Part shown: piece by piece, positions 1 through 64,000 of the stretch | Layout: every line of letters starts with the position of its first letter | Position numbering within the stretch: position 1 is the first letter of the stretch | Origin: Planctomycetota bacterium | GTDB lineage: Bacteria > Planctomycetota > Planctomycetia > Planctomycetales > Planctomycetaceae | NCBI GenBank assembly: GCA_022600195.1 | Contig: JAHZKX010000051.1 | Location: 186,001-250,000, forward strand | Reading direction: 5' to 3' | DNA: 64,000 nt | The notes under the pieces: model-generated | What the model saw: only the letters and a program-made list of their open reading frames with translations | What the model was told of the DNA's origin: nothing | Databases searched by the model: none | Program-made: the position numbers and the translations under genes

Positions 1-2
1 TC

Positions 3-1310
3 GTCAATTCCGTAGAAACCGTTTATGAAGTCGAATCGCTTTCGAAGTTCCTGACATTACTGGAAAATCATGCCCAGATGATGCGCGGAAATGTTCCACC
101 CGAGCAAGAACAAGATCCTGAGGAGAGCACGCCGACCGCCTATTTTCAAATTGTAAGTTCTCCCGTTGATACTGAGTCAAAAGGAGATGAGATCACTCTT
201 GAGAATGTATCAGTCGTGATTGGCGATATCGATGTCTTTGATGCTGACAGGCAACTGGAACAACCGGCAATCGTCCGACTCTATGCTTATGAAGGCGACC
301 AACACACATCAGCAGAAAAAGTGTTTGACGAAGCTCTGGGCGATCAAGGAAAAAAAGAATGTGGCTTGAAGGTATTGGATCGAGACAACGATGAGCCGAG
401 CAATCCATTATCTTCAATCCCCACCGAACAATGGCCTCTTTTTTTCCGCTGGAGTTTTCCACAAAAAATGCCCATTGTTAAACGTCGAGAACTGGAGGCT
501 CAGAAATGGAACGAGCTGCTTTCCAACACGTGGGCAAACATACCATTAGCGGGGCTGAGTGAAAAAACACCTCAGGAAGCTGCCAGCGATGACGACATGA
601 AGGTTGCTTTAACGGCTGCCGCGTATGTACTTGATGCCCAATCTCTGGCATTAGGTCATTTCCTGAGCTTCGATGAGCTCGACCCGAAACTCAACATATC
701 AGAGATCCCTCCTCTTGGAATCGATGAATCGTCGCAGTTCAATACCTGCTCCTCTATGACACAAAACAGAATCCCGGTTAAAGAACTCAGCAATGCACAG
801 TTAATGTATATTTTCAACCGTGCCTTACTCATCCGCCATCCACGATTTCTGTATGATGTTTTGATCGAAATTCTGGATCGTGAAGAATGTAAAAAAGAAG
901 TTGATCTGGATCGTGTTTATTCAACGTTGACTGAAATCTGTCACAAACGCAACCAGAGAGAAGAAACGCTCTCGTGGATCCATCAAGGACAGGAAAACGC
1001 CCGAACAAAATCTGAGAATGCGTTTGAGAGTGAGCTGCAATGGAAAATGCGAGAACTTTCATTCCGTTTAGAAGACACAACCGATCCAGAGCTTTTAGGT
1101 TTTATGAAACAAATCTGGGATCAATATGGCAAAAAGACTCCACAAATAAAAGAATACCTCAAAGCATTTGCAGAGGCATTCGAACTGGATGTTCCCTGGA
1201 TGAAAGAATCAGCCTTTCTGGATCCAGAAGGCATTTGGGCTCCGGGAGAAAACACACCAGATTCTTCCTCAGATTCTGAGAATAAACTCTGGTTACCGGG
1301 TCAGTCTTAA
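3..1310 (+). CDS. Hypothetical protein, 5' end outside the window
   Basis: The reading frame is open from the first bases of the window (V-N-S-V-E-T-V-Y-E-V) straight into the first internal Met at 78, so that Met is probably not the start and the gene is cut by the window edge. The visible 435 residues are acidic and soluble-looking, with no signal peptide or membrane segment. The C-terminal half, about residues 260 to 420, is rich in charged helices (for example ALLIRHPRFLYDVLIEILDR) and could be an alpha-helical repeat or scaffold. I do not recognise a family and assign no function. It lies 66 bases upstream of ribD on the same strand, so co-transcription is possible. The coding call rests on frame length and codon use. 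Confidence 0.75.
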   Translation, partial: VNSVETVYEVESLSKFLTLLENHAQMMRGNVPPEQEQDPEESTPTAYFQIVSSPVDTESKGDEITLENVSVVIGDIDVFDADRQLEQPAIVRLYAYEGDQHTSAEKVFDEALGDQGKKECGLKVLDRDNDEPSNPLSSIPTEQWPLFFRWSFPQKMPIVKRRELEAQKWNELLSNTWANIPLAGLSEKTPQEAASDDDMKVALTAAAYVLDAQSLALGHFLSFDELDPKLNISEIPPLGIDESSQFNTCSSMTQNRIPVKELSNAQLMYIFNRALLIRHPRFLYDVLIEILDREECKKEVDLDRVYSTLTEICHKRNQREETLSWIHQGQENARTKSENAFESELQWKMRELSFRLEDTTDPELLGFMKQIWDQYGKKTPQIKEYLKAFAEAFELDVPWMKESAFLDPEGIWAPGENTPDSSSDSENKLWLPGQS

Positions 1311-1376
1311 TCAGAAATAGATCACTCTGTTTTGAACGTACCCATTTTGTAAAAGCGTAGTTCGTTCAAAAACTCA

Positions 1377-2534
1377 ATGTGCAGGAAAGCAAATCAGTCA
1401 GTGGATACCATCAGGCAGTTTTCCAGTCCCGAAGCCGTGATGCAACGTGCCCTCGAGTTGGCCAGACTGGGTACGGGATTTGTGGAACCGAATCCTGTCG
1501 TCGGCTCTGTCATTGTTGATGATAATCTGCGACTGATAGGGGAGGGGTACCATCAAGAATATGGGGGCCCTCATGCTGAAATCCATGCTTTAAATATGGC
1601 AGGCAGCGATGCAAAACATGCGACCATTTATGTCACTCTGGAACCATGCTGCCATCAGGGAAAAACGGGGCCTTGCTCTCAAGCTTTAATTCAGGCTGGT
1701 GTCAAAAAAGCCGTCATCGCCATGCGAGACCCTGCGCCACATGTTGCAGGTGGTGGAATTGCAGAATTACAACAGGCAGGAGTTGAGGTCGAGGTAGGGC
1801 TTTTGGAATCTGCCGCACAAAAACTGGTGCGTCCCTTTATCAAACGCGTAATGAAAGGACTACCCTGGGTACACGCAAAGTGGGCGATGACACTTGATGG
1901 GAAAATTGCAACAGGAAGCGGTCATTCTCAATGGATTTCAAATGAACGTTCCCGGGAAATCGTCCATCGGCTTCGCGGTGGCATGGATGCTATCATGATT
2001 GGTCACCAGACGGCAGAAAAAGATAACCCGCTGCTGACTGCTCGACCCGCGGGAGCAAGAACGCCCGCGCGAATTATTGTTGACTCACAGGCAACGCTCT
2101 CTTGTCAATCTAATCTGGTACAATCTATCAGCGACGCCCCCGTGATTGTGGTCGCACATGAATCGGCTCCCCCTGAAAATATCAGGTCACTTGAAAAGGC
2201 AGGCGTCGAAGTCTTGCTGTTTCAAAGTTCCTCGCGAACCAACACCAGACAACCTGATCTTCATCAATGTCTACTGGAACTGGGCCGAAAGGAAATGACA
2301 AATATCCTGATCGAAGGTGGTGGTAGCTTGCTGGGCTCTTGCTTTGATGAGAGGCTCATTGATGAAGTTCACGTTTTCATTGCCCCTAAATTAGTGGGAG
2401 GCAAAGCGGCGATTACTCCTGTCGCAGGGCAGGGACTGGAACAGATACCACAAATAGAAAACATCTCTGAATATCAGGTCCAAATTCTGGATTCAGACAT
2501 TTATGTACAAGGTCTGATTGATTACCAGGAGTAG
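1377..2534 (+). CDS. ribD: Riboflavin biosynthesis bifunctional deaminase/reductase RibD
   Basis: This enzyme carries out two successive cytosolic steps of riboflavin synthesis: deamination of diamino-hydroxy-phosphoribosylaminopyrimidine, then NADPH-dependent reduction of the ribosyl group. The deaminase domain spans about residues 20-165, with the zinc and catalytic motif HAE (66-68) and the zinc cysteines in PCCHQGKTGPC (C91, C100). The reductase domain follows, from about 170 to 385, opening with HAKWAMTLDGKIATGSG and containing a late LIEGGGSL stretch. Length (385) is normal for the family. The first ATG lacks a clear ribosome site; GTG 1401 and ATG 1440 are alternatives, though 1440 would trim the domain edge. 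No FMN riboswitch is visible in the 66 bases upstream, and no other rib gene is nearby. Confidence 0.95.
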   Translation: MCRKANQSVDTIRQFSSPEAVMQRALELARLGTGFVEPNPVVGSVIVDDNLRLIGEGYHQEYGGPHAEIHALNMAGSDAKHATIYVTLEPCCHQGKTGPCSQALIQAGVKKAVIAMRDPAPHVAGGGIAELQQAGVEVEVGLLESAAQKLVRPFIKRVMKGLPWVHAKWAMTLDGKIATGSGHSQWISNERSREIVHRLRGGMDAIMIGHQTAEKDNPLLTARPAGARTPARIIVDSQATLSCQSNLVQSISDAPVIVVAHESAPPENIRSLEKAGVEVLLFQSSSRTNTRQPDLHQCLLELGRKEMTNILIEGGGSLLGSCFDERLIDEVHVFIAPKLVGGKAAITPVAGQGLEQIPQIENISEYQVQILDSDIYVQGLIDYQE

Positions 2535-2560
2535 TTTTTCCCAATGCAAATTCGGTGACC

Positions 2561-3055
2561 TTAGTGCATGGAACGGGAAAGCGTATCCAGCAATGTTCGT
2601 AGTTCAGGCCGTTGCCTGATCACACCTACCAGAGCATATTTACTTAAGTTACTTCCATACATTTGCCGGTTGAGTGTTGGGCGAACTTCCTGTTTGAAAT
2701 AACGATCCTGGCGTAGACGAATTGCTGCATAGCTGGCTGCCATCGCCACCAGGGCCAGACCAAGGTCCAGATACCAGCCCTCCCAGCCGAGTCCAAATGT
2801 TTTGTGAATCATCACGCAAGCCCAGAACCAGATCAGTGTCGCGATCCAGATAGGGCGTGCGATTAATGAACTGAGCCTTTCGTTGGCATGAACCAGATGC
2901 CCATAAAAATCAGGGCTTGCTATTTCATCCAGTGCACGCTCTTTCTGAAAATTTTCACAGATCAATTCACCTTGATTCCGTGAAACAATCACCGACTCTC
3001 CTTCATCAGGAAGAAAATCAGCTAAATATTCCAATTCTTCAAAGGGTGTACTCAT
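2561..3055 (-). CDS. Small membrane protein of unknown function
   Basis: This 164-residue protein has an acidic cytosolic-looking N-terminus of about 75 residues, then two adjacent hydrophobic segments (around [14 protein letters not shown] and [17 protein letters not shown]) and a basic C-terminal tail rich in Arg ([15 protein letters not shown]). That pattern suggests a two-pass inner-membrane protein with both ends in the cytosol. I do not recognise the family. It converges on ribD, ending 26 bases beyond the ribD stop, and lies downstream of threonine synthase on the same strand with a 129-base gap. The start is the only good ATG at the beginning of the frame. Confidence 0.6.
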
Positions 3056-3184
3056 TCCGTGTCCCTTATTTTTTCAAAGCTCACCGCGATCACCAACTTC
3101 AATTTAACGAATACCAGAACCCCAAATAGAGTGGTGTATTGAGTTTTCGTCATTTACAACAGGAAATATTTTCTGCGAAGATTC

Positions 3185-4588
3185 TCAAAATGATTGAATC
3201 ACCTCTATTATTTTATCTAAATCATTCTCAACGACAATAGGTCCGTTTGAAAAAGGTGCATTGTTTACGCCGTGTCTTGTTAATTTTTCATCCATATGTT
3301 CATCAGTTGCAGAATGATAGGCGACTGTTGCATCAGGATCCTTCAGTTGATGTCCGGTCAGAATAGAAACAACGCGGTCACTGGAGGCAATCACCCCTTC
3401 ATTTTTGAGTAATTTAACTCCTGCCACACTTGCTGCACTGGCGGGTTCACAACCTAGCCCACCTGCTCCCACTTGTGCTTTCGCATCAAGAATCTCCTGA
3501 TCGTTGACCTCACGAACGACACCATCACATATATCAAGGGCTCTTAATGATTTAGAAAAATTAACCGGTCGGTTTATTTCAATCGCACTGGCGAGCGTCG
3601 AGGCACGTCGGTTTTCTTTATCCATCTCAGAAAAGAAGTCGGTCGAATGCGAGCGGTTATAATGACCGCCATTCCAACGCATCCCCTGCTGTTCATAGAG
3701 TTGATAAAGAGTATTGGCTCCTTGTGCATTGATGATTGCCAGGCGCGGAATCCGATCGATTAGTCCCAGCGACTTGAGTTCCATAAAGGCTTTACCAAAT
3801 GCGCTGGAGTTCCCGAGATTTCCTCCGGGAACCACAATCCAATCCGGCACTTCCCAGTTCAGACTTTCCAGAACGCGGAACATAATCGATTTCTGACCTT
3901 CCAACCGAAATGGATTCACACTATTGCACAAGTAGATTCCTTGTTGGTTGCAGACTTCACGAACGCGAGCCAGTGCATCATCAAAGTCACCTTGAATCTG
4001 AATGGTTTTTGCGCCGTAATCGAGTGCCTGAGACAATTTTCCGAATGCAATTTTTCCACTACCAACAAAAACAACCACTCGAAATTTTTGCGCCACACTT
4101 GAATAAATCGCCAGGGAAGCGCTGGTATTCCCGGTCGATGCACATGCCGCGACTTTGGCGCCAACCATAACAGCATGTGTGGAAGCCGCAGTCATGCCAT
4201 TATCTTTAAAGCTTCCGGAAGGGTTCAACCCTTCGTATTGCAAATAGAGACAATCGTCATTCAGACCTGCATAGCGGGCGACTGACTGTGAGGCTTTGAG
4301 CATCGTCTGCCCTTCGCCAATCGTGATGATTTGATGATCTTGAGCAAAGGGTAACAGTTCACGAAACCGCCAGACACCACTGAAATCAATCGGCGTATTC
4401 CGATTGCTCCATCGTTTTTCAAATTCACGTAATGACTGTGGAACAGGCACCTGATCCCAACGATAGGAAACGTCCAGTAGCTCGCCACATTTCGGACAGC
4501 TGGTTAAGACTTCGTCTAATGAATAGGTTGCCTCACAAGTGGGTGAAATGCATTTCTGGTAAGCAATTTCCGTTGATACAGTGGCGAT
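3185..4588 (-). CDS. thrC: Threonine synthase with N-terminal zinc ribbon
   Basis: This PLP enzyme converts O-phosphohomoserine to threonine in the cytosol. The PLP lysine lies in [10 protein letters not shown] and the cofactor phosphate loop in [10 protein letters not shown]. The first standard start codon in frame is GTG 4450, but the frame continues upstream without a stop and encodes a zinc-ribbon-like segment with cysteines in CISPTC and CPKCGELL, which is normal at the N-terminus of this threonine synthase type. An in-frame TGA lies just before the stretch [10 protein letters not shown]. That stretch has no ATG, GTG or TTG; the only candidate starts are ATC (4588), ATT and ACG. GAGGAG sits 8 bases before ATC 4588, so I chose that codon, giving 467 residues. 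A one-base difference (ATG to ATC) in this strain is an equally simple reading. Function is near certain; the start is inferred. Confidence 0.9.
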
Positions 4589-4864
4589 CGTCGTTTCTCC
4601 TCAGTCTCACGTAAGTCGTTGTTTATTTGAGTTTGGAATGTGAGATTCCTTAAAACAGGCGTTTATTGTCTAGACAGTAAGTGGCATTCGCAACTGAAAC
4701 TCTCTTGATTCAAGTGGTTTTTCCGGGAAGAATGCGGCTTGTTCCAGATGTACCCAGTGATTCTCTTCTTGAATTTGTGATTCTAAGACCTTACATTGAT
4801 TTGTTTAACGACGATTTCTTTTGTTCGTGAAATCCATTTTCTTGTTTTTTCAGGTATACCCCGA

Positions 4865-6055
4865 ATGTTTGAACTTATAAAAGTGCAGGCAGCATTGAAC
4901 CAATTCTCTCTGGATGGCTGGTTGTTCTATGATTTTCGTGGGAACAATCTGCTGGCCAGAAGAATTCTTGATATCTCTGAAGAAACAATGAATACACGGC
5001 GATTTTTTTATTACGTTCCCAGATCCGGCCAGCCTGTCAAGCTGGTCCACCGAATTGAATCTGAAACCCTCGACCATCTTCCTGGAGAAAAAATTGTCTA
5101 TCTAAAATGGCAGGAACTGGAAGCAGGTATCGAAACAATGCTGCGTGATTCCGAGTCGATTGCGATGGAGTATTCTCCAAGGAACGCCAATCCTTATATC
5201 TCTCGCGTTGACGCTGGAACTCTCGAACTGGCTCGTGAATCAGTCGAGGACATCGTGCCCTCAGGGGATCTGGTACAGCTTTTCGAAGCGGTATGGGATG
5301 CAGAGCAATGGGATTTCCATCAGAAAGCTGGTGTAGAAACTGACAAGGCCTTTGAGATTGCCTGGTCATTTATCGCCACTCAAATTCGAGAGCAGGGGAG
5401 TGTTGAAGAAGCAGCCGTTTCAGATGAGATCATGAACCATTTCAATGAAACTGGATTGACGACTTATCATCCGCCGATTGTTGCACGGGCAGCACACAGT
5501 GGCGATCCTCATTACGAAACAGGTACCGGTTCTGATACTGCCATTCGAGAGGGTGACTTCGTGCTGATTGACCTTTGGGCGAAACTGGATGTCCCGCGGG
5601 GAGTTTACAGTGATATGACGCGAGTTGGTTTTGCAGGCCAGAATGTTCCCGAATCATTTGCCAAGATATTTCAGATAGTTGCTGAAGCCCGGGATGCAGC
5701 CATTACTCTGGTAGAGCAGGCTTTTCAATCTGGCACTTCGCTTCAAGGCTGGGAAGTCGACCAAGCCTGCAGAGACGTGATCGATCAAGCTGGCTACGGA
5801 TCTTATTTTGTTCATCGGACCGGGCATAGCATTGGACAGGAAACGCACGGAAATGGTGCCAATATGGACAATCTGGAAACACATGAAGAACGGCTTGTTT
5901 TACCTCAAACCTGTTTTTCGATTGAACCGGGAATCTATCTTCCTGAGTTTGGAGTGCGCAGCGAAGTGAATGTTTTTGTGGATGAACAGAATCAAGTCCA
6001 CGTCACTGCGGGAAAGCGCCAGACAGAAATTCTACCCATCTTGAAAGAATATTAA
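4865..6055 (+). CDS. M24 family aminopeptidase (Xaa-Pro aminopeptidase-like)
   Basis: This is a metallopeptidase of the pita-bread fold, expected to remove an N-terminal residue before proline from peptides in the cytosol. The N-terminal creatinase-like domain occupies about residues 1-160. The C-terminal catalytic domain carries the five metal ligands in order: Asp in VLIDLWAK, Asp in YSDMTRVGF, His in HRTGHSIGQETHG, Glu in FSIEPGIYLP and Glu in VRSEVNVF. I set the start at ATG 4865 because the domain begins there (MFELIKVQAAL); an ATG at 4796 would add 23 residues that look like noncoding sequence. The predicted length of 396 residues is typical. It is divergent from thrC with a 276-base gap and seems monocistronic. 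Confidence 0.9.
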   Translation: MFELIKVQAALNQFSLDGWLFYDFRGNNLLARRILDISEETMNTRRFFYYVPRSGQPVKLVHRIESETLDHLPGEKIVYLKWQELEAGIETMLRDSESIAMEYSPRNANPYISRVDAGTLELARESVEDIVPSGDLVQLFEAVWDAEQWDFHQKAGVETDKAFEIAWSFIATQIREQGSVEEAAVSDEIMNHFNETGLTTYHPPIVARAAHSGDPHYETGTGSDTAIREGDFVLIDLWAKLDVPRGVYSDMTRVGFAGQNVPESFAKIFQIVAEARDAAITLVEQAFQSGTSLQGWEVDQACRDVIDQAGYGSYFVHRTGHSIGQETHGNGANMDNLETHEERLVLPQTCFSIEPGIYLPEFGVRSEVNVFVDEQNQVHVTAGKRQTEILPILKEY

Positions 6056-6075
6056 GCCAGACCAAACCTGTGGAA

Positions 6076-6255
6076 TTATTCCTGATCGATACGAAGCATC
6101 TCATCTAAGATGACAGGGTGCCAGAGATCGTCGCGCTGCGACTCGTGAATGTAGTTCCTTCTGGCCCACGTGCGAAGCTGCATTTCTTCGATTGCATCGA
6201 CGGAAGGTCGCTCTGCCACTTGTGCCGAAAACGGAAGGATAGCTGAAATAGCCAA
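6076..6255 (-). CDS. Small hypothetical protein with TTG start
   Basis: This 59-residue product starts with a hydrophobic stretch (AISAILPFSAQVA) and continues with an Arg/Trp-rich region, LRTWARRNYIHESQR, then WHPVILDEM. I chose TTG 6255 because GAGGAG precedes it by 7 bases; another in-frame TTG at 6342 lacks a ribosome site. The tail pattern (LRxWARxNYV, WHP) looks like short planctomycete proteins I have a general memory of, but I cannot name the family. A possible promoter reads on this strand at 6452 to 6426 (TTGAAA, 15-base spacer, TACAAT). It converges with the aminopeptidase gene. Codon use and the placed ribosome site support coding; shortness limits confidence. Confidence 0.5.
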   Translation of the reverse strand: MAISAILPFSAQVAERPSVDAIEEMQLRTWARRNYIHESQRDDLWHPVILDEMLRIDQE

Positions 6256-6685
6256 CGGTCTGCTCCTCAATAAAAACGTTTGAGAATGAAACTCGGCGAA
6301 CCAGCTTCCTGCAGCCGCACGACACTGTTTGTTAAAGAACAAGCCTGACTTCTCTCAGCAAACCAAGAAAAGTTCAGGTTTCCAGAACGATTCACTCCTG
6401 AAAAGAATCGCTGGAATTGTCAGCTATTGTATCCAATCTACCCTGATTTCAAGTCTAATTTTGTTAACAAAGACAATATACGACGGAAGCGACTGCTATT
6501 TCTAAAGTTAGGATTTCATCACGCCTTAGCCTGACAAATCAGTTCACACCGTTGATCACCAAAATTCCGCGCTTCAGATATCATGAGGCCAAGTCAGCCA
6601 AAATCCGTCTCTTTCTTCGAGAAACGATGCACACTTTCACCCCTGGTCTTCCTTCCTCGACCCACAACTGAAAAAGCGAATGCGT
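6256..6685. other. Intergenic region
   Basis: No convincing gene is visible in these 430 bases. The only possible signal is a weak minus-strand promoter for the small gene ending at 6076: TTGAAA (complement of 6447-6452) and TACAAT (complement of 6426-6431) separated by 15 bases, shorter than optimal. The rest is unremarkable. Confidence 0.4.
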
Positions 6686-6985
6686 CTAAGGGGAATTGCA
6701 AGAATCAACTTCAGTGGGAGAACTGGCCTTCCATAGATTCACTGTTTTGGCGCCACCAGTGAGTATTTTTGTCCCGTCAGGAGAGAGAACGAACGAAAAA
6801 ACCAAGTCATGTCCTGAAGTTACATTTCCAGGTTTTCGCTGTGTTTTTGATGATGTTGGGTTCTTTTCTGCCATCAGCTTTACGACTTGTTCGCCAGTTT
6901 GAATATCCCAAACGATCATCGAATCCCTTGCAGCAGCGATCAAGAGTTTTCCATCTGGCGAAAAACGGGGACAGCGAATCTGCAT
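6686..6985 (-). pseudogene. WD40-repeat fragment, probable gene remnant
   Basis: The translation holds a little over one WD40 blade: CPRFSPDGKLLIAAARDSM then IVWDIQTGEQV, and later FVLSPDGTKILTGGAKT with VNLWKASS. WD40 proteins need several blades to close a propeller, so 99 residues cannot form a normal domain. No further blades appear in the bases upstream; an in-frame TGA lies just ahead of the fragment. I read it as the leftover C-terminal part of a large WD40 protein, a family that planctomycetes carry in quantity. AAGGA lies 6 bases before ATG 6985, so a short translated product is still possible. Confidence 0.45.
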
Positions 6986-7352
6986 CTGCTTTCCTTTCGC
7001 CAGTCAACCGACTTTCTGATCAGAATTTCCCATTAGAGTTGAACCTGGAATTGCTCCAGGCCCAAAGCGATCTCTTTCTTACCACCGACCTCCTCTACAT
7101 GTCTAACACATCGGGATATTTAAATATCTCAGGTCCATTTCCTCACGGAGCAGGGAGGGTGAAACAATGAAAGAAACCCGCTCCATTTTGGTTCTCTTTG
7201 CCCTGTCCCTCAAAGTGTGCCGCGATTGCTTGAGGGCTCCTGTTGACAGAGAGTTTCAGATTGGTACGATTTTTTTGTATCTTAATGTTTTTAAATCCCT
7301 TGTTGCATCATATTTAAATTGATTGTGTTGAATACCAGACTGGGTAAAGAAA
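6986..7352. other. Intergenic region upstream of the ExbB-like gene
   Basis: About 370 bases without a supported gene. The first part may be decayed coding sequence connected to the WD40 remnant, though I cannot read further blades in any frame. The second part contains the promoter described at 7243-7270. Confidence 0.4.
7243..7270 (+). promoter_or_regulatory. Sigma70-type promoter for the ExbB-like gene
   Basis: A perfect -35 box TTGACA (7243-7248) is followed after 16 bases by TACGAT (7265-7270), which matches four of six -10 positions. It lies about 85 bases ahead of the start at 7353 with no gene between. Confidence 0.5.
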
Positions 7353-7712
7353 ATGAATGCGCCATACACAGCACAGGAATCCGGTTCGGATCAACTTCCC
7401 TACTTCACAAAATCAAAGAAATTCTGGGGCTGGGTAGCTGCAGTATCAGGAATTATGGTTGTGGCTTCTCCGTTTCTGGGAATCGCGGGCACTGTAGTAG
7501 GAATGCTGCGTACATTCGAAGGGATTGGACAACAGGCAGACAAACCGGTTCCTGCTGATCTGGCCGATGGCATTTCAGTCGCCTTGTTAACTACAGCGTG
7601 GGGGTTGGTAATTTCATCGATTGCTGTACCTGTATTTGTCGTCGCCCTCATAATCTACCTCAAACGAAATAAGTCGCTGCGAACAATGCTAGTAGAAAAT
7701 CCACCTGGCTAA
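7353..7712 (+). CDS. Short MotA/TolQ/ExbB-like proton channel protein
   Basis: The 119-residue product has two membrane segments (about 25-50 and 80-108) joined by a loop with the family pattern GIAGTVVGMLRTFEGIG, followed by DLADGISVALLTTAWGLVIS, the proton-channel signature region of TolQ/ExbB/MotA proteins. Those proteins energise outer-membrane transport or motility with the proton gradient. The usual family has three membrane helices and about 220 residues; this one lacks the N-terminal helix and most of the cytoplasmic domain. No ExbD/TolR partner is next to it. GGGTAAAGAAA precedes ATG 7353. It is probably a minimal inner-membrane family member, partner unknown. Confidence 0.75.
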   Translation: MNAPYTAQESGSDQLPYFTKSKKFWGWVAAVSGIMVVASPFLGIAGTVVGMLRTFEGIGQQADKPVPADLADGISVALLTTAWGLVISSIAVPVFVVALIIYLKRNKSLRTMLVENPPG

Positions 7713-7814
7713 GGGCAGAAATGGCGTCAGGAGTTTTTGGGGTCGAATAGCCGGTCACCGTGCATCGACAGCTCAACACAGCAGCACACACAACAAGTTA
7801 GTGGGAAACAAACA

Positions 7815-8210
7815 GTGAACGACGAACCACGCAGAATCAAACAGGTAATTGTGATGCGGCATGATTTGAAAATGCGGCGCGGCAAACAAATTGCACAAGG
7901 CGCTCACGCTTCCCTGTCGTTCCTGAGCCGCCGTTTGCAAGAACAAAACACGATTTCACTCAATGACTTTTCCGAAGTAGAGCAGCTTTGGCTCAACGGT
8001 GCATTCGCAAAAGTATGCTGCCGGATTGAGAGCGAAGCAGCATTGATGGCCATTTATGATCAGGCAAGAGCGGCGGACTTAGAAGTGCACCTGATCACAG
8101 ACAGTGGGAAAACAGAATTTCATGGCCAACCCACTCGTACCTGTCTGGCAATCGGACCAGATGACGCACATCGAATCGATGCTATAACAGGCAGCCTTCA
8201 ATTATTGTAA
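7815..8210 (+). CDS. Peptidyl-tRNA hydrolase, PTH2 type
   Basis: The protein resembles PTH2 enzymes, which release peptides from prematurely dissociated peptidyl-tRNA in archaea and eukaryotes and occur sporadically in bacteria. It shows the family's opening strand and helix, KQVIVMRHDLKMRRGKQIAQ, followed by GAHAS, and the closing pattern TCLAIGPDDAHRIDAITG. The frame extends upstream to ATG 7737, but those 26 residues are low-complexity polar sequence and the domain starts just after GTG 7815 (V-N-D-E-P-R-R-I-K), so I chose that start, giving 131 residues, close to the family norm. It is 102 bases downstream of the ExbB-like gene. Whether the usual bacterial Pth is also in this genome cannot be seen here. 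Confidence 0.8.
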   Translation: MNDEPRRIKQVIVMRHDLKMRRGKQIAQGAHASLSFLSRRLQEQNTISLNDFSEVEQLWLNGAFAKVCCRIESEAALMAIYDQARAADLEVHLITDSGKTEFHGQPTRTCLAIGPDDAHRIDAITGSLQLL

Positions 8211-8290
8211 TCAGCATTGCTAATTGATTTTTCAACGCGAAAATAATTTCTGCCGTCCGTGGTAGAATATAATCCTACTCACCATGGCCG

Positions 8291-9442
8291 TTACTCTCTT
8301 TTATTTTCTAAAAAGATATCAACGGTGGTTCCCATTGGCAATTCGGGCCAGAGGCGGCCCGTGGGTTCAACAGTCACCAGAATCACAGACTCGCCCAGAC
8401 CTGGTTTTTGAATTGCCTGTTCTGAAATTTTTTGAACGATGCCTGTGCCTTTCTTATTTCCCGAAAAGCCGATTTTGACTTCCGTTCCCTTATTAAACAG
8501 ACTGATTTTTCGAGAAGGAACTTCCACAATCAGAAATGGATGTTCTTTGTCGAACAGCTCTACAATAGGAGCCCCTTTTTTAACCGGATCTCCGATTTCT
8601 TTTTCGAAAATCCCGATCTTTCCATATCCACCAGCTTTAAGCATCAAGGCATCGCGTTGTGATTCTATATGCTTGAGTTCGCTCTTTACTCGAACCAGAC
8701 GATTCATCATCACTTCGACGCCCATAGCCAACCGGATCTGGTTGGGTAGTTTTTTCTGGATCGCTTTCAATTCTGCCATTTGTTCTTCACAGAGCTTGAC
8801 TCGTGCAGAAAAGACTTCGGCTGAGTTTCGAGCAGACTCCTGTCGCAACATTGCCGTTATTCTGTTTTCATCTGGGAGGCGACTTTCATAGACCAGCGAC
8901 CGAAATACTTCTTCACTCGAACCGTTGCTGGAAAGGGAATCATAGTCCTGGAGGAAATCCTGCCATGCCAGATTAGTAATCTGGTGAATGTATTGTTCTT
9001 TAAGATATTGCGAAGATTTCAATTTGGCGTTAAAAACTTCCGATTCAATTTCTTTATTTCGCAATGCCAATTCAACTTCTGTTTTCGCCTTCGACTGTTC
9101 GAGTTCAGCTTCCAGTGCAATCAATTCCTGTTGTTTTGCTTTCCAGTTTTGATCCAGTGAATGGTCAAAGAGAGCAACAACGATTTCTCCGCTGGAAACA
9201 ACCTGCCCCTCTTTAACATAGATCTCCTGAATGACAGCGTCGTTTTTTGCTATGATGATAGTTTTGGGTGCCTGCAACGAGCCAACATAGGTTTCTACAC
9301 GAATGCTGTTTACCCATCGAGCACAACCGATTCCCCCAACCAAAGCGGCAACCAAAATGATCAATGCCCGAACCCCAAATGAAGATTGGTGCTCGTGCAA
9401 CTTATTTTGAACTTGATCGTCATCTACTAATTCTGAAGGCAT
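8291..9442 (-). CDS. HlyD-like membrane fusion protein
   Basis: This is a periplasmic adaptor of a secretion or efflux system. There is one N-terminal membrane helix (ALIILVAALVGGIGCA), a split biotinyl-lipoyl-like domain (around VIQEIYVKEGQVVSSGEIVV and later EKEIGDPVKKGAPIVELF), a long coiled coil between them (about residues 110-250), and a beta-barrel end. I chose ATG 9442 over ATG 9463 because AGGA lies 9 bases ahead of it. The length, 383 residues, is normal. No ABC, RND or outer-membrane partner gene is adjacent: PTH2 converges on one side and the HPS-like operon diverges on the other. The substrate is unknown. Confidence 0.85.
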   Translation of the reverse strand: MPSELVDDDQVQNKLHEHQSSFGVRALIILVAALVGGIGCARWVNSIRVETYVGSLQAPKTIIIAKNDAVIQEIYVKEGQVVSSGEIVVALFDHSLDQNWKAKQQELIALEAELEQSKAKTEVELALRNKEIESEVFNAKLKSSQYLKEQYIHQITNLAWQDFLQDYDSLSSNGSSEEVFRSLVYESRLPDENRITAMLRQESARNSAEVFSARVKLCEEQMAELKAIQKKLPNQIRLAMGVEVMMNRLVRVKSELKHIESQRDALMLKAGGYGKIGIFEKEIGDPVKKGAPIVELFDKEHPFLIVEVPSRKISLFNKGTEVKIGFSGNKKGTGIVQKISEQAIQKPGLGESVILVTVEPTGRLWPELPMGTTVDIFLENKRE

Positions 9443-9851
9443 TTCTGGGTGTCCTACAATCATCCCGCTTCATTCAGTCGTCTCATTTGCGCGGCACAGC
9501 ACGCTCTATATCGAATCGGATTCTGAAGGACCAGAATTTACCTCAAAACCGGCAAATTCCACACCACCCATTACTTTGCTGGCAAACTTTAACGCCTACG
9601 AAGACTACGACTAAACCTTCGGCTGCTGAAGCCCAATTTCAGTATACATAATCACACTCTCTCCTTTGGTAAGCAAAGCGGATCGAAATCGATCAATCCA
9701 GCGAGAGGACCTACTGAATTAGTGTAGGAAGACCATGTCTACCTCACGGCGTAACTTTCTTGTGGATTCGCAATTCTCGATTTTTTCCGCTAGGATGACT
9801 TTATTGCAATTGAATGGAGTTGAATCAAAAAAGACCGATCAAATATCGACC

Positions 9852-10577
9852 ATGAAAGTGAAAAGGGTTATGAAACCGATCGTACAAATCTCTTTAGATC
9901 TGACTAATATCGAGGAAGCTTTAGAAACAGCGGCGATGGCGATGAGGGCTGGCGTTGACTGGCTGGAAGCGGGAACTCCTCTGATTCTGGCGGAAGGTTT
10001 AAATTGTGTTCGTGAGCTCCGAAAACAATTTCCGGAAACACCAATTGTTGCTGATTTGAAAACCATGGATGGTGGTTATCTTGAAGCAGAAATGATGGCA
10101 AAAGCAGGCGCAACGCAAGTCGTTGTGATGTCGCGTGCACATGTAGAAACGATTCGATGCGTGGTTAAGGCGGGTCAAGACCATGGTGTCGAAGTGATGG
10201 GCGATAACCTGGGTGATGATATGGTCTCTGCGGCCAAAAAACTGGAAGACCTGGGCTGCGATTATGTCATCCATCATGTCGGCTATGATGAACGACGGGG
10301 CATTGCAGCACGAGGAGAGCGGATGCCCAGCCCGTTGGATCAACTAAAAGAAGTGGTCGCAGCCGTGAGTGTACCCGTTCAAGCAGTCGGAGGTCTCTCT
10401 TTGGAACAGGCGATCCAGACACCCGAATATGGGGCGCCCCTGGTTGTATTGGGTGCCCCTCTTACAATCGATGCCGATTCATTCAAGACTGCCAGCGGAA
10501 ACCTGGAAGACTCCTTAAGATTGATTTGTGAAAAAGTTCATGCTTACGGCGATGTTCCCATAAGAGGTAAAAAATGA
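9852..10577 (+). CDS. HPS/KGPDC-family decarboxylase or aldolase (OMPDC superfamily)
   Basis: This TIM-barrel protein belongs to the orotidine-monophosphate-decarboxylase suprafamily, branch of 3-hexulose-6-phosphate synthase (formaldehyde fixation) and 3-keto-L-gulonate-6-phosphate decarboxylase. The defining DxKxxD active-site motif is present as VADLKTMDGG, and a second active-site stretch reads HHVGYDERRG. A phosphate-binding end is seen in VQAVGGL and VVLGAPLT. I chose ATG 9852, giving 241 residues; ATG 9870 is an alternative, and the frame runs open to ATG 9735 with unlikely sequence. The stop overlaps the start of the dehydrogenase gene (ATGA), implying translational coupling. The motif does not decide between formaldehyde and decarboxylation chemistry. 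Confidence 0.85.
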   Translation: MKVKRVMKPIVQISLDLTNIEEALETAAMAMRAGVDWLEAGTPLILAEGLNCVRELRKQFPETPIVADLKTMDGGYLEAEMMAKAGATQVVVMSRAHVETIRCVVKAGQDHGVEVMGDNLGDDMVSAAKKLEDLGCDYVIHHVGYDERRGIAARGERMPSPLDQLKEVVAAVSVPVQAVGGLSLEQAIQTPEYGAPLVVLGAPLTIDADSFKTASGNLEDSLRLICEKVHAYGDVPIRGKK

Positions 10578-11614
10578 ATCCGGTTGATATGACACAAACA
10601 GCAGTGGTGAATTATGCCCCTGAGGCAAACTCTGTCGAGTTACAGGACATTCCGGTTCCCGATATTGGAGCAGATGAGGTACTGCTTGAAGTTTCTGCTG
10701 TCGGCGTTTGTGGTAGCGATCTCCATCAATGGACGGCCGACCATAGTTGGCCTGTGAATTACCCGGTTGTACTTGGACATGAATTTGCCGGTACGATTTA
10801 TAAAACGGGAAGTCTGGTAAAAAGCTGGTCTGAAGGTAATCGCGTTGTCAGCGAAACAGCGGCGATCATCGATCCTGATAACCCCATGTCACGCGAGGGA
10901 CGCTACAATCTGGATCCTACGAGAAAAGGCTTTGGGTACGGTGTCAACGGCGCGATGACACGCTTTGTTCGCGTGCCAGCACGTTGTCTGCATCATGTTC
11001 CCGATAGTTTACCGTTAGAAAAAGCGGCTCTCACTGAACCATGCTGTGTCGCTTTTAACGCTGTCGTTATGAATGGCGATATTCAACCGGGAGACCGGAT
11101 CGTTGTATTTGGCCCGGGGCCCATCGGTTTACTCTGTGCAGCCATGGCCCGACTACAGGGAGCTGAGGTTGCTGTGGTTGGTCTCGAACGAGACAAAGAG
11201 CGTTTGGAAATTGCCAAACGCTCTTATGGTTGTCAACCTGTGATTGATGGCTTAGATGACTGGGCGTTTGAGACAGATGGACTGGGTGTGAACGGAGTTG
11301 TGGATGCTGCCGGCGTCTCTGTCACATTAAAAAAATCGCTGGAAATTGTGCGACCGGGTGGTTGGATCAGTAAAGTCGGCTGGGGACCGCAACCACTGGG
11401 TTTCTCACTTGATCCTTTAGTTCAAAAGAATATTCGGCTGCAAGGCAGCTTCAGTCATAATTGGCCTATCTGGGAACGTGTGATTCGATTGCTCACAACG
11501 GGCCAGTTGAATATCGAACCCATTATCGGTGGTGTCTGGTCGTTGAATGAGTGGCATACCGCTTTCGAAACCATGCATTCCGGTGAAATTGTCAAAGCTG
11601 TGCTGACTCCGTAG
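10574..11614 (+). CDS. Zinc-type MDR alcohol/polyol dehydrogenase
   Basis: This medium-chain dehydrogenase of the sorbitol/threonine dehydrogenase type would oxidise a polyol or sugar alcohol with NAD(P). Catalytic zinc ligands appear as Cys in GVCGSDLHQW, His-Glu in LGHEFAGTI, and Glu in LTEPCCVAF. The Rossmann fold carries VFGPGPIGLL. The four structural-zinc cysteines usually found about residues 90-115 are missing; that lobe reads PDNPMSREGRYNLDPT. The start ATG overlaps the preceding stop by four bases, with AGAGG placed ahead of it. Length is 346 residues. It is the second gene of the three-gene operon and probably oxidises or reduces an intermediate shared with its neighbours. Confidence 0.9.
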   Translation: MNPVDMTQTAVVNYAPEANSVELQDIPVPDIGADEVLLEVSAVGVCGSDLHQWTADHSWPVNYPVVLGHEFAGTIYKTGSLVKSWSEGNRVVSETAAIIDPDNPMSREGRYNLDPTRKGFGYGVNGAMTRFVRVPARCLHHVPDSLPLEKAALTEPCCVAFNAVVMNGDIQPGDRIVVFGPGPIGLLCAAMARLQGAEVAVVGLERDKERLEIAKRSYGCQPVIDGLDDWAFETDGLGVNGVVDAAGVSVTLKKSLEIVRPGGWISKVGWGPQPLGFSLDPLVQKNIRLQGSFSHNWPIWERVIRLLTTGQLNIEPIIGGVWSLNEWHTAFETMHSGEIVKAVLTP

Positions 11615-11702
11615 TTCGGGACAGGACACGAATCCAAAACATTCAGCGCAACTTTTGCAAAACGTTGTGCCAAATTTCAAACCTGACTTTTTGGAACATT
11701 CC

Positions 11703-12584
11703 ATGCCAAAACTCGCAGCTTTTCCCAAAGCTTTTATGGATGAATTATGTCTTTCCGGAGAAATGACTCTTCGCCAGTGGATCGATCTGGCTGCCACACT
11801 CGACATTGATGGACTGGAATTTTACGCCGGTTTCCTGGAAATGAAGAACGAAAATTTTTGGCCGGAAGCGAAAAAAATGGCCAGCGATCACGGATTGGAA
11901 ATTCCCATGATGTGTTGTTCTCCGGACTTTACACACCCTGATGAATCTTTTCGAAAGGAGCAGATCGAGCACGAAAAGTTCTGGATGGAAATGACGGCAG
12001 CACTGGGTGGAAAATATTGTCGAGTACTTTCAGGGCAACGGCGTCCGGAAGTTTCCCGAGAAGAAGGAATTCAGTATGCGGTTTCTTCGATCGAAGCCTG
12101 TCTGCCTCTGGCCGAAAAACTGGGAATCACGCTGACTATTGAAAACCATTACAAAGACAATTACTGGGATTATCCTGAGTTTGCACAGATGGCCGATGTC
12201 TTCTGTGACCTTGTCTCGCGCATTGACTCTCCTCATTTTGGCGTGAACTATGATCCCAGTAATACCATTCTGGCTGGTGAAGACCCACTGGATCTTCTCG
12301 CCCGGGTCAAAAATCGCGTCCTTACAATGCATGCCAGCGATCGGTATCTAATAGAAGGAACCATTGAAGATTTACGAAAAGAAGAAAACAGCCTTGGATA
12401 TGCCAGCCGTCTTAGTCATGGTGTCATTGGAAAAGGTCTGAATGATTACGACACTATTTTTTCCCAACTCAAAGAAGTGGGCTTTGACAGTTGGATTAGT
12501 ATCGAAGACGGCGTAAACGGGATGGAAGAGCTACATGAAAGCGTGTTATTTTTGCGAACGAAAATGCACCAATACTGGGAATAA
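11703..12584 (+). CDS. Sugar phosphate isomerase/epimerase (xylose isomerase-like TIM barrel)
   Basis: This 293-residue protein has the AP-endonuclease-2/xylose-isomerase-like fold used by sugar epimerases and isomerases such as UlaE, IolE and tagatose epimerases. Probable metal ligands in order are Glu in LTIENHY, Asp in GVNYDPSN, His in TMHASDR and Glu in SIEDGVNG. The frame extends to ATG 11655, but ATG 11703 (MPKLAAFPKAF) starts the barrel. It follows the dehydrogenase by 88 bases on the same strand. A decarboxylase/aldolase plus an epimerase is the pairing of the L-ascorbate (UlaD/UlaE) pathway, but the dehydrogenase is extra and no ulaA, ulaB or ulaG is here, so the substrate is undetermined. 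Confidence 0.85.
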   Translation: MPKLAAFPKAFMDELCLSGEMTLRQWIDLAATLDIDGLEFYAGFLEMKNENFWPEAKKMASDHGLEIPMMCCSPDFTHPDESFRKEQIEHEKFWMEMTAALGGKYCRVLSGQRRPEVSREEGIQYAVSSIEACLPLAEKLGITLTIENHYKDNYWDYPEFAQMADVFCDLVSRIDSPHFGVNYDPSNTILAGEDPLDLLARVKNRVLTMHASDRYLIEGTIEDLRKEENSLGYASRLSHGVIGKGLNDYDTIFSQLKEVGFDSWISIEDGVNGMEELHESVLFLRTKMHQYWE

Positions 12585-12832
12585 GTCCCTAGACAACCAA
12601 AAATAACAAAACTGGGGAGATAGCGAGTCTACAGGCTGTTGCTTCTACGGCAAAACAGAAGTATCCTGTATACATTCGGCTTCTGTTATGAGTTTGGCAT
12701 AAGGGCACTATGTCTATTTGACCAGATAGTCTATTTTTTACTTACCCCTTTAACGTATTAAGTTCGTATAATTTGTTTTCATGCAAAAGTTGTACTTGAA
12801 TAACCTTATAAACTCTACAGATCCGAAATCCC

Positions 12833-14269
12833 ATGTTGGCCCGCATTCCCAGATCAAATCCTCTCTTTTTCCTGATGACTCTGGCTTTATTATTTACAGG
12901 ATGTGGAGGGTCTGATACTTCCACCCCAAGGCAGTCAAATTCCAATCCCTTTGCACCTTCTGCTCGTTCGAATGATACTCGTTCGAATAACAGAAATCGT
13001 AATAGTATATCTTCACAGCCACAGACGCCAAAGGTGTCACAAAAAAAAGAACGGCCTGAAGTTACTCCTCCTGCATCTTCTTCTGTGACACCTAAGAAGA
13101 TGGCAGAAAAGAAACCCGAAGCGGTCAAGACGAATCCTGCTAAACCGACCAATATCATCAGCGAGACGAGTAAAAAAACTCTTGACAACAAAAATCCCGG
13201 GGTTGGAATTATTGTACGTGGCATCAGTGGTGATGAACCAGAGGCGTTGCCCATTATCCAAAATGAGATACGTGCGTCTTTCGCCAAGCCTTCAGCGGCT
13301 GATTTAACTAAAGAGAAATCTTCTACGGAATCGAGTCAGGGTGATGTTGAACACTTCGTTTTTAACAAACAACTCGTTCTTGTTGTTCGCCCTGTGCCTT
13401 CAGATCTGTTTGCATTTGCTCAAAATCTAAAGTGGGGCAAGGTAAAAGGGATTGATATTCCTAACCGGATCATCACCGTTGACACCCAGCTTAAACAGCT
13501 CGCCGCGCTGGAGAAAACGAATTCGCCGCCGTCGGCATCTACTGTCAAAGATCCTGTGAAAGCAGACTCAAAAAACAGTAAAACAAATCCGGATTCTGCC
13601 AAACCCGCGATGAAGGAACCGAAAAAGAAATCCAAAAATGTGAACCCATTAGCCAATGATCGCGACTTAAAGCCACGTCCTGGCGAGGAAACTCTCGACT
13701 GGGCTCTCCGCGTCATAGCTGGAACCAGCTCCACTGCCTGTAAAAAGTTAGTTCGTATGGAACCGACGAGTGATCAGCTTCAACGAGTCTCTAAGGTTCT
13801 TGCTACAACACTACCATTGGCCAAAACCGGTTTTCGCATGAAGGAGCACGTGAATGCAATGTCCGTCTGGTATACCGATGATGCAACGATGACGTTTGCG
13901 GCGTTACTTTCAGAAGAAAAGGATGGACTGGTACGCGAAGAGATCATCAAACTATTACCAAAAATCCGTTCTGAAGTTACTGCCGAGGTCCTCGTTGGTC
14001 GTTTATCCAATCGGCGAGATAAGAAAGTTGCCATTACATCACTCAGAATCATGGGTGAGATCGCGGAGAAACCGGTCATCAATTTATTGAATCATCCCGA
14101 TTCTTCAATGCGGATTGAAGCCTGTAAAATATTACAATCTATTGGTACTCAAGAGGCGGTAGCAGCTCTGAAGAAGTTAGCGGAAACGGAAAAATCCGCT
14201 GTCATCAAACAATTGATTTCTGAAACGCAAACTGAGATTAATAAGAAATCAGAATCACCAGAAAAATGA
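12833..14269 (+). CDS. Lipoprotein with HEAT-like repeats
   Basis: This 478-residue protein starts with a lipoprotein signal (hydrophobic FFLMTLALLFTGC, with Cys as the lipid-attachment residue), so it is expected to be exported and anchored in a membrane. Residues about 25-110 and 220-280 are Ser/Pro/Lys-rich, low-complexity linkers. The C-terminal 130 residues form HEAT-like helical repeats, for example REEIIKLLPKIRSEVTAEVL, then VINLLNHPDSSMRIEACKIL and AVAALKKLAETEKSAVI. Such repeats usually bind partner proteins. No enzymatic motif is seen. It stands alone: a 248-base gap precedes it and it converges on ggt. Confidence 0.75.
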   Translation: MLARIPRSNPLFFLMTLALLFTGCGGSDTSTPRQSNSNPFAPSARSNDTRSNNRNRNSISSQPQTPKVSQKKERPEVTPPASSSVTPKKMAEKKPEAVKTNPAKPTNIISETSKKTLDNKNPGVGIIVRGISGDEPEALPIIQNEIRASFAKPSAADLTKEKSSTESSQGDVEHFVFNKQLVLVVRPVPSDLFAFAQNLKWGKVKGIDIPNRIITVDTQLKQLAALEKTNSPPSASTVKDPVKADSKNSKTNPDSAKPAMKEPKKKSKNVNPLANDRDLKPRPGEETLDWALRVIAGTSSTACKKLVRMEPTSDQLQRVSKVLATTLPLAKTGFRMKEHVNAMSVWYTDDATMTFAALLSEEKDGLVREEIIKLLPKIRSEVTAEVLVGRLSNRRDKKVAITSLRIMGEIAEKPVINLLNHPDSSMRIEACKILQSIGTQEAVAALKKLAETEKSAVIKQLISETQTEINKKSESPEK

Positions 14270-14316
14270 TTCGAATTCTTGTCTGAGTTAAACTTGAACC
14301 AGGCTTTGGGACTGCC

Positions 14317-16092
14317 TTAATAGCCAGCAGCGGCCCCGTGTTTTCGTGAATCGCTGTGGCCTCGTAAACCATCTGGCTGACGGGAAACAGCTTGCGTCGC
14401 AGCCAGACCGGAACTCTTCTTCGCCGCATGCCCGAATGGTTTCAATTTGTTTCCGACCTGTTCGAAAAGATCAATTTCCAACAAAAGATCATCGGGCATC
14501 CATTGATGATGGATGCGAGGCGATTCGACTGCCTGTTCCGGATGCATTCCAAACAGAATCATGTTCAACAAAACCTGAAGCGTGCTTGAAATAATTCGGG
14601 GGCCGCCTGAAGCGCCTGCTGAAAAAACCGCTTTCCCGTCTTTGAGTGCGATCGTGGGCGACATACTGGAAAGTGGTTTTTTGCCTGGTTCAATTTCATT
14701 TGCTTTACTCTGTAGCAAACCGAAAGCATTCGGCTTTCCTGAAATTGCAGCGAAATCATCCATTTCGTTATTCATCACGATACCATATTTTGGAATGACC
14801 ACGTAACTACCAAACGTCAGGTTAATGGTTTCTGTGCAAGCAACAGCATTTCCCCTGGCATCCATCACAGAATAATGACTGGTTCCGCTATCCTGAGGAG
14901 GGATATAACGACCATACTCTTTCAATGATTTTGTTTTTTGCACATCAATGCGCGCAGCGAGCTGAGTTGCATATTTCTGATCCGTTAATCTCTGGACTGG
15001 TACCGGAACAAAATCCATATCTCCCAGATACTCTGCACGGTCTGCAAATGCGTGTTTCATAACTTCTGTCAATAAGTGGATCTGTTGGGGTGAATGATAT
15101 TTCAGATTTGTAAAGGCAGGCTTCAATTGCTGTGTTTCTAACGCGTGAAGCATATTTAATGACTCGATGATGGCGATGCCTCCACTTGATGGGGGAGGCA
15201 TCGTTAAAATTGTATAACCGTTGAATGTCGTAGTCAGGGGTTTGCGAATCACCGGTTGCGTTTCTATTAAATCCTTATGCGTCAGGATGCCACCATTTCG
15301 CTTTCCACAGACAGCAACCATAGCATCAGCGACTGGGCCTTCATAAAATCCAGAGTGTCCCTTTTCGGCAATTAATTCCAGCGCTTTCAATTGCGGGCTA
15401 AAAAATCGATCATGGTCCTTCCAGGGCTTGCCTTGATTCAGATACTCATCGATCAGAACCTTAAACTGTTCTGCATTCAAGGACCCTTTTTTAATTCGTG
15501 ATAACATGGATTTCTGCACGGACCGCATATGATCATTGAGAGGAACTCCTCTTTTTGCCATCATAATTGCGGGCTGCATAACCGTCTGTAAGTCCAGCTT
15601 GCCATATTTTTCGACGGCATAACACAAACCGGCCACAGTGCCGGGAACCGCGACCGCTAATGGCCCCTGACGACTGGCGTATTTTCGCTGAGTATCGTTG
15701 CCTGGCAACTTTGCATACATTTCCGGAGTCGCAGCGGCAGGTGCACGTTCCCGATAATCAATGACGACGGACTTTTGCTGCTCTGCATCCCAGATCACCA
15801 TAAAGCCTCCACCACCTAAACCGCAACTGGCGGGTCTGAGGACGGAAAGTGCGAACGATGTCGCTACGGCTGCATCCACAACATTCCCACCTGCTTTGAG
15901 GATCACTGTTCCAGCTGCACTGGCCAGGGGATGATCAGCGGCTACGACCCCATTTTGATAGACCTGTTTTTTCTGATCGAAGTGAGGATTTGCTGCATAT
16001 CCCTTCCGAGGGCTTTCCAGAAGGGCAAAGATCAGCATCAGGCATAACATACTGTTTAGATATGATTTATGACTTAAATCGTTGAAATACAT
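14317..16092 (-). CDS. ggt: Gamma-glutamyltransferase
   Basis: This periplasmic or secreted Ntn-hydrolase moves the gamma-glutamyl group from glutathione or similar donors to acceptors or water. It is made as a proenzyme that cuts itself before a catalytic Thr, visible in DSGTSHYSVMD. Other family marks are GLGGGGFMVIWD, MPPPSSGGIAI, MNNEMDDF and PLSSMSPTI, in the usual order. An N-terminal signal peptide (YLNSMLCLMLIFALLES) supports export. I chose ATG 16092 because AAAGGG lies 6 bases ahead; the frame runs on to 16185 with implausible sequence. The predicted 591 residues are normal. It converges with the HEAT lipoprotein gene and is divergent from mtaB. Confidence 0.93.
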   Translation of the reverse strand: MYFNDLSHKSYLNSMLCLMLIFALLESPRKGYAANPHFDQKKQVYQNGVVAADHPLASAAGTVILKAGGNVVDAAVATSFALSVLRPASCGLGGGGFMVIWDAEQQKSVVIDYRERAPAAATPEMYAKLPGNDTQRKYASRQGPLAVAVPGTVAGLCYAVEKYGKLDLQTVMQPAIMMAKRGVPLNDHMRSVQKSMLSRIKKGSLNAEQFKVLIDEYLNQGKPWKDHDRFFSPQLKALELIAEKGHSGFYEGPVADAMVAVCGKRNGGILTHKDLIETQPVIRKPLTTTFNGYTILTMPPPSSGGIAIIESLNMLHALETQQLKPAFTNLKYHSPQQIHLLTEVMKHAFADRAEYLGDMDFVPVPVQRLTDQKYATQLAARIDVQKTKSLKEYGRYIPPQDSGTSHYSVMDARGNAVACTETINLTFGSYVVIPKYGIVMNNEMDDFAAISGKPNAFGLLQSKANEIEPGKKPLSSMSPTIALKDGKAVFSAGASGGPRIISSTLQVLLNMILFGMHPEQAVESPRIHHQWMPDDLLLEIDLFEQVGNKLKPFGHAAKKSSGLAATQAVSRQPDGLRGHSDSRKHGAAAGY

Positions 16093-16372
16093 CTGTTTCC
16101 CTTTAAGCAGGTTTCGCGGTGGAAAAGTAATTGTCAGAATCAGTTCAGACAATCTGATTCTGCCACTCGAAGTCTGGTTTCTCACTGATTATACTATGCG
16201 ACCTGACTTGATTGATTTCCAGATTGAATCTTGGAAAATCATTTAAAGAGAGCGTATCAGGGAAAGGGCTGTATTTCAAAAATTCTCTGAAAAAGCTCCT
16301 CATACCGGCCCTGTTCATGAAGCAAAGACTTACTTATTACAGAGTAACCGTTAAATCAATCGCTGTAAAATA

Positions 16373-17683
16373 ATGACACTTAATCAACTCCCTTCTAATC
16401 AAGCCAATAAAACATGCCAACTGGTGACCCTTGGGTGTAAGGTGAACCAGTACGAAACTCAACTCGTGAAAGAAGCGCTGGAAAAGAATGGGTATCGTGA
16501 GGCTTCTGAAACCGAGACCGCAGATTTGTGTGTTGTTAATACCTGTACGGTTACTGCCACGGGTGATTCAAAGGGACGAAAGCTGATACGCCAGCTCTCT
16601 AAGAATAACCCGGGAACGAAAATTCTGGTGATGGGCTGTTATGCCACGCGAGACCCTAAAGCGGTCTCAGAATTACCCGACGTTTTTGAAGTCATTACCG
16701 ACAAGCGAGAACTGCCTGACGTTCTGGAACGGCATGGAATCGTTGATATGCCAACCGGCATTTCCAAATTCGAAGGACGTAAGCGGGCTTATGTGAAAGT
16801 TCAGGATGGTTGCATTTTGAGATGTACTTACTGCATCATTCCGCAAGTACGTCCCGGACTACAAAGTCGCTCGCCTGAAGACATCGAAGAAGAAGTCCGA
16901 CGACTGGTGGGCAACGGGTACAAGGAAATCGTTCTGACGGGTATCCATGTTGGTCATTATGGTGTCGATACCACACGTGGAAAATCGGGCAAGGCACCCT
17001 TTCGACTTTGGCATTTGTTTCGAAAATTGGATCAAATTCCCGGTGACTGGCGAATGCGGCTTTCCAGTGTAGAGACCGCGGAAATCAATCATGATTTTAT
17101 TTCTGCAGCCGCCGACTGTGAACATCTTTGCCCTCAGTTCCATCCTTCACTTCAAAGTGGGTCAGATACCGTTTTGCGGCGAATGAAACGCCGGTATCAT
17201 ATCAGCCGTTTTCTGGAAAAATTGCAGATGATGCGCGAACGTCTGGATCACCCTTCGTTCACAACTGATGTTATTGTCGGATTCCCCGGCGAGACAGATG
17301 AAGAGTTTGAGCAAACGAAGCAGGCCTGTCGCGATGCGGCATTTATGAAAATTCATGTCTTCCCATTCAGCGCACGAAAAGGAACGCCCGCAGCGACGTA
17401 TGAAAATCAAGTTTCCACTGAAGTTCGGCAGGAACGCTGCCAGCAGCTGGCTGATCTCGAACGGAATTTAGCACAGAATTTCTATCAAACATTAATTGAC
17501 CGTGAGCTACAGGTTCTCATAGAACGCGAGACTGAAGATCATCCCGGATGGGTCCGCGGTACCGACCGCTGGTATGCACCTGTGATTTGTCGTGGTACTC
17601 AATCCGATCTGGGAAAATTAATAAAAGTGCGAGGCCTCAAGGATCACCGGGATTATATCGAAGCGGCTCGCATCACGACTTAA
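16373..17683 (+). CDS. mtaB: tRNA (t6A37)-C2 methylthiotransferase MtaB
   Basis: This radical-SAM enzyme adds a methylthio group to N6-threonylcarbamoyladenosine at position 37 of ANN-decoding tRNAs. The N-terminal MTTase domain carries its three cluster cysteines in LGCKVNQYE, NTCTVTATGD and GCYATRDP, and the central radical-SAM domain carries CILRCTYCIIP (CxxxCxxC). A C-terminal TRAM-like domain follows. The GCKVNQYE sequence is the MtaB branch (MiaB usually has GCQMNxxD). Length is 436 residues. It lies 81 bases ahead of the thymidylate kinase gene, possibly co-transcribed. Confidence 0.93.
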   Translation: MTLNQLPSNQANKTCQLVTLGCKVNQYETQLVKEALEKNGYREASETETADLCVVNTCTVTATGDSKGRKLIRQLSKNNPGTKILVMGCYATRDPKAVSELPDVFEVITDKRELPDVLERHGIVDMPTGISKFEGRKRAYVKVQDGCILRCTYCIIPQVRPGLQSRSPEDIEEEVRRLVGNGYKEIVLTGIHVGHYGVDTTRGKSGKAPFRLWHLFRKLDQIPGDWRMRLSSVETAEINHDFISAAADCEHLCPQFHPSLQSGSDTVLRRMKRRYHISRFLEKLQMMRERLDHPSFTTDVIVGFPGETDEEFEQTKQACRDAAFMKIHVFPFSARKGTPAATYENQVSTEVRQERCQQLADLERNLAQNFYQTLIDRELQVLIERETEDHPGWVRGTDRWYAPVICRGTQSDLGKLIKVRGLKDHRDYIEAARITT

Positions 17684-17764
17684 ATAAATGGTTACCCGTT
17701 TCTGCATCATTTCTGAAACGTTTTTGAAAAGAGTATCGAAGAGTATCATAAAGAAGGAATTTGC

Positions 17765-18433
17765 GTGGCATTGTTAATTGCGATTGAAGGTATCGATGGT
17801 TCAGGCAAAGGAACTCAAGCGGGCAAACTGCATCAGAAATGTCAGGAGCAGGGGATCCGTTCCAGCTTGATTGGTTTTCCGCGATACGATGAGACATTGT
17901 TTGGAAAGTCCATAGGTGATTTTCTCAATGGAAGATTCGGGCAACTTGATGAAGTGAATCCCTTTCTGGCATCGCTGCTTTATGCCGGCGACCGTTTTGA
18001 ATCGCGCGATCACATTTTTCAAATGATCGAGTCAAGTCAGGTTGTTATTTTCGATCGTTATATTCCTTCCAATATTGCACATCAAGGAGCAAAACTATCT
18101 GGTGATGAACGTGCTGAATTCATTCAATGGATCGAGCAAATCGAGTATGAGATTTACAGCATGCCTCGGCTGGACCTGACGATTCTTTTAGATTTACCTG
18201 CAGACTATGCTCAAAAACTTGTTGCAGAAAAACAGGCGCGCTCTTACACAGAAAAAGTAGCAGACCTGCAGGAAGCGGACCAATCCTACCTGTCTCACGT
18301 CCGAAAAGTATATCTGCATCTGGCTGAAACAAATCCGCATTGGCAAAAAATCGATAGTCTGCATGAGAATCAATTAAGGTCTATTGAAGCGATTGGAAAT
18401 GAAATCTGGTCTCATGTCTCAGACTTACTCTAA
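17765..18433 (+). CDS. tmk: Thymidylate kinase
   Basis: This cytosolic enzyme phosphorylates dTMP to dTDP. It shows the P-loop EGIDGSGKGTQ near the N-terminus, the DRYIPSN motif (DR-Y/H) in the middle and a LID-like region with EKQARSYTEK. The start is GTG 17765 just ahead of the first beta strand, with AGAAGGAA upstream. At 222 residues the length is normal. The Lys after SG (GSGKGTQ rather than GSGKTTQ) is a minor variant seen in some distant members, so another dNMP kinase cannot be fully excluded. Confidence 0.88.
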   Translation: MALLIAIEGIDGSGKGTQAGKLHQKCQEQGIRSSLIGFPRYDETLFGKSIGDFLNGRFGQLDEVNPFLASLLYAGDRFESRDHIFQMIESSQVVIFDRYIPSNIAHQGAKLSGDERAEFIQWIEQIEYEIYSMPRLDLTILLDLPADYAQKLVAEKQARSYTEKVADLQEADQSYLSHVRKVYLHLAETNPHWQKIDSLHENQLRSIEAIGNEIWSHVSDLL

Positions 18434-18560
18434 TCGATGGCTTTCAGCTGTTTGTTCAGAGCCCATATGAACAGAGGGCCTATCTCTATCAATCTTAATT
18501 AAAGATGAATACAAAATGTACTTGACCTTTTGAGGGAAAAGCCTGTCTAATATCAACGTT

Positions 18561-18581
18561 CTTTGATCTTTGATCTTTGAA
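18561..18581 (+). repeat. Three tandem 7-base repeats ahead of a small gene
   Basis: Two copies of CTTTGAT and one CTTTGAA stand in tandem, ending 15 bases before the probable GTG start at 18597. The stretch is short enough to be chance slippage, but it covers the leader of the downstream message. Confidence 0.5.
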
Positions 18582-18596
18582 GGGGAGACAGGAATT

Positions 18597-18896
18597 GTGA
18601 AGCGGGCTCCAAGTCAACTGACATTGCGGGAAATGTTCTCAGATACTGAAAGACTTACTTCAGAACTGATTGAGCACCTGGAATTGGGATTCATTCCTAC
18701 TAATGATAAATTGATTAGTTTGGTACGTCGCGTTCCTGATGGAATTGAAAAACGACGTGTGGAAGATATCAGTGTACGAAATCAAGTTGCCGAGCTATTA
18801 AAAAGCGAAGATTTTTCACAAGAACTGTTCGAGAAACTGAACGACTATCTGGCAGCCATTGATCAATCTGTCAATCGAATCATTAATAGTGAATAA
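18597..18896 (+). CDS. Small hypothetical protein, helical
   Basis: A 99-residue, charged, soluble-looking protein, starting KRAPSQLTLREMFSDTERL. It has no signal, membrane helix or recognisable motif; most of it looks alpha-helical. I chose GTG 18597 because GGGGAGACAGGAATT sits directly ahead of it; the frame can be opened nine codons earlier at a TTG but that lacks a ribosome site. It follows tmk by 163 bases and converges on the flavoprotein gene with a 33-base gap. The function is unknown. Confidence 0.65.
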   Translation: MKRAPSQLTLREMFSDTERLTSELIEHLELGFIPTNDKLISLVRRVPDGIEKRRVEDISVRNQVAELLKSEDFSQELFEKLNDYLAAIDQSVNRIINSE

Positions 18897-18929
18897 TTTC
18901 GCTATTCACATAGTATAGAAGCTGGCGAG

Positions 18930-20540
18930 TTATGAAGCCGTTGGTTCGAGGGGTGCAAATTCTTCAACCAGTTTTTTCGCACTTAGCAGGCCATCAACGG
19001 CTGCCGACACAATGCCGCCGGCGTAACCAGCACCTTCTCCGACAGGATATAAACCACGAAACCCTGAAGTCTGATACGTTTCTCGTTCGCGGTCAATTCG
19101 AACAGGAGAACTGCCGCGCATTTCAGGACCGACTAAAACAGCGTCCTTTAAAAATGCACCATGCCATTTCTGATCCATAATCGGCAATCCGTTTTGAATT
19201 TGAGAAATCACAACCGGTGGCAATACCTGGCTCAAATTCGCTGGGGCGATGCCTCTTTGATACGTGCCTTGATAGCGAAACCCTGCATCTGTTTTTCGCT
19301 GATTCAGAAAATCGCCCGGAAGCTGAAGGGGAGACAGGTAATTTTTTTTCCCCAATTCAAAAGCAATTGATTCGTATTTTCTTTGAAGTTCCATTCCAGA
19401 CAATGGATGATCGCTTCCGAATTCTTCCGGATAAATCGTCGTCATGATTCCACTATTCGCAAAGCCTGTATCGTGCCGGGAATTGCTCATTCCATTGGTA
19501 CAAAACATATTTGGCTCTGAAATACTGGGCATTACAATCCCACCAGCACACATACAAAACGTATAGAGATCACGCTTTCCTTTCGTAATCATCGTGTAGT
19601 CAGCGGCCCCCAGAAGCGAGAGGTATTCTCCTCGGCCGTATTTGTGCTCATTTACCTGTTCCTGTGGCTGTTCAATTCTGAGTCCTAACTGAAATGCCTT
19701 GCGAAACATGGGAACTCCCAGATCGTATAACATTTGATAAGTATCGCGGGCGCTATGGCCAATTCCCAGTATCACTTGTGATGTTTTGCAATATCCCGAT
19801 GATGTCATGATACCCTGTACTTGACCGTCGATGACATCGATTCCTTCCAGCCGACATTCAAACTGGAACTCTCCACCCATCGCGACAATCTTGCGACGAA
19901 GGTTGCGACAGATCATCGGAAGTTTATTACTACCCAGGTGAGGACGATGTTCAAAAAGAATGGAAGACCGGGCTCCACAATCAACAAACCGTTCCAAAAC
20001 CCACTGCACATCAGGACCGCTTAGGCGACAGGTCAGTTTTCCATCACTGAAACAGCCAGCTCCACCTTCACCAAACAGATAGTTATTTTCGTTTTGAAAT
20101 GCACCACCTTTATCGAAACGCCTGATTTCAGGTACACGCTCCTTCACAGGAAAACCACGCTCAATAATGAGTGGGCGATATCCTTTTAAAGCCAGAAAAT
20201 AACCGGCTAATAATCCAGCAGGCCCCGAACCAACGATCACCGGTCGTTCATCCAGTGGTTGATTGCCACTGACAGGGTCTATAAAAAGGGCTTCTGAATA
20301 AGTTTGTACCGACAATTCTTCACGAAGATTTCTCAGAATCCCTGATTCATCCGGCACACTCACTTCTGCTGAATAGACAAAGCGTAAATCCCGACGCGAT
20401 CGCGCATCCAGACTTTTTCTGATGATTCGATAGCTCTGAATCTCTTCCGGCTTGATTCCCAAATATTGCGCAATGTGAATTGCGAGTTCTTCTTCAGGAA
20501 GTTCGACGGGCAATCGAATATTGGTTACTTTAAGTGACAT
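18930..20540 (-). CDS. FAD-dependent oxidoreductase, COG2509 type
   Basis: This is an uncharacterised NAD(FAD)-utilising dehydrogenase family of about 530 residues. It has an N-terminal domain of about 95 residues with a ferredoxin-like look, then the FAD-binding Rossmann motif VGSGPAGLLAGYFLALKG with the acidic end IIERG. Cys-containing family stretches follow, such as GGAGCFSDGKLTCR and FCMCAGGIVM, and a late FAD contact GLYPVGEGAGYAGGI. Members are widespread in bacteria, but the substrate is not established. GAGG lies 5 bases before ATG 20540. It is downstream of the DUF374 acyltransferase on the same strand with a gap of 160 bases. Confidence 0.88.
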   Translation of the reverse strand: MSLKVTNIRLPVELPEEELAIHIAQYLGIKPEEIQSYRIIRKSLDARSRRDLRFVYSAEVSVPDESGILRNLREELSVQTYSEALFIDPVSGNQPLDERPVIVGSGPAGLLAGYFLALKGYRPLIIERGFPVKERVPEIRRFDKGGAFQNENNYLFGEGGAGCFSDGKLTCRLSGPDVQWVLERFVDCGARSSILFEHRPHLGSNKLPMICRNLRRKIVAMGGEFQFECRLEGIDVIDGQVQGIMTSSGYCKTSQVILGIGHSARDTYQMLYDLGVPMFRKAFQLGLRIEQPQEQVNEHKYGRGEYLSLLGAADYTMITKGKRDLYTFCMCAGGIVMPSISEPNMFCTNGMSNSRHDTGFANSGIMTTIYPEEFGSDHPLSGMELQRKYESIAFELGKKNYLSPLQLPGDFLNQRKTDAGFRYQGTYQRGIAPANLSQVLPPVVISQIQNGLPIMDQKWHGAFLKDAVLVGPEMRGSSPVRIDRERETYQTSGFRGLYPVGEGAGYAGGIVSAAVDGLLSAKKLVEEFAPLEPTAS

Positions 20541-20700
20541 AGAGCCTCAACCGGAATCGAACAATCGCAGAAACAATACCCGCGATCATATCAAGCAACC
20601 CGTCATGTTATACCGCCAGGGTAACCGAATGCAATTTTTGTCACTTCTAAACAATGAGAAAAGCAGAAAAATTTTGGAATGCAGACTCCGAAATATTTGT

Positions 20701-21423
20701 TCAAGCTGCTTTTTTAAATGAAACGATCTCTTCAACCGTATTATCTGAAATGAGGTGTTTTAATTCTCGTTCCAGGTCTTCCATTTTTTCTTGTACTAAT
20801 TCTGTGTAGTCATTTAGTTGATCTCGAGAGAGATTTTCCGGGACTGTTATGGGTTCTCCAACGAGATAAAAGACTTTGGAAAATGGTTTGGGAATCCAGA
20901 TACTTGTCCAGCTTCCCTGGAATTTCCAATAACTGGTTGCTGAAAATGCTGTTGGAATCACTGATCGTCCGGAGTGCGACGCGAGAAAAACGATTCCCGA
21001 TTTCATTTTATGATGCGGTCCGCGCGGACCGTCAGGAGTGATGACGACATGTTTCCCCTCCGCCAGTTTGATTAACTTTTTGATTGCACTGGCTCCACCT
21101 CGGCTGGTGGAGCCACGAATTGCCCCCATACCTGCGGCCTTCAGCATCGCCTCAATTGTGTCTGCATCTCGATGCTGGCTAATCAGAGCCACGCTGTTAT
21201 GTTTTCTACCAGAAAATAATGGGGGGATAACAGAGTCATGCCAGACACTGTATAAATATCGGTCTGTACCTGTATCTGCAAAAGGGCAACGCTTGGTGCT
21301 GTCTCCAACATACTCCAGGCGTGTCGTCTTAAAGATCAAACGAATTAAGATGACAACACAAGAATTGAGAACGCCCAACAAAGCTCGACTCTTAATTTTC
21401 AACCGATTACTCCTGCGCGACAT
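20701..21423 (-). CDS. DUF374 family lysophospholipid acyltransferase-like protein
   Basis: Members of this family resemble glycerolipid acyltransferases and act at the inner membrane. The protein has an N-terminal hydrophobic helix (LLGVLNSCVVILIRLIF), then WHDSVIPPLF, SQHRDADTI, RGSTSRGGASAIKK and PDGPRGPHHKMKSG, which are the conserved DUF374 stretches; HxxxxD is replaced by the SxHRDAD type. I chose ATG 21423 (MSRRSNRLKIKSR) as start because family members begin there; TTG 21477 is possible. A role in outer-membrane lipid synthesis is inferred. The length is 240 residues. Confidence 0.82.
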   Translation of the reverse strand: MSRRSNRLKIKSRALLGVLNSCVVILIRLIFKTTRLEYVGDSTKRCPFADTGTDRYLYSVWHDSVIPPLFSGRKHNSVALISQHRDADTIEAMLKAAGMGAIRGSTSRGGASAIKKLIKLAEGKHVVITPDGPRGPHHKMKSGIVFLASHSGRSVIPTAFSATSYWKFQGSWTSIWIPKPFSKVFYLVGEPITVPENLSRDQLNDYTELVQEKMEDLERELKHLISDNTVEEIVSFKKAA

Positions 21424-21592
21424 AGGCAATGAAACATCATAGAGGAGAGAATTGTAGTGATGTTTCAATCTATGCAAATCCCAATTTTCCTCGTTTAATT
21501 CAGCTTACGAGAAGTCGCTTTTCTCAACCGCCATTTTTCACAGACTACCTATTTTCAACTCAAATTCGAAAATGAGCCTAGAATTGAAGTAC

Positions 21593-22963
21593 TTAATCAA
21601 GACTGATGTTTAGCAATTCCATCCGTCGGTACAGTTTGGCTCTGGTCAAACCAAGCAGTTTGGCTGCTTCTGTTCGATTATTTTTTGATCGTTCTAATGC
21701 GAGAAGGATTTGCTCTTTCTCGATCTGGTACAGCGTTTCCTCCAGAGGTTTGACAATTGAAGGCAAAGCAGGCCCCAGCAAACGCGCATCAATGCCAGTT
21801 CTCAGTCGTAACGGTAGTGATTCCTGAGTAATCAGCAGTTCAGACGTCGTTTGGAATGCTGCCTGAATGATTTTTTCCAGTTCATCCAAATTCGTGGGCC
21901 AAAAGTAATCCTGAAACAGTGAGAGAACACCGGGAGCAAACCCGCTAATCTGTTTATCCTGATACCGATTTTCATTTTCCAGAAAATGTTGTGCCAGTAA
22001 TTCCAAGTCCTCCCTTCGTTCTCTCAAGGGAGGTACTTTGATCTGCATCGTTGTGATCAGGTAGAAAAATTCCGGAAGAATTGATTCTTGTTCTAAGAGA
22101 TCTGTCAAAGAATAAGAGCTGGCTGTGATTAGTCGAATATTATCTTTGGCAGTAGCCGATTGATATTTTGATAAAATGATTTCCTGGATATCACGTGAAA
22201 GGGATTCAACGTGTGAAAGAAAGAGTACTCCCGGTTCGAGAGGCATAGGTTCGTCGAACTCTCTTTTCAAGATTTTTGATACCGTTTGTTTCAGTTCACG
22301 TGGCGGCAACCTGTCACAATCCAGGGGAATAAAAATTTTCCTTCTCTGCTCACTTTCAAAATGCAGGACTCTTGCCAGGTGTTCTTTTCCGGTACCGGGT
22401 TCTCCCCAGAAATGGACTGGTTGCGTCGAATTGACTACCAATTCTAATTGTCGTAAGACCCGCTGCATCTCATCATTGTGAGCTATGATGGTAGAAAATC
22501 GAAACCGGTTTCTTAATGAAAGGCGTAATGCCGCCAGTTCAGCATGCAATTGCTGAGGAGGGGATGCGACCGGTAAATTATGAGTTGCTTCGATGGGGTC
22601 AATGATTCCCCAAACCAATTTAGTCTGGCGATGTTCATCAAGTAACGGAGTATAACGAATTACACAGGGTAATGTTTTTCCGCTGTGTGTAAGTAAATAA
22701 CGGGGTACCTCAGAATGGTTTCCCTTAAATACTTCTGGCGGAGGGCACAATAAATTACAAATCGATTCACACTCGTCCGCATCGGTATGCACTGCATAAT
22801 CACAAGTCTGGCCTAGAATTTCGTCCGCCGGCCATTCCAGTAGTTTTTCGCAACCCTGATTAAAAAAAAGAACCGTTCGTGCTGCGTCAATCAAAAACAA
22901 AGGTGTATCGAGAGAACTCAAGCGGGTTTCGAGTCGGGTGCGACGTCCTGATCCTCTCTTCAT
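21593..22963 (-). CDS. PAS and degenerate sigma54-activator-type AAA+ regulator
   Basis: The protein has three parts: a PAS sensor domain (about residues 15-125, LFLIDAARTVLFFNQG), an AAA+ domain with a good Walker A (GEPGTGKEH) and the sensor-I/arginine-finger region PPLRERREDLELLAQHFL, and a Fis-type helix-turn-helix at the end (NRTEAAKLLGLTRAKLYRRM). The sigma54-contacting GAFTGA loop is absent, and the Walker B stretch reads GVLFLSHVE where LFLDEI is expected. It therefore probably cannot act as a normal sigma54 activator and may be a DNA-binding regulator with a dead or altered ATPase. GGAGGTG lies 9 bases before ATG 22963. It is directly downstream of the KDG kinase gene (about 100 bases), same strand. 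Confidence 0.85.
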   Translation of the reverse strand: MKRGSGRRTRLETRLSSLDTPLFLIDAARTVLFFNQGCEKLLEWPADEILGQTCDYAVHTDADECESICNLLCPPPEVFKGNHSEVPRYLLTHSGKTLPCVIRYTPLLDEHRQTKLVWGIIDPIEATHNLPVASPPQQLHAELAALRLSLRNRFRFSTIIAHNDEMQRVLRQLELVVNSTQPVHFWGEPGTGKEHLARVLHFESEQRRKIFIPLDCDRLPPRELKQTVSKILKREFDEPMPLEPGVLFLSHVESLSRDIQEIILSKYQSATAKDNIRLITASSYSLTDLLEQESILPEFFYLITTMQIKVPPLRERREDLELLAQHFLENENRYQDKQISGFAPGVLSLFQDYFWPTNLDELEKIIQAAFQTTSELLITQESLPLRLRTGIDARLLGPALPSIVKPLEETLYQIEKEQILLALERSKNNRTEAAKLLGLTRAKLYRRMELLNISLD

Positions 22964-23060
22964 ACTTACTCGCACCTCCGCTTTTAGCTTAACCTGTCAG
23001 CTAGATCTCGTTTCGTTTCGAGACCAGTCTGATTTCAGAGCAAACAACTATCACTGACTT

Positions 23061-24146
23061 CTATCTTTGTACACGACCTGATCCACCACCAGACATCAAC
23101 GACTCAATTTCTGAACGAGTTGAATAATTAAAATCTCCCTGAATACTATGCTTCAAACAACTGGCGGCTACCGCATAGCGTATGGCTGTCTCGAGTGAAG
23201 CAAGTTCGGGCGTATTCAATGCAAATATCAATGCTCCCGCAAATGAATCTCCGGCACCGACCCGATCTACAATGTTGCGAATTTGATAACTAGAGTAATT
23301 ACCATCCGCATCACTTGGTGCAAAACATGTCTGATTCTGATCATACAACATGGCACCCCAGTTGTTATGACTGGCTGAAATACTTTCACGCAAGGTGATG
23401 GCGACTTGTTTTACATTGGGATATTGCTCGGTCATTTGTTTTGCAACGGAAATGTATCCTTGAATATTCAGATTTCCCGCTTCGACATCAGATTCGGGAG
23501 CTTTGATTCCCAGTGACAAATCTGCATCTTCTTCATTGGCAATCACAAGATCCACATAAGGCATGAGAGACTGCATCGTTTCTCTGGCTAAGTCGATCGG
23601 TTTGGAATTTTCTTTCCAGTTCCAAAGTTTTTTTCTAAAATTCAAATCGCAGGAGACAGTCACATTCCGCTGGCGTGCCTCATGAAGAGCCCTGCGAGTT
23701 AATTCGGCTGCCGATTCACTAATGGCAGGAGTGATTCCCGTAATATGAAACCAGGTCGCTCCCTGAAAGATCTGATCCCAGTCAAACAACTCAGTAGACG
23801 CCAGTGCAATAGAACTGAATTCGCGATCATAGGTCACCGTCCCTCCTCGTTGATTGGCTCCGGTTTCAACGAAGTAAATCCCAAATCGCCCTTGCTGGCT
23901 ACGATAGATTAAGCTTGAATCCACTCCTGTTTTTCGCATTTCTTGAACAAGCGAATCCGTGATTGCATTATCCGGTGATGCCGTCACGAAAGCGGAATGA
24001 CCTCCCTGACAGGCAATCGAAACGGCGACATTGAGCTCACCCCCTCCGAACGTCGATTCAAGATCCCCTGGAATAGATTGCCTCAATCTCAAATGATTTT
24101 GAGGAGCCAGCCTTAACATAACCTCACCCAAAGTGACAACTCTCAC
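23061..24146 (-). CDS. kdgK: PfkB-family sugar kinase, probably 2-keto-3-deoxygluconate kinase
   Basis: This ribokinase-fold enzyme would phosphorylate 2-keto-3-deoxygluconate or a similar sugar acid with ATP. The N-terminal signature is GGGELNVAVSIACQGG, and the C-terminal catalytic motif is DRVGAGDSFAGALIF, where the Asp of GAGD is the base. The family's KDG-type substrate residues around FGIYFVETGAN and TYDREFSS are consistent. The 361-residue length is normal. The start is GTG 24146, with GAAGGTG ahead. The neighbour downstream is the PAS regulator, a possible dedicated regulator. No aldolase or dehydratase of the pathway is adjacent. Confidence 0.85.
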   Translation of the reverse strand: MRVVTLGEVMLRLAPQNHLRLRQSIPGDLESTFGGGELNVAVSIACQGGHSAFVTASPDNAITDSLVQEMRKTGVDSSLIYRSQQGRFGIYFVETGANQRGGTVTYDREFSSIALASTELFDWDQIFQGATWFHITGITPAISESAAELTRRALHEARQRNVTVSCDLNFRKKLWNWKENSKPIDLARETMQSLMPYVDLVIANEEDADLSLGIKAPESDVEAGNLNIQGYISVAKQMTEQYPNVKQVAITLRESISASHNNWGAMLYDQNQTCFAPSDADGNYSSYQIRNIVDRVGAGDSFAGALIFALNTPELASLETAIRYAVAASCLKHSIQGDFNYSTRSEIESLMSGGGSGRVQR

Positions 24147-24741
24147 AGTACACCTTCATTTTTATACAGGAAAATCCGGACAAGAAACTTCATTTAGCTT
24201 AACCCGGTGTGACAAATCATTCCAGCATCTCGATTAAATCAATGAGATGCTATCGAGTCCAATAAAAATCGGTGGTCAAAAATGACGTACTCTTGCATCG
24301 CATATCACTTCAATTCAAACAAAATATAAAAGGCCACTTGATTCTTCATTTCTTTTTAATAAATTCATAAGGTGTGCCAAACAGTTGTCATACCCTTATT
24401 TTAGAATTTTCGACTGTGACCTGAGTTCTTTGATGTCCGATACTAAATGATACAGGTGGCGGCAGTTTCGTCTAGCCCGTTCAGGGACAGAGATGGAGAT
24501 GGACGGGGTTGCCTGCATGGAACTGCCGCCCCTCTGTATTTTTTCACAATTGAGATCAGCTCTTCATTCGAATTGAAGAACAGATCATCAATAGAAAATT
24601 AGCTTTACAAACTGGAGGACTTTGCCTGCTATAATTGATTATTTGAATTAAAGCACCTTATTCGTTATGACTTTAGACCGTGCCAAACTACAATTCGGGT
24701 TACGGTTTTGATAATGTCCTATGAATTCGGAAAGAATTTAA
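24147..24741. other. Long intergenic region with a structured element
   Basis: About 595 bases without a supported protein gene. The centre holds the strong hairpin described at 24450-24544. The outer parts are AT-rich; GATAAT near 24709 could be a -10 box for the zinc-ribbon gene, but no good -35 is seen. Confidence 0.5.
24450..24544 (+). ncRNA. Candidate structured small RNA ending in a U-run
   Basis: A rod-like fold can be drawn by eye. The outer stem pairs ATACAG (24450-24455) with CTGTAT (24534-24539). The main stem pairs GGCGGCAGTT (24458-24467) with AACTGCCGCC (24521-24530), ten perfect pairs. An inner stem pairs CCCGTTC (24476-24482) with GGACGGG (24501-24507). The apical loop is purine-rich (AGGGACAGAGATGGAGAT). 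Six T bases end the element, as at an intrinsic terminator. I do not match it to 6S, SRP or other families known to me. Four GGA triplets lie in loops or stem edges. It may be a free small RNA or a leader/terminator; no protein gene immediately upstream on this strand needs a terminator. Confidence 0.55.
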
Positions 24742-24936
24742 ATGCCCCAAAATGAATCAGATGTAATCTGCCCGGCCTGTGATAAAAAAATCACACCCAA
24801 ATACGGGATTAATGAGGCCCGTCAGCTTACCTCATTAGAATTTCAATCGAAGCGACTTGGCTGTTCTGTAGATTGTCCTCACTGCGGCCATACTTTTATT
24901 TACAAAGTCTACACGGATGATAAAAAAGCTTCTTGA
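24742..24936 (+). CDS. Zinc-ribbon miniprotein
   Basis: A 64-residue protein with two CxxC knuckles, CPACDKK near the N-terminus and CPHCGHTF near the C-terminus, typical of a zinc ribbon. Between them is a charged helix (GINEARQLTSLEFQSK). It could bind nucleic acid or a protein; nothing in the context decides. It converges on the NuoN-like gene with an 8-base gap. Confidence 0.7.
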   Translation: MPQNESDVICPACDKKITPKYGINEARQLTSLEFQSKRLGCSVDCPHCGHTFIYKVYTDDKKAS

Positions 24937-24944
24937 TCTTGCCT

Positions 24945-26123
24945 CTAAAGCTTCACCATCATATTCAGATTGAATATTAAAGAGACAATCACGCAACAAT
25001 AGCAAAAGACGGCCATTTTTTTCTGCTCTATAATACGATTGCGTGCAAGGGGTTTTGCAAAACTAATCTGTATCATCAGTTTTGCACAGACGAAGGCTAC
25101 GATAGTGGAAGAAACCAACATCAAGACAGCTAACCCAAGGTATCCCCTATGTATGGTCGCAATCGCCGTCATTGAATGTTCCTGGTGAATCTCAAAAAGA
25201 GCCAGTGTTGTCTGCCACTTCAATCGAAAAGCAGACAGGCCCGGAAACCCCATCAGGGAGGCCAGCAATATAAGAGCGGCACTGCCTAATAATCGCTGAT
25301 CGCCGATCAATCCTTGTAGCTGGTTCTGATACATGATCGCAGACTGATGACTGCTCAAGCTATCCAGCAGACAGGCTATTCCCATCACTGCCAGGAATGA
25401 AAGCAAGCATATCGGAGAGAATTCGTTCATCACATCCAGAATGGAAATCGAATCTCCTCCAAAGAAATCATGGCGCCATTTCCAACACGTGACAGAAAGC
25501 TGCGCAAAAAATACTCCAGTGATCTGCATGATTAATAATCTCAGTATGACTTTTAGCTCTTTCTCAATCAGCAAGAGCCCGGCAGTCGTAGCCAATATCA
25601 CTAAAGCAATGAAAAATAAAATCTGTTCTATAAATGCGAAATCACTCACCGCAATGTTATTCACAAACAGAACTAAAAGTGCCGACCCTGCACAGACTGA
25701 AAGCAGAGTGAATAAAATCGACATCCAAAATGGCATCGCTTTCACTAGAACTCTGTAATTGAAATTGAGGGGAATCGCGCCCATTCGAAAAGCAATACCT
25801 GCCACGATCAGTACAATACCCAAGGCTGGAATCGAATGGCTCAATAATGAACTGTTTTCCTGGTTGAATTTACTTAGATAGTGCTGAATGGAATCCAGGT
25901 GAGTCGAGCCTGCAGAAGCCGCTAACAGAGCAACACCCGAAAAAAGAACCATCGTCAAAGGCAGAGACGATTTAAATAAAAGGAACGCCGTATCCAGTTT
26001 GGTTTTTACAGGATTCTGATAGACGGTCAGCCATAGAATCAGATACAGAGTCAGCTCAAAGCAGAATATCAATAAAAAGAGATCGTTGAACATTCGGGAT
26101 AAAAACCATCTTTCAAGAACCAT
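24945..26123 (-). CDS. Orphan NuoN/MrpD-like proton-translocating subunit homologue
   Basis: A 392-residue integral membrane protein with about ten or eleven helices. The order of motifs recalls NADH:quinone oxidoreductase subunit N: FELTLYLILWL, then LLFKSSLPLTMVLFSGVALL and AASAGSTHLDSIQHYL, next GIAFRMGAIPLNFNYRVLVK, and MGFPGLSAFRLKWQ. It is shorter than standard NuoN (about 480), and several charged residues expected in membrane helices are hard to place, so proton transport may be altered. No other nuo, mrp or hydrogenase gene is nearby. It follows the MDR reductase gene on the same strand, 65 bases apart. The role is unknown; family assignment is by pattern only. Confidence 0.65.
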   Translation of the reverse strand: MVLERWFLSRMFNDLFLLIFCFELTLYLILWLTVYQNPVKTKLDTAFLLFKSSLPLTMVLFSGVALLAASAGSTHLDSIQHYLSKFNQENSSLLSHSIPALGIVLIVAGIAFRMGAIPLNFNYRVLVKAMPFWMSILFTLLSVCAGSALLVLFVNNIAVSDFAFIEQILFFIALVILATTAGLLLIEKELKVILRLLIMQITGVFFAQLSVTCWKWRHDFFGGDSISILDVMNEFSPICLLSFLAVMGIACLLDSLSSHQSAIMYQNQLQGLIGDQRLLGSAALILLASLMGFPGLSAFRLKWQTTLALFEIHQEHSMTAIATIHRGYLGLAVLMLVSSTIVAFVCAKLMIQISFAKPLARNRIIEQKKMAVFCYCCVIVSLIFNLNMMVKL

Positions 26124-26188
26124 GTTCTCAAGCTATGTTTGAAACTGAACTGCGTCGCTTGCACTGTCAACAGGTTTATTCAATACAT

Positions 26189-27202
26189 TCAGCGCTCCTG
26201 CTGTATGGAAAGCAAGACCTTTCCTTTTTTTCCTGTTTTTTCTGCCTCGGTGACAGCCTGCGATATCTGGTCCAGGGGAAATCGGGCTGCAATTTCTGAA
26301 TGTAAAACCCCTTTTCGAATCAATTTTGTCAAAATCAAAACCAGTCTGATTTTTGCTGTTAATGATAATGCTTCCACCTGACGGGCCAACCAGAATCCTT
26401 CAATACTCCCGCCATTTCTGATCAATTCTCGCGCCAGAAAGTCAAGCGGTGCATTATCCAAAGATCCATAGAGAATTAATTTCGCTCTCTCACCCAGTAA
26501 TTTAACGATGGAAGATGCCGTCTGTCCTCCGATGGGGTCAATGGCATATTGCGGACGAGTATTACCAAGAATTTTACGAATTTGATCTATCAGGATACGT
26601 TCATTGTCATGTTTCGCGTTAAACACTATCACATGTCTGGCACCCATTTTTTTTAAATGCTGAACCTGATCATGTCGACGGACGACATTCAACGTATGAA
26701 ACCCATAGTAGTTCCCCAGACGTATGACCATTTTTCCGACAGCAGAAGCTGCTGCTGTCTGCAACAGCCATTGATTCTTCGGTATCCGCAATATATGTCT
26801 CACAAGAATATAAGCAGTCGCCGGATTCACAAAAAACGTCGCAGATTCATCCAGTGTCAGTTTTGATGAAACTGGTATCACGAACTGTTTGGATATTGCC
26901 ACTTTTTCAGCCCAGTTGCCTGTATGGCGATTTAAGACAATCACCCGCCGTCCTTTCAGCAAGGCACCGCGCCAGCCACCTCCGCTCGACTCTACAATGC
27001 CCACTCCTTCAAATCCCGGAGTTGCCGGAAGGTCCGGTCTTTTTGCATAGTTTCCTCGAATGTTCAATAAATCAGAAGGATTAACGGGACTGGCCTGCAT
27101 ACGAACCAGAACTTCTCCTTGCCTGGCAACCGGTTCTTTAATCTCACAGAGCTTAAGAACTTCTGCCGGTTCTCCAAATTGCTCAAAGCGAATCGCACGC
27201 AT
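26189..27202 (-). CDS. MDR-family quinone/enoyl-thioester reductase-like protein
   Basis: This medium-chain reductase lacks catalytic zinc residues and resembles 2-enoyl thioester reductases (MECR/ETR1) and quinone reductases: SPVNPSDLLNIRGNYAKRP, then PATPGFEGVGIVES, and the nucleotide-binding stretch QTAAASAVGKMVIRLGNYYG. An MECR-like activity would reduce enoyl thioesters with NADPH, but this remains an inference. I chose ATG 27202 (MRAIRFEQFGEP) because the domain begins there; five extra residues could be added from a GTG. Predicted length 337, normal. It leads a two-gene run with the NuoN-like gene. Confidence 0.82.
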   Translation of the reverse strand: MRAIRFEQFGEPAEVLKLCEIKEPVARQGEVLVRMQASPVNPSDLLNIRGNYAKRPDLPATPGFEGVGIVESSGGGWRGALLKGRRVIVLNRHTGNWAEKVAISKQFVIPVSSKLTLDESATFFVNPATAYILVRHILRIPKNQWLLQTAAASAVGKMVIRLGNYYGFHTLNVVRRHDQVQHLKKMGARHVIVFNAKHDNERILIDQIRKILGNTRPQYAIDPIGGQTASSIVKLLGERAKLILYGSLDNAPLDFLARELIRNGGSIEGFWLARQVEALSLTAKIRLVLILTKLIRKGVLHSEIAARFPLDQISQAVTEAEKTGKKGKVLLSIQQER

Positions 27203-27307
27203 GGATAGTTCTTTCACTTTCGGGGGTATCTTTGAGCAATGAGTTTAGCAGGTTGAAGACAGCGCAATCAAGCAGGCACATCAGACAAAGAAATCTTGTC
27301 TGAAACG

Positions 27308-27346
27308 AAAACAATCCTTGCTACCAGACAGGTAACAAGGATTGTT
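27308..27346 (-). terminator. Intrinsic terminator after the secreted hypothetical
   Basis: An 11-base stem, AACAATCCTTG (27310-27320) with CAAGGATTGTT (27336-27346), is extended by TACC/GGTA around a short loop. On the minus strand it is followed by TTTTCGTTT. It lies 50 bases beyond the stop of the gene ending at 27396, in the correct orientation. Confidence 0.65.
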
Positions 27347-27395
27347 ATATCATCTTCAAAATGGAATCGTATTCAGATTCATTAGCACTTAAAAA

Positions 27396-28061
27396 CTAAT
27401 TCTGCTTCTTAGTGCTGAAGTTCGAAACACCTGACGCCGTTCGTGTTGGGGCTGCAGACTTATTTTGTGCAGCTTGCTGTGGTGCAGGCGTTGTTGAACG
27501 TTTCCAGTTATCGGTTGACCAGTGAGGATAAAATTGAACAACGCTACTTCCCAAATCGCTGAGAATGGCATGAAACTTTTTCGTTGACATATCCTGATTG
27601 GGAATGACTCGCTGCAGGACAAATCGACGATTACTGGAAACGTAAGCGAAAAACTTGCCATTTCCCATGCGGTCGTTATCTGACAGCAAACGCAACATGG
27701 CTGTCCTTGGAACATCAGCGGCACTGCGGGGAAGTGGGTCGAGCCACGCCATGACCCAGACCCATTCACCGTTCTCACTCAGAACGGCAGACATGGAAAG
27801 TTCCCACTCTTCCTTGTTTTGATTGGCTTTGAACTGAAAGTCATAGCGTTTTTTCTTTTTGGTCGTTGTGAGACCCATTGCTTTCAACAGATTTCCTAAT
27901 TGCTCTTCGGAAATTTGTCCCGTTTTTTTAGCGTCGGAATTAATGACGGGTTTTGTAGAGGCTGCTTGCTGAGCATGAACTCCTGCTCCCAGAATTGCCA
28001 TTGCCGACAATACGAGCATAAAACAGCTGATAACGATCCATCCGCGAAATGTGATTTTCAT
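27396..28061 (-). CDS. Secreted hypothetical protein
   Basis: A 221-residue protein with a clear signal peptide (FMLVLSAMAILGAGVHAQQA, cleavage likely after HA). The mature part is a single mixed alpha/beta domain with a FQFKANQNKEEWELSMS stretch and a Trp-rich GEWVWVMAWLDPLP, followed by a Gln/Ala/Ser-rich, probably disordered C-terminus. I do not recognise the family. A strong ribosome site AAAGGAGTG precedes ATG 28061. It ends ahead of the terminator at 27308-27346. The run of trpC, Nudix and this gene shares a strand, but a 174-base gap argues for its own promoter. Confidence 0.75.
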   Translation of the reverse strand: MKITFRGWIVISCFMLVLSAMAILGAGVHAQQAASTKPVINSDAKKTGQISEEQLGNLLKAMGLTTTKKKKRYDFQFKANQNKEEWELSMSAVLSENGEWVWVMAWLDPLPRSAADVPRTAMLRLLSDNDRMGNGKFFAYVSSNRRFVLQRVIPNQDMSTKKFHAILSDLGSSVVQFYPHWSTDNWKRSTTPAPQQAAQNKSAAPTRTASGVSNFSTKKQN

Positions 28062-28235
28062 TTTGAAGACACTCCTTTGTCACTTCGATTCTCTTGTACA
28101 AACATTTATCGACGACTTCCTGCTCTTAATCCTTTTATGAGCAGACTGCTGCCATGCTGAATGCAGCTCTGTCGTGAATCATTTCATCATAATTTCGGAT
28201 TCATGGTATCAAGCGGCAGTTTTTGCCGAATTGAG

Positions 28236-28847
28236 TTAAGATAGCTCAAATAATCCTTTGAGGCAGATCTGCGACCATGTTTCAAACTGTTCTAACTCTT
28301 GTAACAGTTTTTCCGGTGAGTCAAACCCTGTCTCTATGATCGACTCTTCACGGGGTAGAACTTTGGGCAACTCTAGGTCAAAAACATGAACTATTCCCAA
28401 GTGGACCTTTCCAACCTCAGTTTCGTCGTCATTGATCAGCCCTACACAGTGTTCTGTATAGTTAGTTTCCATTGTAACTTCTTCATCGATTTCGCGTTGC
28501 ATTCCTTCTCGATAGGTAGATCCTGCTTTTGCTTCATCTTCTGAAGAGATATGTCCGCCAATACCGATCGAACGTTTACTATGCAGTCGTTGCTCTCCCC
28601 CTTTGGAACCGCGAGTATAGTAGAAGATCTTGCCCTCATGTCGAAAAATACAATAGGGAATCAACTGCTTGAAGCTGGGGTCTTCTTCAACAGTATCACG
28701 GGGCCTGAAACTGATATAATTCGGATCAAACAAAGTTTTCAAATAAGGTTCAACCTGATCATTAAACCCTTGAAAATAACCTACTTCATGAAAAAGAAGC
28801 GTGGGAACGACCATTACGTGTTCCACTTGTTGTTCCGTATCTGACAT
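28236..28847 (-). CDS. Nudix-family phosphoesterase
   Basis: Nudix enzymes hydrolyse nucleoside diphosphates linked to another group. The Nudix box is seen as GGHISSEDE with a short insertion and then [13 protein letters not shown], giving the REx(2)EE core. Flanking sequence ([16 protein letters not shown]) matches a longer type that includes an N-terminal extension. ATG 28847 has GAAGGA at good distance, so I chose it over the longer frame start; length is 203 residues. It follows trpC by 58 bases, but no tryptophan link is implied. The substrate is unknown. Confidence 0.85.
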
Positions 28848-28905
28848 GGCTGATCCTTCTCTATTCTGCTGACAGGTTAATTTTAAAGATGAAAACGAAG
28901 AGTTC

Positions 28906-29694
28906 TTAGACGTTGACCTCAAGCAATTCCTTTACTTTTTCACTGATATCGGGAGCCCGCATAAGCGTTTCTCCCACCAGGATTCCCCGCACTCCCGCAC
29001 TTTGCAGACGAAGTACATCCTGTCGGTTTCTGATCCCACTTTCACTGATCAGCAAACAATCCGCAGGAATTTTCGCACTCAATTGAATTGAGTGATCGAG
29101 GGTTGTTACAAAAGTTTTCAGATTGCGATTATTAATTCCCAACATGGGGGGAGATAGTTTTAAGACGCGTTTCAGATTCTTCGGTTCATATATTTCTACT
29201 AAAGCCGACATCCCCAACTCAAGCGCGTAGGCATAGAGCTGTTCCAGTTCGCATTCATCCAGACATTCTGCGATCAGGAGCACACAATCTGCGCCGGTAA
29301 TACGGGCTTCCAGAATCTGATAGCGATCAATAATAAAATCTTTTCTCAAAACCGGAATCGCGACAGCGTTGCGAACTTCTTTCAAGTAGTTCAAATGTCC
29401 TTGAAAATAATGTTCGTCAGTCAACACACTGATGCAGGCTGCTCCCGATGTTTCATAAATCTGTGCAATCTCTACCGGCTGGAAGTCTTCACGAATCAGC
29501 CCTGCGGAGGGGGAAGCCTTTTTGACTTCAGCGATCATGCCCACCGGACCATGAGTACTTAATGAGTTCACAAAATCTCGTACGGGAGGCGCGGCATGCA
29601 ATTGCTCTGCCAACACCTCAAAAGGTCTCGCTTCTTTTGCCTTGCAGACTTCTGTCCGTTTAAGTGTGATTATTTCTTCGAGAATATTGTCCAC
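28906..29694 (-). CDS. trpC: Indole-3-glycerol-phosphate synthase
   Basis: This TIM-barrel enzyme converts CdRP to indole-3-glycerol phosphate in tryptophan synthesis. Conserved segments in order: [15 protein letters not shown] (catalytic Lys), [29 protein letters not shown] (second Lys), [28 protein letters not shown] and ILVGETLM. All the expected catalytic and phosphate-binding positions appear. Length is 262 residues; the start is GTG 29694. No other trp gene adjoins, so the pathway is scattered in this genome, as is common in planctomycetes. Confidence 0.95.
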
Positions 29695-29889
29695 AACGCT
29701 TATTACATACCTTATCTGAGGTTGAAAGACTCCATTTCCTTCTCATTAGCATAACTTCCAGAGACGCGAAGTACCACAGAGTCAGTAAAACCGATGTGAA
29801 TTCGACTTGTAATTCTGGATTCTGGTTACGACGATGGTCTTTTTATCTTTCCGGCATCACCAAAACAGCCAAAATGGGAGCAGTTTAAA

Positions 29890-30711
29890 TTGGATCTGGT
29901 TCTTTTAACCCTGGAACTCTCACTCCTGCTACTGGCAATTCTCAGTACGCGCTACTGGTTCAGGATCTTTAAAGCAAAAAGTGGGACGGCTGTTTTTCCC
30001 TTCCATGCCGATCGCTGTCCTATAGAAATGTCATTGCCTGTCATCCTGGTCATTCTTTGGATTTCCCTGCGCATGATGACGTCCCTGGAAAAACTCTGGA
30101 TCCAGTGGCAGGAAATCACGGTCCTTACTAAACCCGTGTCACTGAATGATGTCATGGTTTCCTGTCTCACTTCGTTTTCTTTAGGCGTGATTTTAATTAC
30201 CGGTCTGGTACTCTCAAACCCGAAATCTGTGCATCAATCAGGATTTCGCCTGAATGAGAAAATCGGCCAGCTTCGCGATGGCTTTGTTGGTTTTCTCCTG
30301 GCGCTGATCCCCGTCGTGATTCTCCTGTTTGTAACACGAGGTTTGCGATCAGAAGAGACAATACACCCCTTGTTTATCCTGTTAAAAGCACACCCCCAGT
30401 TTTCAACGGTCATCTGGATTTTTATTTCTGCTGTCGTCGTGGCTCCTCTCATTGAAGAGCTCGTCTATCGAGTCATTTTCCAAAGCTGGCTGGAAGAGGT
30501 TCTGCCTCCGTTCGCAGCCATCTTGACCAGCTCGCTGGTCTTCAGCTTTGTACATGGATTTCCTGATTGTATTCCGCTGTTTCCGTTAGCCTTCATTCTG
30601 GGAACACTTTTTTATTACCGGCGCAGTTACGCTTCGGTAGTATTCACGCACGCCCTGTTTAATGGAATTATGCTCGCGCTGGCCCTGTCAAATCAGCAGA
30701 TTCCCGTCTGA
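29890..30711 (+). CDS. CPBP-family intramembrane metalloprotease (CAAX protease-like)
   Basis: This 273-residue protein has about seven or eight membrane helices. The CPBP motifs are APLIEELVYRVIF (EExxxR) and FSFVHGF (FxxxH), with a final His in VFTHALFNG. Bacterial members cleave or bind membrane proteins. The start is TTG 29890 with GGGAG about 10 bases ahead; no ATG stands nearby. It is divergent from trpC and 118 bases ahead of the DUF900 gene. The targets are unknown. Confidence 0.85.
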   Translation: MDLVLLTLELSLLLLAILSTRYWFRIFKAKSGTAVFPFHADRCPIEMSLPVILVILWISLRMMTSLEKLWIQWQEITVLTKPVSLNDVMVSCLTSFSLGVILITGLVLSNPKSVHQSGFRLNEKIGQLRDGFVGFLLALIPVVILLFVTRGLRSEETIHPLFILLKAHPQFSTVIWIFISAVVVAPLIEELVYRVIFQSWLEEVLPPFAAILTSSLVFSFVHGFPDCIPLFPLAFILGTLFYYRRSYASVVFTHALFNGIMLALALSNQQIPV

Positions 30712-30829
30712 TCTCCCCCATCACTAACCGTGGCCATTCGATCACTTTTTTTGGGGTTCACCTGGATTCAAAAAAAGGCTATCCTTCCCGCCTCTCTCAA
30801 CGACTCCTATCCCTTCGGAGACCTCCGAA

Positions 30830-32038
30830 ATGTACCCCACTCTATTACGCCCAATGGCGTTGTTCTGTCTTTGCGCCTGTTTCTGCTTGTCCTGCCAGAC
30901 GATGAAATCCAAAATGGATCTGATCTACACAGGCAAAGTAACGGGGGCGTTGTCTCAACAACTGGTAGAAACGTATTCTGATTCTCTCAAAGACCCCATC
31001 GCAGCTGAGCAGTCTGATGAATTTACAAAGTGGAAAATACTCTATGCCACGAATCGATTGCAGAAAACTCATTCCTCAGGAAAAATCGGTTACGCAAATG
31101 AATATGGCAATACTCTGGCTTACGGATCGGGACAGATCCGTATTTCGCGTAAAAATCGCAGTGATTTAAAAACCAAAGTCATACAAACGATCTGGCAGGG
31201 AGCACCAAGTCCGGAGGGGCAAGTCAAACTCAGCTCATTAATTCCTAAAGAAGAAACGCTATTTTTTGATGATTTAAACAGCCTGTTAGAACGTTCGCCT
31301 CAAAAAGATGTGCTGTTGTTCGTACATGGATTTAACGTCAACTTTCCAAGTGCCATCACCCGCGCTGCACAAATCGCCAACGAACTACCTTTCAATGGTG
31401 CGATCATTTCTTACAGTTGGCCATCACAGGGAGGTGTCGATAAATATCTCCTTGATGGACAGGTCGCGGACGCGAGCGTGGAACCGATGGCCCGTTTTTT
31501 AGAATCGTTAGTGAACTCAGTGCCGCAGGGAACAAAAATCAACATCATGGTTCACAGCATGGGCAATCGGGTAGTAATGCGAGCCATGAATCGCTTACCG
31601 GAACACTTTGCCGGTGCAAAGCCATTCCAAAACGTTATCTTGGCCGCCCCCGATGTGGGTGTTTCGGAATTTAAAGAACTGGCCCCGGCCATAATTGCGC
31701 AGTCGAATCGAGTGACTCTCTATTCTGGTTCAGGAGATGTCGCTCTGGTGGCATCAGAGGCAGTCAACCAGGAACGGAGGGCCGGCGATTCCCGCGAACC
31801 CCTCATTATGGAAGGCATCGAAACCATCGATGTTTCTGCCGTCGATACCAGTTTTATGAGTCATTCCTACTACGGCAGCAACCGCGCTGTATTAAGTGAT
31901 CTTTTCTCATTGATCAAGCAGAATTCTGCCGCTGATGAGAGAAAATGGCTGCTGTCAAAAAATCATCAAGGCATGCATTACTGGGCTTTCGATAAAGAGC
32001 CACCTGAAATCAAAAAAGTGCGTTCTACGAGTCTGTGA
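30830..32038 (+). CDS. DUF900 alpha/beta hydrolase lipoprotein
   Basis: An esterase-like protein anchored as a lipoprotein. The signal ends with FCLSC, so Cys 22 or so would carry the lipid. The hydrolase domain shows FVHGFNVNF (oxyanion), the nucleophile elbow MVHSMGNRV (Ser), an Asp region in LAAPDVGV and a late His in MSHSYYGSNRA. This is the DUF900 family, often annotated as a putative esterase. GGAG precedes ATG 30830. Length is 402 residues. The substrate is unknown. Confidence 0.85.
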   Translation: MYPTLLRPMALFCLCACFCLSCQTMKSKMDLIYTGKVTGALSQQLVETYSDSLKDPIAAEQSDEFTKWKILYATNRLQKTHSSGKIGYANEYGNTLAYGSGQIRISRKNRSDLKTKVIQTIWQGAPSPEGQVKLSSLIPKEETLFFDDLNSLLERSPQKDVLLFVHGFNVNFPSAITRAAQIANELPFNGAIISYSWPSQGGVDKYLLDGQVADASVEPMARFLESLVNSVPQGTKINIMVHSMGNRVVMRAMNRLPEHFAGAKPFQNVILAAPDVGVSEFKELAPAIIAQSNRVTLYSGSGDVALVASEAVNQERRAGDSREPLIMEGIETIDVSAVDTSFMSHSYYGSNRAVLSDLFSLIKQNSAADERKWLLSKNHQGMHYWAFDKEPPEIKKVRSTSL

Positions 32039-32063
32039 TTCTCGAATTGACAGGTCCGTCTGA

Positions 32064-32093
32064 TTGAGTTACCGAGCATGAAAGCGGTATAAT
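32064..32093 (+). promoter_or_regulatory. Promoter overlapping an inverted repeat, for the methyltransferase gene
   Basis: TTGAGT (32064-32069) and a perfect TATAAT (32088-32093) are 18 bases apart. An 8-base inverted repeat, GAGCATGA and TCATGCTC, flanks the -10 box (about 32075-32100), so a repressor could bind there; it could also act as a terminator for the preceding gene. Confidence 0.5.
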
Positions 32094-32133
32094 CATGCTC
32101 TTCTAGTTTCTTCCCGGATTTTAAGGTGAAGTG

Positions 32134-32895
32134 ATGAAGAACCCAACGTCCCGCTTCTCGGATCGTGTTGATAATTACATCAAATACCGCCCCAGTTACC
32201 CTCCCCAGGTTCTGGAACATTTAAAATCCGTATGCGGATTGACAGCTGATTCCTTGATCGCAGATATCGGATCGGGAACCGGTATCCTATCCCGGATGTT
32301 CCTTGATAACCAAAACGACGTCTATGCCGTGGAGCCCAATGCCGAAATGCGAGGGGCGGCAGAAATTTTTTTTAAAGACATCCCCCACTTTCACAGTATA
32401 AATGCCACAGCGGAAGAGACGCATTTAACGGCTGATTCATTCGATTTCATTATTGCTGGCCAGGCCTTCCACTGGTTTGATCGCCGTTTGACTAAAACTG
32501 AATTTCAACGAATTCTCAAACCTCAAGGCTGGGTGGTTCTGATCTGGAATGAGAGAAAAATTGAGAGCACTCCCTTTCTGGTTGCTTATGAAGAAATGCT
32601 TCTCGAATTCGCCACTGATTATCAGGAAATCAACCATACGAATATTTCACCAGCTGAGTTTGCCGAGTTTTTCGATCCTCATCCGATTCGGAATTACAGT
32701 ATTCCCAACAGCCAGACGTTTGATTTTCCTGCCTTGAAAGGACGACTCCTCTCATCCTCTTATAGTCCCCACCAAGAAGATCCGCGCTACGGGAAAATCA
32801 TGAAACGCCTGCGCGAAATTTTTGATGTGAATGAATCGAAGGGGACAGTCGCATTCGAATACGATACGAATCTGTTTTATGGGCACCTCAAATAA
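32134..32895 (+). CDS. Class I SAM-dependent methyltransferase
   Basis: A 253-residue soluble methyltransferase. The SAM-binding glycine loop is IADIGSGTGILSRMF, followed by the acidic end of strand two VYAVEPNAEMR and motif IIAGQAFHWFD. It opens SRFSDRVDNYIKYRPSYP, a pattern seen in methyltransferases of the UbiE/trans-aconitate type. AAGGTG precedes ATG 32134; a GTG at 32131 is adjacent. The methyl acceptor is unknown. Confidence 0.88.
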   Translation: MKNPTSRFSDRVDNYIKYRPSYPPQVLEHLKSVCGLTADSLIADIGSGTGILSRMFLDNQNDVYAVEPNAEMRGAAEIFFKDIPHFHSINATAEETHLTADSFDFIIAGQAFHWFDRRLTKTEFQRILKPQGWVVLIWNERKIESTPFLVAYEEMLLEFATDYQEINHTNISPAEFAEFFDPHPIRNYSIPNSQTFDFPALKGRLLSSSYSPHQEDPRYGKIMKRLREIFDVNESKGTVAFEYDTNLFYGHLK

Positions 32896-32966
32896 GAGAC
32901 TGTCGCCTTTCACACAAAAAAGCCATTCGACTCGTTTGCAGGGGCAGAATACGGCGCATAAAGAAA

Positions 32967-33109
32967 GCCCTTAAGAAGGCGGTGAATTGTAGACGGAAAA
33001 GTTTATTTTATGCACTTCACAGAAACTGATGAGCAGGCTGGGTCAGAACACGCAAATCAGGGGGACCTTCTGGATAATGTCCGTCCAAACCAAATTCCTT
33101 CTTAAGGGC
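32967..33109. mobile_element. Small element with 13-base inverted ends (MITE-like)
   Basis: GCCCTTAAGAAGG (32967-32979) and its exact reverse complement CCTTCTTAAGGGC (33097-33109) bound 143 bases with no coding capacity. No clear target duplication is visible at the flanks. The arrangement looks like a MITE or a REP-type repeat, but one copy alone cannot prove mobility. Confidence 0.4.
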
Positions 33110-33124
33110 CAGGCTGGGTCAGAA
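33034..33124 (+). repeat. Two direct copies of a 15-base repeat
   Basis: CAGGCTGGGTCAGAA occurs exactly at 33034-33048 and 33110-33124, 76 bases apart. The second copy begins right after the right end of the inverted-end element, the first lies inside it. Confidence 0.65.
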
Positions 33125-33365
33125 AGCTGATGACAATCAGTGGTTCCAGAAGAACCTACAAACTCCGTTTCCTGATTGCTTATCAACTTTCTAGAATGGA
33201 TATACTGCATTAGGCGTGCCATATTGCCGAATACTTGGCCCAAATACAAAATATCTCTGAATTTGGTATCTGATTTCAATATTGTGCCTTTGCCTTTTCT
33301 GTCTTCCTCGTATTTTACCTGTGTTCTAAAGTCATTTGATCCCATTTCGACGCTTTAGCTTGAAT

Positions 33366-33430
33366 TTTCGGCGCCGAAATGTTCTATTAAGAACCTGCTG
33401 ACGACTCAGCGCCGAATTTTCGGCGCTGAG
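33366..33430. promoter_or_regulatory. Palindromic operator cluster ahead of the membrane sigma54 activator
   Basis: Two palindromes share the half-site GCGCCGAA. The first is TTTCGGCGCCGAAA (33366-33379), perfect over 14 bases. The second covers 33405-33430: CTCAGCGCCGAA, two bases, then TTCGGCGCTGAG, giving 12-base perfect arms. The second ends 15 bases before ATG 33446, so a bound protein or RNA hairpin would control expression of that gene. No T-run follows, so termination is less likely than operator or leader-hairpin function. Confidence 0.6.
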
Positions 33431-33445
33431 TAATCCGTTCGACAC

Positions 33446-36400
33446 ATGGAGAAACTTTTATCTTTTAATCAGTTTTTGTATCTGTTTGGAATGCCAACGA
33501 TGAAAAATCAGGGGATCTTGAACCGAGTTGCCATCTTTAGCAGTGGCATCCTGGCAATCGTTTATAGTGTGATTGTCCTGGGATTTGTGACCACTAGTCC
33601 TGATCTCCGTCTGCGCGCGATGTTGGATAGTGTTGAAGCCGAACCCAGTCTCTCCCTTCCCGCAGGTATCGAAATTAAAGCCACTCCGGGAATTGTAAAA
33701 ACGGGGCCGATCCCTGCCCCGAAATCGGGAGATATCCTGACGAAAATTGGTGAATTTCCTATTCGAACGTTTCTCGATTATTCGCAGACTCTCATTGTTC
33801 TGAGAAATATGGATCTCCCTCCTGGGGGACAATTGCAACCAAACTCGGACCCTGCTGAGCATGATGTCCCTTCGATGGTGGAAATTCAGAATAGTGGTCG
33901 GTTTATTAAAATCGAGTATTTGAGCGTCGATCCAGTTAGTAATACGAAATCACCCAAGTCCGCCTGGATTAAAATTCAATCGATTCCCTCCGGTAGTGTT
34001 GCGATCTCGCTGCTCTGGTTTTCGCTGGAACTTATCATTCTGGCCATCGCCGCATTTGCTTACTGGATGCGTCCTTTTGACCGTACAACACGAATTTTCT
34101 TTATGATGGGAACCATCACTCTCGTCGCTTTTATTGGTGGTTATAACTGGTGGATTATTGCTGGCTCTCTCGCTCTCAACATCCCCTTCGTAGTCGCAGC
34201 GGTGCTCATCCCTGCAATCACACTTCACTTTTTTATCACTTATCCGCGAGTGATTCCGTGGCTGGCACAATATCCTGTCGGATTGCTCCGCACTGTTTAT
34301 TCAATCCCTGTCGCAACAACCCTCCTGATGCTTATATGTCTAACTTACTTGCGATGGACATCTCATATTGAAGTAGACGAGAAAGCATTAGCTCTGCTGG
34401 AATATCCGCAACTGGTATTTCAGGTTGTTTATGTCCTGCGCTGGGCAGTTTATGCATATATCAGCGTCGCCGGACTCTATTACCTCGCCACTCTGGCAGC
34501 ACTCTTTTACGGCTATTTCAAAAGCCAGAATGCCTATGAACGAAACCAACTAAAATGGATTGCTCTCGCCGGGTTGATTTCCACCATCCCCGTGGGCTAT
34601 TCACTTTATCTGGCAGAATTTGACCGTGCTCAGTTTGCTTTGGGTGGTGCTGGCATTCCGATGTTTCTAGCCAGCGTCTCTTTTATGGCCGCATTTGTCG
34701 TGGGAATCATCCGTTATCGACTCATGCTGATCGAACAGATTATCAGTCGGGGCATGTTGTTTTATGTGGTGAGTGCCGGTATTTCAATTGTGTACGCCAC
34801 TGTGATTTCTCTCGGGTCACTTTTAGGAACACAATTAAACCGGGCGCCCAGTTCCACTCAGGCAGTGTCAGTATTTCTGGTGATGTTACTTGCTATCTCC
34901 CTTTTGTTATGGTCGCGTGATCGAATTCAACGTTTGATCGATCGGCGATTCTTCCGTCAGAAGTATCAACTCGATAAAGCATTAAAACGCATGAACCGCG
35001 CTGTAGGACGTTTGGGTGATCAACGTTCTATCGCGGACCGTATGCTGACATCTTGCCGTGAAGTGCTGCAGGTGATGAGTGCCGCCATTTATTTACTCAA
35101 CCCAGACCGAAATCAGTTTGAATTACTGACCGGTTTTCAAATCGAAAATGCCCCTTCAACGGTCCCATGTGATCCCGAACTACTGGAGGTCCTGGAAGGT
35201 GAGTTGGCATTCCAACGCATCGCAACCGGACTTTTAAAAGAAGCTTCACCTGCACAGCACTTACTACGGCAACTGGGATTTGACTTTATTTACAACCTGG
35301 AACTGGATGGAGAGTTTGCCGGATTTGTTGCTCTGGGTCAGCGATCATCGGGTAGTCCCTATTCTGCTGAAGATCTTACTTTTTTGAATGCCATGGGTCA
35401 AATCACCAGCATTGCCCTGCATAGCACGAAAATTCATCAGGACCTCAGGCGTCTCAATGAAGAAATGAGAATCAAAGTCGAAAAGATTGATGACCAACGT
35501 CGTCTCGTCTCCATCTTGCAAGCGGAACTGATTAATTCACAGGATATTTCCGAGAGTGCGACTCCACACGAACTACAGCGGGGCCTGATCAAAGGTAACA
35601 GCCCGGCGATTCGCTCAGTCATGGAAACGGTCCGCAAGGTTGCAAACTCGGAATCGACTGTCTTTATTCGAGGCGAAAGTGGAACCGGAAAAGAGCTACT
35701 GGCCCAGGCCGTGCATGAAAACAGTGATAGACGAGAAAAGCCGCTGGTGCGTGTCAACTGTGCCGCCCTCTCTCCCGGTCTGCTGGAGAGCGAACTGTTC
35801 GGCCATAAGAAGGGCGCTTTTACTGGTGCACATGAAGATCGAATTGGTCGTTTTGAGATGGCCAATGGGGGCTCTTTGTTTCTCGATGAAATCGGTGATA
35901 TTTCTCTCGATACCCAAGTCAAACTTCTGCGTGTATTACAGGAACGGGCATTCGAACGAGTCGGCGGATCGGAAACATTACACGTTGATGTCCGCCTGAT
36001 TACAGCCACTCACCAGAACCTGGAAAAGCGAATTACCGACGGTCTGTTTCGAGAAGATTTATATTATCGCCTGAATGTCATCAGCATTACTCTGCCTCCA
36101 TTACGCGAACGGCGTGAAGATATTTTTGAACTGGCGTTTTACTTTCTCAAGCGAACCGCACAGCGCCTTGGCAAACGCATTACTCATATCGACGCCGATG
36201 CGATCGAGGTTCTCGAACGTGCTCCCTGGCCTGGAAATATCAGGCAGTTGGAAAATGTGATCGAACGAGCTGTTGTTCTCACGGAAGAAGAAGCCATCAC
36301 GCTCAAAGACCTGCCCGCTGATCTACTCGAAGGAAAAAAACGCCTGCCGACTCGTGTGATCGAAACCAAGTCGACGCCCGCCGAAACGATTCGTCGCCTC

Positions 36401-36589
36401 CCTTTATCCGATGTCGAAGTTATCAGTTTCCCCGGCAGTCAAAGCCAATTTGACAACCAACTTTCAGAGCCCGATCAGTTGAAAACGGCGCTCGCCGAAT
36501 GTGGGGGCAATAAAGCACAGGCAGCCCGTATGCTGGGCATGCCTCGCAGTACGTATTACAGCAAGCTGAAAAAATATGGCATCGATTGA
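33446..36589 (+). CDS. Membrane-anchored sigma54-dependent transcriptional activator
   Basis: A 1047-residue single-chain regulator. Order: N-terminal helix (about 25-50), an extracytoplasmic part that resembles a PDZ domain (KSGDILTKIGEFPIRTF), a block of about eight membrane helices (about 190-490), a GAF-like domain (about 520-680), a short coiled coil, the sigma54 AAA+ domain (Walker A GESGTGKELLAQ, GAFTGA loop in KKGAFTGAHEDR, Walker B GGSLFLDEIGD, arginine finger region PPLRERREDIFELAFYF) and a Fis-type helix-turn-helix (NKAQAARMLGMPRSTYYSKL). All residues for sigma54 activation are intact. It should sense a membrane or periplasmic signal and remodel RNA polymerase directly, without a histidine kinase. 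Starts at 33491 or 33500 are possible. The palindromes upstream suggest autoregulation. Confidence 0.9.
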   Translation: MEKLLSFNQFLYLFGMPTMKNQGILNRVAIFSSGILAIVYSVIVLGFVTTSPDLRLRAMLDSVEAEPSLSLPAGIEIKATPGIVKTGPIPAPKSGDILTKIGEFPIRTFLDYSQTLIVLRNMDLPPGGQLQPNSDPAEHDVPSMVEIQNSGRFIKIEYLSVDPVSNTKSPKSAWIKIQSIPSGSVAISLLWFSLELIILAIAAFAYWMRPFDRTTRIFFMMGTITLVAFIGGYNWWIIAGSLALNIPFVVAAVLIPAITLHFFITYPRVIPWLAQYPVGLLRTVYSIPVATTLLMLICLTYLRWTSHIEVDEKALALLEYPQLVFQVVYVLRWAVYAYISVAGLYYLATLAALFYGYFKSQNAYERNQLKWIALAGLISTIPVGYSLYLAEFDRAQFALGGAGIPMFLASVSFMAAFVVGIIRYRLMLIEQIISRGMLFYVVSAGISIVYATVISLGSLLGTQLNRAPSSTQAVSVFLVMLLAISLLLWSRDRIQRLIDRRFFRQKYQLDKALKRMNRAVGRLGDQRSIADRMLTSCREVLQVMSAAIYLLNPDRNQFELLTGFQIENAPSTVPCDPELLEVLEGELAFQRIATGLLKEASPAQHLLRQLGFDFIYNLELDGEFAGFVALGQRSSGSPYSAEDLTFLNAMGQITSIALHSTKIHQDLRRLNEEMRIKVEKIDDQRRLVSILQAELINSQDISESATPHELQRGLIKGNSPAIRSVMETVRKVANSESTVFIRGESGTGKELLAQAVHENSDRREKPLVRVNCAALSPGLLESELFGHKKGAFTGAHEDRIGRFEMANGGSLFLDEIGDISLDTQVKLLRVLQERAFERVGGSETLHVDVRLITATHQNLEKRITDGLFREDLYYRLNVISITLPPLRERREDIFELAFYFLKRTAQRLGKRITHIDADAIEVLERAPWPGNIRQLENVIERAVVLTEEEAITLKDLPADLLEGKKRLPTRVIETKSTPAETIRRLPLSDVEVISFPGSQSQFDNQLSEPDQLKTALAECGGNKAQAARMLGMPRSTYYSKLKKYGID

Positions 36590-36685
36590 TGTCTTCCCTT
36601 TTTTCTATCACTACACCTTCTCACTACATAAAATTTCATATCAAATATTCGTTTTCCAAAATACCCGCCTGAAGGAACCTCATCT

Positions 36686-37984
36686 GTGGCCTACTATAGT
36701 CAGTTTCATCATCGTCTGTTTCTCGCTCTGATTGTATTCCTGCCTCTATTTTTATCCAGCACCACGGATGCATCAGAACCCAGACAAAAGACTATTTTGA
36801 TGCGTTCGGGCTGGCAAACTGTCAATATTGGCGACATCGGACACACGCCTGGTACACTTCGTTATCTGGAAACTTATTTGCCAGACGTCAGGGTGATTCT
36901 CTGGTTGCATAAGACAACCGATGAAATTACCGCCATGCTTCGTAAGCGATTTCCCAAAGTGCAAATAGTGCAAGGCAGACTCAATGCACGCGGCAAAGCC
37001 AATAATCCGGAATTTCAGAAGGCCTTCGATGAAGCAGATCTATTCCTCTACAACTCCGGTATGCACTTCAACCAGTTCTGGCCACCACCGATCTACATTA
37101 TTGAAGCCTGCACTGTGACTAAAAAACCCTTCTGTCTCTACGGGCAATCTTTTGATGGGTTTGCTCCCGAAGACGAAGAGAAGATGAGCAAACTGCTTTC
37201 CCGAGCTGCTGCAATTTATACCCGCGACGTCGAATCGTTCTATTACCTGCGTAAAATCGGCGTCGCATCTCCCTCACTCGCCTTCGGTCCGGATGGCTGT
37301 TTTGGGACTGACGTTCGTGATGATGAAATATCCAGCGCCTGGCTCAAAAAACATGACCTGAAGCCAAAAGAATTTATCACTGTCACGCTTCGCAGCAACA
37401 CACCCAAAATCGGCGCAAAAAAAAGTACGTCGATGAACCCGGCGAATCCCAGCAAAGAAGATCTTGCGCAGAATGAGCTCTGGACGAAAAAACTTCGTGC
37501 GGTGATCACGAGCTGGGTCCGCAAAACGAAAAAGAAAGTCCTGCTCGCGCCGGAAGTGAATAAAGAAATCCTCCATGCAAAAACAATGATTTTCGACAAA
37601 CTCCCCGCAGACGTGAAGCCCTACGTCGTGAACCGCGATCCCTTCTGGAATGTCGACGAAGCTGCTTCGGTTTACGCCCAGGCAATCGCGGTTGTCTCAA
37701 TGGAACCGCATTCCTGTATCCTTGCGTTAGCAGTTGGTACGCCCACCATGCATCTGGCCAGCCCGCGTCATGGACTCAAACGCTGGATGTTTCGCGATAT
37801 AGGTCTCTCAGAGTGGTTATTCAACATCGACGTTGACCCCTCCTCGCAGTTCACACGCGCCCTCTTGAAAATCGACGCCAATCCTGATCTGGCAAAATCG
37901 AAAGTCAACCGCAGCATGCACACTGTTAACACGCGATCAAAAGAAATGATGGGCGAACTGAAAGAAATTTTGAACCAACAGTAA
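36686..37984 (+). CDS. Polysaccharide pyruvyl transferase family protein, exported
   Basis: The 432-residue product starts with a signal-like stretch (LFLALIVFLPLFLSS) and then a two-domain fold like polysaccharide pyruvyl transferases: SGWQTVNIGDIGHTPG at the N-terminus (GxxNxGD-like), GQSFDGF, AAAIYTRDVESFYYLRKIG and, near the end, VSMEPHSCILALAVGTPTM, the acceptor/donor loop found in GT-B enzymes. Known members add pyruvyl groups to exopolysaccharides in the cytosol, so the export signal is odd. GTG 36686 has GAAGGAAC ahead. It follows the sigma54 activator by 96 bases and may be under its control. Confidence in the fold is fair, in the reaction low. Confidence 0.75.
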   Translation: MAYYSQFHHRLFLALIVFLPLFLSSTTDASEPRQKTILMRSGWQTVNIGDIGHTPGTLRYLETYLPDVRVILWLHKTTDEITAMLRKRFPKVQIVQGRLNARGKANNPEFQKAFDEADLFLYNSGMHFNQFWPPPIYIIEACTVTKKPFCLYGQSFDGFAPEDEEKMSKLLSRAAAIYTRDVESFYYLRKIGVASPSLAFGPDGCFGTDVRDDEISSAWLKKHDLKPKEFITVTLRSNTPKIGAKKSTSMNPANPSKEDLAQNELWTKKLRAVITSWVRKTKKKVLLAPEVNKEILHAKTMIFDKLPADVKPYVVNRDPFWNVDEAASVYAQAIAVVSMEPHSCILALAVGTPTMHLASPRHGLKRWMFRDIGLSEWLFNIDVDPSSQFTRALLKIDANPDLAKSKVNRSMHTVNTRSKEMMGELKEILNQQ

Positions 37985-38007
37985 ACACAACTTCTAAACG
38001 TTGGTCA

Positions 38008-39225
38008 TTAAGTCACTCCATTCCGATCGCTAACGCGTTGACTGTAAATTTTTGAGAGCGGGTTGGCGGTAATTCCGTGCAGGACAATACTTAATACAAC
38101 GGTCCAGGTCACGGCAGCAATCAGGGTTGCATTTTCCGGAAGATTTTTGTCGACTACGATCACGATAAAAACGATGCTGGCCAGTCCACGAGGGCCAAAC
38201 CAGCCGATGAACAGTTTTGTATCAGTCTGCAGTTTCGTGCCGATGACACACAGAAATACGGGCAGCATGCGTACGACTGTCAAACTGAGTAATGCGTAAA
38301 CGAGAACCTGCCACGAGAGGTGTTCCATCTGTGGGCCGACTGCCACGGCTCCAAATGTAAACCATGTAAGCAATGAGAGTGTATCGCCGGTCCCCTCTGC
38401 ACTCTGCAAAACTTCTTTTTTGTGTTCGTGTGTCAGTCCGCCAAAAATCAATCCTCCCACAAACGACGCAATAAAACCGCTACCTCCCAGCCATTGTGCG
38501 GTGGCAAAACACATCAGTGCCAGTGCAATAATGGGAACCTGCATCCAGGTACCGGCCAACCATTTGCGTTGAAAACAGAACTTTAGTAATTGACTGCCAA
38601 AAATGGCAAAGATCACTCCCACAAGTGCGCCGATACCGATCGCTTTGAGTGGAAACTGAATAAGCATACTCAGTGTTCCATTGCCGCTTACGTGTTCTGT
38701 TGCCAGTGTCAGAAAGATCAATAATACAGGAACGCAGATACCATCGTTCAAGCCACTTTCCACATTGAGGGGTTCGCGAATCGAATCCGGAACAGCTTCG
38801 TTCGTCACAACCGCTTTCCCTAAAGCGGCGTCTGTCGGTGCCAGCATCGTGGCAAGTAGTGCAATCGCAAACAGACTCATCCCATCAAACAGCAGGTAAC
38901 CTACACCGAATCCCAGCGCAATGGTCAGTGGCAGACCGATCAGCAGCAGGCGAATTGGTAACTGCTCCACGCGGCGGAGAACCCTCAGATTGGCATTGGC
39001 AGAATCGCTGAAGAGCACAACAGCCAGCGTCAGTTCCGCCAGCAATTTGATTCCCTCTTCTTGCACATTCATTTTAATAAGGTCTAACAATGTCGGCCCA
39101 CAGATCAGTCCGCAGACAACATAAACCAGAGCACCATTAATGGGTGTACGTTCGAGCCGGGAGGCAACCAGACTGTAGAGAAAGGCAAACGCAGCGATGA
39201 CCGCAAGAATCTGATATTCGGACAT
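38008..39225 (-). CDS. Cation:proton antiporter, CPA1 type
   Basis: A 405-residue inner-membrane protein of about twelve helices. The family signatures are APTDAALGKAVVTNEAVP and NVESGLNDGICVPVLLIF, where Asp of the ND pair is the cation/proton site, and WFGPRGLASIVFIVIVV, which carries the conserved Arg-Gly. It probably exchanges Na+ or K+ for H+. It is the last gene of a minus-strand run with the K+ channel, 91 bases downstream, in a block of ion and efflux genes. Confidence 0.88.
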   Translation of the reverse strand: MSEYQILAVIAAFAFLYSLVASRLERTPINGALVYVVCGLICGPTLLDLIKMNVQEEGIKLLAELTLAVVLFSDSANANLRVLRRVEQLPIRLLLIGLPLTIALGFGVGYLLFDGMSLFAIALLATMLAPTDAALGKAVVTNEAVPDSIREPLNVESGLNDGICVPVLLIFLTLATEHVSGNGTLSMLIQFPLKAIGIGALVGVIFAIFGSQLLKFCFQRKWLAGTWMQVPIIALALMCFATAQWLGGSGFIASFVGGLIFGGLTHEHKKEVLQSAEGTGDTLSLLTWFTFGAVAVGPQMEHLSWQVLVYALLSLTVVRMLPVFLCVIGTKLQTDTKLFIGWFGPRGLASIVFIVIVVDKNLPENATLIAAVTWTVVLSIVLHGITANPLSKIYSQRVSDRNGVT

Positions 39226-39316
39226 GAGGTTGTCTCATCAATGGAAATAAAAAGGGCTATGTCAGTAGAAGTGAGGCGCGGTCACATTGTAGCGAATCAA
39301 TCTTTATCTCACAAAA

Positions 39317-39709
39317 CTATTGTGAGGAAGTCGACAGAGATTGTGGCTCTGTACTTTTGTGATTCAGCTCGTAATGACGTTTTGCTGTTTCTGTGAGCGC
39401 GCGCGTGGCTATGGCAACCGAGAGACCCACAAAGAGTACTCCGACGATTCCGATGCAGACACTGACTATTTTCCCTATTACCGTTTCCGGAGTAATATCG
39501 CCATAACCGACAGATAACCCGGTAATGAGAGTAAAGTAAATCGCATTGCCAAAATTGACGTTCTCGTATTTCCAGATCAGTACACTGCCCAGGAGTAAAA
39601 TCGAGAGCAGGGTCACAATGACTTCTTGTACATAACTTGTATAACGAATCCATGTTTTGAGGAATTCGTTAACAAGTGGCAGACGTTTTTTCAAGAATCG
39701 GTTTAACAT
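39317..39709 (-). CDS. Two-helix potassium channel
   Basis: A 130-residue channel subunit with two helices (VIVTLLSILLLGSVLIW and VSVCIGIVGVLFVGLSVAIA) around a pore loop with the selectivity filter TGLSVGYGDITP, the K+ signature in TxGYGD form with Leu-Ser before VGYGD. No RCK regulatory domain is attached. Four copies would make a KcsA-like pore. It sits between the outer-membrane efflux gene and the antiporter, all on the minus strand; co-transcription with either is possible (gaps of 60 and 91 bases). Confidence 0.85.
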   Translation of the reverse strand: MLNRFLKKRLPLVNEFLKTWIRYTSYVQEVIVTLLSILLLGSVLIWKYENVNFGNAIYFTLITGLSVGYGDITPETVIGKIVSVCIGIVGVLFVGLSVAIATRALTETAKRHYELNHKSTEPQSLSTSSQ

Positions 39710-39769
39710 GAGTCTTGTCTCACTAATCGGGATGTTACGAATGTGTATAGAAAAAAATAGTCTGTCGGA

Positions 39770-41365
39770 TCAGGGTGCGGGCATTATTTCGGCAGCGGGA
39801 AACGGCGGTAGAGGAAGTACTTCCTGTCCCGCATCCATCCTGAGTTCACTCTGTGGTACGAAGTTCTGCTCACGGATTTCCCAGCCTCCACCTAATGCTT
39901 TGTATAAGTTAATCAGGCTGGTTATGACATCGCCTTGTGCTGATGCATACTCATCCTGTCTTGCCGTCAGTTGACCTTGCAGTAAGAAGACGCCAGTAAA
40001 ACTGATGTCACCTTCATTAAAAGAAATCGTCAGGAGCCTCAGGGCTTCCGCGGTTTCCTCGGTTGCCGACTTCAACGATTTCACACGTTCCTGGTTTTTC
40101 AGATAAGCAACCAGCGCATCCTCGACTTCCTGATTGGCAGTCAACACTGTGTTTTGATAGCCGGCAATCAGCTCCTCCAGCCCAAAGCCCTGAAGCTCTA
40201 CGTTGTTAATAATTCGTCCGTAATTCAGCAAATTCCAACGAAAAGCAGGGCTGAGGGAACCAGCAGAACTCGCTGAAGAAAACAAATCTGAAAACCGCTC
40301 GCTTTCGAGGGCGATCTCACCATTGATCGAAAAGTGTGGATAGAGATCGGAAATCGCGATTCCAATCTGCTCACTTTGAGAAGCAATCGCCCTTTCGGAG
40401 GCACGGATATCTGGGCGTCGACGAAGAAGATCGAGGGGAATTCCGACAGCGATACTCGATGGCGGTGCAGGTATGTCTGCTTTCCCCAAAAATTCTGTGA
40501 GATTCTGTGTTTCCACGCCGAGCAAGGTACACAATTGATTGCTCGCCTGTCGCATACCGATCTGCAGCGAAGGAATCCCGGCACGCGTGGTTTCCAAGCT
40601 GGATTTCGACATGTGCACGCTCGCGAATCCGGTCTTTCCGGCGTCTGCTTTCTCTTGCGTCAGCCTTAAGGATTGCTCCTGAATTTCGACATTCTTTTGT
40701 GCATACTCCAGACGCAGTTCGAACGTACGATACTCGACATAGGCTGTGGCAACTTCGGCTATCAGAGAGATCAGGATGGCGTCGTAGTCATCAACAGAAG
40801 CCTCCAGATCGGCGTCCGCTGATTCAATCGAACGACGAAACCGTCCCCATACATCCAGTTCCCAAGAGAGGTTGAATCCGTTCGACCACTGGTCGAATGA
40901 TCGCAGTGGTGCAGGCAGCGCCACGCTGCGACTTTCCAGTATTCGATCAAACTCGCCAAAACCCTGTTGTGTCTGTGGAAAGAGATTTCCTGCAGTAATG
41001 TCACGTCGCGCCCGCGCCTGCAACACGCGCCAGCCTGCTTCGCGGAGTGAAAGGTTCTGTTCATTAGCTGATTGAATCAATTGATTCAGGATGGGATCAT
41101 TGAGGGAGGCCCACCACTCAGGGTGAGCGGGGGGAGAGGGAAGCAGACCGGAGGTATCAGCGTCGATCCAGTTTTCTGCGATAATTACCACCGGTGGTTC
41201 CTCGTAATTCGGCCCCACCTTAAATCCATTATGGACCCACTGTTCAAGACCACAGCCGCTTACCAGCAATGAAAGCGAGCATACCAACGCAAAACTCCGC
41301 GCGCAGAATCCTTGTGTGCATGGTAGACACCATCTTATGTTCAATTGTAGAAAGGGTTTATTCAT
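39770..41365 (-). CDS. NodT-family outer-membrane efflux lipoprotein
   Basis: This TolC-like outer-membrane factor forms the exit duct of tripartite pumps. The lipobox is SLLVSGC. Two repeated OEP domains follow, with GWRVLQARARRDITAGNLFPQ, NGFNLSWELDVWGRFRRSIE and GVPLDLLRRRPDIRASERA-like NodT signature (here VGIPLDLLRRRPDIRASERA). I chose ATG 41365 so that the lipobox lies about 25 residues in; the frame could start at 41458. Length is 531 residues, typical. It is divergent from DUF1656-HlyD-FUSC; together they make a complete pump, with the intergenic 41366-41591 a probable shared control region. Confidence 0.9.
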   Translation of the reverse strand: MNKPFLQLNIRWCLPCTQGFCARSFALVCSLSLLVSGCGLEQWVHNGFKVGPNYEEPPVVIIAENWIDADTSGLLPSPPAHPEWWASLNDPILNQLIQSANEQNLSLREAGWRVLQARARRDITAGNLFPQTQQGFGEFDRILESRSVALPAPLRSFDQWSNGFNLSWELDVWGRFRRSIESADADLEASVDDYDAILISLIAEVATAYVEYRTFELRLEYAQKNVEIQEQSLRLTQEKADAGKTGFASVHMSKSSLETTRAGIPSLQIGMRQASNQLCTLLGVETQNLTEFLGKADIPAPPSSIAVGIPLDLLRRRPDIRASERAIASQSEQIGIAISDLYPHFSINGEIALESERFSDLFSSASSAGSLSPAFRWNLLNYGRIINNVELQGFGLEELIAGYQNTVLTANQEVEDALVAYLKNQERVKSLKSATEETAEALRLLTISFNEGDISFTGVFLLQGQLTARQDEYASAQGDVITSLINLYKALGGGWEIREQNFVPQSELRMDAGQEVLPLPPFPAAEIMPAP

Positions 41366-41591
41366 GATGAGGCGATATTGACGTTGATGCGATGGCCTCG
41401 CTAACTCATCGCATTTTAAGAATTTGGCACCATCGTTATAATCGGCAAAGTTTGCCAACTCAGTGCAGCTTTAATTGCAAAGTAAGGCATTTCTTTGCCT
41501 GCTGAGGGACCTCGATTAGTAAGATAAATCTTGTTAGAATGCTTGAAATAGCACTTCCTATCTTTCCTATATTCTACATAAGCCAGTTACG

Positions 41592-41810
41592 ATGTTATTT
41601 GGCCGGTTTCCATCAGAAGTCTCTTTCGAGTGGATTTATTTCCCGCCGTTTTTCTTCACGGTGTTGCTGGGATATCTTTGTGCCTTTGGGTTGACGAGGC
41701 TGCTGAATGTGACGGGGCTCAGCAGATACTTTTGGAATACGGGGCTGGCATTTGTGGCACTGTGGGTTCTTTCCACATCATTGATCGGGCTCTATTTCAT
41801 TCCCCCCTAA
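41592..41810 (+). CDS. DUF1656 small membrane protein (AaeX-like)
   Basis: A 72-residue protein with two membrane helices (YFPPFFFTVLLGYLCAFGL and GLAFVALWVLSTSLIGLYF). DUF1656 proteins nearly always stand directly ahead of an HlyD adaptor and an FUSC transporter, as here, and are thought to be accessory subunits of aromatic-acid efflux pumps like AaeAB. The context makes the call. Confidence 0.88.
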   Translation: MLFGRFPSEVSFEWIYFPPFFFTVLLGYLCAFGLTRLLNVTGLSRYFWNTGLAFVALWVLSTSLIGLYFIPP

Positions 41811-41888
41811 CGAATCTGAACAGGCGATTGATACCGGTACCACTCGAGGAACGAGAAGAGATTGAACTGATTGAAAACAGAGGAAACG

Positions 41889-43166
41889 ATGATGTCTCTG
41901 CGTGACATTGCTAAAAAAATTGCTCCGAAGCTGGTAACGCTGGCTGTTGTCGCGGCCTCAGCAATTGCTGCATACACACTTTACGTTCGTTATACAGATC
42001 GTCCGTGGACGCGCGACGCACAGGTGAGTGCGAATGTGGTTCAGATTGCACCACGCGTGAGTGGTTATCTTGTGCGGGTGGCAGTCAAAGACAATCAATT
42101 TGTGAAAAAAGGGGACCTGTTGTTCCAGATTGATCCTACTTCGTATCAACTGACTTTAGATCAGGCGCTGGTTACCCTGGATCAGGCGCGCGAGAACGTA
42201 GGGGCACTCGAAGCCGACGTTCGCGCAGCCCAGGCCACAGTCAAACAACAACAGGCGGCTCTGAATTCGGCTCAAAGCCAGATTGACGAAGCATTGGCCG
42301 GTGTCAAATCAGCCGATGCTGCCATCAAAGAGTCAGAATCCGGAGTGCTCTCAGCGAACGCATTAATTGCACAAAATAAAGCGCAGCTTGATGAAGCGGG
42401 CCGCGAGTCAGCACGTGCCGCGCGCCTTGCAAAAAGTAAAGCGGGGTCGGTAGAAACTGCTGAATCAAAAGCGGCAGCGGTCAAAGTTTCTCAAGCCCGG
42501 GTCGATAGCGCCAACGCAGGACTCCAGCAGGCACAAGCCGCGCTGAGCAAATCAAAATCAGCTCAAAAGGAAGCTCAAGCAAAAGTAGATGCTGCTCGCA
42601 GTGGTCTGGTGGAAGCAGAAGCGGCTGTCGCCACTGCGGTCGCCAATAAGGATCAGGCCAGGGCCCAACTAGGCCAACCCGGTAATGCGAATGTCAACGT
42701 GCGCAGCGCTCAAGTCCAGATTGAACAAGCCAAACTCCAACTGAAATGGACTTCGATCTACGCTCCTTCCGACGGCTATATTACCAACATGAGCCTGCTG
42801 GAAGACACGTTTGTTTCAGCAGGAACGCCATTTGCGCTGTTTGTTGATTCCTCTACTTTTCATGTGGACGCGTATTTCGAAGAAACCAAACTCAAACACA
42901 TCAAGCCAGGTGACCCGGCAGTCATTACTTTGATGGGTTATCACGATCAACAGTTAGAGGGTGAAGTGGAAAGTCTCGGCTATGCGATTAATCCACCTAA
43001 CCTTGCAGAAACGGAGGGCCCGAGTAATCTGGTTCCCACGATTCAGCCTTCTTTTGATTGGATCCGGTTAGCACAACGAGTCCCGGTTCGAATCCGGTTT
43101 AAGAAAATCCCCGACGATCTGCATCTTGTTTCCGGCACGACGGCTTCCGTCTCGATTCGAAAGTGA
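41889..43166 (+). CDS. HlyD-family efflux adaptor (AaeA/EmrA-like)
   Basis: The periplasmic adaptor of the pump. One N-terminal helix (LVTLAVVAASAIAAYTLYV), the split lipoyl domain (RDAQVSANVVQIAPRVSGYL then VKDNQFVKKGDLLFQIDP, and later WTSIYAPSDGYITNM), a long Ala/Gln-rich coiled coil (about residues 75-270) that should reach the outer-membrane factor, and a beta-barrel with VDAYFEETKLKHIKPG. AGAGG precedes ATG 41889 and 41892. Length about 425. It sits between DUF1656 and FUSC, the latter starting 4 bases after its stop. Confidence 0.9.
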   Translation: MMSLRDIAKKIAPKLVTLAVVAASAIAAYTLYVRYTDRPWTRDAQVSANVVQIAPRVSGYLVRVAVKDNQFVKKGDLLFQIDPTSYQLTLDQALVTLDQARENVGALEADVRAAQATVKQQQAALNSAQSQIDEALAGVKSADAAIKESESGVLSANALIAQNKAQLDEAGRESARAARLAKSKAGSVETAESKAAAVKVSQARVDSANAGLQQAQAALSKSKSAQKEAQAKVDAARSGLVEAEAAVATAVANKDQARAQLGQPGNANVNVRSAQVQIEQAKLQLKWTSIYAPSDGYITNMSLLEDTFVSAGTPFALFVDSSTFHVDAYFEETKLKHIKPGDPAVITLMGYHDQQLEGEVESLGYAINPPNLAETEGPSNLVPTIQPSFDWIRLAQRVPVRIRFKKIPDDLHLVSGTTASVSIRK

Positions 43167-43170
43167 ATCC

Positions 43171-45390
43171 ATGTCAAACGCCGGTACAATCAGCCCCAGT
43201 CAGAACATGTTAAACCTGCAGCAGGCATTCAAGCTGGCGCTGAGCATGGCGCTGCTCTACTGGCTTGCGCTGTGGATGAATTGGGACATGCCCAAGTATG
43301 GTGGTCTGGCGATTGCGTTAATCAGTCTGGATACCACTGGTGCGTCACTGCTGAAGGGCATCTTGCGAATGGTCGGCACGACTGTCGGCCTTGCGGTCGG
43401 GTTGTTGGGTCTGGCTCTGTTTGCACAGAATGAATGGCTGACGCTGCTCTACCACAGTAGTTATCTGATTTTCATCGGTTATTTTCTTCAAACGAGTCGT
43501 TACCCTTATGCCTGGTATGTAGCCGGATTCTTGCCGACACTGGTTTGGGCCACCACCTATGGAAATGTGGACAATGCTTTTCACTATGCCATTTTTCGCT
43601 ATCTGGAAACGTCTGCGGGTATCATTATTTTCACGCTGGTCAGCATGATTTTCTGGTCTAAAACAGCGGGAGACAAACTAAACGGTCAAGGCAACGAGCT
43701 GTGGAGCGGTTTCCAGAATTTGTTCGGCATGTATCGCCGACAACTGAATGACGGATCATTATCACCAGAGGCTTCTGCTTTGCGTGCAAAGCTTGCTGGT
43801 TCTATGTCACTTTTGCGGTCGACACTTCAAGCCGCATATACAGACACGCCGTCCGTGCATCACCAGAAGCCTGATTGGGAATCGTTAAGATTAAACACCC
43901 GCGCGATGAGCGATGCGCTGGAGCTATGGCGTCAGAGTATCGATGACTGCCGGCGCCTGGACCTGGACCATTTGCTGACCCTGTCTCGATCTGCATTGGA
44001 GAAAATAGATCAGCGACTCTCGCGCATCAATGATTTGTGGCAACTTCGATCAAGGGGAGAAAAAGCAAAGCCACTGAAGTCTGACGCCGCTTTACTGGAA
44101 ACAGAGTCGCTGGACATGAACGGCGATTGGATGTCTGATCTTTCTCACCTGGACCGTGCAGCCCTGTTGAGCTTCATACAACAGCTGAATCTGCTCGACC
44201 TTACCAGTCGTGAGCTGTTACATACCGTTCAAGCACTCTCCGGTTTACCTTCCCTCAAGGGCTTCCAGTCACATGCTTTGCCCGCAGACCTTTATCGGCC
44301 TGCGCGCTGGGATCCGGAACGATTTGTGAAAGGGTTATTACCTGCCGTCTGTTTTGTCGTTGCATTTTTCTTCTGGATATATTTCGATCCTCCCACCGGT
44401 CCCAGTGTACCCAACATGGCGGTAACCTTTGGACTGATGGTCCTGTTAACGCCCATCAATGTTATTTCCCTGATTCTGCCCGTACTGCTAGCCATGTGGT
44501 GCTTCGTTGCGCCCGTTTATTTTCTGATCATGCCACGATTGAGTACGGGCACTGAACTGCTGATTTGCATCTTCAGTTTTACGTTTTCCGCCTGTTACTT
44601 TTTAACTGGCCGAATGGCAGCGCTCAGATCATTCGTGCTGATATTATTTGTCATGATGACAGGCATCAGCAACGACCAGAGCTATTCCTTCACAGGATTG
44701 GTCGATGGTGCTCTCATGTTGCTACTGGCATTGGGAATCATTGCCATCGTGCAAACGTTGTTTAATCCTCTGCGTCCAGAACAAATAGTGCTGAAAACAG
44801 TTCGTCAGTTCTGTGTCGGCTGCACGCGCGTCATCAATGAGTTTCCACTGGTGGAACCAGGTAAGCAAACCAGAAAACGACGACTTCGAAAACGCATGTT
44901 TGAATCGCTGATCCAGCCCGCACCCGGAAAAATTCAAGCAGCACAGAAACACCTGAACTACAAATTGTTTCCCGATAACTCCCCTGCGAAAGTACAAACT
45001 TTGATCGACGCGTTACAAAATATTTCCTATCGATTGCAGTCTCTGGAAATTGCCCAGCACCGGCTGACTCGACATTCCGGTAGATTGCCGGACTCTTATG
45101 AGCCCCTTAGCAGTCAGATACAGAAGTTTCTGCGAGGCGTGTTTGAAAGCTGGGAGCACTTCGAATCGAGCGGCGAACTGTCGCACCGGCAAAACGAATT
45201 GGCAGATGAACTTGAAGAGCAATTCGACAAACTGATTCTTGATTCAGAGCAAATTTTATCGAACGAGCAGATCCAGACAGACCTCTATACAACCATTGGC
45301 AGCCTGCGATCACTCATCGAAGCGATGGAAAACACCCAAGCCATCATCAACCAGATCAACTGGCGTCAATGGGCCATCGTGCGCTTTTGA
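43171..45390 (+). CDS. FUSC-family inner-membrane efflux transporter (AaeB-like)
   Basis: This 739-residue protein has the two-bundle layout of AaeB/FusC exporters: six helices near the N-terminus (about 20-175), a cytosolic helical domain, then a second block of six (about 400-540), and a long cytosolic tail. Typical stretches are MNWDMPKYGGLAIALISLDT and FWIYFDPPTGPSVPNMAVTF. AaeAB exports p-hydroxybenzoate; the substrate here is unknown, but aromatic acids are likely. I chose ATG 43171, 4 bases after the HlyD stop, over an overlapping ATG at 43126. It converges on the ClC gene. Confidence 0.9.
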   Translation: MSNAGTISPSQNMLNLQQAFKLALSMALLYWLALWMNWDMPKYGGLAIALISLDTTGASLLKGILRMVGTTVGLAVGLLGLALFAQNEWLTLLYHSSYLIFIGYFLQTSRYPYAWYVAGFLPTLVWATTYGNVDNAFHYAIFRYLETSAGIIIFTLVSMIFWSKTAGDKLNGQGNELWSGFQNLFGMYRRQLNDGSLSPEASALRAKLAGSMSLLRSTLQAAYTDTPSVHHQKPDWESLRLNTRAMSDALELWRQSIDDCRRLDLDHLLTLSRSALEKIDQRLSRINDLWQLRSRGEKAKPLKSDAALLETESLDMNGDWMSDLSHLDRAALLSFIQQLNLLDLTSRELLHTVQALSGLPSLKGFQSHALPADLYRPARWDPERFVKGLLPAVCFVVAFFFWIYFDPPTGPSVPNMAVTFGLMVLLTPINVISLILPVLLAMWCFVAPVYFLIMPRLSTGTELLICIFSFTFSACYFLTGRMAALRSFVLILFVMMTGISNDQSYSFTGLVDGALMLLLALGIIAIVQTLFNPLRPEQIVLKTVRQFCVGCTRVINEFPLVEPGKQTRKRRLRKRMFESLIQPAPGKIQAAQKHLNYKLFPDNSPAKVQTLIDALQNISYRLQSLEIAQHRLTRHSGRLPDSYEPLSSQIQKFLRGVFESWEHFESSGELSHRQNELADELEEQFDKLILDSEQILSNEQIQTDLYTTIGSLRSLIEAMENTQAIINQINWRQWAIVRF

Positions 45391-45416
45391 AAAGAGAGCC
45401 TTTGTCCCTGAACTGT

Positions 45417-46772
45417 TTAGAGACCATGCTTACTCTGTTCGAGTGTCCGTTCCAGCAACAGATCGTAAACCGGTCTGCTGCCGAGTGACTGGGCGACGAT
45501 GCTGGCGGTCATACAAGTGACGATCATCGCTGGTAGCAATTCGAAGCTGGCCGTCATTTCTGCTACCAGCACGATGCCCGTCAGCGGTGCGCGTACTGTC
45601 GCCGCAAATAATGCCCCCATCGCGGCGATCGCAAAACTGCCGGCATGCACATTCACGTGAGGAAACATTTCTTGAGCGACATTGCCGAAACTCATACCGA
45701 TGATCGCACCCAGTGCCAGCATCGGTGCAAAGATACCGCCGGGAACACCCATCGAATAGCTTAATAATGTCATGATCCACCGCACAACAAACAGCGCCAG
45801 CAGAACACTCAACACGGGAGATTTCGAGAACAGCTCCGTGGCCAAACTCTCACCACCGCCAACAAAATCGGGTGCCACCATCATCAGCGCACCCACAACA
45901 GCGCCGACTGAGCAAGCGACGATCAGCATCGAACGTTGACTCAAACGATCAGAGATGTGCAGGCACCTCAGTAACCCGGAATTGAATCCGGCACCCAAAA
46001 AACCGATTAAAACTCCTAGCACCAGATTAAACGGTAAGAAGTAAAGAATTTCTTCCGGCGGTGGTAAGTTCGGCAGCCAGGCCTGCAGTTGGACCGGCAA
46101 TTGTGGCATCGACCCAAAGACCTGGTCGCTCACGATATTCGCAGTGACACTCGCAATAATCACCGCGTGCAAAGAAGCAAAGCTATATTTGAAACGGTGA
46201 CGCATTTCTTCAACCATGAAGATAATTGCACCTAATGGCGCGCTAAACGCAACACTGAGTCCCGCAGTCGCGCCTGCGGCGAGCAGCGTGTTCATTATCT
46301 CGGTACTGGCCTTCGTTCTCTCACCGACGATCTTTCCGATGCAGCCGCCTAAGTGAATCGTTGGACCTTCTCGACCCAACACGAGACCCGCACCCATCGA
46401 CAGCACGCCGCCAATAAACTTGACCGGGAACACGTATCGCCAACGAACGGGCCTGAGCCCGCCCATCGCACCTTCAATTTCCTGGATACCACTTCCTGCA
46501 GCTTCCGGCGCAAAGCGACGCACCAGCAAAACAGAGGCGCCGACCATCACTGACCCCAACAGCGCAGCGATCAAAATGATCAATGTCCTATTACCGGAAA
46601 ACAGCACGGGGATTCCCGAATAAAGATCAAAGGCTACATTCACACAATAATGAAATGCAGACCCCATCACACCCACGCCGAGACCAATCACCAGTGCCAG
46701 AAAATAGATCCACAGATCCTTCCGCAAATCGAATCTCTGACTTTGCTCGTCTTCTTCCATACCAGTATCCAT
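45417..46772 (-). CDS. ClC-family chloride/proton exchanger
   Basis: A 451-residue ClC protein. The three anion-site motifs are GSGIQEIEG (GSGIP in most members; Gln replaces Pro), GREGPTIHLGG (gating Glu) and GVPGGIFAPMLALGAIIG. The internal proton Glu seems present in FMVEEMRHRFKY, as in E. coli ClcA, which favours H+ exchange rather than a plain channel. No C-terminal CBS domains are attached. It converges on FUSC with 26 bases between stops. Confidence 0.9.
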   Translation of the reverse strand: MDTGMEEDEQSQRFDLRKDLWIYFLALVIGLGVGVMGSAFHYCVNVAFDLYSGIPVLFSGNRTLIILIAALLGSVMVGASVLLVRRFAPEAAGSGIQEIEGAMGGLRPVRWRYVFPVKFIGGVLSMGAGLVLGREGPTIHLGGCIGKIVGERTKASTEIMNTLLAAGATAGLSVAFSAPLGAIIFMVEEMRHRFKYSFASLHAVIIASVTANIVSDQVFGSMPQLPVQLQAWLPNLPPPEEILYFLPFNLVLGVLIGFLGAGFNSGLLRCLHISDRLSQRSMLIVACSVGAVVGALMMVAPDFVGGGESLATELFSKSPVLSVLLALFVVRWIMTLLSYSMGVPGGIFAPMLALGAIIGMSFGNVAQEMFPHVNVHAGSFAIAAMGALFAATVRAPLTGIVLVAEMTASFELLPAMIVTCMTASIVAQSLGSRPVYDLLLERTLEQSKHGL

Positions 46773-46864
46773 CTTCAGAGATCGATTATTCTATGTACAT
46801 CCTGATGCACGGTTTAGGGATGATAAAAATGACAGGCAGGCATGATACCTTTTATTGCATCCCT

Positions 46865-47158
46865 TTAATATATCCATTCTATGGGAATTCCACGTCCGAC
46901 GACGATATAACCCACCGCCAGCGCGTAGCAAACGGAGGTACCGACGATAATTCCCCAGAGAGGATGTTTTAATAAGGTGCCGACAACCGCAATCAATAAA
47001 CCGGTGATAATCCCCAGTCTGAACGCCTCGCGTATGGAGTCGAATGAGAGATGAAGATTCTGCGCGCTGAAATAGAGATGGCACATCGCAATGACGAATA
47101 TACTGACGAAGCACAGTACAAAAGGCATTGCGAATCTCACCGTTAGTTGTTTTGTCAT
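46865..47158 (-). CDS. Small three-helix membrane protein, unknown
   Basis: A 97-residue protein with three hydrophobic segments: FAMPFVLCFVSIFVIAMCHL, then GIITGLLIAVVGTLL and GIIVGTSVCYALAVGYIVV. No family recognised. It precedes the ClC gene on the same strand with a 92-base gap. ATG 47158 has only a weak ribosome site (GGGAT). It might be a non-gene, but the helix pattern favours coding. Confidence 0.6.
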   Translation of the reverse strand: MTKQLTVRFAMPFVLCFVSIFVIAMCHLYFSAQNLHLSFDSIREAFRLGIITGLLIAVVGTLLKHPLWGIIVGTSVCYALAVGYIVVGRGIPIEWIY

Positions 47159-47301
47159 ATGATCCCAGCCCTCCTGTGTGCGTCAGTAGCCTATGGCGAG
47201 AAAGCAAGTCAGGCAGAATAGACGGCGGCAAGCTGAAATTGTTTGACCATCAATCATCCCGGCATGTTGATATTTATTGTGAACCGAAACTCGGTCAATA
47301 C

Positions 47302-48657
47302 TCAAATCAACTCTTTAATCGGCTGGGCCTGATCGACCAAATACATGGGACGTCCGGAAAGGTCGTCAACCGTTGCGGTATTCACGTCGATTCCCAGATT
47401 GTGATACAGCGTGGCAAAAACCTCGTCGTAACCGACCGGACGATCCTTGACATGTTCGGCGAAACGGTTCGTTGAACCAATGACCTGCCCGGTGCGCATT
47501 CCGCCCCCAGCCAGCATGGCACAAGAAACCTTTGGCCAATGATCGCGACCGACGGCTGGACTGATCCGTGGCGTTCGGCCGAACTCTCCCCACACAACCA
47601 CGGAAACGTCTTTGTCCATCCCGCGGTTTTCCAAGTCTTCCATCAGTGCGGTTAACCCTTGGTCGAGCATCGGAAAATGTTCTTCTTCATGCTCGAAGAT
47701 GGTACCGTGCGGCTTGCCATGCCAATCCCAACGACCGTAAGCCAACGTCACGCAACGTACGCCGACTTCGACCAGACGTCGCGCCATGAGAAAATAATCG
47801 TTCAACAAAGGCCCTGCGTCACCATAACCAGCGGGCTTGGTCGAACCGCGGCCATAACGATCGCGCAATTTCGGATCTTCTTTTGACAAGTCCAAAGCCT
47901 GTGCCAACTTGCTCGACGTCAGAATGCCAAACGCTTGTTTGGTGTAAGCGTCGATTCCCTGCATATCCTCGACCACTTCGGCACGTCGCCGCATATTATC
48001 GAGCGAAGCCAACAGCGCTTTGCGATCATCCAATCTCTCTGCGTTGACCCCGTTGAGGATCATGTCTGCTTTTCCTTCCGCGCTCGGCTTGAAAGCGGAA
48101 TGAGCCATTCCCAGAAAACCAGGCTGCCCCGGGTCCGCCCAGGGAGCATTACGCATTCTTGGTGACAAACCGATAAAGGGAGGCACCACCGGGTTGGTCG
48201 ATTCGTACAGCTTAGACAATGTCGACCCGAGTGAAGGCCAACCCCCTTGCGGCTGCTGACGGAACAATCTGCCTGTCATGCATTGGAATGAAGCATGTCG
48301 ATTATCGGAACCAGCCATCGAACGAATAAACGCAAACTTGTCGGCCACCTTCGCCAGCTGCGGCATCAATTCGCAAATTTCGATACCGGGAACATTGGTT
48401 GCGATCGGCTCGCGCGGGCCACGAATTTCGGCGGGTGCTTCGGGTTTGAGATCAAACCAGTCCTGGTGCGGCGGACCACCCGATAGAAAAATCATGATGA
48501 CCGACTTTTGAGAGTCTTTTTTGCCGGAGAGATCCTGCGCCTGCAGAATTTGTGGTAACGACAGACCGCCCATGGCCAGAGAACCGATCCGCAAAAAATT
48601 ACGGCGGGAAACCCCGTCGCAGAAGCGGTGTTTTTTGCCACTCTCAATGGTCAACAT
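47302..48657 (-). CDS. DUF1501 Tat-exported protein
   Basis: DUF1501 proteins are a planctomycete-expanded family related to the alkaline phosphatase/sulfatase fold, usually paired with DUF1549 cytochrome-like proteins. The Tat signal is [15 protein letters not shown]. Family stretches follow: [47 protein letters not shown] and [21 protein letters not shown]. No DUF1549 partner is next to it; its upstream same-strand neighbour is the HpcH/HpaI aldolase (239-base gap). I chose ATG 48657, which puts the twin Arg about 20 residues in. Length is 451. Substrate unknown. Confidence 0.9.
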
Positions 48658-48896
48658 AAGGCAAGCCTCCCGGAGGCACATCGTTCCAAGAAAATGTGAT
48701 CTCAACTTCGCTCAGTTCAAACTGTCATGATAAAGGGGGTTATCGGAAAGATCAACACCCTTTGATGAGTGAATTGCGAAGGCAATGGTTCCATTGGGGG
48801 AGGAACAGCTCCGCATGTGGCAAAAGAAAATCGGCTTATTTGCCTTTAGTAAAAGGACTTGCGGCGATCATCCCCGAACCATTTTGCTGTGAGTAC

Positions 48897-49664
48897 TTAT
48901 CCCTTGCGCAGTTCACCGAAGGCACGTTCCATCGCGTGTTGCAGCATCAATCCATCATTGGCATAGACGACCAGCCGGGCCCCTTGCCGAATCGTACGCA
49001 GCGCCTGCTTGGTGGTACCGAACCAGCAGCCCGCAGCGACATGCTGCTTGTTCGCGGTATCGATCACTTTTTGAATCGCCGCGATTAACTCCGGGCTGTC
49101 ATATTCACGAGGGATACCCATGTTGGTCGTCAAATCGCCGGGCCCGACGAAGACGGCATGTACGCCGGGAATCGAACAGATCTTTTCCAGATTCTCAATG
49201 CCTGGCACTGATTCGATCATCGGAATGAACAGCGTGTTTTCATTTCGTTTTTCAATGTAGTCTTCGGTCTTTTGATTCGCCCATTTGCCGGTCTCCAATA
49301 CACGATCCAGCACAATGCCTTTCAGTGGTCGATAGACGGCGGCTGCCGCCAGTTGTTTTGCCTGTTCGTATTCCTCCACATAAGGCACCACCACCCCGTC
49401 GAAGGTATCACACACCCGCGCCACATCCGCGGGATCGCGACTGTGAGTGCGCGCTAAACAGGCGATGCCCTTCGAAGCCAGTGCGTACTTCAACGGCAGA
49501 AACTCCGCCAGATCAAGGGTCGTATGTTCGGGAGTGACGATCACAAAATCGAGCGAGTTATCAGGAATCGACTCCACCATCGCCGGTACCACCGCATGCT
49601 GGAACAACGAACCATAAACGGTTTCGCCTTTGATGAGTTTATCTTTCAATTGTTTAGCCAGCAT
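48897..49664 (-). CDS. HpcH/HpaI-family aldolase
   Basis: This class II, divalent-metal aldolase family cleaves or forms 2-keto-3-deoxy acids or 4-hydroxy-2-keto acids. The 255-residue TIM barrel shows the start KLIKGETVYGSLFQH, the catalytic-region Arg ACLARTHSRDP, the Glu ligand in FIPMIESVPGIENL and the Asp ligand in FVGPGDLTTNMG. GAGGCGG precedes ATG 49664. Its sugar-acid type would fit with KDG metabolism (the kdgK gene at 23 kb), but not by neighbourhood. Confidence 0.88.
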   Translation of the reverse strand: MLAKQLKDKLIKGETVYGSLFQHAVVPAMVESIPDNSLDFVIVTPEHTTLDLAEFLPLKYALASKGIACLARTHSRDPADVARVCDTFDGVVVPYVEEYEQAKQLAAAAVYRPLKGIVLDRVLETGKWANQKTEDYIEKRNENTLFIPMIESVPGIENLEKICSIPGVHAVFVGPGDLTTNMGIPREYDSPELIAAIQKVIDTANKQHVAAGCWFGTTKQALRTIRQGARLVVYANDGLMLQHAMERAFGELRKG

Positions 49665-49763
49665 AACCGCCTCGCGATGTTAGTGGGAATAAAGAAGGAA
49701 TCTCAAAAGCCAATAACTTCCATCATGCCGACACCCGACAAAGAAGTAAAGAAAACGGGCCGA

Positions 49764-50072
49764 TTATGAGGGTACATAAGTTCGAAACACTTTGTGATCT
49801 TTTTCTTCAATCCAAAGATCAAGTAGACTTTTCAACTCAATATCATCTAAAGGCCTTGTTATTCCTGCCTGACGATAGTTGATTCTCCATCTGCCATTGA
49901 CCTCAGTCAGGTAAATACTAGACTCCCAACCTTGAATACCAATACTCGATTCGACAGGTAACCGGCCGACTAAAACGCGGATTATTTCTGATTCTTGAGA
50001 GGCATCAAGCTTTCTCAAAAAGACATCGGCACCTCTTGCCTTTAGATATTCAATAACCTCAGATTGATTCAT
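49764..50072 (-). CDS. Small hypothetical protein, accessory region
   Basis: A 102-residue mixed alpha/beta protein, for example SEVIEYLKARGADVFLRKL, WESSIYLTEVNGRWRINYR and IELKSLLDLWIEEKD. No signal or membrane segment. The size and fold resemble small immunity or SUKH-like proteins, but I see no decisive motif. It sits in a more AT-rich pocket (49.7-50.9 kb) with the Cys-rich gene, possibly acquired. Confidence 0.65.
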   Translation of the reverse strand: MNQSEVIEYLKARGADVFLRKLDASQESEIIRVLVGRLPVESSIGIQGWESSIYLTEVNGRWRINYRQAGITRPLDDIELKSLLDLWIEEKDHKVFRTYVPS

Positions 50073-50150
50073 TCATTTCACGCAAATTCAAACATGCATT
50101 AATTAGAAAACGAATTCGAACGCGCTGATGTCTCAAGTGTCGAAAGTAAC

Positions 50151-50726
50151 TTACTGACTGTGACGCTCCAATTTAAGCGACAGTTCTTGATAAGCGTCTC
50201 TAGCATCCTTAATATTGGTTCCTCTATTCAAGTTACGGAAGATTTTAATCGCCTCGACTTCATTTTTTTCTTGAACGGACTGTAGGAGATCCATAGATAT
50301 CTGGTGCCCAGATTCGAGTCCAATATTTGGTAGCTCTGGTGACCAATGCCCCCAGTCAAGTGCTTTGCCATAACACCCCCACAGTTTAGCGTCTTCATGA
50401 CAGCGAAACCCAAAATTCGCATGGTACTCCAAGAACCGACACCTTACACATTTCGCAGGTACATACACCTTACTTCTAATAAAATCATCTTCGACAAGAA
50501 CGGGCTTGCAGTCACCGGATTCTCGACATGCACCATAGTCCAAAGATAAGTAGCCCTGAACTTGCTCCATGGCTCGCGTGCATTCACCTTCAAACAGGTT
50601 AGAGCATTCATAGCACTTGCGCGGTATGTGTTTTGTAGATCCACCATGATTGAATTCGACTGGCTCTAACGATCCTGTAACTTCACATTTTGGAAATGCT
50701 TTGCGATACATTGACCTACTAACCAT
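50151..50726 (-). CDS. Cysteine-rich protein with an L7/L12-like C-terminal helix pair
   Basis: A 191-residue protein. Residues about 35-125 hold some eleven cysteines in pairs (CYECSNLFEGEC, CRESGDC, KCVRCRF, CHEDAKLWGC), probably zinc sites. The final 45 residues (MDLLQSVQEKNEVEAIKIFR, then NLNRGTNIKDARDAYQEL) recall the C-terminal domain motif of ribosomal protein L7/L12 (helix, KxxAIKxxR, xxLKxAKxxV). I do not know this combination. It leads a two-gene minus-strand run with the 102-residue protein, 78 bases apart. Confidence 0.7.
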   Translation of the reverse strand: MVSRSMYRKAFPKCEVTGSLEPVEFNHGGSTKHIPRKCYECSNLFEGECTRAMEQVQGYLSLDYGACRESGDCKPVLVEDDFIRSKVYVPAKCVRCRFLEYHANFGFRCHEDAKLWGCYGKALDWGHWSPELPNIGLESGHQISMDLLQSVQEKNEVEAIKIFRNLNRGTNIKDARDAYQELSLKLERHSQ

Positions 50727-50905
50727 ATTAATGATTCACGAAAATCAAACTTTCACCGACATTCTTCTCAGAGCAATTTTAACAAAAACGAACTCATTAA
50801 ACACAGAATAAATTACGAAGATGCGAGAATGTCCTAGTTCGCAACCTTATAAAGGCTACTTGTGACTGGAGAATTTTCCTTTCTTCGAATGTTGAACAGC
50901 CATGC

Positions 50906-52000
50906 TTAAGGCAGGAAACCCTGTTTTCTTAAAAATGTTTCGGCTTCGCTTGTGCTGGGCCCCATGAATGCGGGCTGCATCATGAAGCTGTGGCCGGCTC
51001 CTTTGAATATTTTCAGCTCGAATTTTTGGCCTTGTGCTTTCGCCTTAGTCACGAAGGCCCTCTGGTGTTTGTAAAGATGGTCTCGATCACCGAACATGAT
51101 CAACGTGGGCGGCAGTGGTTCTTTCGTCAATATTCGAGATGCCGACATCTTCAGTGCATCCCGGGCCGGATGCAGCAATTGCCAGTCTCGTTGATTAAAC
51201 AATTTGAGGATCTCCTGAAAGTTTTTAGTTTCAGAGGCATCGATGTTCTGCTCTTTCCCTAATTTTGCTGCACGTTGAATCAGATTTGCTCGATGATCGA
51301 CGGGCATCGCGTACTCGTCCGTTTTGTTTTTGATGAACTTCAATAAATAAGGCAGAAACGCGGGAGCCCTGGCTTTCGTCTCATTTAAAAAAACCTCCAT
51401 TTTGACAAACCAGATATCGATCCCGTCAAAGGCAGGACAATACAACACCAGGGCATTGGGACGCGGAGAAACCCTATGGTCGTCATTCCGGTCTTCAAAA
51501 GAAGTATTGATGGCAGCCTGCAGCGCCAGGTCTCCGCCACCGGATGTTCCCGTCGCCACAATGCGTTTTGGATCAACGCCAAGTTGAGCCGCATTATTTC
51601 TTATATAGCGGATCACACTTTTGGTGTCTTCCACCTGCTCCCGCGGCTTGGGCAACTGGTTGATCTCTTTCAAACTCAAACCAGGAAGTTTTCCCGAATT
51701 GACGCCCGCAAGTTGCGGTTTTATGATGACCATACCCAACTTCCGGAAATGCTCGCGCTGTTCCGGAATTCGACATCGAAAAATGACCAGAGCCGACCGC
51801 TTGTCTGATGCTTTCCAATTGTCTGGATAATACACTGTGAGTGAGCGCCTGGGCTGCTGTTTGTAGACTATCGATGCCGTCTTGACCAATGCAGGCTGCG
51901 CGTTTTGTTTGACCTCATCAAAAGCGAAACCAGCAGAAATACCCGGGCCGGTAATGGCAAGTAAAAACAAACAACGAATGAAAGGGCAGAGACGGACCAT
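50906..52000 (-). CDS. Secreted alpha/beta hydrolase
   Basis: A 364-residue exported esterase-like protein. Signal: FLLAITGPGISAGFA. The hydrolase fold begins with SLTVYYPDNW and FRCRIPEQR, then the nucleophile elbow ATGTSGGGDLAL (Ser), Asp in MFGDRDHLYKH and His in GAGHSFMMQP. This is typical of planctomycete alpha/beta hydrolases near carbohydrate-active genes. AAGGAA precedes ATG 52000. It is divergent from csrA with a 117-base gap. Substrate unknown. Confidence 0.85.
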   Translation of the reverse strand: MVRLCPFIRCLFLLAITGPGISAGFAFDEVKQNAQPALVKTASIVYKQQPRRSLTVYYPDNWKASDKRSALVIFRCRIPEQREHFRKLGMVIIKPQLAGVNSGKLPGLSLKEINQLPKPREQVEDTKSVIRYIRNNAAQLGVDPKRIVATGTSGGGDLALQAAINTSFEDRNDDHRVSPRPNALVLYCPAFDGIDIWFVKMEVFLNETKARAPAFLPYLLKFIKNKTDEYAMPVDHRANLIQRAAKLGKEQNIDASETKNFQEILKLFNQRDWQLLHPARDALKMSASRILTKEPLPPTLIMFGDRDHLYKHQRAFVTKAKAQGQKFELKIFKGAGHSFMMQPAFMGPSTSEAETFLRKQGFLP

Positions 52001-52117
52001 CTCACGTTCCTTAAAGGGGACTCTGTTTCTCTTAAAACATTACAACCAGTACTGAAGCGCTGACAGAAATCGTTTTCATTCTGTCTGACGCACCAGATCT
52101 TCGCAAGGGAGCGAACC

Positions 52118-52384
52118 ATGCTCGTTCTTTCCAGAAAAACGAATGAGTCCCTCTGCATCGACGATCTGGAAATCACGGTGGGCTGGATTCGCTATAACAA
52201 AGTACAACTCATCATCGACGACTCTGGCGAAGTTGAACCAGTTGAGCAAATTTTGTACGTAGAAGAGAAACACGAACTCGCGCCTGAGATCACTATCATC
52301 GTGATTCTCATCACCGAAGATAAAGTCCGGCTCGGTATTGAAGCACCACCGGGAACACGCATGTACCGCGGCGAACACCCCTAA
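52118..52384 (+). CDS. csrA: CsrA-like RNA-binding regulator with a duplicated core
   Basis: CsrA dimers bind GGA in RNA leaders and change translation. This 88-residue protein starts in the normal way (MLVLSRKTNESLCI) and ends with a normal core, ITIIVILITEDKVRLGIEAP then GTRMYRGE. Between them, residues about 15-55, an extra segment repeats the strand pair, LEITVGWIRYNKVQLIID, followed by an acidic linker (SGEVEPVEQILYVEEKHE). Standard CsrA is about 60-70 residues, so the extra about 35 residues look like an internal duplication. GGGAG stands ahead of ATG 52118. It stands alone, divergent from the hydrolase. Confidence 0.85.
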   Translation: MLVLSRKTNESLCIDDLEITVGWIRYNKVQLIIDDSGEVEPVEQILYVEEKHELAPEITIIVILITEDKVRLGIEAPPGTRMYRGEHP

Positions 52385-52410
52385 CCCTGAAATTTTTCAC
52401 GAATCAGTAG

Positions 52411-53091
52411 CCTGAGATCGACCCCAGTGGCAGCTCTCGTGCATCGGGTCTTCCCTATCTAGGCGGTCTCTTAATTCCGGAAGATTTAGCAGACGGAATC
52501 AAATCGAAAATCAAGCACGCTTTGATATTTTCCTTACCTCAACTCCGCTATTTTCCCAAGCAGCTTCAAGAGGATCCTCCCAACTGGGTTTACCCGGCTA
52601 CGCGCACCGAATGTACGAATGGGATTGCCAACGCTCATGCACTTGCCGCCGGACAACGAATATTATTGAGAGATGTCTTACATGGTCACGGTGATTACAA
52701 GGATGCGACATCCGATCTCATCGAGGATAAATGCCTGCCACCCATTGTCCGCATCTTTCTGGATGTGCTCTACAATTATGGCGCATATCTGGTCGATGGT
52801 GCCGGTGGTTTCTCTTTAGCTGCTGAAGACATCCACACCGCAAATATGACAGAAGAGCAAGCGAAGGCTTTAATGTATTTTTCAAACTGCGGAGAAGATG
52901 CACCACTCTGGAACGAAAAGGCAACCCCCTGGCAGAACGTCATAGAAACGCTCAATTACTATCTCTGCTGCAAGTTGCTTAAGGGCGCAGGGCTGGCATT
53001 TGCTTACCTCGACGAAACAAACGGGTTCCGCCCCAACTTCAACATCGCCGAAGACATCCCGGCGTTTTATGCTGACCCCTGCAGAGAGTGA
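52411..53091 (+). pseudogene. 5'-truncated hypothetical gene
   Basis: The reading frame is open from just after a TAG at 52408-52410 and reads smoothly as protein from its first codon (IDPSGSSRASGLPYLGGLLI, then EDLADGIKSKIKHALIFSL), but there is no sensible start with a ribosome site; the first standard start, TTG 52522, falls inside this conserved-looking stretch. The region thus appears to be the C-terminal 227 residues of a larger secreted protein of planctomycetes and related bacteria, with its 5' part lost. The rest includes PNWVYPATRTECTNGIANAH and AAGQRILLRDVL. I do not know the function of the intact protein. It could still be expressed from the TTG. Confidence 0.6.
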
Positions 53092-53257
53092 CACATCGCC
53101 AGTGGAAAAAATAGCAATTGAAATATTTGCTGAATAGAGCGTGGACTAGAGTTCGTCTTGGAAAGGACCTTTGAACATCAAAGGACATGTTTTGCGCCAC
53201 GTTAGCTTATACTGGAAGATGTCCACAACCTTTGCCGATTAATTTCAACCGGTTCCG

Positions 53258-54571
53258 TTATCCATTAATCAACGGCAGGATCAATTTGACGGCGGTTCTT
53301 AGGGCCAGGAAGACGGATGAAAACAGGCCGATGAATCCCAGGATTTTCATCCAGGCGGGGATCTTGTTTTCGCCTTTCATATCGGCGCGGGTTGCCAGCC
53401 AGAGCATGGCGATGGCCAGCATCGGAATGCCTAACACCGTGAGTGACTGCGCGAAGATAATCAAGCCTACTGGTGCTTTTCCCTGGGTCTTCGTGAAAAT
53501 GGCAACCGCCATCCCCACCAGCAATGCTAAGACTGTGAATAACTTCGGCCATTTCAGGTCGATGTAACCACCCAACCCGAAGCCGTCTGCCAGAATGGAG
53601 CCGCCAATCATGGCATTGACCAGAAAGGAACTGAAGGCGCCCGCAAAAATACCGAGTGAGAAGATAATCATCGCTGATTTACCAAAGGCAGGCTCCAGAC
53701 TTTTCGCTACGTCAGTCACAGAACCCAAAGTAGTCACATCGGGATTGTGATAAAGCACCTTCGCTGCTGTGATCAGCACCATCATTGTAATCAGCCCCAG
53801 GGCACTGATGCCGAGGACGGAGTCTGTGAGACCTTGTTTGAGATCGCTTCTGGTCCAGCCTTTTTGTCGTACCAGATACGATTGATAAAAGGCACCCGCG
53901 ACAGAAAATGTTGTCGCGTAAAGTGCAACCAGCGGCGTCATATTATCTGTGACTTTACCAGCTGAGGCATCCCACTTCGGTAAAATCGTCTCGAAGGTTC
54001 CTTCAGGAATCGAAGGAATGAAACCAGACAAAGCAGCCAGCCAGTCCGGTTTCACTTGAAACAGGTTGATGGCGAATGCCACCATCATGATACCTACCAG
54101 CAGCTTCATCAATTTTTCAATGTGGCCATACAGGTGTTTGAAACCATACAGGGCCATAATAATGAACACGTTCATACCAATGATAATGCCCAGCGAAATG
54201 TTACTGTCTTTATCAATAAAGGGTTCCACTGCCGCCAGGACACCGAGGTTGTTACTGAATTGAAAACAGGCGGCGATCAAAAATAGAATGATGCCCGTTG
54301 CTGCGGCGATCGGACGGCCGGCACGACTTGCCAGTTCATCACAGATGGTGCCCTTGAGTTGAATACCCAACCGAGCCGACATCGCCGTCATCGCGATCAT
54401 CATGATCACCGCAATCACCAGAACCCAGATCATTTGATATTGATAGGAATGGCCAATCTTCGAAGCCGAAAGAATACTTCCCGGACCCAATACTACCGAA
54501 GCGGTAATAATCGCGGGACCCAAACTTCTGAGAATGCGTTGCAATGGATTGGAGGGTCGTTGATCGTTCAT
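53258..54571 (-). CDS. Nramp-related transporter without canonical metal motifs
   Basis: A 437-residue inner-membrane protein with eleven or twelve helices and the LeuT-like layout of Nramp proteins. In place of the DPGN motif of helix 1 it has GPGS (residues 29-32, in ASVVLGPGSILSASKIG), and the Met-Pro-His of helix 6 seems replaced in FSVAGAFYQSYLVRQKG. Those residues bind Mn2+ or Fe2+ in true MntH, so another substrate is likely. The gene stands alone; no metal-box or yybP-type leader was seen in the 145 bases ahead. Family assignment is fair, substrate unknown. Confidence 0.8.
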   Translation of the reverse strand: MNDQRPSNPLQRILRSLGPAIITASVVLGPGSILSASKIGHSYQYQMIWVLVIAVIMMIAMTAMSARLGIQLKGTICDELASRAGRPIAAATGIILFLIAACFQFSNNLGVLAAVEPFIDKDSNISLGIIIGMNVFIIMALYGFKHLYGHIEKLMKLLVGIMMVAFAINLFQVKPDWLAALSGFIPSIPEGTFETILPKWDASAGKVTDNMTPLVALYATTFSVAGAFYQSYLVRQKGWTRSDLKQGLTDSVLGISALGLITMMVLITAAKVLYHNPDVTTLGSVTDVAKSLEPAFGKSAMIIFSLGIFAGAFSSFLVNAMIGGSILADGFGLGGYIDLKWPKLFTVLALLVGMAVAIFTKTQGKAPVGLIIFAQSLTVLGIPMLAIAMLWLATRADMKGENKIPAWMKILGFIGLFSSVFLALRTAVKLILPLING

Positions 54572-54833
54572 AATGACCTGCTGTATTTTCTAAATGTAAG
54601 TTAGTAATCAGGACCATCTTAACAAACAAGGTCTCAAATAAGAGGGTTCACAAGCATAATTTAGCCAATTCAAAGGTAATTCACGTGGTAGACAGGGCAG
54701 GGGGAGCGACACTAAGATGGTCTGTGTCACGACAAGGGAACCGCTTCAGACCGAAGCCACCAGAAGAAATAAGTTGACTGTATACAAATCAAAGCAAGTC
54801 CTACTTTTGTCAAATCAAACAGGCAAATCACAA

Positions 54834-55367
54834 ATGCAGAACGTTACGATTATCGCGACCAGTTTAAATCCTAAATCGAAGTCACAAATTCTTGCACGGC
54901 AAATGGAATCACACCTTGTTTCCGATGGCGTTCATTGCCAGTTATTTGATCTGCGTGAGTTGAACATTGGGATGTCTGGACCGAATGAGAATTGGGGAAA
55001 CGCGGATATTGCCAAGATCGCTGAGTCGGTGAAGCAAGCTTCTCATGTTGTATTCGCTGTGCCAATCTATTGTTACGATGTGAATTCCGCAGCGAAGAAT
55101 ATCATCGAATTGACGGGCCGTTCGTTCACAAATAAAGTCATCAGCTTCCTGTGTGCGGCGGGTGGGACCAACAGTTATATGTCAGTGATGTCGTTCGCAA
55201 ATCACCTGATGCTCGATTTCCGCTCCATCATCGTACCCCGGTTTCTCTATACTCAGGACTCCGACTGGTCTGAGGAGGGAATACTCAATGAATCAATCCA
55301 AGAGCGGTTTGAATTATTGATCGGTGACATGCGGATGATTCAAGTCGACACCTCACACACGGAATGA
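54834..55367 (+). CDS. NADPH-dependent FMN reductase-like flavoprotein
   Basis: A 177-residue flavodoxin-like protein. It shows the FMN phosphate loop near the N-terminus (VTIIATSLNPKSKSQILA), VVFAVPIYCYDVNSAAKNII (the PxYxxxxxxxxKN motif) and SFLCAAGGTNSYMS. It could reduce FMN, quinones or azo compounds with NAD(P)H. The frame opens at ATG 54717, but the fold starts at ATG 54834, which I chose. It is divergent from the Nramp-like gene. Confidence 0.85.
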   Translation: MQNVTIIATSLNPKSKSQILARQMESHLVSDGVHCQLFDLRELNIGMSGPNENWGNADIAKIAESVKQASHVVFAVPIYCYDVNSAAKNIIELTGRSFTNKVISFLCAAGGTNSYMSVMSFANHLMLDFRSIIVPRFLYTQDSDWSEEGILNESIQERFELLIGDMRMIQVDTSHTE

Positions 55368-55653
55368 ACTATTCGAATCAAGCAGGAGTGAAATCATCAA
55401 TGATCGATAAAAACGGCAAGCTGACAGCCATTCATTGACATCCACTTATATAATATCGGACACGGAAATGGATAAAAGTCAGGGTGTTAACTCGAATTTT
55501 CGAGGAGCGAACACCCAATCTTTCTGGAAATCACATTGTCGCTACCTGAAAATCTCCATATAGTTCTCTGTGTGGGCTGCCGCACATCAAACATGGATGA
55601 AATTTTTTCCTGCACAATGGGTTCGGAACAAGGGAATTGAAACAGGATCAGAT

Positions 55654-58600
55654 ATGGCCCAACCAGACTCAGCAAAACAAAAGACCGGGCAGAAAGCCTC
55701 TCAGAAAGAAACGAAACAAGCACGGGGTTCCCGAGGCCGCACGTTCTTTGTGTTATTCATTGGACTGTGTGTGTTGATCTGGTTCGCGCCACGGATCATT
55801 GCTGGCACTGCGCTCAAAAATTCGATCATGCCTCTGATTCTTAAACGCTACCCGGGAGAAATCCTGACGGGAGACGTTTCTTTAAGCTGGACACAGCCCG
55901 CGATTTTTCAGAATATCGCTTTTCAGGATTTTGACGGACGGAACGTGGCCCGCATTGATCGCATCCAGACGCAGAAAACGCTCTGGGAAATTGTCAAAGA
56001 TCGCAAGCATATCGGCGATGTTGGCATTGCAGGTGTGACTTCACTGACGTATGTCGACGAACAGGGTCTAGCGAATCGACGGTTTCTGACGGCCATTGTG
56101 AATAAAGGCACGAAAGATCATCCTGAAGGAGAGCCGGGGAAAAAAGAGGATGGCCCCAAAGGGGGCACACAGCAGTCGTTAACGCTGCATATCTCTGACC
56201 TTAATCTGTTTGTCGTCAATTCTGCAGAAGAAAAGACTCCCTACCTCACCGGCATGCAGGTGAAAGTGACGCGTCCGGAACAACGCACCGAGCCGATTCT
56301 GGTGCAAGGCCAGTGGAAACAGCCTACTGAGGAAAATGCAGATTTAGCCAATCCCGCCGAGATGGGATTTACGGTGAGCATCGTCAATTCCAACAAGCCA
56401 GAAGCTTCACGTTCGGGCGCGTTGAAATTCAAGACGCGTGCCTTCGACCTGAAACGCTTCACGCCCATTCTAGAGGCGCTCTCACCGGGAGCTTACATCA
56501 ACGGCATATCGAATTCAGAGCTGGAAGTGAAATGGTCGGGTACGAAGGAATCGCCACGCTTCGCCATCAAAGGCAACTGTGAAGCGAAGCCTTTCCAGTT
56601 CGGTGCGCCAAAGTGGTTTGGTGGCGACGAAATCAAAGTGAATTCCGCAACGGGAAATATCGACGCTCTGGCGGCGAACGGTGTGATTCATTTCAAAGAG
56701 GCGAGTGCGAATTCTCAATTGGGCAACCTGACGTTACAAGGCAGCCTGAACTGGGCTGATCTGCAAAATGAGAGTCAGCAAGAAAAACTGGCCGCGTTCA
56801 TCAGTTCAAGGATGAAACTTTCCGGTGACCTCAACCTGGCGGAAGTGGCGCGACAACTTCCGGAAACCATTCACTTAAAACCGGGTATGCAGATTACTTC
56901 GGGCATGGTCGACTTTCAGGTTTCTAATTATGACCCGCAGAAACGGAAACAATCAGCCGATACCACCTGGTTCGTCGGTCTGAAAACATCAGACTTAACG
57001 GGGCGCAACAAGGGTCGTGAAATTCGCTGGCAACAACCGGTCTCTTTAGTCATGCAGATTGTGAAAGAGCCGGAGTCTTATCGAATTCAATCTTTGAAAT
57101 GTGAATCTGACTTTCTGACGTTATCGGGAACCGGGAATGCGAAACACTTAACCATTAATCTGGATGCGAATCTGGATCAGCTTTCCACGCACCTGGAACA
57201 GTTTCTCGATTTAGAAACAGTGGCGTTGAAAGGCAGAATGAACGGTCAGGTTGATTTTCAAATCGCCGATCAGGGTTGGGAAACGCTCTCTTTTCTGAAC
57301 TTCGAAAATCTGCAACTGTCTTTCCCAAATCGTCGAGGCTGGCGTGAACCTTCCTTGAAACTGACCGTCGAAGGAGCCGGTAAAACCGACCCGGATCAAA
57401 TACACGTCGAGCGTTTCATCGTTACGCTGATCGCCAACCAGGATGCGTTTCAAGCCAAGCTCGAACAGCCGACCACCGTCAGCCGTAAACCGGACTCATC
57501 CGCCGAACAAAAACTGCTGCCATTTAAAATTCAACTGAAGGGCAAACTCGCATCCTGGGCCGATCGTTTGCAGCCTTTATCAAAAAAAGATCTGCAACTG
57601 GGTGGCGAGATTCAATTTGCTTCTTCGGTATCCATCAGCAATCAAATGATCGTGCATGAAGATACGAGCATTGACCTGACTAACGCGCGCGTTTATACCC
57701 CTACGCTCTGGTTTGATGAACCACGGGCCGAAATCAAGACGGCGGGGAGTTGGGATCAGCGAAAAAAGAAACTGCAGGCATCGACGTTTTCCTATCGGGG
57801 ACGTTCGATTGCCCTCAACGGAGAAAAGCTGGAAGTCCAATTGCCGAACGATGTAACTGATACGCCGTCTTTTATGGGATCGCTCTCAATGAAAGCCGAT
57901 TTACATCAAGTGACTCGCTGGTTCCAGAATCCAGCAGAGACACCTGCTCAGAAATATTATGGCTCGGTTTCCGGTCAGGCAAACGTCATTGTTACCGAAG
58001 ATTCCCGAATGGCAAACTGGCGGACCACCATTGCCGACTTTGCCATCGAAGCACCGCTTGAGGAAAATTTGGATCCGCAGAAAAGAGAGTCACAGAAAAA
58101 AATTGTGGCCAGCCAGCGCAATCCAGGCTGGGCCATCAGCTGGCGTGAACCGGAAGTGCGCATCGAAGGGGATACGCTGCAGGATTTAAAATCTGATACG
58201 CTGACATTAAATCAGATGTCGATTCAGTCGGAGATGCTGGACCTGACAGCCAAAGGTGAGATCCGCGAATTTTCCACTCGCAAACTGGTGCGTCTCACGG
58301 GCGCTGTGACTTACGATTGGGAAAATTTGACGCCACTATTACGCAGCAAACTTGGACCGGATGTTGATATCGTCGGCCATGAAACCAGACCTTTCAAGTT
58401 AACCGGACCTCTGGGAAGTGGCACCTCTGACCAGTTTCAAGATGAGGTACTCAATGTCAGACCTCGCCCTTTAATGCCTGATACACAACCGCTGTTTACA
58501 CCCACTGATCGCTACGTGGCCCTGGCAGGAGAAGCGGGCATCGGCTGGGATAAAGCCAACATCCGCGGTTTGTCGAGTGGAAAAACCACGATTGAAGCGA

Positions 58601-59499
58601 CGATCAAAGAGGGACAAATTCACTTTACTCCCCTTGATCTGCAAGTGAGTGGAGGACGGTTGCGGCTGGCCCCGATTGTGCGTCTGGATGTCAAGCCTGC
58701 GGCTTTAGTATTTGAACGGGGCGCTGTGATTCAGGATTTCCAGTTCAACCCGGAAATGACGCGCAACTCGCTCCGTTTTGTCGCACCGATGATTGCCAAC
58801 AGCACCAGCATCCAGGGACAGTTTTCGCTCAATCAGGAATTTGCCATCATCCCGCTGAGTGATCCGAAACTGGGAGAAGCCAAAGGCTCCTTCATCGTCA
58901 AATCGACGCGCGTGCGTCCCGGTCCGCTGCTTGACGCGCTCTCGGAAAAAATTACTCAATTCATTGCCGCCATCAAACTCAATCGGCCAGGTGGGCTGCT
59001 GGCCCCCGAATCGGTATTGATGCGCGTCGACAATCAAGTCGTGCATTACCACATGATTGAAGGCCGCGTCTATCACTCGCCATTCGAGGTGCAGATGATG
59101 AAAGGTATTACCGTTACTACGACTGGCTCCGTCGGCCTGGATGACTCACTGGATTTAATTGCAGAAGTTGATTTTTCTAATATGGTTTCCGGAGCGAGCG
59201 AAAAGCCGATCATCAATTCTCTCATCAGCCGCCCCTTGCGTATCCCCATTAAAGGAACTTTGAAGAAACCAAAAGTGGACGCGAGCCAGATTGGCAACTA
59301 TGCCAAGCAAATGGGAATCAATGCGCTGGATGCGGTTTTAGGCAATGGCTTCAGTGACCAGTTTAAAGGTCTGTTTCCAGATCGCACTCCCGAAGAAATG
59401 GAGCAACTCCAAAAAGAGCGTGAAGCCCGCAAAAAAGAACGGGATAAACGCCGCGAAGAGAAGAAACGGGAACGGTTGAAGAAAAAACGCGGCCTGTGA
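55654..59499 (+). CDS. Large AsmA-like envelope protein
   Basis: A 1281-residue protein with a basic N-terminus, one membrane helix (FFVLFIGLCVLIWFAPRIIAG) and a very long beta-rich periplasmic part, as in AsmA/TamB/YhdP-type proteins that bridge the envelope and move lipids. Typical stretches are GDVSLSWTQPAIFQNIAFQD near the start and LSGGRLRLAP-like VSGGRLRLAPIV near residue 1010. The C-terminus is a highly charged Lys/Arg/Glu tail (REARKKERDKRREEKKRERL). I chose ATG 55654 (AGGATCAG ahead) over 55570. It stands alone. The AsmA call is by layout; the lipid-transport role is inferred. Confidence 0.75.
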   Translation: MAQPDSAKQKTGQKASQKETKQARGSRGRTFFVLFIGLCVLIWFAPRIIAGTALKNSIMPLILKRYPGEILTGDVSLSWTQPAIFQNIAFQDFDGRNVARIDRIQTQKTLWEIVKDRKHIGDVGIAGVTSLTYVDEQGLANRRFLTAIVNKGTKDHPEGEPGKKEDGPKGGTQQSLTLHISDLNLFVVNSAEEKTPYLTGMQVKVTRPEQRTEPILVQGQWKQPTEENADLANPAEMGFTVSIVNSNKPEASRSGALKFKTRAFDLKRFTPILEALSPGAYINGISNSELEVKWSGTKESPRFAIKGNCEAKPFQFGAPKWFGGDEIKVNSATGNIDALAANGVIHFKEASANSQLGNLTLQGSLNWADLQNESQQEKLAAFISSRMKLSGDLNLAEVARQLPETIHLKPGMQITSGMVDFQVSNYDPQKRKQSADTTWFVGLKTSDLTGRNKGREIRWQQPVSLVMQIVKEPESYRIQSLKCESDFLTLSGTGNAKHLTINLDANLDQLSTHLEQFLDLETVALKGRMNGQVDFQIADQGWETLSFLNFENLQLSFPNRRGWREPSLKLTVEGAGKTDPDQIHVERFIVTLIANQDAFQAKLEQPTTVSRKPDSSAEQKLLPFKIQLKGKLASWADRLQPLSKKDLQLGGEIQFASSVSISNQMIVHEDTSIDLTNARVYTPTLWFDEPRAEIKTAGSWDQRKKKLQASTFSYRGRSIALNGEKLEVQLPNDVTDTPSFMGSLSMKADLHQVTRWFQNPAETPAQKYYGSVSGQANVIVTEDSRMANWRTTIADFAIEAPLEENLDPQKRESQKKIVASQRNPGWAISWREPEVRIEGDTLQDLKSDTLTLNQMSIQSEMLDLTAKGEIREFSTRKLVRLTGAVTYDWENLTPLLRSKLGPDVDIVGHETRPFKLTGPLGSGTSDQFQDEVLNVRPRPLMPDTQPLFTPTDRYVALAGEAGIGWDKANIRGLSSGKTTIEATIKEGQIHFTPLDLQVSGGRLRLAPIVRLDVKPAALVFERGAVIQDFQFNPEMTRNSLRFVAPMIANSTSIQGQFSLNQEFAIIPLSDPKLGEAKGSFIVKSTRVRPGPLLDALSEKITQFIAAIKLNRPGGLLAPESVLMRVDNQVVHYHMIEGRVYHSPFEVQMMKGITVTTTGSVGLDDSLDLIAEVDFSNMVSGASEKPIINSLISRPLRIPIKGTLKKPKVDASQIGNYAKQMGINALDAVLGNGFSDQFKGLFPDRTPEEMEQLQKEREARKKERDKRREEKKRERLKKKRGL

Positions 59500-59838
59500 A
59501 AATCACTTACTCTCTATCTGAGCGCCGTGCCGCTCACTATCTTACTACAGAAACGAGGGAGCGGGTCCCCAAAGCTTTTCCATGAGTGCATACAAACACG
59601 ATTCCGGTCGATGATTTGATATGTTGATCCTCTGTCATAGGGAGAACAGGTGTGATAAGTGAGATCGATTCTATTAATTCAGCTGATAATGAGAAAACAT
59701 CCAGAGACAGATCATGGATTAGCCTGCGAATGAGGAGATCATCATTCCGGAAAAATCTCTTCTGGCAATTGCGATTTCGCCGTATAGAATAATAGTGAGC
59801 TGTTCCTGTCTTCCTTTTTCTAACCCGTTCGTAAACTC
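59500..59838. other. Intergenic region
   Basis: 339 bases between the AsmA-like and hydrolase genes. I see no gene, repeat or clear promoter in it. Confidence 0.4.
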
Positions 59839-60861
59839 ATGAATTCAGAACCCAAATCAACCTGGAATCGCCTGCTGCCGTGGCTGGTACCGATGCCGGG
59901 GGGGATGTTTGGTAAACCGCAAAACGGGAAACAAATGCTTGTTTATTATTTCTCCCGCGTGCTGGCTTTTTATGTTCTGACGATGATTCTACTGATGTTG
60001 GTCCAGCGCTGGCTCATCTATCAGCCGACGCAGGTTGATACTTTGTCCCTTGATTTGGCTAATACTCCATACGGCGTTGTACATGAAATTTCTACCAAAA
60101 CAGAAGATGGGCTGGAATTGAAAGGCTGGCATTTTATCGCGGGTCAGATCGCCTGCCTCGATCACGAGAGTTGCAATGTTGAACTGGCAAAAGGGCGCCC
60201 GGTGGTGATTCTCTTACATGGTAACGGTGGGAATCGACTGCACCGTCTTGAAACCTGTCGGTTGCTGGCCAGCCTCAATCTGCATGTGTTCGCTTTTGAC
60301 TATCGGGGCTACGCCGAGAACCCGGGCAGCCCCAGCCAGACCGGTTTACTTAACGACGCGCGAGCCTTCTGGAAGTATGCTGTGCGCAACCGCAAGATTA
60401 ACCCCGATCGGATTATATTGATGGGTGAATCTCTCGGCGGAGGTGTCGCGACCTTACTTGCCAGCGAGCTCTGTCAACAGAATACGCCGCCGGCGGGACT
60501 GGTCTTGCGGTCTACGTTCAGTTCGATGGTGGACGCTGCCTCGCATCATTATCCTATCGTCCCCGTTTCCTGGTTACTCTGGGATCAATACCGCAGCCAG
60601 AGTGTCATCTCAAATATCGTTTGTCCGCTGCTGCTGATACATGGAACTGAAGATCAAGTCGTGCCTTATGAGCTGGGAAAAAAACTATTTGAAGCGGCAC
60701 CAGCCACCTCAGCGAGCGGCGTACCCAAAGAGATGTTAACCATCGAAAAAGGAACCCATAACGGCTTAATCTACGAGGCCCGGGGGCCCCTGACCATTGC
60801 CTACGACCAATTCGCAAAACAGGTGATTGCACAGTCTATCGCACAACCCGCGGTGAACTGA
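59839..60861 (+). CDS. Membrane-anchored alpha/beta hydrolase (ABHD13/BEM46-like)
   Basis: A 340-residue hydrolase with an N-terminal helix (VLAFYVLTMILLMLVQRWLI). The fold shows VVILLHGNGGNRLHRLETCR (oxyanion), AFDYRGYAENPGSP, the nucleophile elbow LMGESLGGGVATLLA (Ser), Asp in LLIHGTEDQVVPYE and His in EKGTHNGLIY. Eukaryotic relatives are ABHD13 and BEM46. Substrates are probably lipids or esters; unknown. It stands alone on the plus strand. Confidence 0.87.
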   Translation: MNSEPKSTWNRLLPWLVPMPGGMFGKPQNGKQMLVYYFSRVLAFYVLTMILLMLVQRWLIYQPTQVDTLSLDLANTPYGVVHEISTKTEDGLELKGWHFIAGQIACLDHESCNVELAKGRPVVILLHGNGGNRLHRLETCRLLASLNLHVFAFDYRGYAENPGSPSQTGLLNDARAFWKYAVRNRKINPDRIILMGESLGGGVATLLASELCQQNTPPAGLVLRSTFSSMVDAASHHYPIVPVSWLLWDQYRSQSVISNIVCPLLLIHGTEDQVVPYELGKKLFEAAPATSASGVPKEMLTIEKGTHNGLIYEARGPLTIAYDQFAKQVIAQSIAQPAVN

Positions 60862-61042
60862 TCTTTATTGTCTGCGTCAGTACTGATATTGCGAGTTTGA
60901 TTTTTTCGTGTTTTTTACAGAATGAAGGGATGAAAGAAGCACGCCGACTCAGTTACACTAAAAGATCACACGTTTGTCCAATAACGATAAGCACACATAA
61001 ACCTTCCCGCACAACGTCAACCCAAGCAGAGATCAACATACC

Positions 61043-62590
61043 ATGAATTTCCTCTTCCTCCGCTCGCACGATTCCCGATTTTCATTCAAACTGATCTACA
61101 CGATTTTGTTGATCGCAGTCGCTGGTTTCGTAACGCCGACGATGGCTGCTGCTGGCGAACTGCTGGCGGGTGCTGCAAAAGTCGACATTACCAATCGGAA
61201 TGTCAAACTGGTAAATGATCCTCTGTATGTGAAAGCATTGGTCATCAAAGATGGTGACACTACCGCTGCTATCGTGACGGTCGACGCGGTTGCCGTCGCT
61301 GAGATTGGTTCTATCAAAAATGAATATCTTGCGAATGTGCGAGCAGCGGTAACTAAAGATCTTGATATCAACCCTGCGAACATCATGATCAACGCCAGCC
61401 ACTGTCATGGCGTCGTTTGTGCTGATGTGGAACAGCGGACGGTTCAGGCGATCAAAGCCGCGGCGAAAAATATGGTTCCCGTTTCTGTCGGCGTAGGTAC
61501 CGGACATGAAGATCGAGTCATGGAAAATCGCAGGCTGATTTTGAAGAGTGGCAAAGAAGCAGATGTACGTCACGCCTACTCACTGCCCACTGATGAAGAA
61601 GTCGCAAAGATTGGCCCCATCGATCCTGAAATTGGTATTCTCAAGCTCAATAAAAAGAATGGCGATACGTTAGCCGTTGTGTATAACTTCGCCTGCCATC
61701 CCATTCAAGGCGTTCCCAACAAGGGGAATACTGCCGACATGAGCGGCTTTGCTTCGCAAGTGATTGAAGACAATTTGAGCGATGGTGCGCTGGCACTCTT
61801 CGTGCAGGGTTGTGGAGGCGATATTAACCCGGCGCAATATAAAGACGTCGATAATCCCCGCGATGCAGAGACGCTGGGTAACATGCTGGGGCTGAGCACG
61901 TTGAAGGCGTTGAAAAAAATTAAGTGTAACGATGCCGGCTCGTTAAAAGTCATCAATGAAACGCTGGCTCTGCCTCGCTCGAATAATGCGAAACGCATCA
62001 AATCTCTGGAAGCAGAGCAAACGCAATTGCTGCAGTCCCTGCAGGGTACCAGTTTGAACCTGAAGACCTTTTTGCCATTGATCGTGAAATACAAACTGTA
62101 TGAAGAATATCCTTCGTACTATTCACATCGCTATCTGCTGGAACAGAAGCTGGGCCGCGATGGCTTGAGCAAGCTGGATGCAGAAAACCGCGCGAACATG
62201 GAACGTTACATCAATAACATTATCAAGATGGAAAAAATGACGCGCAACAAAGCGAACCTGGCTTTGCTCAACAAACATCAGACCCGCAATCAGGCTGCCA
62301 AAAAGAAAACGGTCGACGTCGAAGTGCTGGGCATCAAAGTGGGTGACTTCCGCATGATTACGTTCCCGGCGGAACTGACCGTGGGTATCGGCTTGAACAT
62401 CAAGAAAAAGTCGCCACATGAAAATACGTTCGTCGCCGGCTACACGAACGGCTACATCTATTATGCCCCGACAGCCGAGCAGCTCAAAAACGTCGGCGGC
62501 GCCCAGGAAGACAGCGACTGTATGCTGGCTCCTGAATGGCAGGCTATCTTTGAAAGTAAGGCGCAGGATCTCATTAAGCGGTTGCAGTAA
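61043..62590 (+). CDS. Neutral ceramidase-like secreted protein
   Basis: The 515-residue protein has a signal peptide (LIYTILLIAVAGFVTPTMAA) and the N-terminal domain of neutral/alkaline ceramidases: AGAAKVDITNR, LVIKDGDTTAAIVTVDAVAV, the zinc-site stretch INASHCHGV, YNFACHPIQG and FVQGCGGDINP. Planctomycetes carry many such proteins without the C-terminal ceramidase domain; they may hydrolyse an amide in a lipid or glycan. Residues about 320-430 are a helical insertion rich in Lys. It converges on the DUF1501 gene, 51 bases apart. Confidence 0.85.
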   Translation: MNFLFLRSHDSRFSFKLIYTILLIAVAGFVTPTMAAAGELLAGAAKVDITNRNVKLVNDPLYVKALVIKDGDTTAAIVTVDAVAVAEIGSIKNEYLANVRAAVTKDLDINPANIMINASHCHGVVCADVEQRTVQAIKAAAKNMVPVSVGVGTGHEDRVMENRRLILKSGKEADVRHAYSLPTDEEVAKIGPIDPEIGILKLNKKNGDTLAVVYNFACHPIQGVPNKGNTADMSGFASQVIEDNLSDGALALFVQGCGGDINPAQYKDVDNPRDAETLGNMLGLSTLKALKKIKCNDAGSLKVINETLALPRSNNAKRIKSLEAEQTQLLQSLQGTSLNLKTFLPLIVKYKLYEEYPSYYSHRYLLEQKLGRDGLSKLDAENRANMERYINNIIKMEKMTRNKANLALLNKHQTRNQAAKKKTVDVEVLGIKVGDFRMITFPAELTVGIGLNIKKKSPHENTFVAGYTNGYIYYAPTAEQLKNVGGAQEDSDCMLAPEWQAIFESKAQDLIKRLQ

Positions 62591-62641
62591 CCAATTGCTC
62601 GAAAATGGCGGCTTGCGCCGTATCGCTCAGGTGAAGAAACC

Positions 62642-64000
62642 TTATGTGCTCTTTAAAAGCTCTTGGATAGGTTTCGCTTCGTGATCAGCGAGGGGGATGG
62701 GGCGGCCTATGTTGGACATGTTCTGTTTCTCGGGATCAACGCCCAGTGCTTTGCAGATGGTTGCCATCAGATCGGGAACCGCGATTGGTTGTTCGGTGAC
62801 TTTCATACCGTCGTCGCTGGTTTTTCCGATGACCTGTCCGCCTTTGATGCCGCCGCCTCCCAGAACGGTGGTCCAGGCGGCTGGGAAATGGTCGCGGCCT
62901 GTGTTCTGATTGATTTTCGGAGTGCGACCGAATTCTCCCATCCAGACAATCAGTGTGGAATCTAATAAACCACGCTGTTCGAGATCGGTCATCAATGATG
63001 CCCAGGCAGGGTCCAATACGCCGCTTAAACTTTTGACGGCTTCAAAATTTTGCTGATGCGTATCCCAGCCAAAGGCGTTCGTTCCCTGCACTCCATTCAA
63101 TGAGACTTCAACAAAGGGAACACCCTGCTGAATGAGGCGTCGCGCCAGGAGGCAGCCTTGACCGAATCGATTTCGGCCATAGGCGTCCCTCAGAGTGTCT
63201 GGTTCCTGATCGAGTTGAAAGGCTTCGATGGCTTTGGAACGCATCATCCGCACGGCTGCTTCGTAAGCGGTGCGATGGCTCTTCGTGGGAATGCCGGGAT
63301 GTGTGGCGGTGAAATCGTTTTCCAGATCTTTCAAAATGGATAAGCGGTTGTTGGCCTGCTTGAGGGTAATTCCCTGAGGCAGTGTCAGATTTTTCACTTT
63401 CAATGCGGTGTCCACGTTCTGGTCTTCCGCTTGAATGAACCCGGTTCCTTCTCCGACCACCAGTGGCGCATACTGTGGTCCCAGGAAACCGGGGCCATAC
63501 GCGTTCGGACTGAGTGTACTGTTCGGGGCAATACTGACAAAGTTGGGAAGCTCGGCCTGGCTGGCTCCCAGTTCTTTACTCAGGAACGATCCGATTGTGG
63601 GATAACTGAGCGGGCCGGAAGGCAGATAACCGGTGCGCAGTAAATATGTTGCGCGCGTATGGTCTCCTTCTTTGGTGCTCATTGAACGAATGGGAGCCAG
63701 GTGCTTCATCACCTTGGCTAAATTGGGAAGATGCTCTGAAATTTGAATCCCGGGGACATCGGTTTCAATGGGTTTGAAGGGACCGCCGTTTTCATGATCA
63801 GGTTTTAAGTCGAAGGTATCACATTGACTGGGGCCACCCGACATCCAGAGGAGGATACAGGCACGCTTTCTCTGTGGATCGTTGGCCGTTTCTGCTGCCA
63901 GCCTGCGTAACCAGCCGGACATTCCCGTGCCGAGCACTCCCATTGCTGAAAGCTGCATGAACTCGCGGCGGGAGATTTCCTGTTTTTGATTTTTGGTAAA
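62642..64000 (-). CDS. DUF1501 Tat-exported protein, cut by the window edge
   Basis: A second DUF1501 protein. The frame continues past the internal Met at 63958 up to the window end, and that part encodes the Tat signal QEISRREFMQLSAMG, so the true start lies beyond 64000. Family stretches are LLWMSGGPSQCDTFDLKPDH, HLPNLAKVMKHLAPIRSMST, FGWDTHQQNF and LIVWMGEFGRTPKINQNTG, with RDHFP after it. The C-terminus is complete. It differs from the copy at 47302 in the middle third. The usual DUF1549 partner could lie upstream, outside the window. Confidence 0.9.
   Translation of the reverse strand, partial: FTKNQKQEISRREFMQLSAMGVLGTGMSGWLRRLAAETANDPQRKRACILLWMSGGPSQCDTFDLKPDHENGGPFKPIETDVPGIQISEHLPNLAKVMKHLAPIRSMSTKEGDHTRATYLLRTGYLPSGPLSYPTIGSFLSKELGASQAELPNFVSIAPNSTLSPNAYGPGFLGPQYAPLVVGEGTGFIQAEDQNVDTALKVKNLTLPQGITLKQANNRLSILKDLENDFTATHPGIPTKSHRTAYEAAVRMMRSKAIEAFQLDQEPDTLRDAYGRNRFGQGCLLARRLIQQGVPFVEVSLNGVQGTNAFGWDTHQQNFEAVKSLSGVLDPAWASLMTDLEQRGLLDSTLIVWMGEFGRTPKINQNTGRDHFPAAWTTVLGGGGIKGGQVIGKTSDDGMKVTEQPIAVPDLMATICKALGVDPEKQNMSNIGRPIPLADHEAKPIQELLKST

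Follow-up and report, generated by a model that had tools for sequence, protein, structure and literature searches.

A small gene in the analysed window, a stretch of 64,000 nucleotides from the genome of a planctomycete, encodes a protein in which two CsrA units follow one another within 88 residues, against the single unit of an ordinary CsrA chain, and this two-unit architecture is well supported. The protein, hereafter P0001, carries the equivalents of the RNA-site arginines Arg6 and R44 once per chain and not once per unit: the outer pair is kept and the inner pair is lost, an asymmetry that was absent from the earlier reading of this DNA. Judging from sequence, we give a probability of roughly 0.6 to the interpretation of P0001 as a natural single-chain CsrA pseudo-dimer, derived from a tandem duplication and endowed with one RNA site; these odds follow from the residue pattern in the genus and in the family. 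The fold, monomeric state, RNA binding and biological role of the protein are inferred.

A preliminary description of the window had proposed a CsrA-like gene of 88 residues at this locus, and its reading frame was confirmed, with an ATG start, 88 codons and a TAA stop (Table 1); the product is MLVLSRKTNESLCIDDLEITVGWIRYNKVQLIIDDSGEVEPVEQILYVEEKHELAPEITIIVILITEDKVRLGIEAPPGTRMYRGEHP. A promoter scan of the locus returned 0 sites, 2 terminator-like sites were found where 0.6 were expected, and the fold of the leader had a z value of -1.86. The Pfam CsrA family (PF02599) matched the product in two stretches, with a total of 63.3 bits for a cut-off of 27, residues 1-36 being the better of the two. 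Moreover, when the DNA of the genome was searched with the same profile and cut-off, residues 1-35 were recovered as a separate match to profile positions 1-36 (34.2 bits), and residues 54-86 as another to positions 14-46 (30.1 bits). The CsrA equivalog models TIGR00202 and NF002469 gave 55.4 and 51.5 bits, respectively, below their cut-offs of 70.1 and 73. Both halves of P0001 belong by sequence to the CsrA/RsmA family, with the Arg6 and R44 equivalents at the two ends of the protein; however, CsrA/RsmA proteins have one unit per chain and form a two-site homodimer, whereas P0001 has two units, has lost the inner residues and is devoid of the C-terminal helix that follows β5, its chain ending 2 residues past the equivalent of E46.

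The second unit was placed with a score matrix built from ordinary CsrAs, which was applied to P0001 at offsets 30-44. The sole fit was obtained at +40, with scores of +9.2 for β3 and +28.9 for β4-β5, against at most 0.4 and at most -37.3, respectively, at the 14 other offsets (30-39 and 41-44). Copy 2 sits 40 residues after copy 1, with zero indels from β3 through β5; the extra part of the protein, previously put at about 35 residues, actually measures 40, and its interpretation as a second copy of the CsrA core was right, since the two stretches named in that comparison are both β3-β4 units of CsrA. In profile comparisons, copy 1 matched ordinary CsrA with an E value of 2e-15 (positions 1-39) and copy 2 did so with an E value of 2e-17 (positions 8-48, β2 included), while the two copies matched each other with an E value of 9e-6 and a probability of 83%. 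Residues 38-57 alone gave no meaningful profile match, and the single-sequence comparison of one half of P0001 with the other was not significant, as the second half, when shuffled, scored equally well in 1010 of 5000 cases. In copy 1, β5 is absent or unrecognisable; in copy 2, β1 and β2 score negatively against the CsrA matrix, and it is therefore from the relatives of P0001 that duplication of a whole domain is deduced. A reading of the protein as a single CsrA with a 40-residue insert, preferred by MAFFT when pieces of ordinary CsrAs were aligned, was rejected because copy 1 alone matches CsrA positions 1-39, including β3-β4, so that the inserted part is itself CsrA.

Table 1. Features of the tandem csrA-like gene and its surroundings, in window coordinates.
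Feature	Position	Strand	Remarks
Tandem csrA-like gene (P0001)	52118..52384	+	88 aa; two CsrA units and orthologues
AGGGAG, likely Shine-Dalgarno	52106..52111	+	6 bases upstream of the P0001 ATG; from sequence
Copy 1, residues 1-36, CsrA β1-β4	52118..52225	+	Pfam stretch 1-36; profile E 2e-15; model strands
Middle, residues 37-56	52226..52285	+	Expected place of copy 1 β5 and copy 2 β1-β2
Copy 2, residues 57-86, CsrA β3-β5	52286..52375	+	Offset exactly +40; second match 54-86; profiles; model strands
Arg6 codon (CsrA β1 arginine, copy 1)	52133..52135	+	R in 8/8 genus and 23/27 tandem proteins
Arg84 codon (copy 2)	52367..52369	+	R in 8/8 genus and 20/27 tandem proteins
Neighbour gene, product presumably aldolase-like	48897..49664	-	At least 88% identical near 7/7 orthologues (synteny)
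Neighbour gene, product presumably metal-transporter-like	53258..54571	-	Present in 5/9 relative regions compared (synteny)
Divergent neighbour gene, product presumably alpha/beta-hydrolase-like	50906..52000	-	Present in 3/9 relative regions compared

The RNA sites of CsrA are described as the parallel β1 and β5 of opposing monomers, with L4 and R44 as critical residues (PMC7652899), and the contacts described for RsmE involve Arg6A, Arg44B and Glu46B (PMC4005645). Both arginines are present in all ten ordinary CsrAs that Pfam found in the genome under study (10/10), and R44 is present in 78/78 ordinary CsrAs from other genomes, a set chosen by a pattern demanding Arg6 and for which only R44 is informative. 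In P0001 the pair is divided between the two copies, Arg84 in copy 2 being, as we take it, R44 in the numbering of E. coli CsrA (offset 40), and both outer positions are highly conserved (Table 1). At the inner positions 43, 44 and 46, R was found in 0/8 sequences of the genus: residue 43 is E, Q, K or S in the genus alignment, residue 44 is never R, and residue 46, which is the Arg6 equivalent of copy 2, is Leu in 8/8. Among 27 tandem proteins, an inner R was seen at position 43 in 2, and at positions 44 and 46 in 0. Exceptions to the outer pattern are found as well, with 4/27 lacking R at Arg6 and 7/27 lacking it at the R44 of copy 2 (K in 3 of these, and in L220 an R one place earlier), counts to be read in light of search models that were built from members keeping the outer arginines and are biased toward them; as some tandem proteins lack the outer arginines, one-site RNA binding cannot hold family-wide.

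These exceptions bear on a reading in which the tandem protein would not bind RNA alone, and would rather be an adaptor or antagonist of CsrA fold that either poisons ordinary CsrA subunits by swapping strands with them or has a protein as its binding partner. Several distant tandem proteins without R at Arg6 or at the copy 2 R44 fit this role, since in them the fold would be kept and the site would not; so do the ten ordinary CsrA genes available to be acted upon, and the lack of any FliW match at E 0.001 in the genome. Nevertheless, the outer arginines are invariant in the genus (8/8), an invariance that an RNA-independent role does not need, and we consider this alternative somewhat unlikely.

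Structure prediction with AF2 from the single P0001 sequence reached a pLDDT of 40 and was discarded. A further prediction used an input alignment (A8) in which fragments of ordinary CsrAs, 30 of them N-terminal and 4 C-terminal, were placed on residues 1-28 and 69-86 of P0001; the other fragment alignments (A5, A6 and A9) were left unused, MAFFT having misplaced the fragments. With these 34 rows, AF2 returned a pLDDT of 76, a pTM of 0.67 and eight strands in CsrA order, at residues 2-6, 11-14, 17-25, 28-33, 50-55, 58-65, 70-75 and 82-85, with no helix after β5 and with low confidence (below 50) at residues 43-48. As CsrA fragments were pre-placed on both copies, the model is not independent evidence, and the only strands not directly suggested by the input are those between the fragment-covered residues 1-28 and 69-86. 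With a model fed in this manner, the expectation that residues 15-55 would form CsrA-like strands was borne out at 17-25, 28-33 and 50-55, residues 43-48 being the low-confidence part. As modelled, the protein would comprise β1-β4 of one unit and β2-β5 of another, the middle region adding no more than one strand. The order of the CsrA sheet is given as β5A-β2B-β3B-β4B-β1A (PMC3791407), in which β4 and β1, and likewise β5 and β2, of opposite units adjoin; consequently, a single middle strand could take either place, and either placement would leave the second RNA site incomplete.

In the single-chain pseudo-dimer that we propose, copy 1 would supply β1-β4 and copy 2 would supply (β2)-β3-β4-β5, with one middle strand or loop standing in for both the β5 of copy 1 and the β1 of copy 2. 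Upon CsrA-like folding within one chain, β1 of copy 1 would meet β5 of copy 2 and one complete RNA site would be formed, while the second site would lack its two arginines together with one or both of its strands. The preliminary description had conjectured a binder that is monomeric or altered, and the arrangement suggests as much. Alternatively, two tandem chains may pair by swapping, and the larger assembly so formed would carry two of the outer sites, as a spaced two-site CsrA; CsrA subunits are naturally interlocked, and the sequence appears to forbid no exchange between chains. Against such pairing, each chain has the strands to close its own sandwich, and the monomer model attains the pTM given above, in a run that is blind to pairing; we regard it as unlikely.

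Full-length orthologues of P0001 were found at the syntenic locus in 7/16 other genomes of the genus, with 56-61% identity, and these homologues keep both units. The orthologue appears as a putative decayed remnant in 1/16 (genome G010) and had no full-length match in 8/16, two of the genomes devoid of an intact orthologue being less than 80% complete. This patchy presence would be expected of a decaying paralogue whose conserved arginines are mere leftovers, all the more so as G010, judged from its neighbouring genes, is one of the closest relatives. However, whole-gene dN was lower than dS in 4/4 close pairs (dN/dS of 0.31, 0.25, 0.15 and 0.17), the gene is intact and syntenic in 7 other species, and nine residues (V21, G22, W23, R25, N27, K28, V29, Q30 and L31) are invariant in the genus, from which we judge decay to be very improbable. 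Counts of substitutions by segment were small and uneven, one pair showing a dN of 0.03 and a dS of 0 in copy 2.

Just downstream of the tandem gene, the frame at 52411-53091 (+) corresponds only to the C-terminal part of a longer protein (residues 238-456 of the 456 of L158), with 66-87% identity to L158, L152 and L154; a tblastn search of positions 51901-53300 for the N-terminal half did not find it. In G010 (L158/L025), whose neighbouring genes are closely similar, the longer downstream gene is kept and the tandem csrA is the apparent decayed remnant.

The genome that harbours P0001 has twelve CsrA-family genes, made up of the ten ordinary ones, P0001 and a divergent gene (L011; G000:C4:73778-73996) that encodes a 73-aa CsrA (MHIISRG...PAYWEK) without R44. 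CsrAs of the latter type were found at E below 1e-22 in 14/17 genomes of the genus, this one included, and relatives in other genera read YWE or YREE at β5. L011 was considered as a half-tandem and rejected, since its relatives have the usual CsrA length and an altered β5.

Beyond the genus, the next relatives of P0001 are found in two genera of the same family (L131 and L149), and search models built from these brought in further ones. A search with a profile (A4) made from P0001 and 26 others recovered tandem CsrAs covering both halves in 28/170 genomes of the family, the present one included, and in 15/58 genera; most of the 28 genomes were already represented in the profile, one genome with an internal stop (G414) is excluded, and some counted rows include a terminal stop. 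Outside the family, a class search of 397 genomes found a tandem CsrA in another family (G044/L319, E 1e-10), and a phylum search of 392 genomes found one in another class (G759/L299, E 1e-8; a second place in this genome carries a stop), about 13 candidates per genome having been scored in these searches, so that members were possibly missed. As read from their sequences, both of these finds have R at the two outer places and Leu at the inner position 6. Pfam CsrA was found at E 0.01 in 27/27 members of the A4 profile, and two Pfam CsrA stretches were present in 5/5 singly scanned proteins (L256, L319, L299, L222 and L131). Among the latter, L256 (G036, 113 aa) has two nearly full CsrA copies; by our reading of its sequence, β1 is recognisable in copy 2 and K replaces R44 in copy 1, and the protein looks like a duplication that has changed less. 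In genome G155, nine tandem-CsrA places (L219, L220 and L321-L324 among our loci) represent an expansion, and in L219 and L220 a non-R residue is aligned to the R44 of copy 2.

Other sequence collections were also surveyed. In a scan of genome contigs (184 CsrA loci confirmed, 80 kept), no tandem CsrA was recognised among the matches listed, namely the best 60 rows of a search with the A4 profile and 78 CsrA stretches displayed up to a length of 70 residues, which did not correspond one to one with the loci. Similarly, the 42 CsrA loci of viral contigs (L257-L298) included no tandem among the ORFs listed (the last 110 residues in the case of long ORFs), and their proteins are of the ordinary kind as far as listed. 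A search of plasmids with P0001 gave no match at E 0.001.

A literature search on titles and abstract openings, mostly of open-access papers, found no description of a tandem, duplicated or single-chain CsrA among the entries listed. CsrA chains are described as having an average length of 65-75 residues (PMC7366521), with one unit each. One of the closest parallels is found in engineered one-site CsrA dimers (Mercante 2009, as described in PMC7652899), which combine one working and one dead RNA site, as proposed here for P0001; in those dimers the site was disabled by R44A in one polypeptide, whereas P0001 would be natural, of a single chain, and with its inner strands rebuilt. RsmN/RsmF of Pseudomonas, as described in PMC3791407, is like P0001 a rearranged CsrA that lacks the C-terminal helix and keeps the arginine, but it is a two-chain dimer with two sites and no second CsrA unit. 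The likeness to RsmN-type variants suggested in the preliminary description did not hold: the RsmN/RsmF insert is a helical one of 16 residues between β2 and β3 (PMC3791407) and is absent from P0001, in which β2 and β3 of copy 1 are contiguous and the addition is a second CsrA unit placed after β4 of copy 1. A third relation concerns the C-terminal domain of YqeH, a single chain of two repeats that forms a sandwich much like the CsrA dimer; in the account of a SCOP review (PMC2954204), both share an architecture by segment swapping, and an evolutionary link between them was imagined. The relation of the YqeH domain to CsrA, as described there, is structural and not one of sequence, its repeats being compact and related to CsrA through segment swapping (PMC2954204). 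The tandem CsrAs lie close to this CsrA-YqeH link as a case at the level of sequence.

If P0001 is indeed a one-site monomer, each molecule would be expected to bind a single A(N)GGA motif and could not bridge two sites of the same mRNA. It would then either occupy targets that have a single site or enter into competition with the ten ordinary CsrAs. According to a review account of the dimers of Mercante 2009, in which one polypeptide or both carried R44A, full repression of glgC needs both CsrA sites, and the same review refers to one known single-site CsrA target mRNA, hfq by the title of the reference (PMC7652899); it is on these grounds that a one-site CsrA would be expected to take single-site targets or to compete.

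Regulation by CsrA is attributed in large part to two sites that bridge two RNA motifs, and engineered dimers with one site have served to probe the function of a single site; a natural one-site CsrA, if true, would allow its study in vivo. A single-chain CsrA with one site, if true, would also show how an obligately interlocked dimer can become a single chain. It would further point to a division of the CsrA genes into structural classes in those planctomycete genomes that hold about a dozen of them. We tentatively put forward, at somewhat less than even odds, that Planctomycetes have repeatedly kept natural one-site monomeric tandem CsrAs, with one RNA site preserved by the ends of the chain and the other destroyed by its middle; these may fine-tune or compete with their many two-site paralogues and may represent a living intermediate between the swapped CsrA sandwich of two chains and YqeH-like single-chain sandwiches of two repeats.
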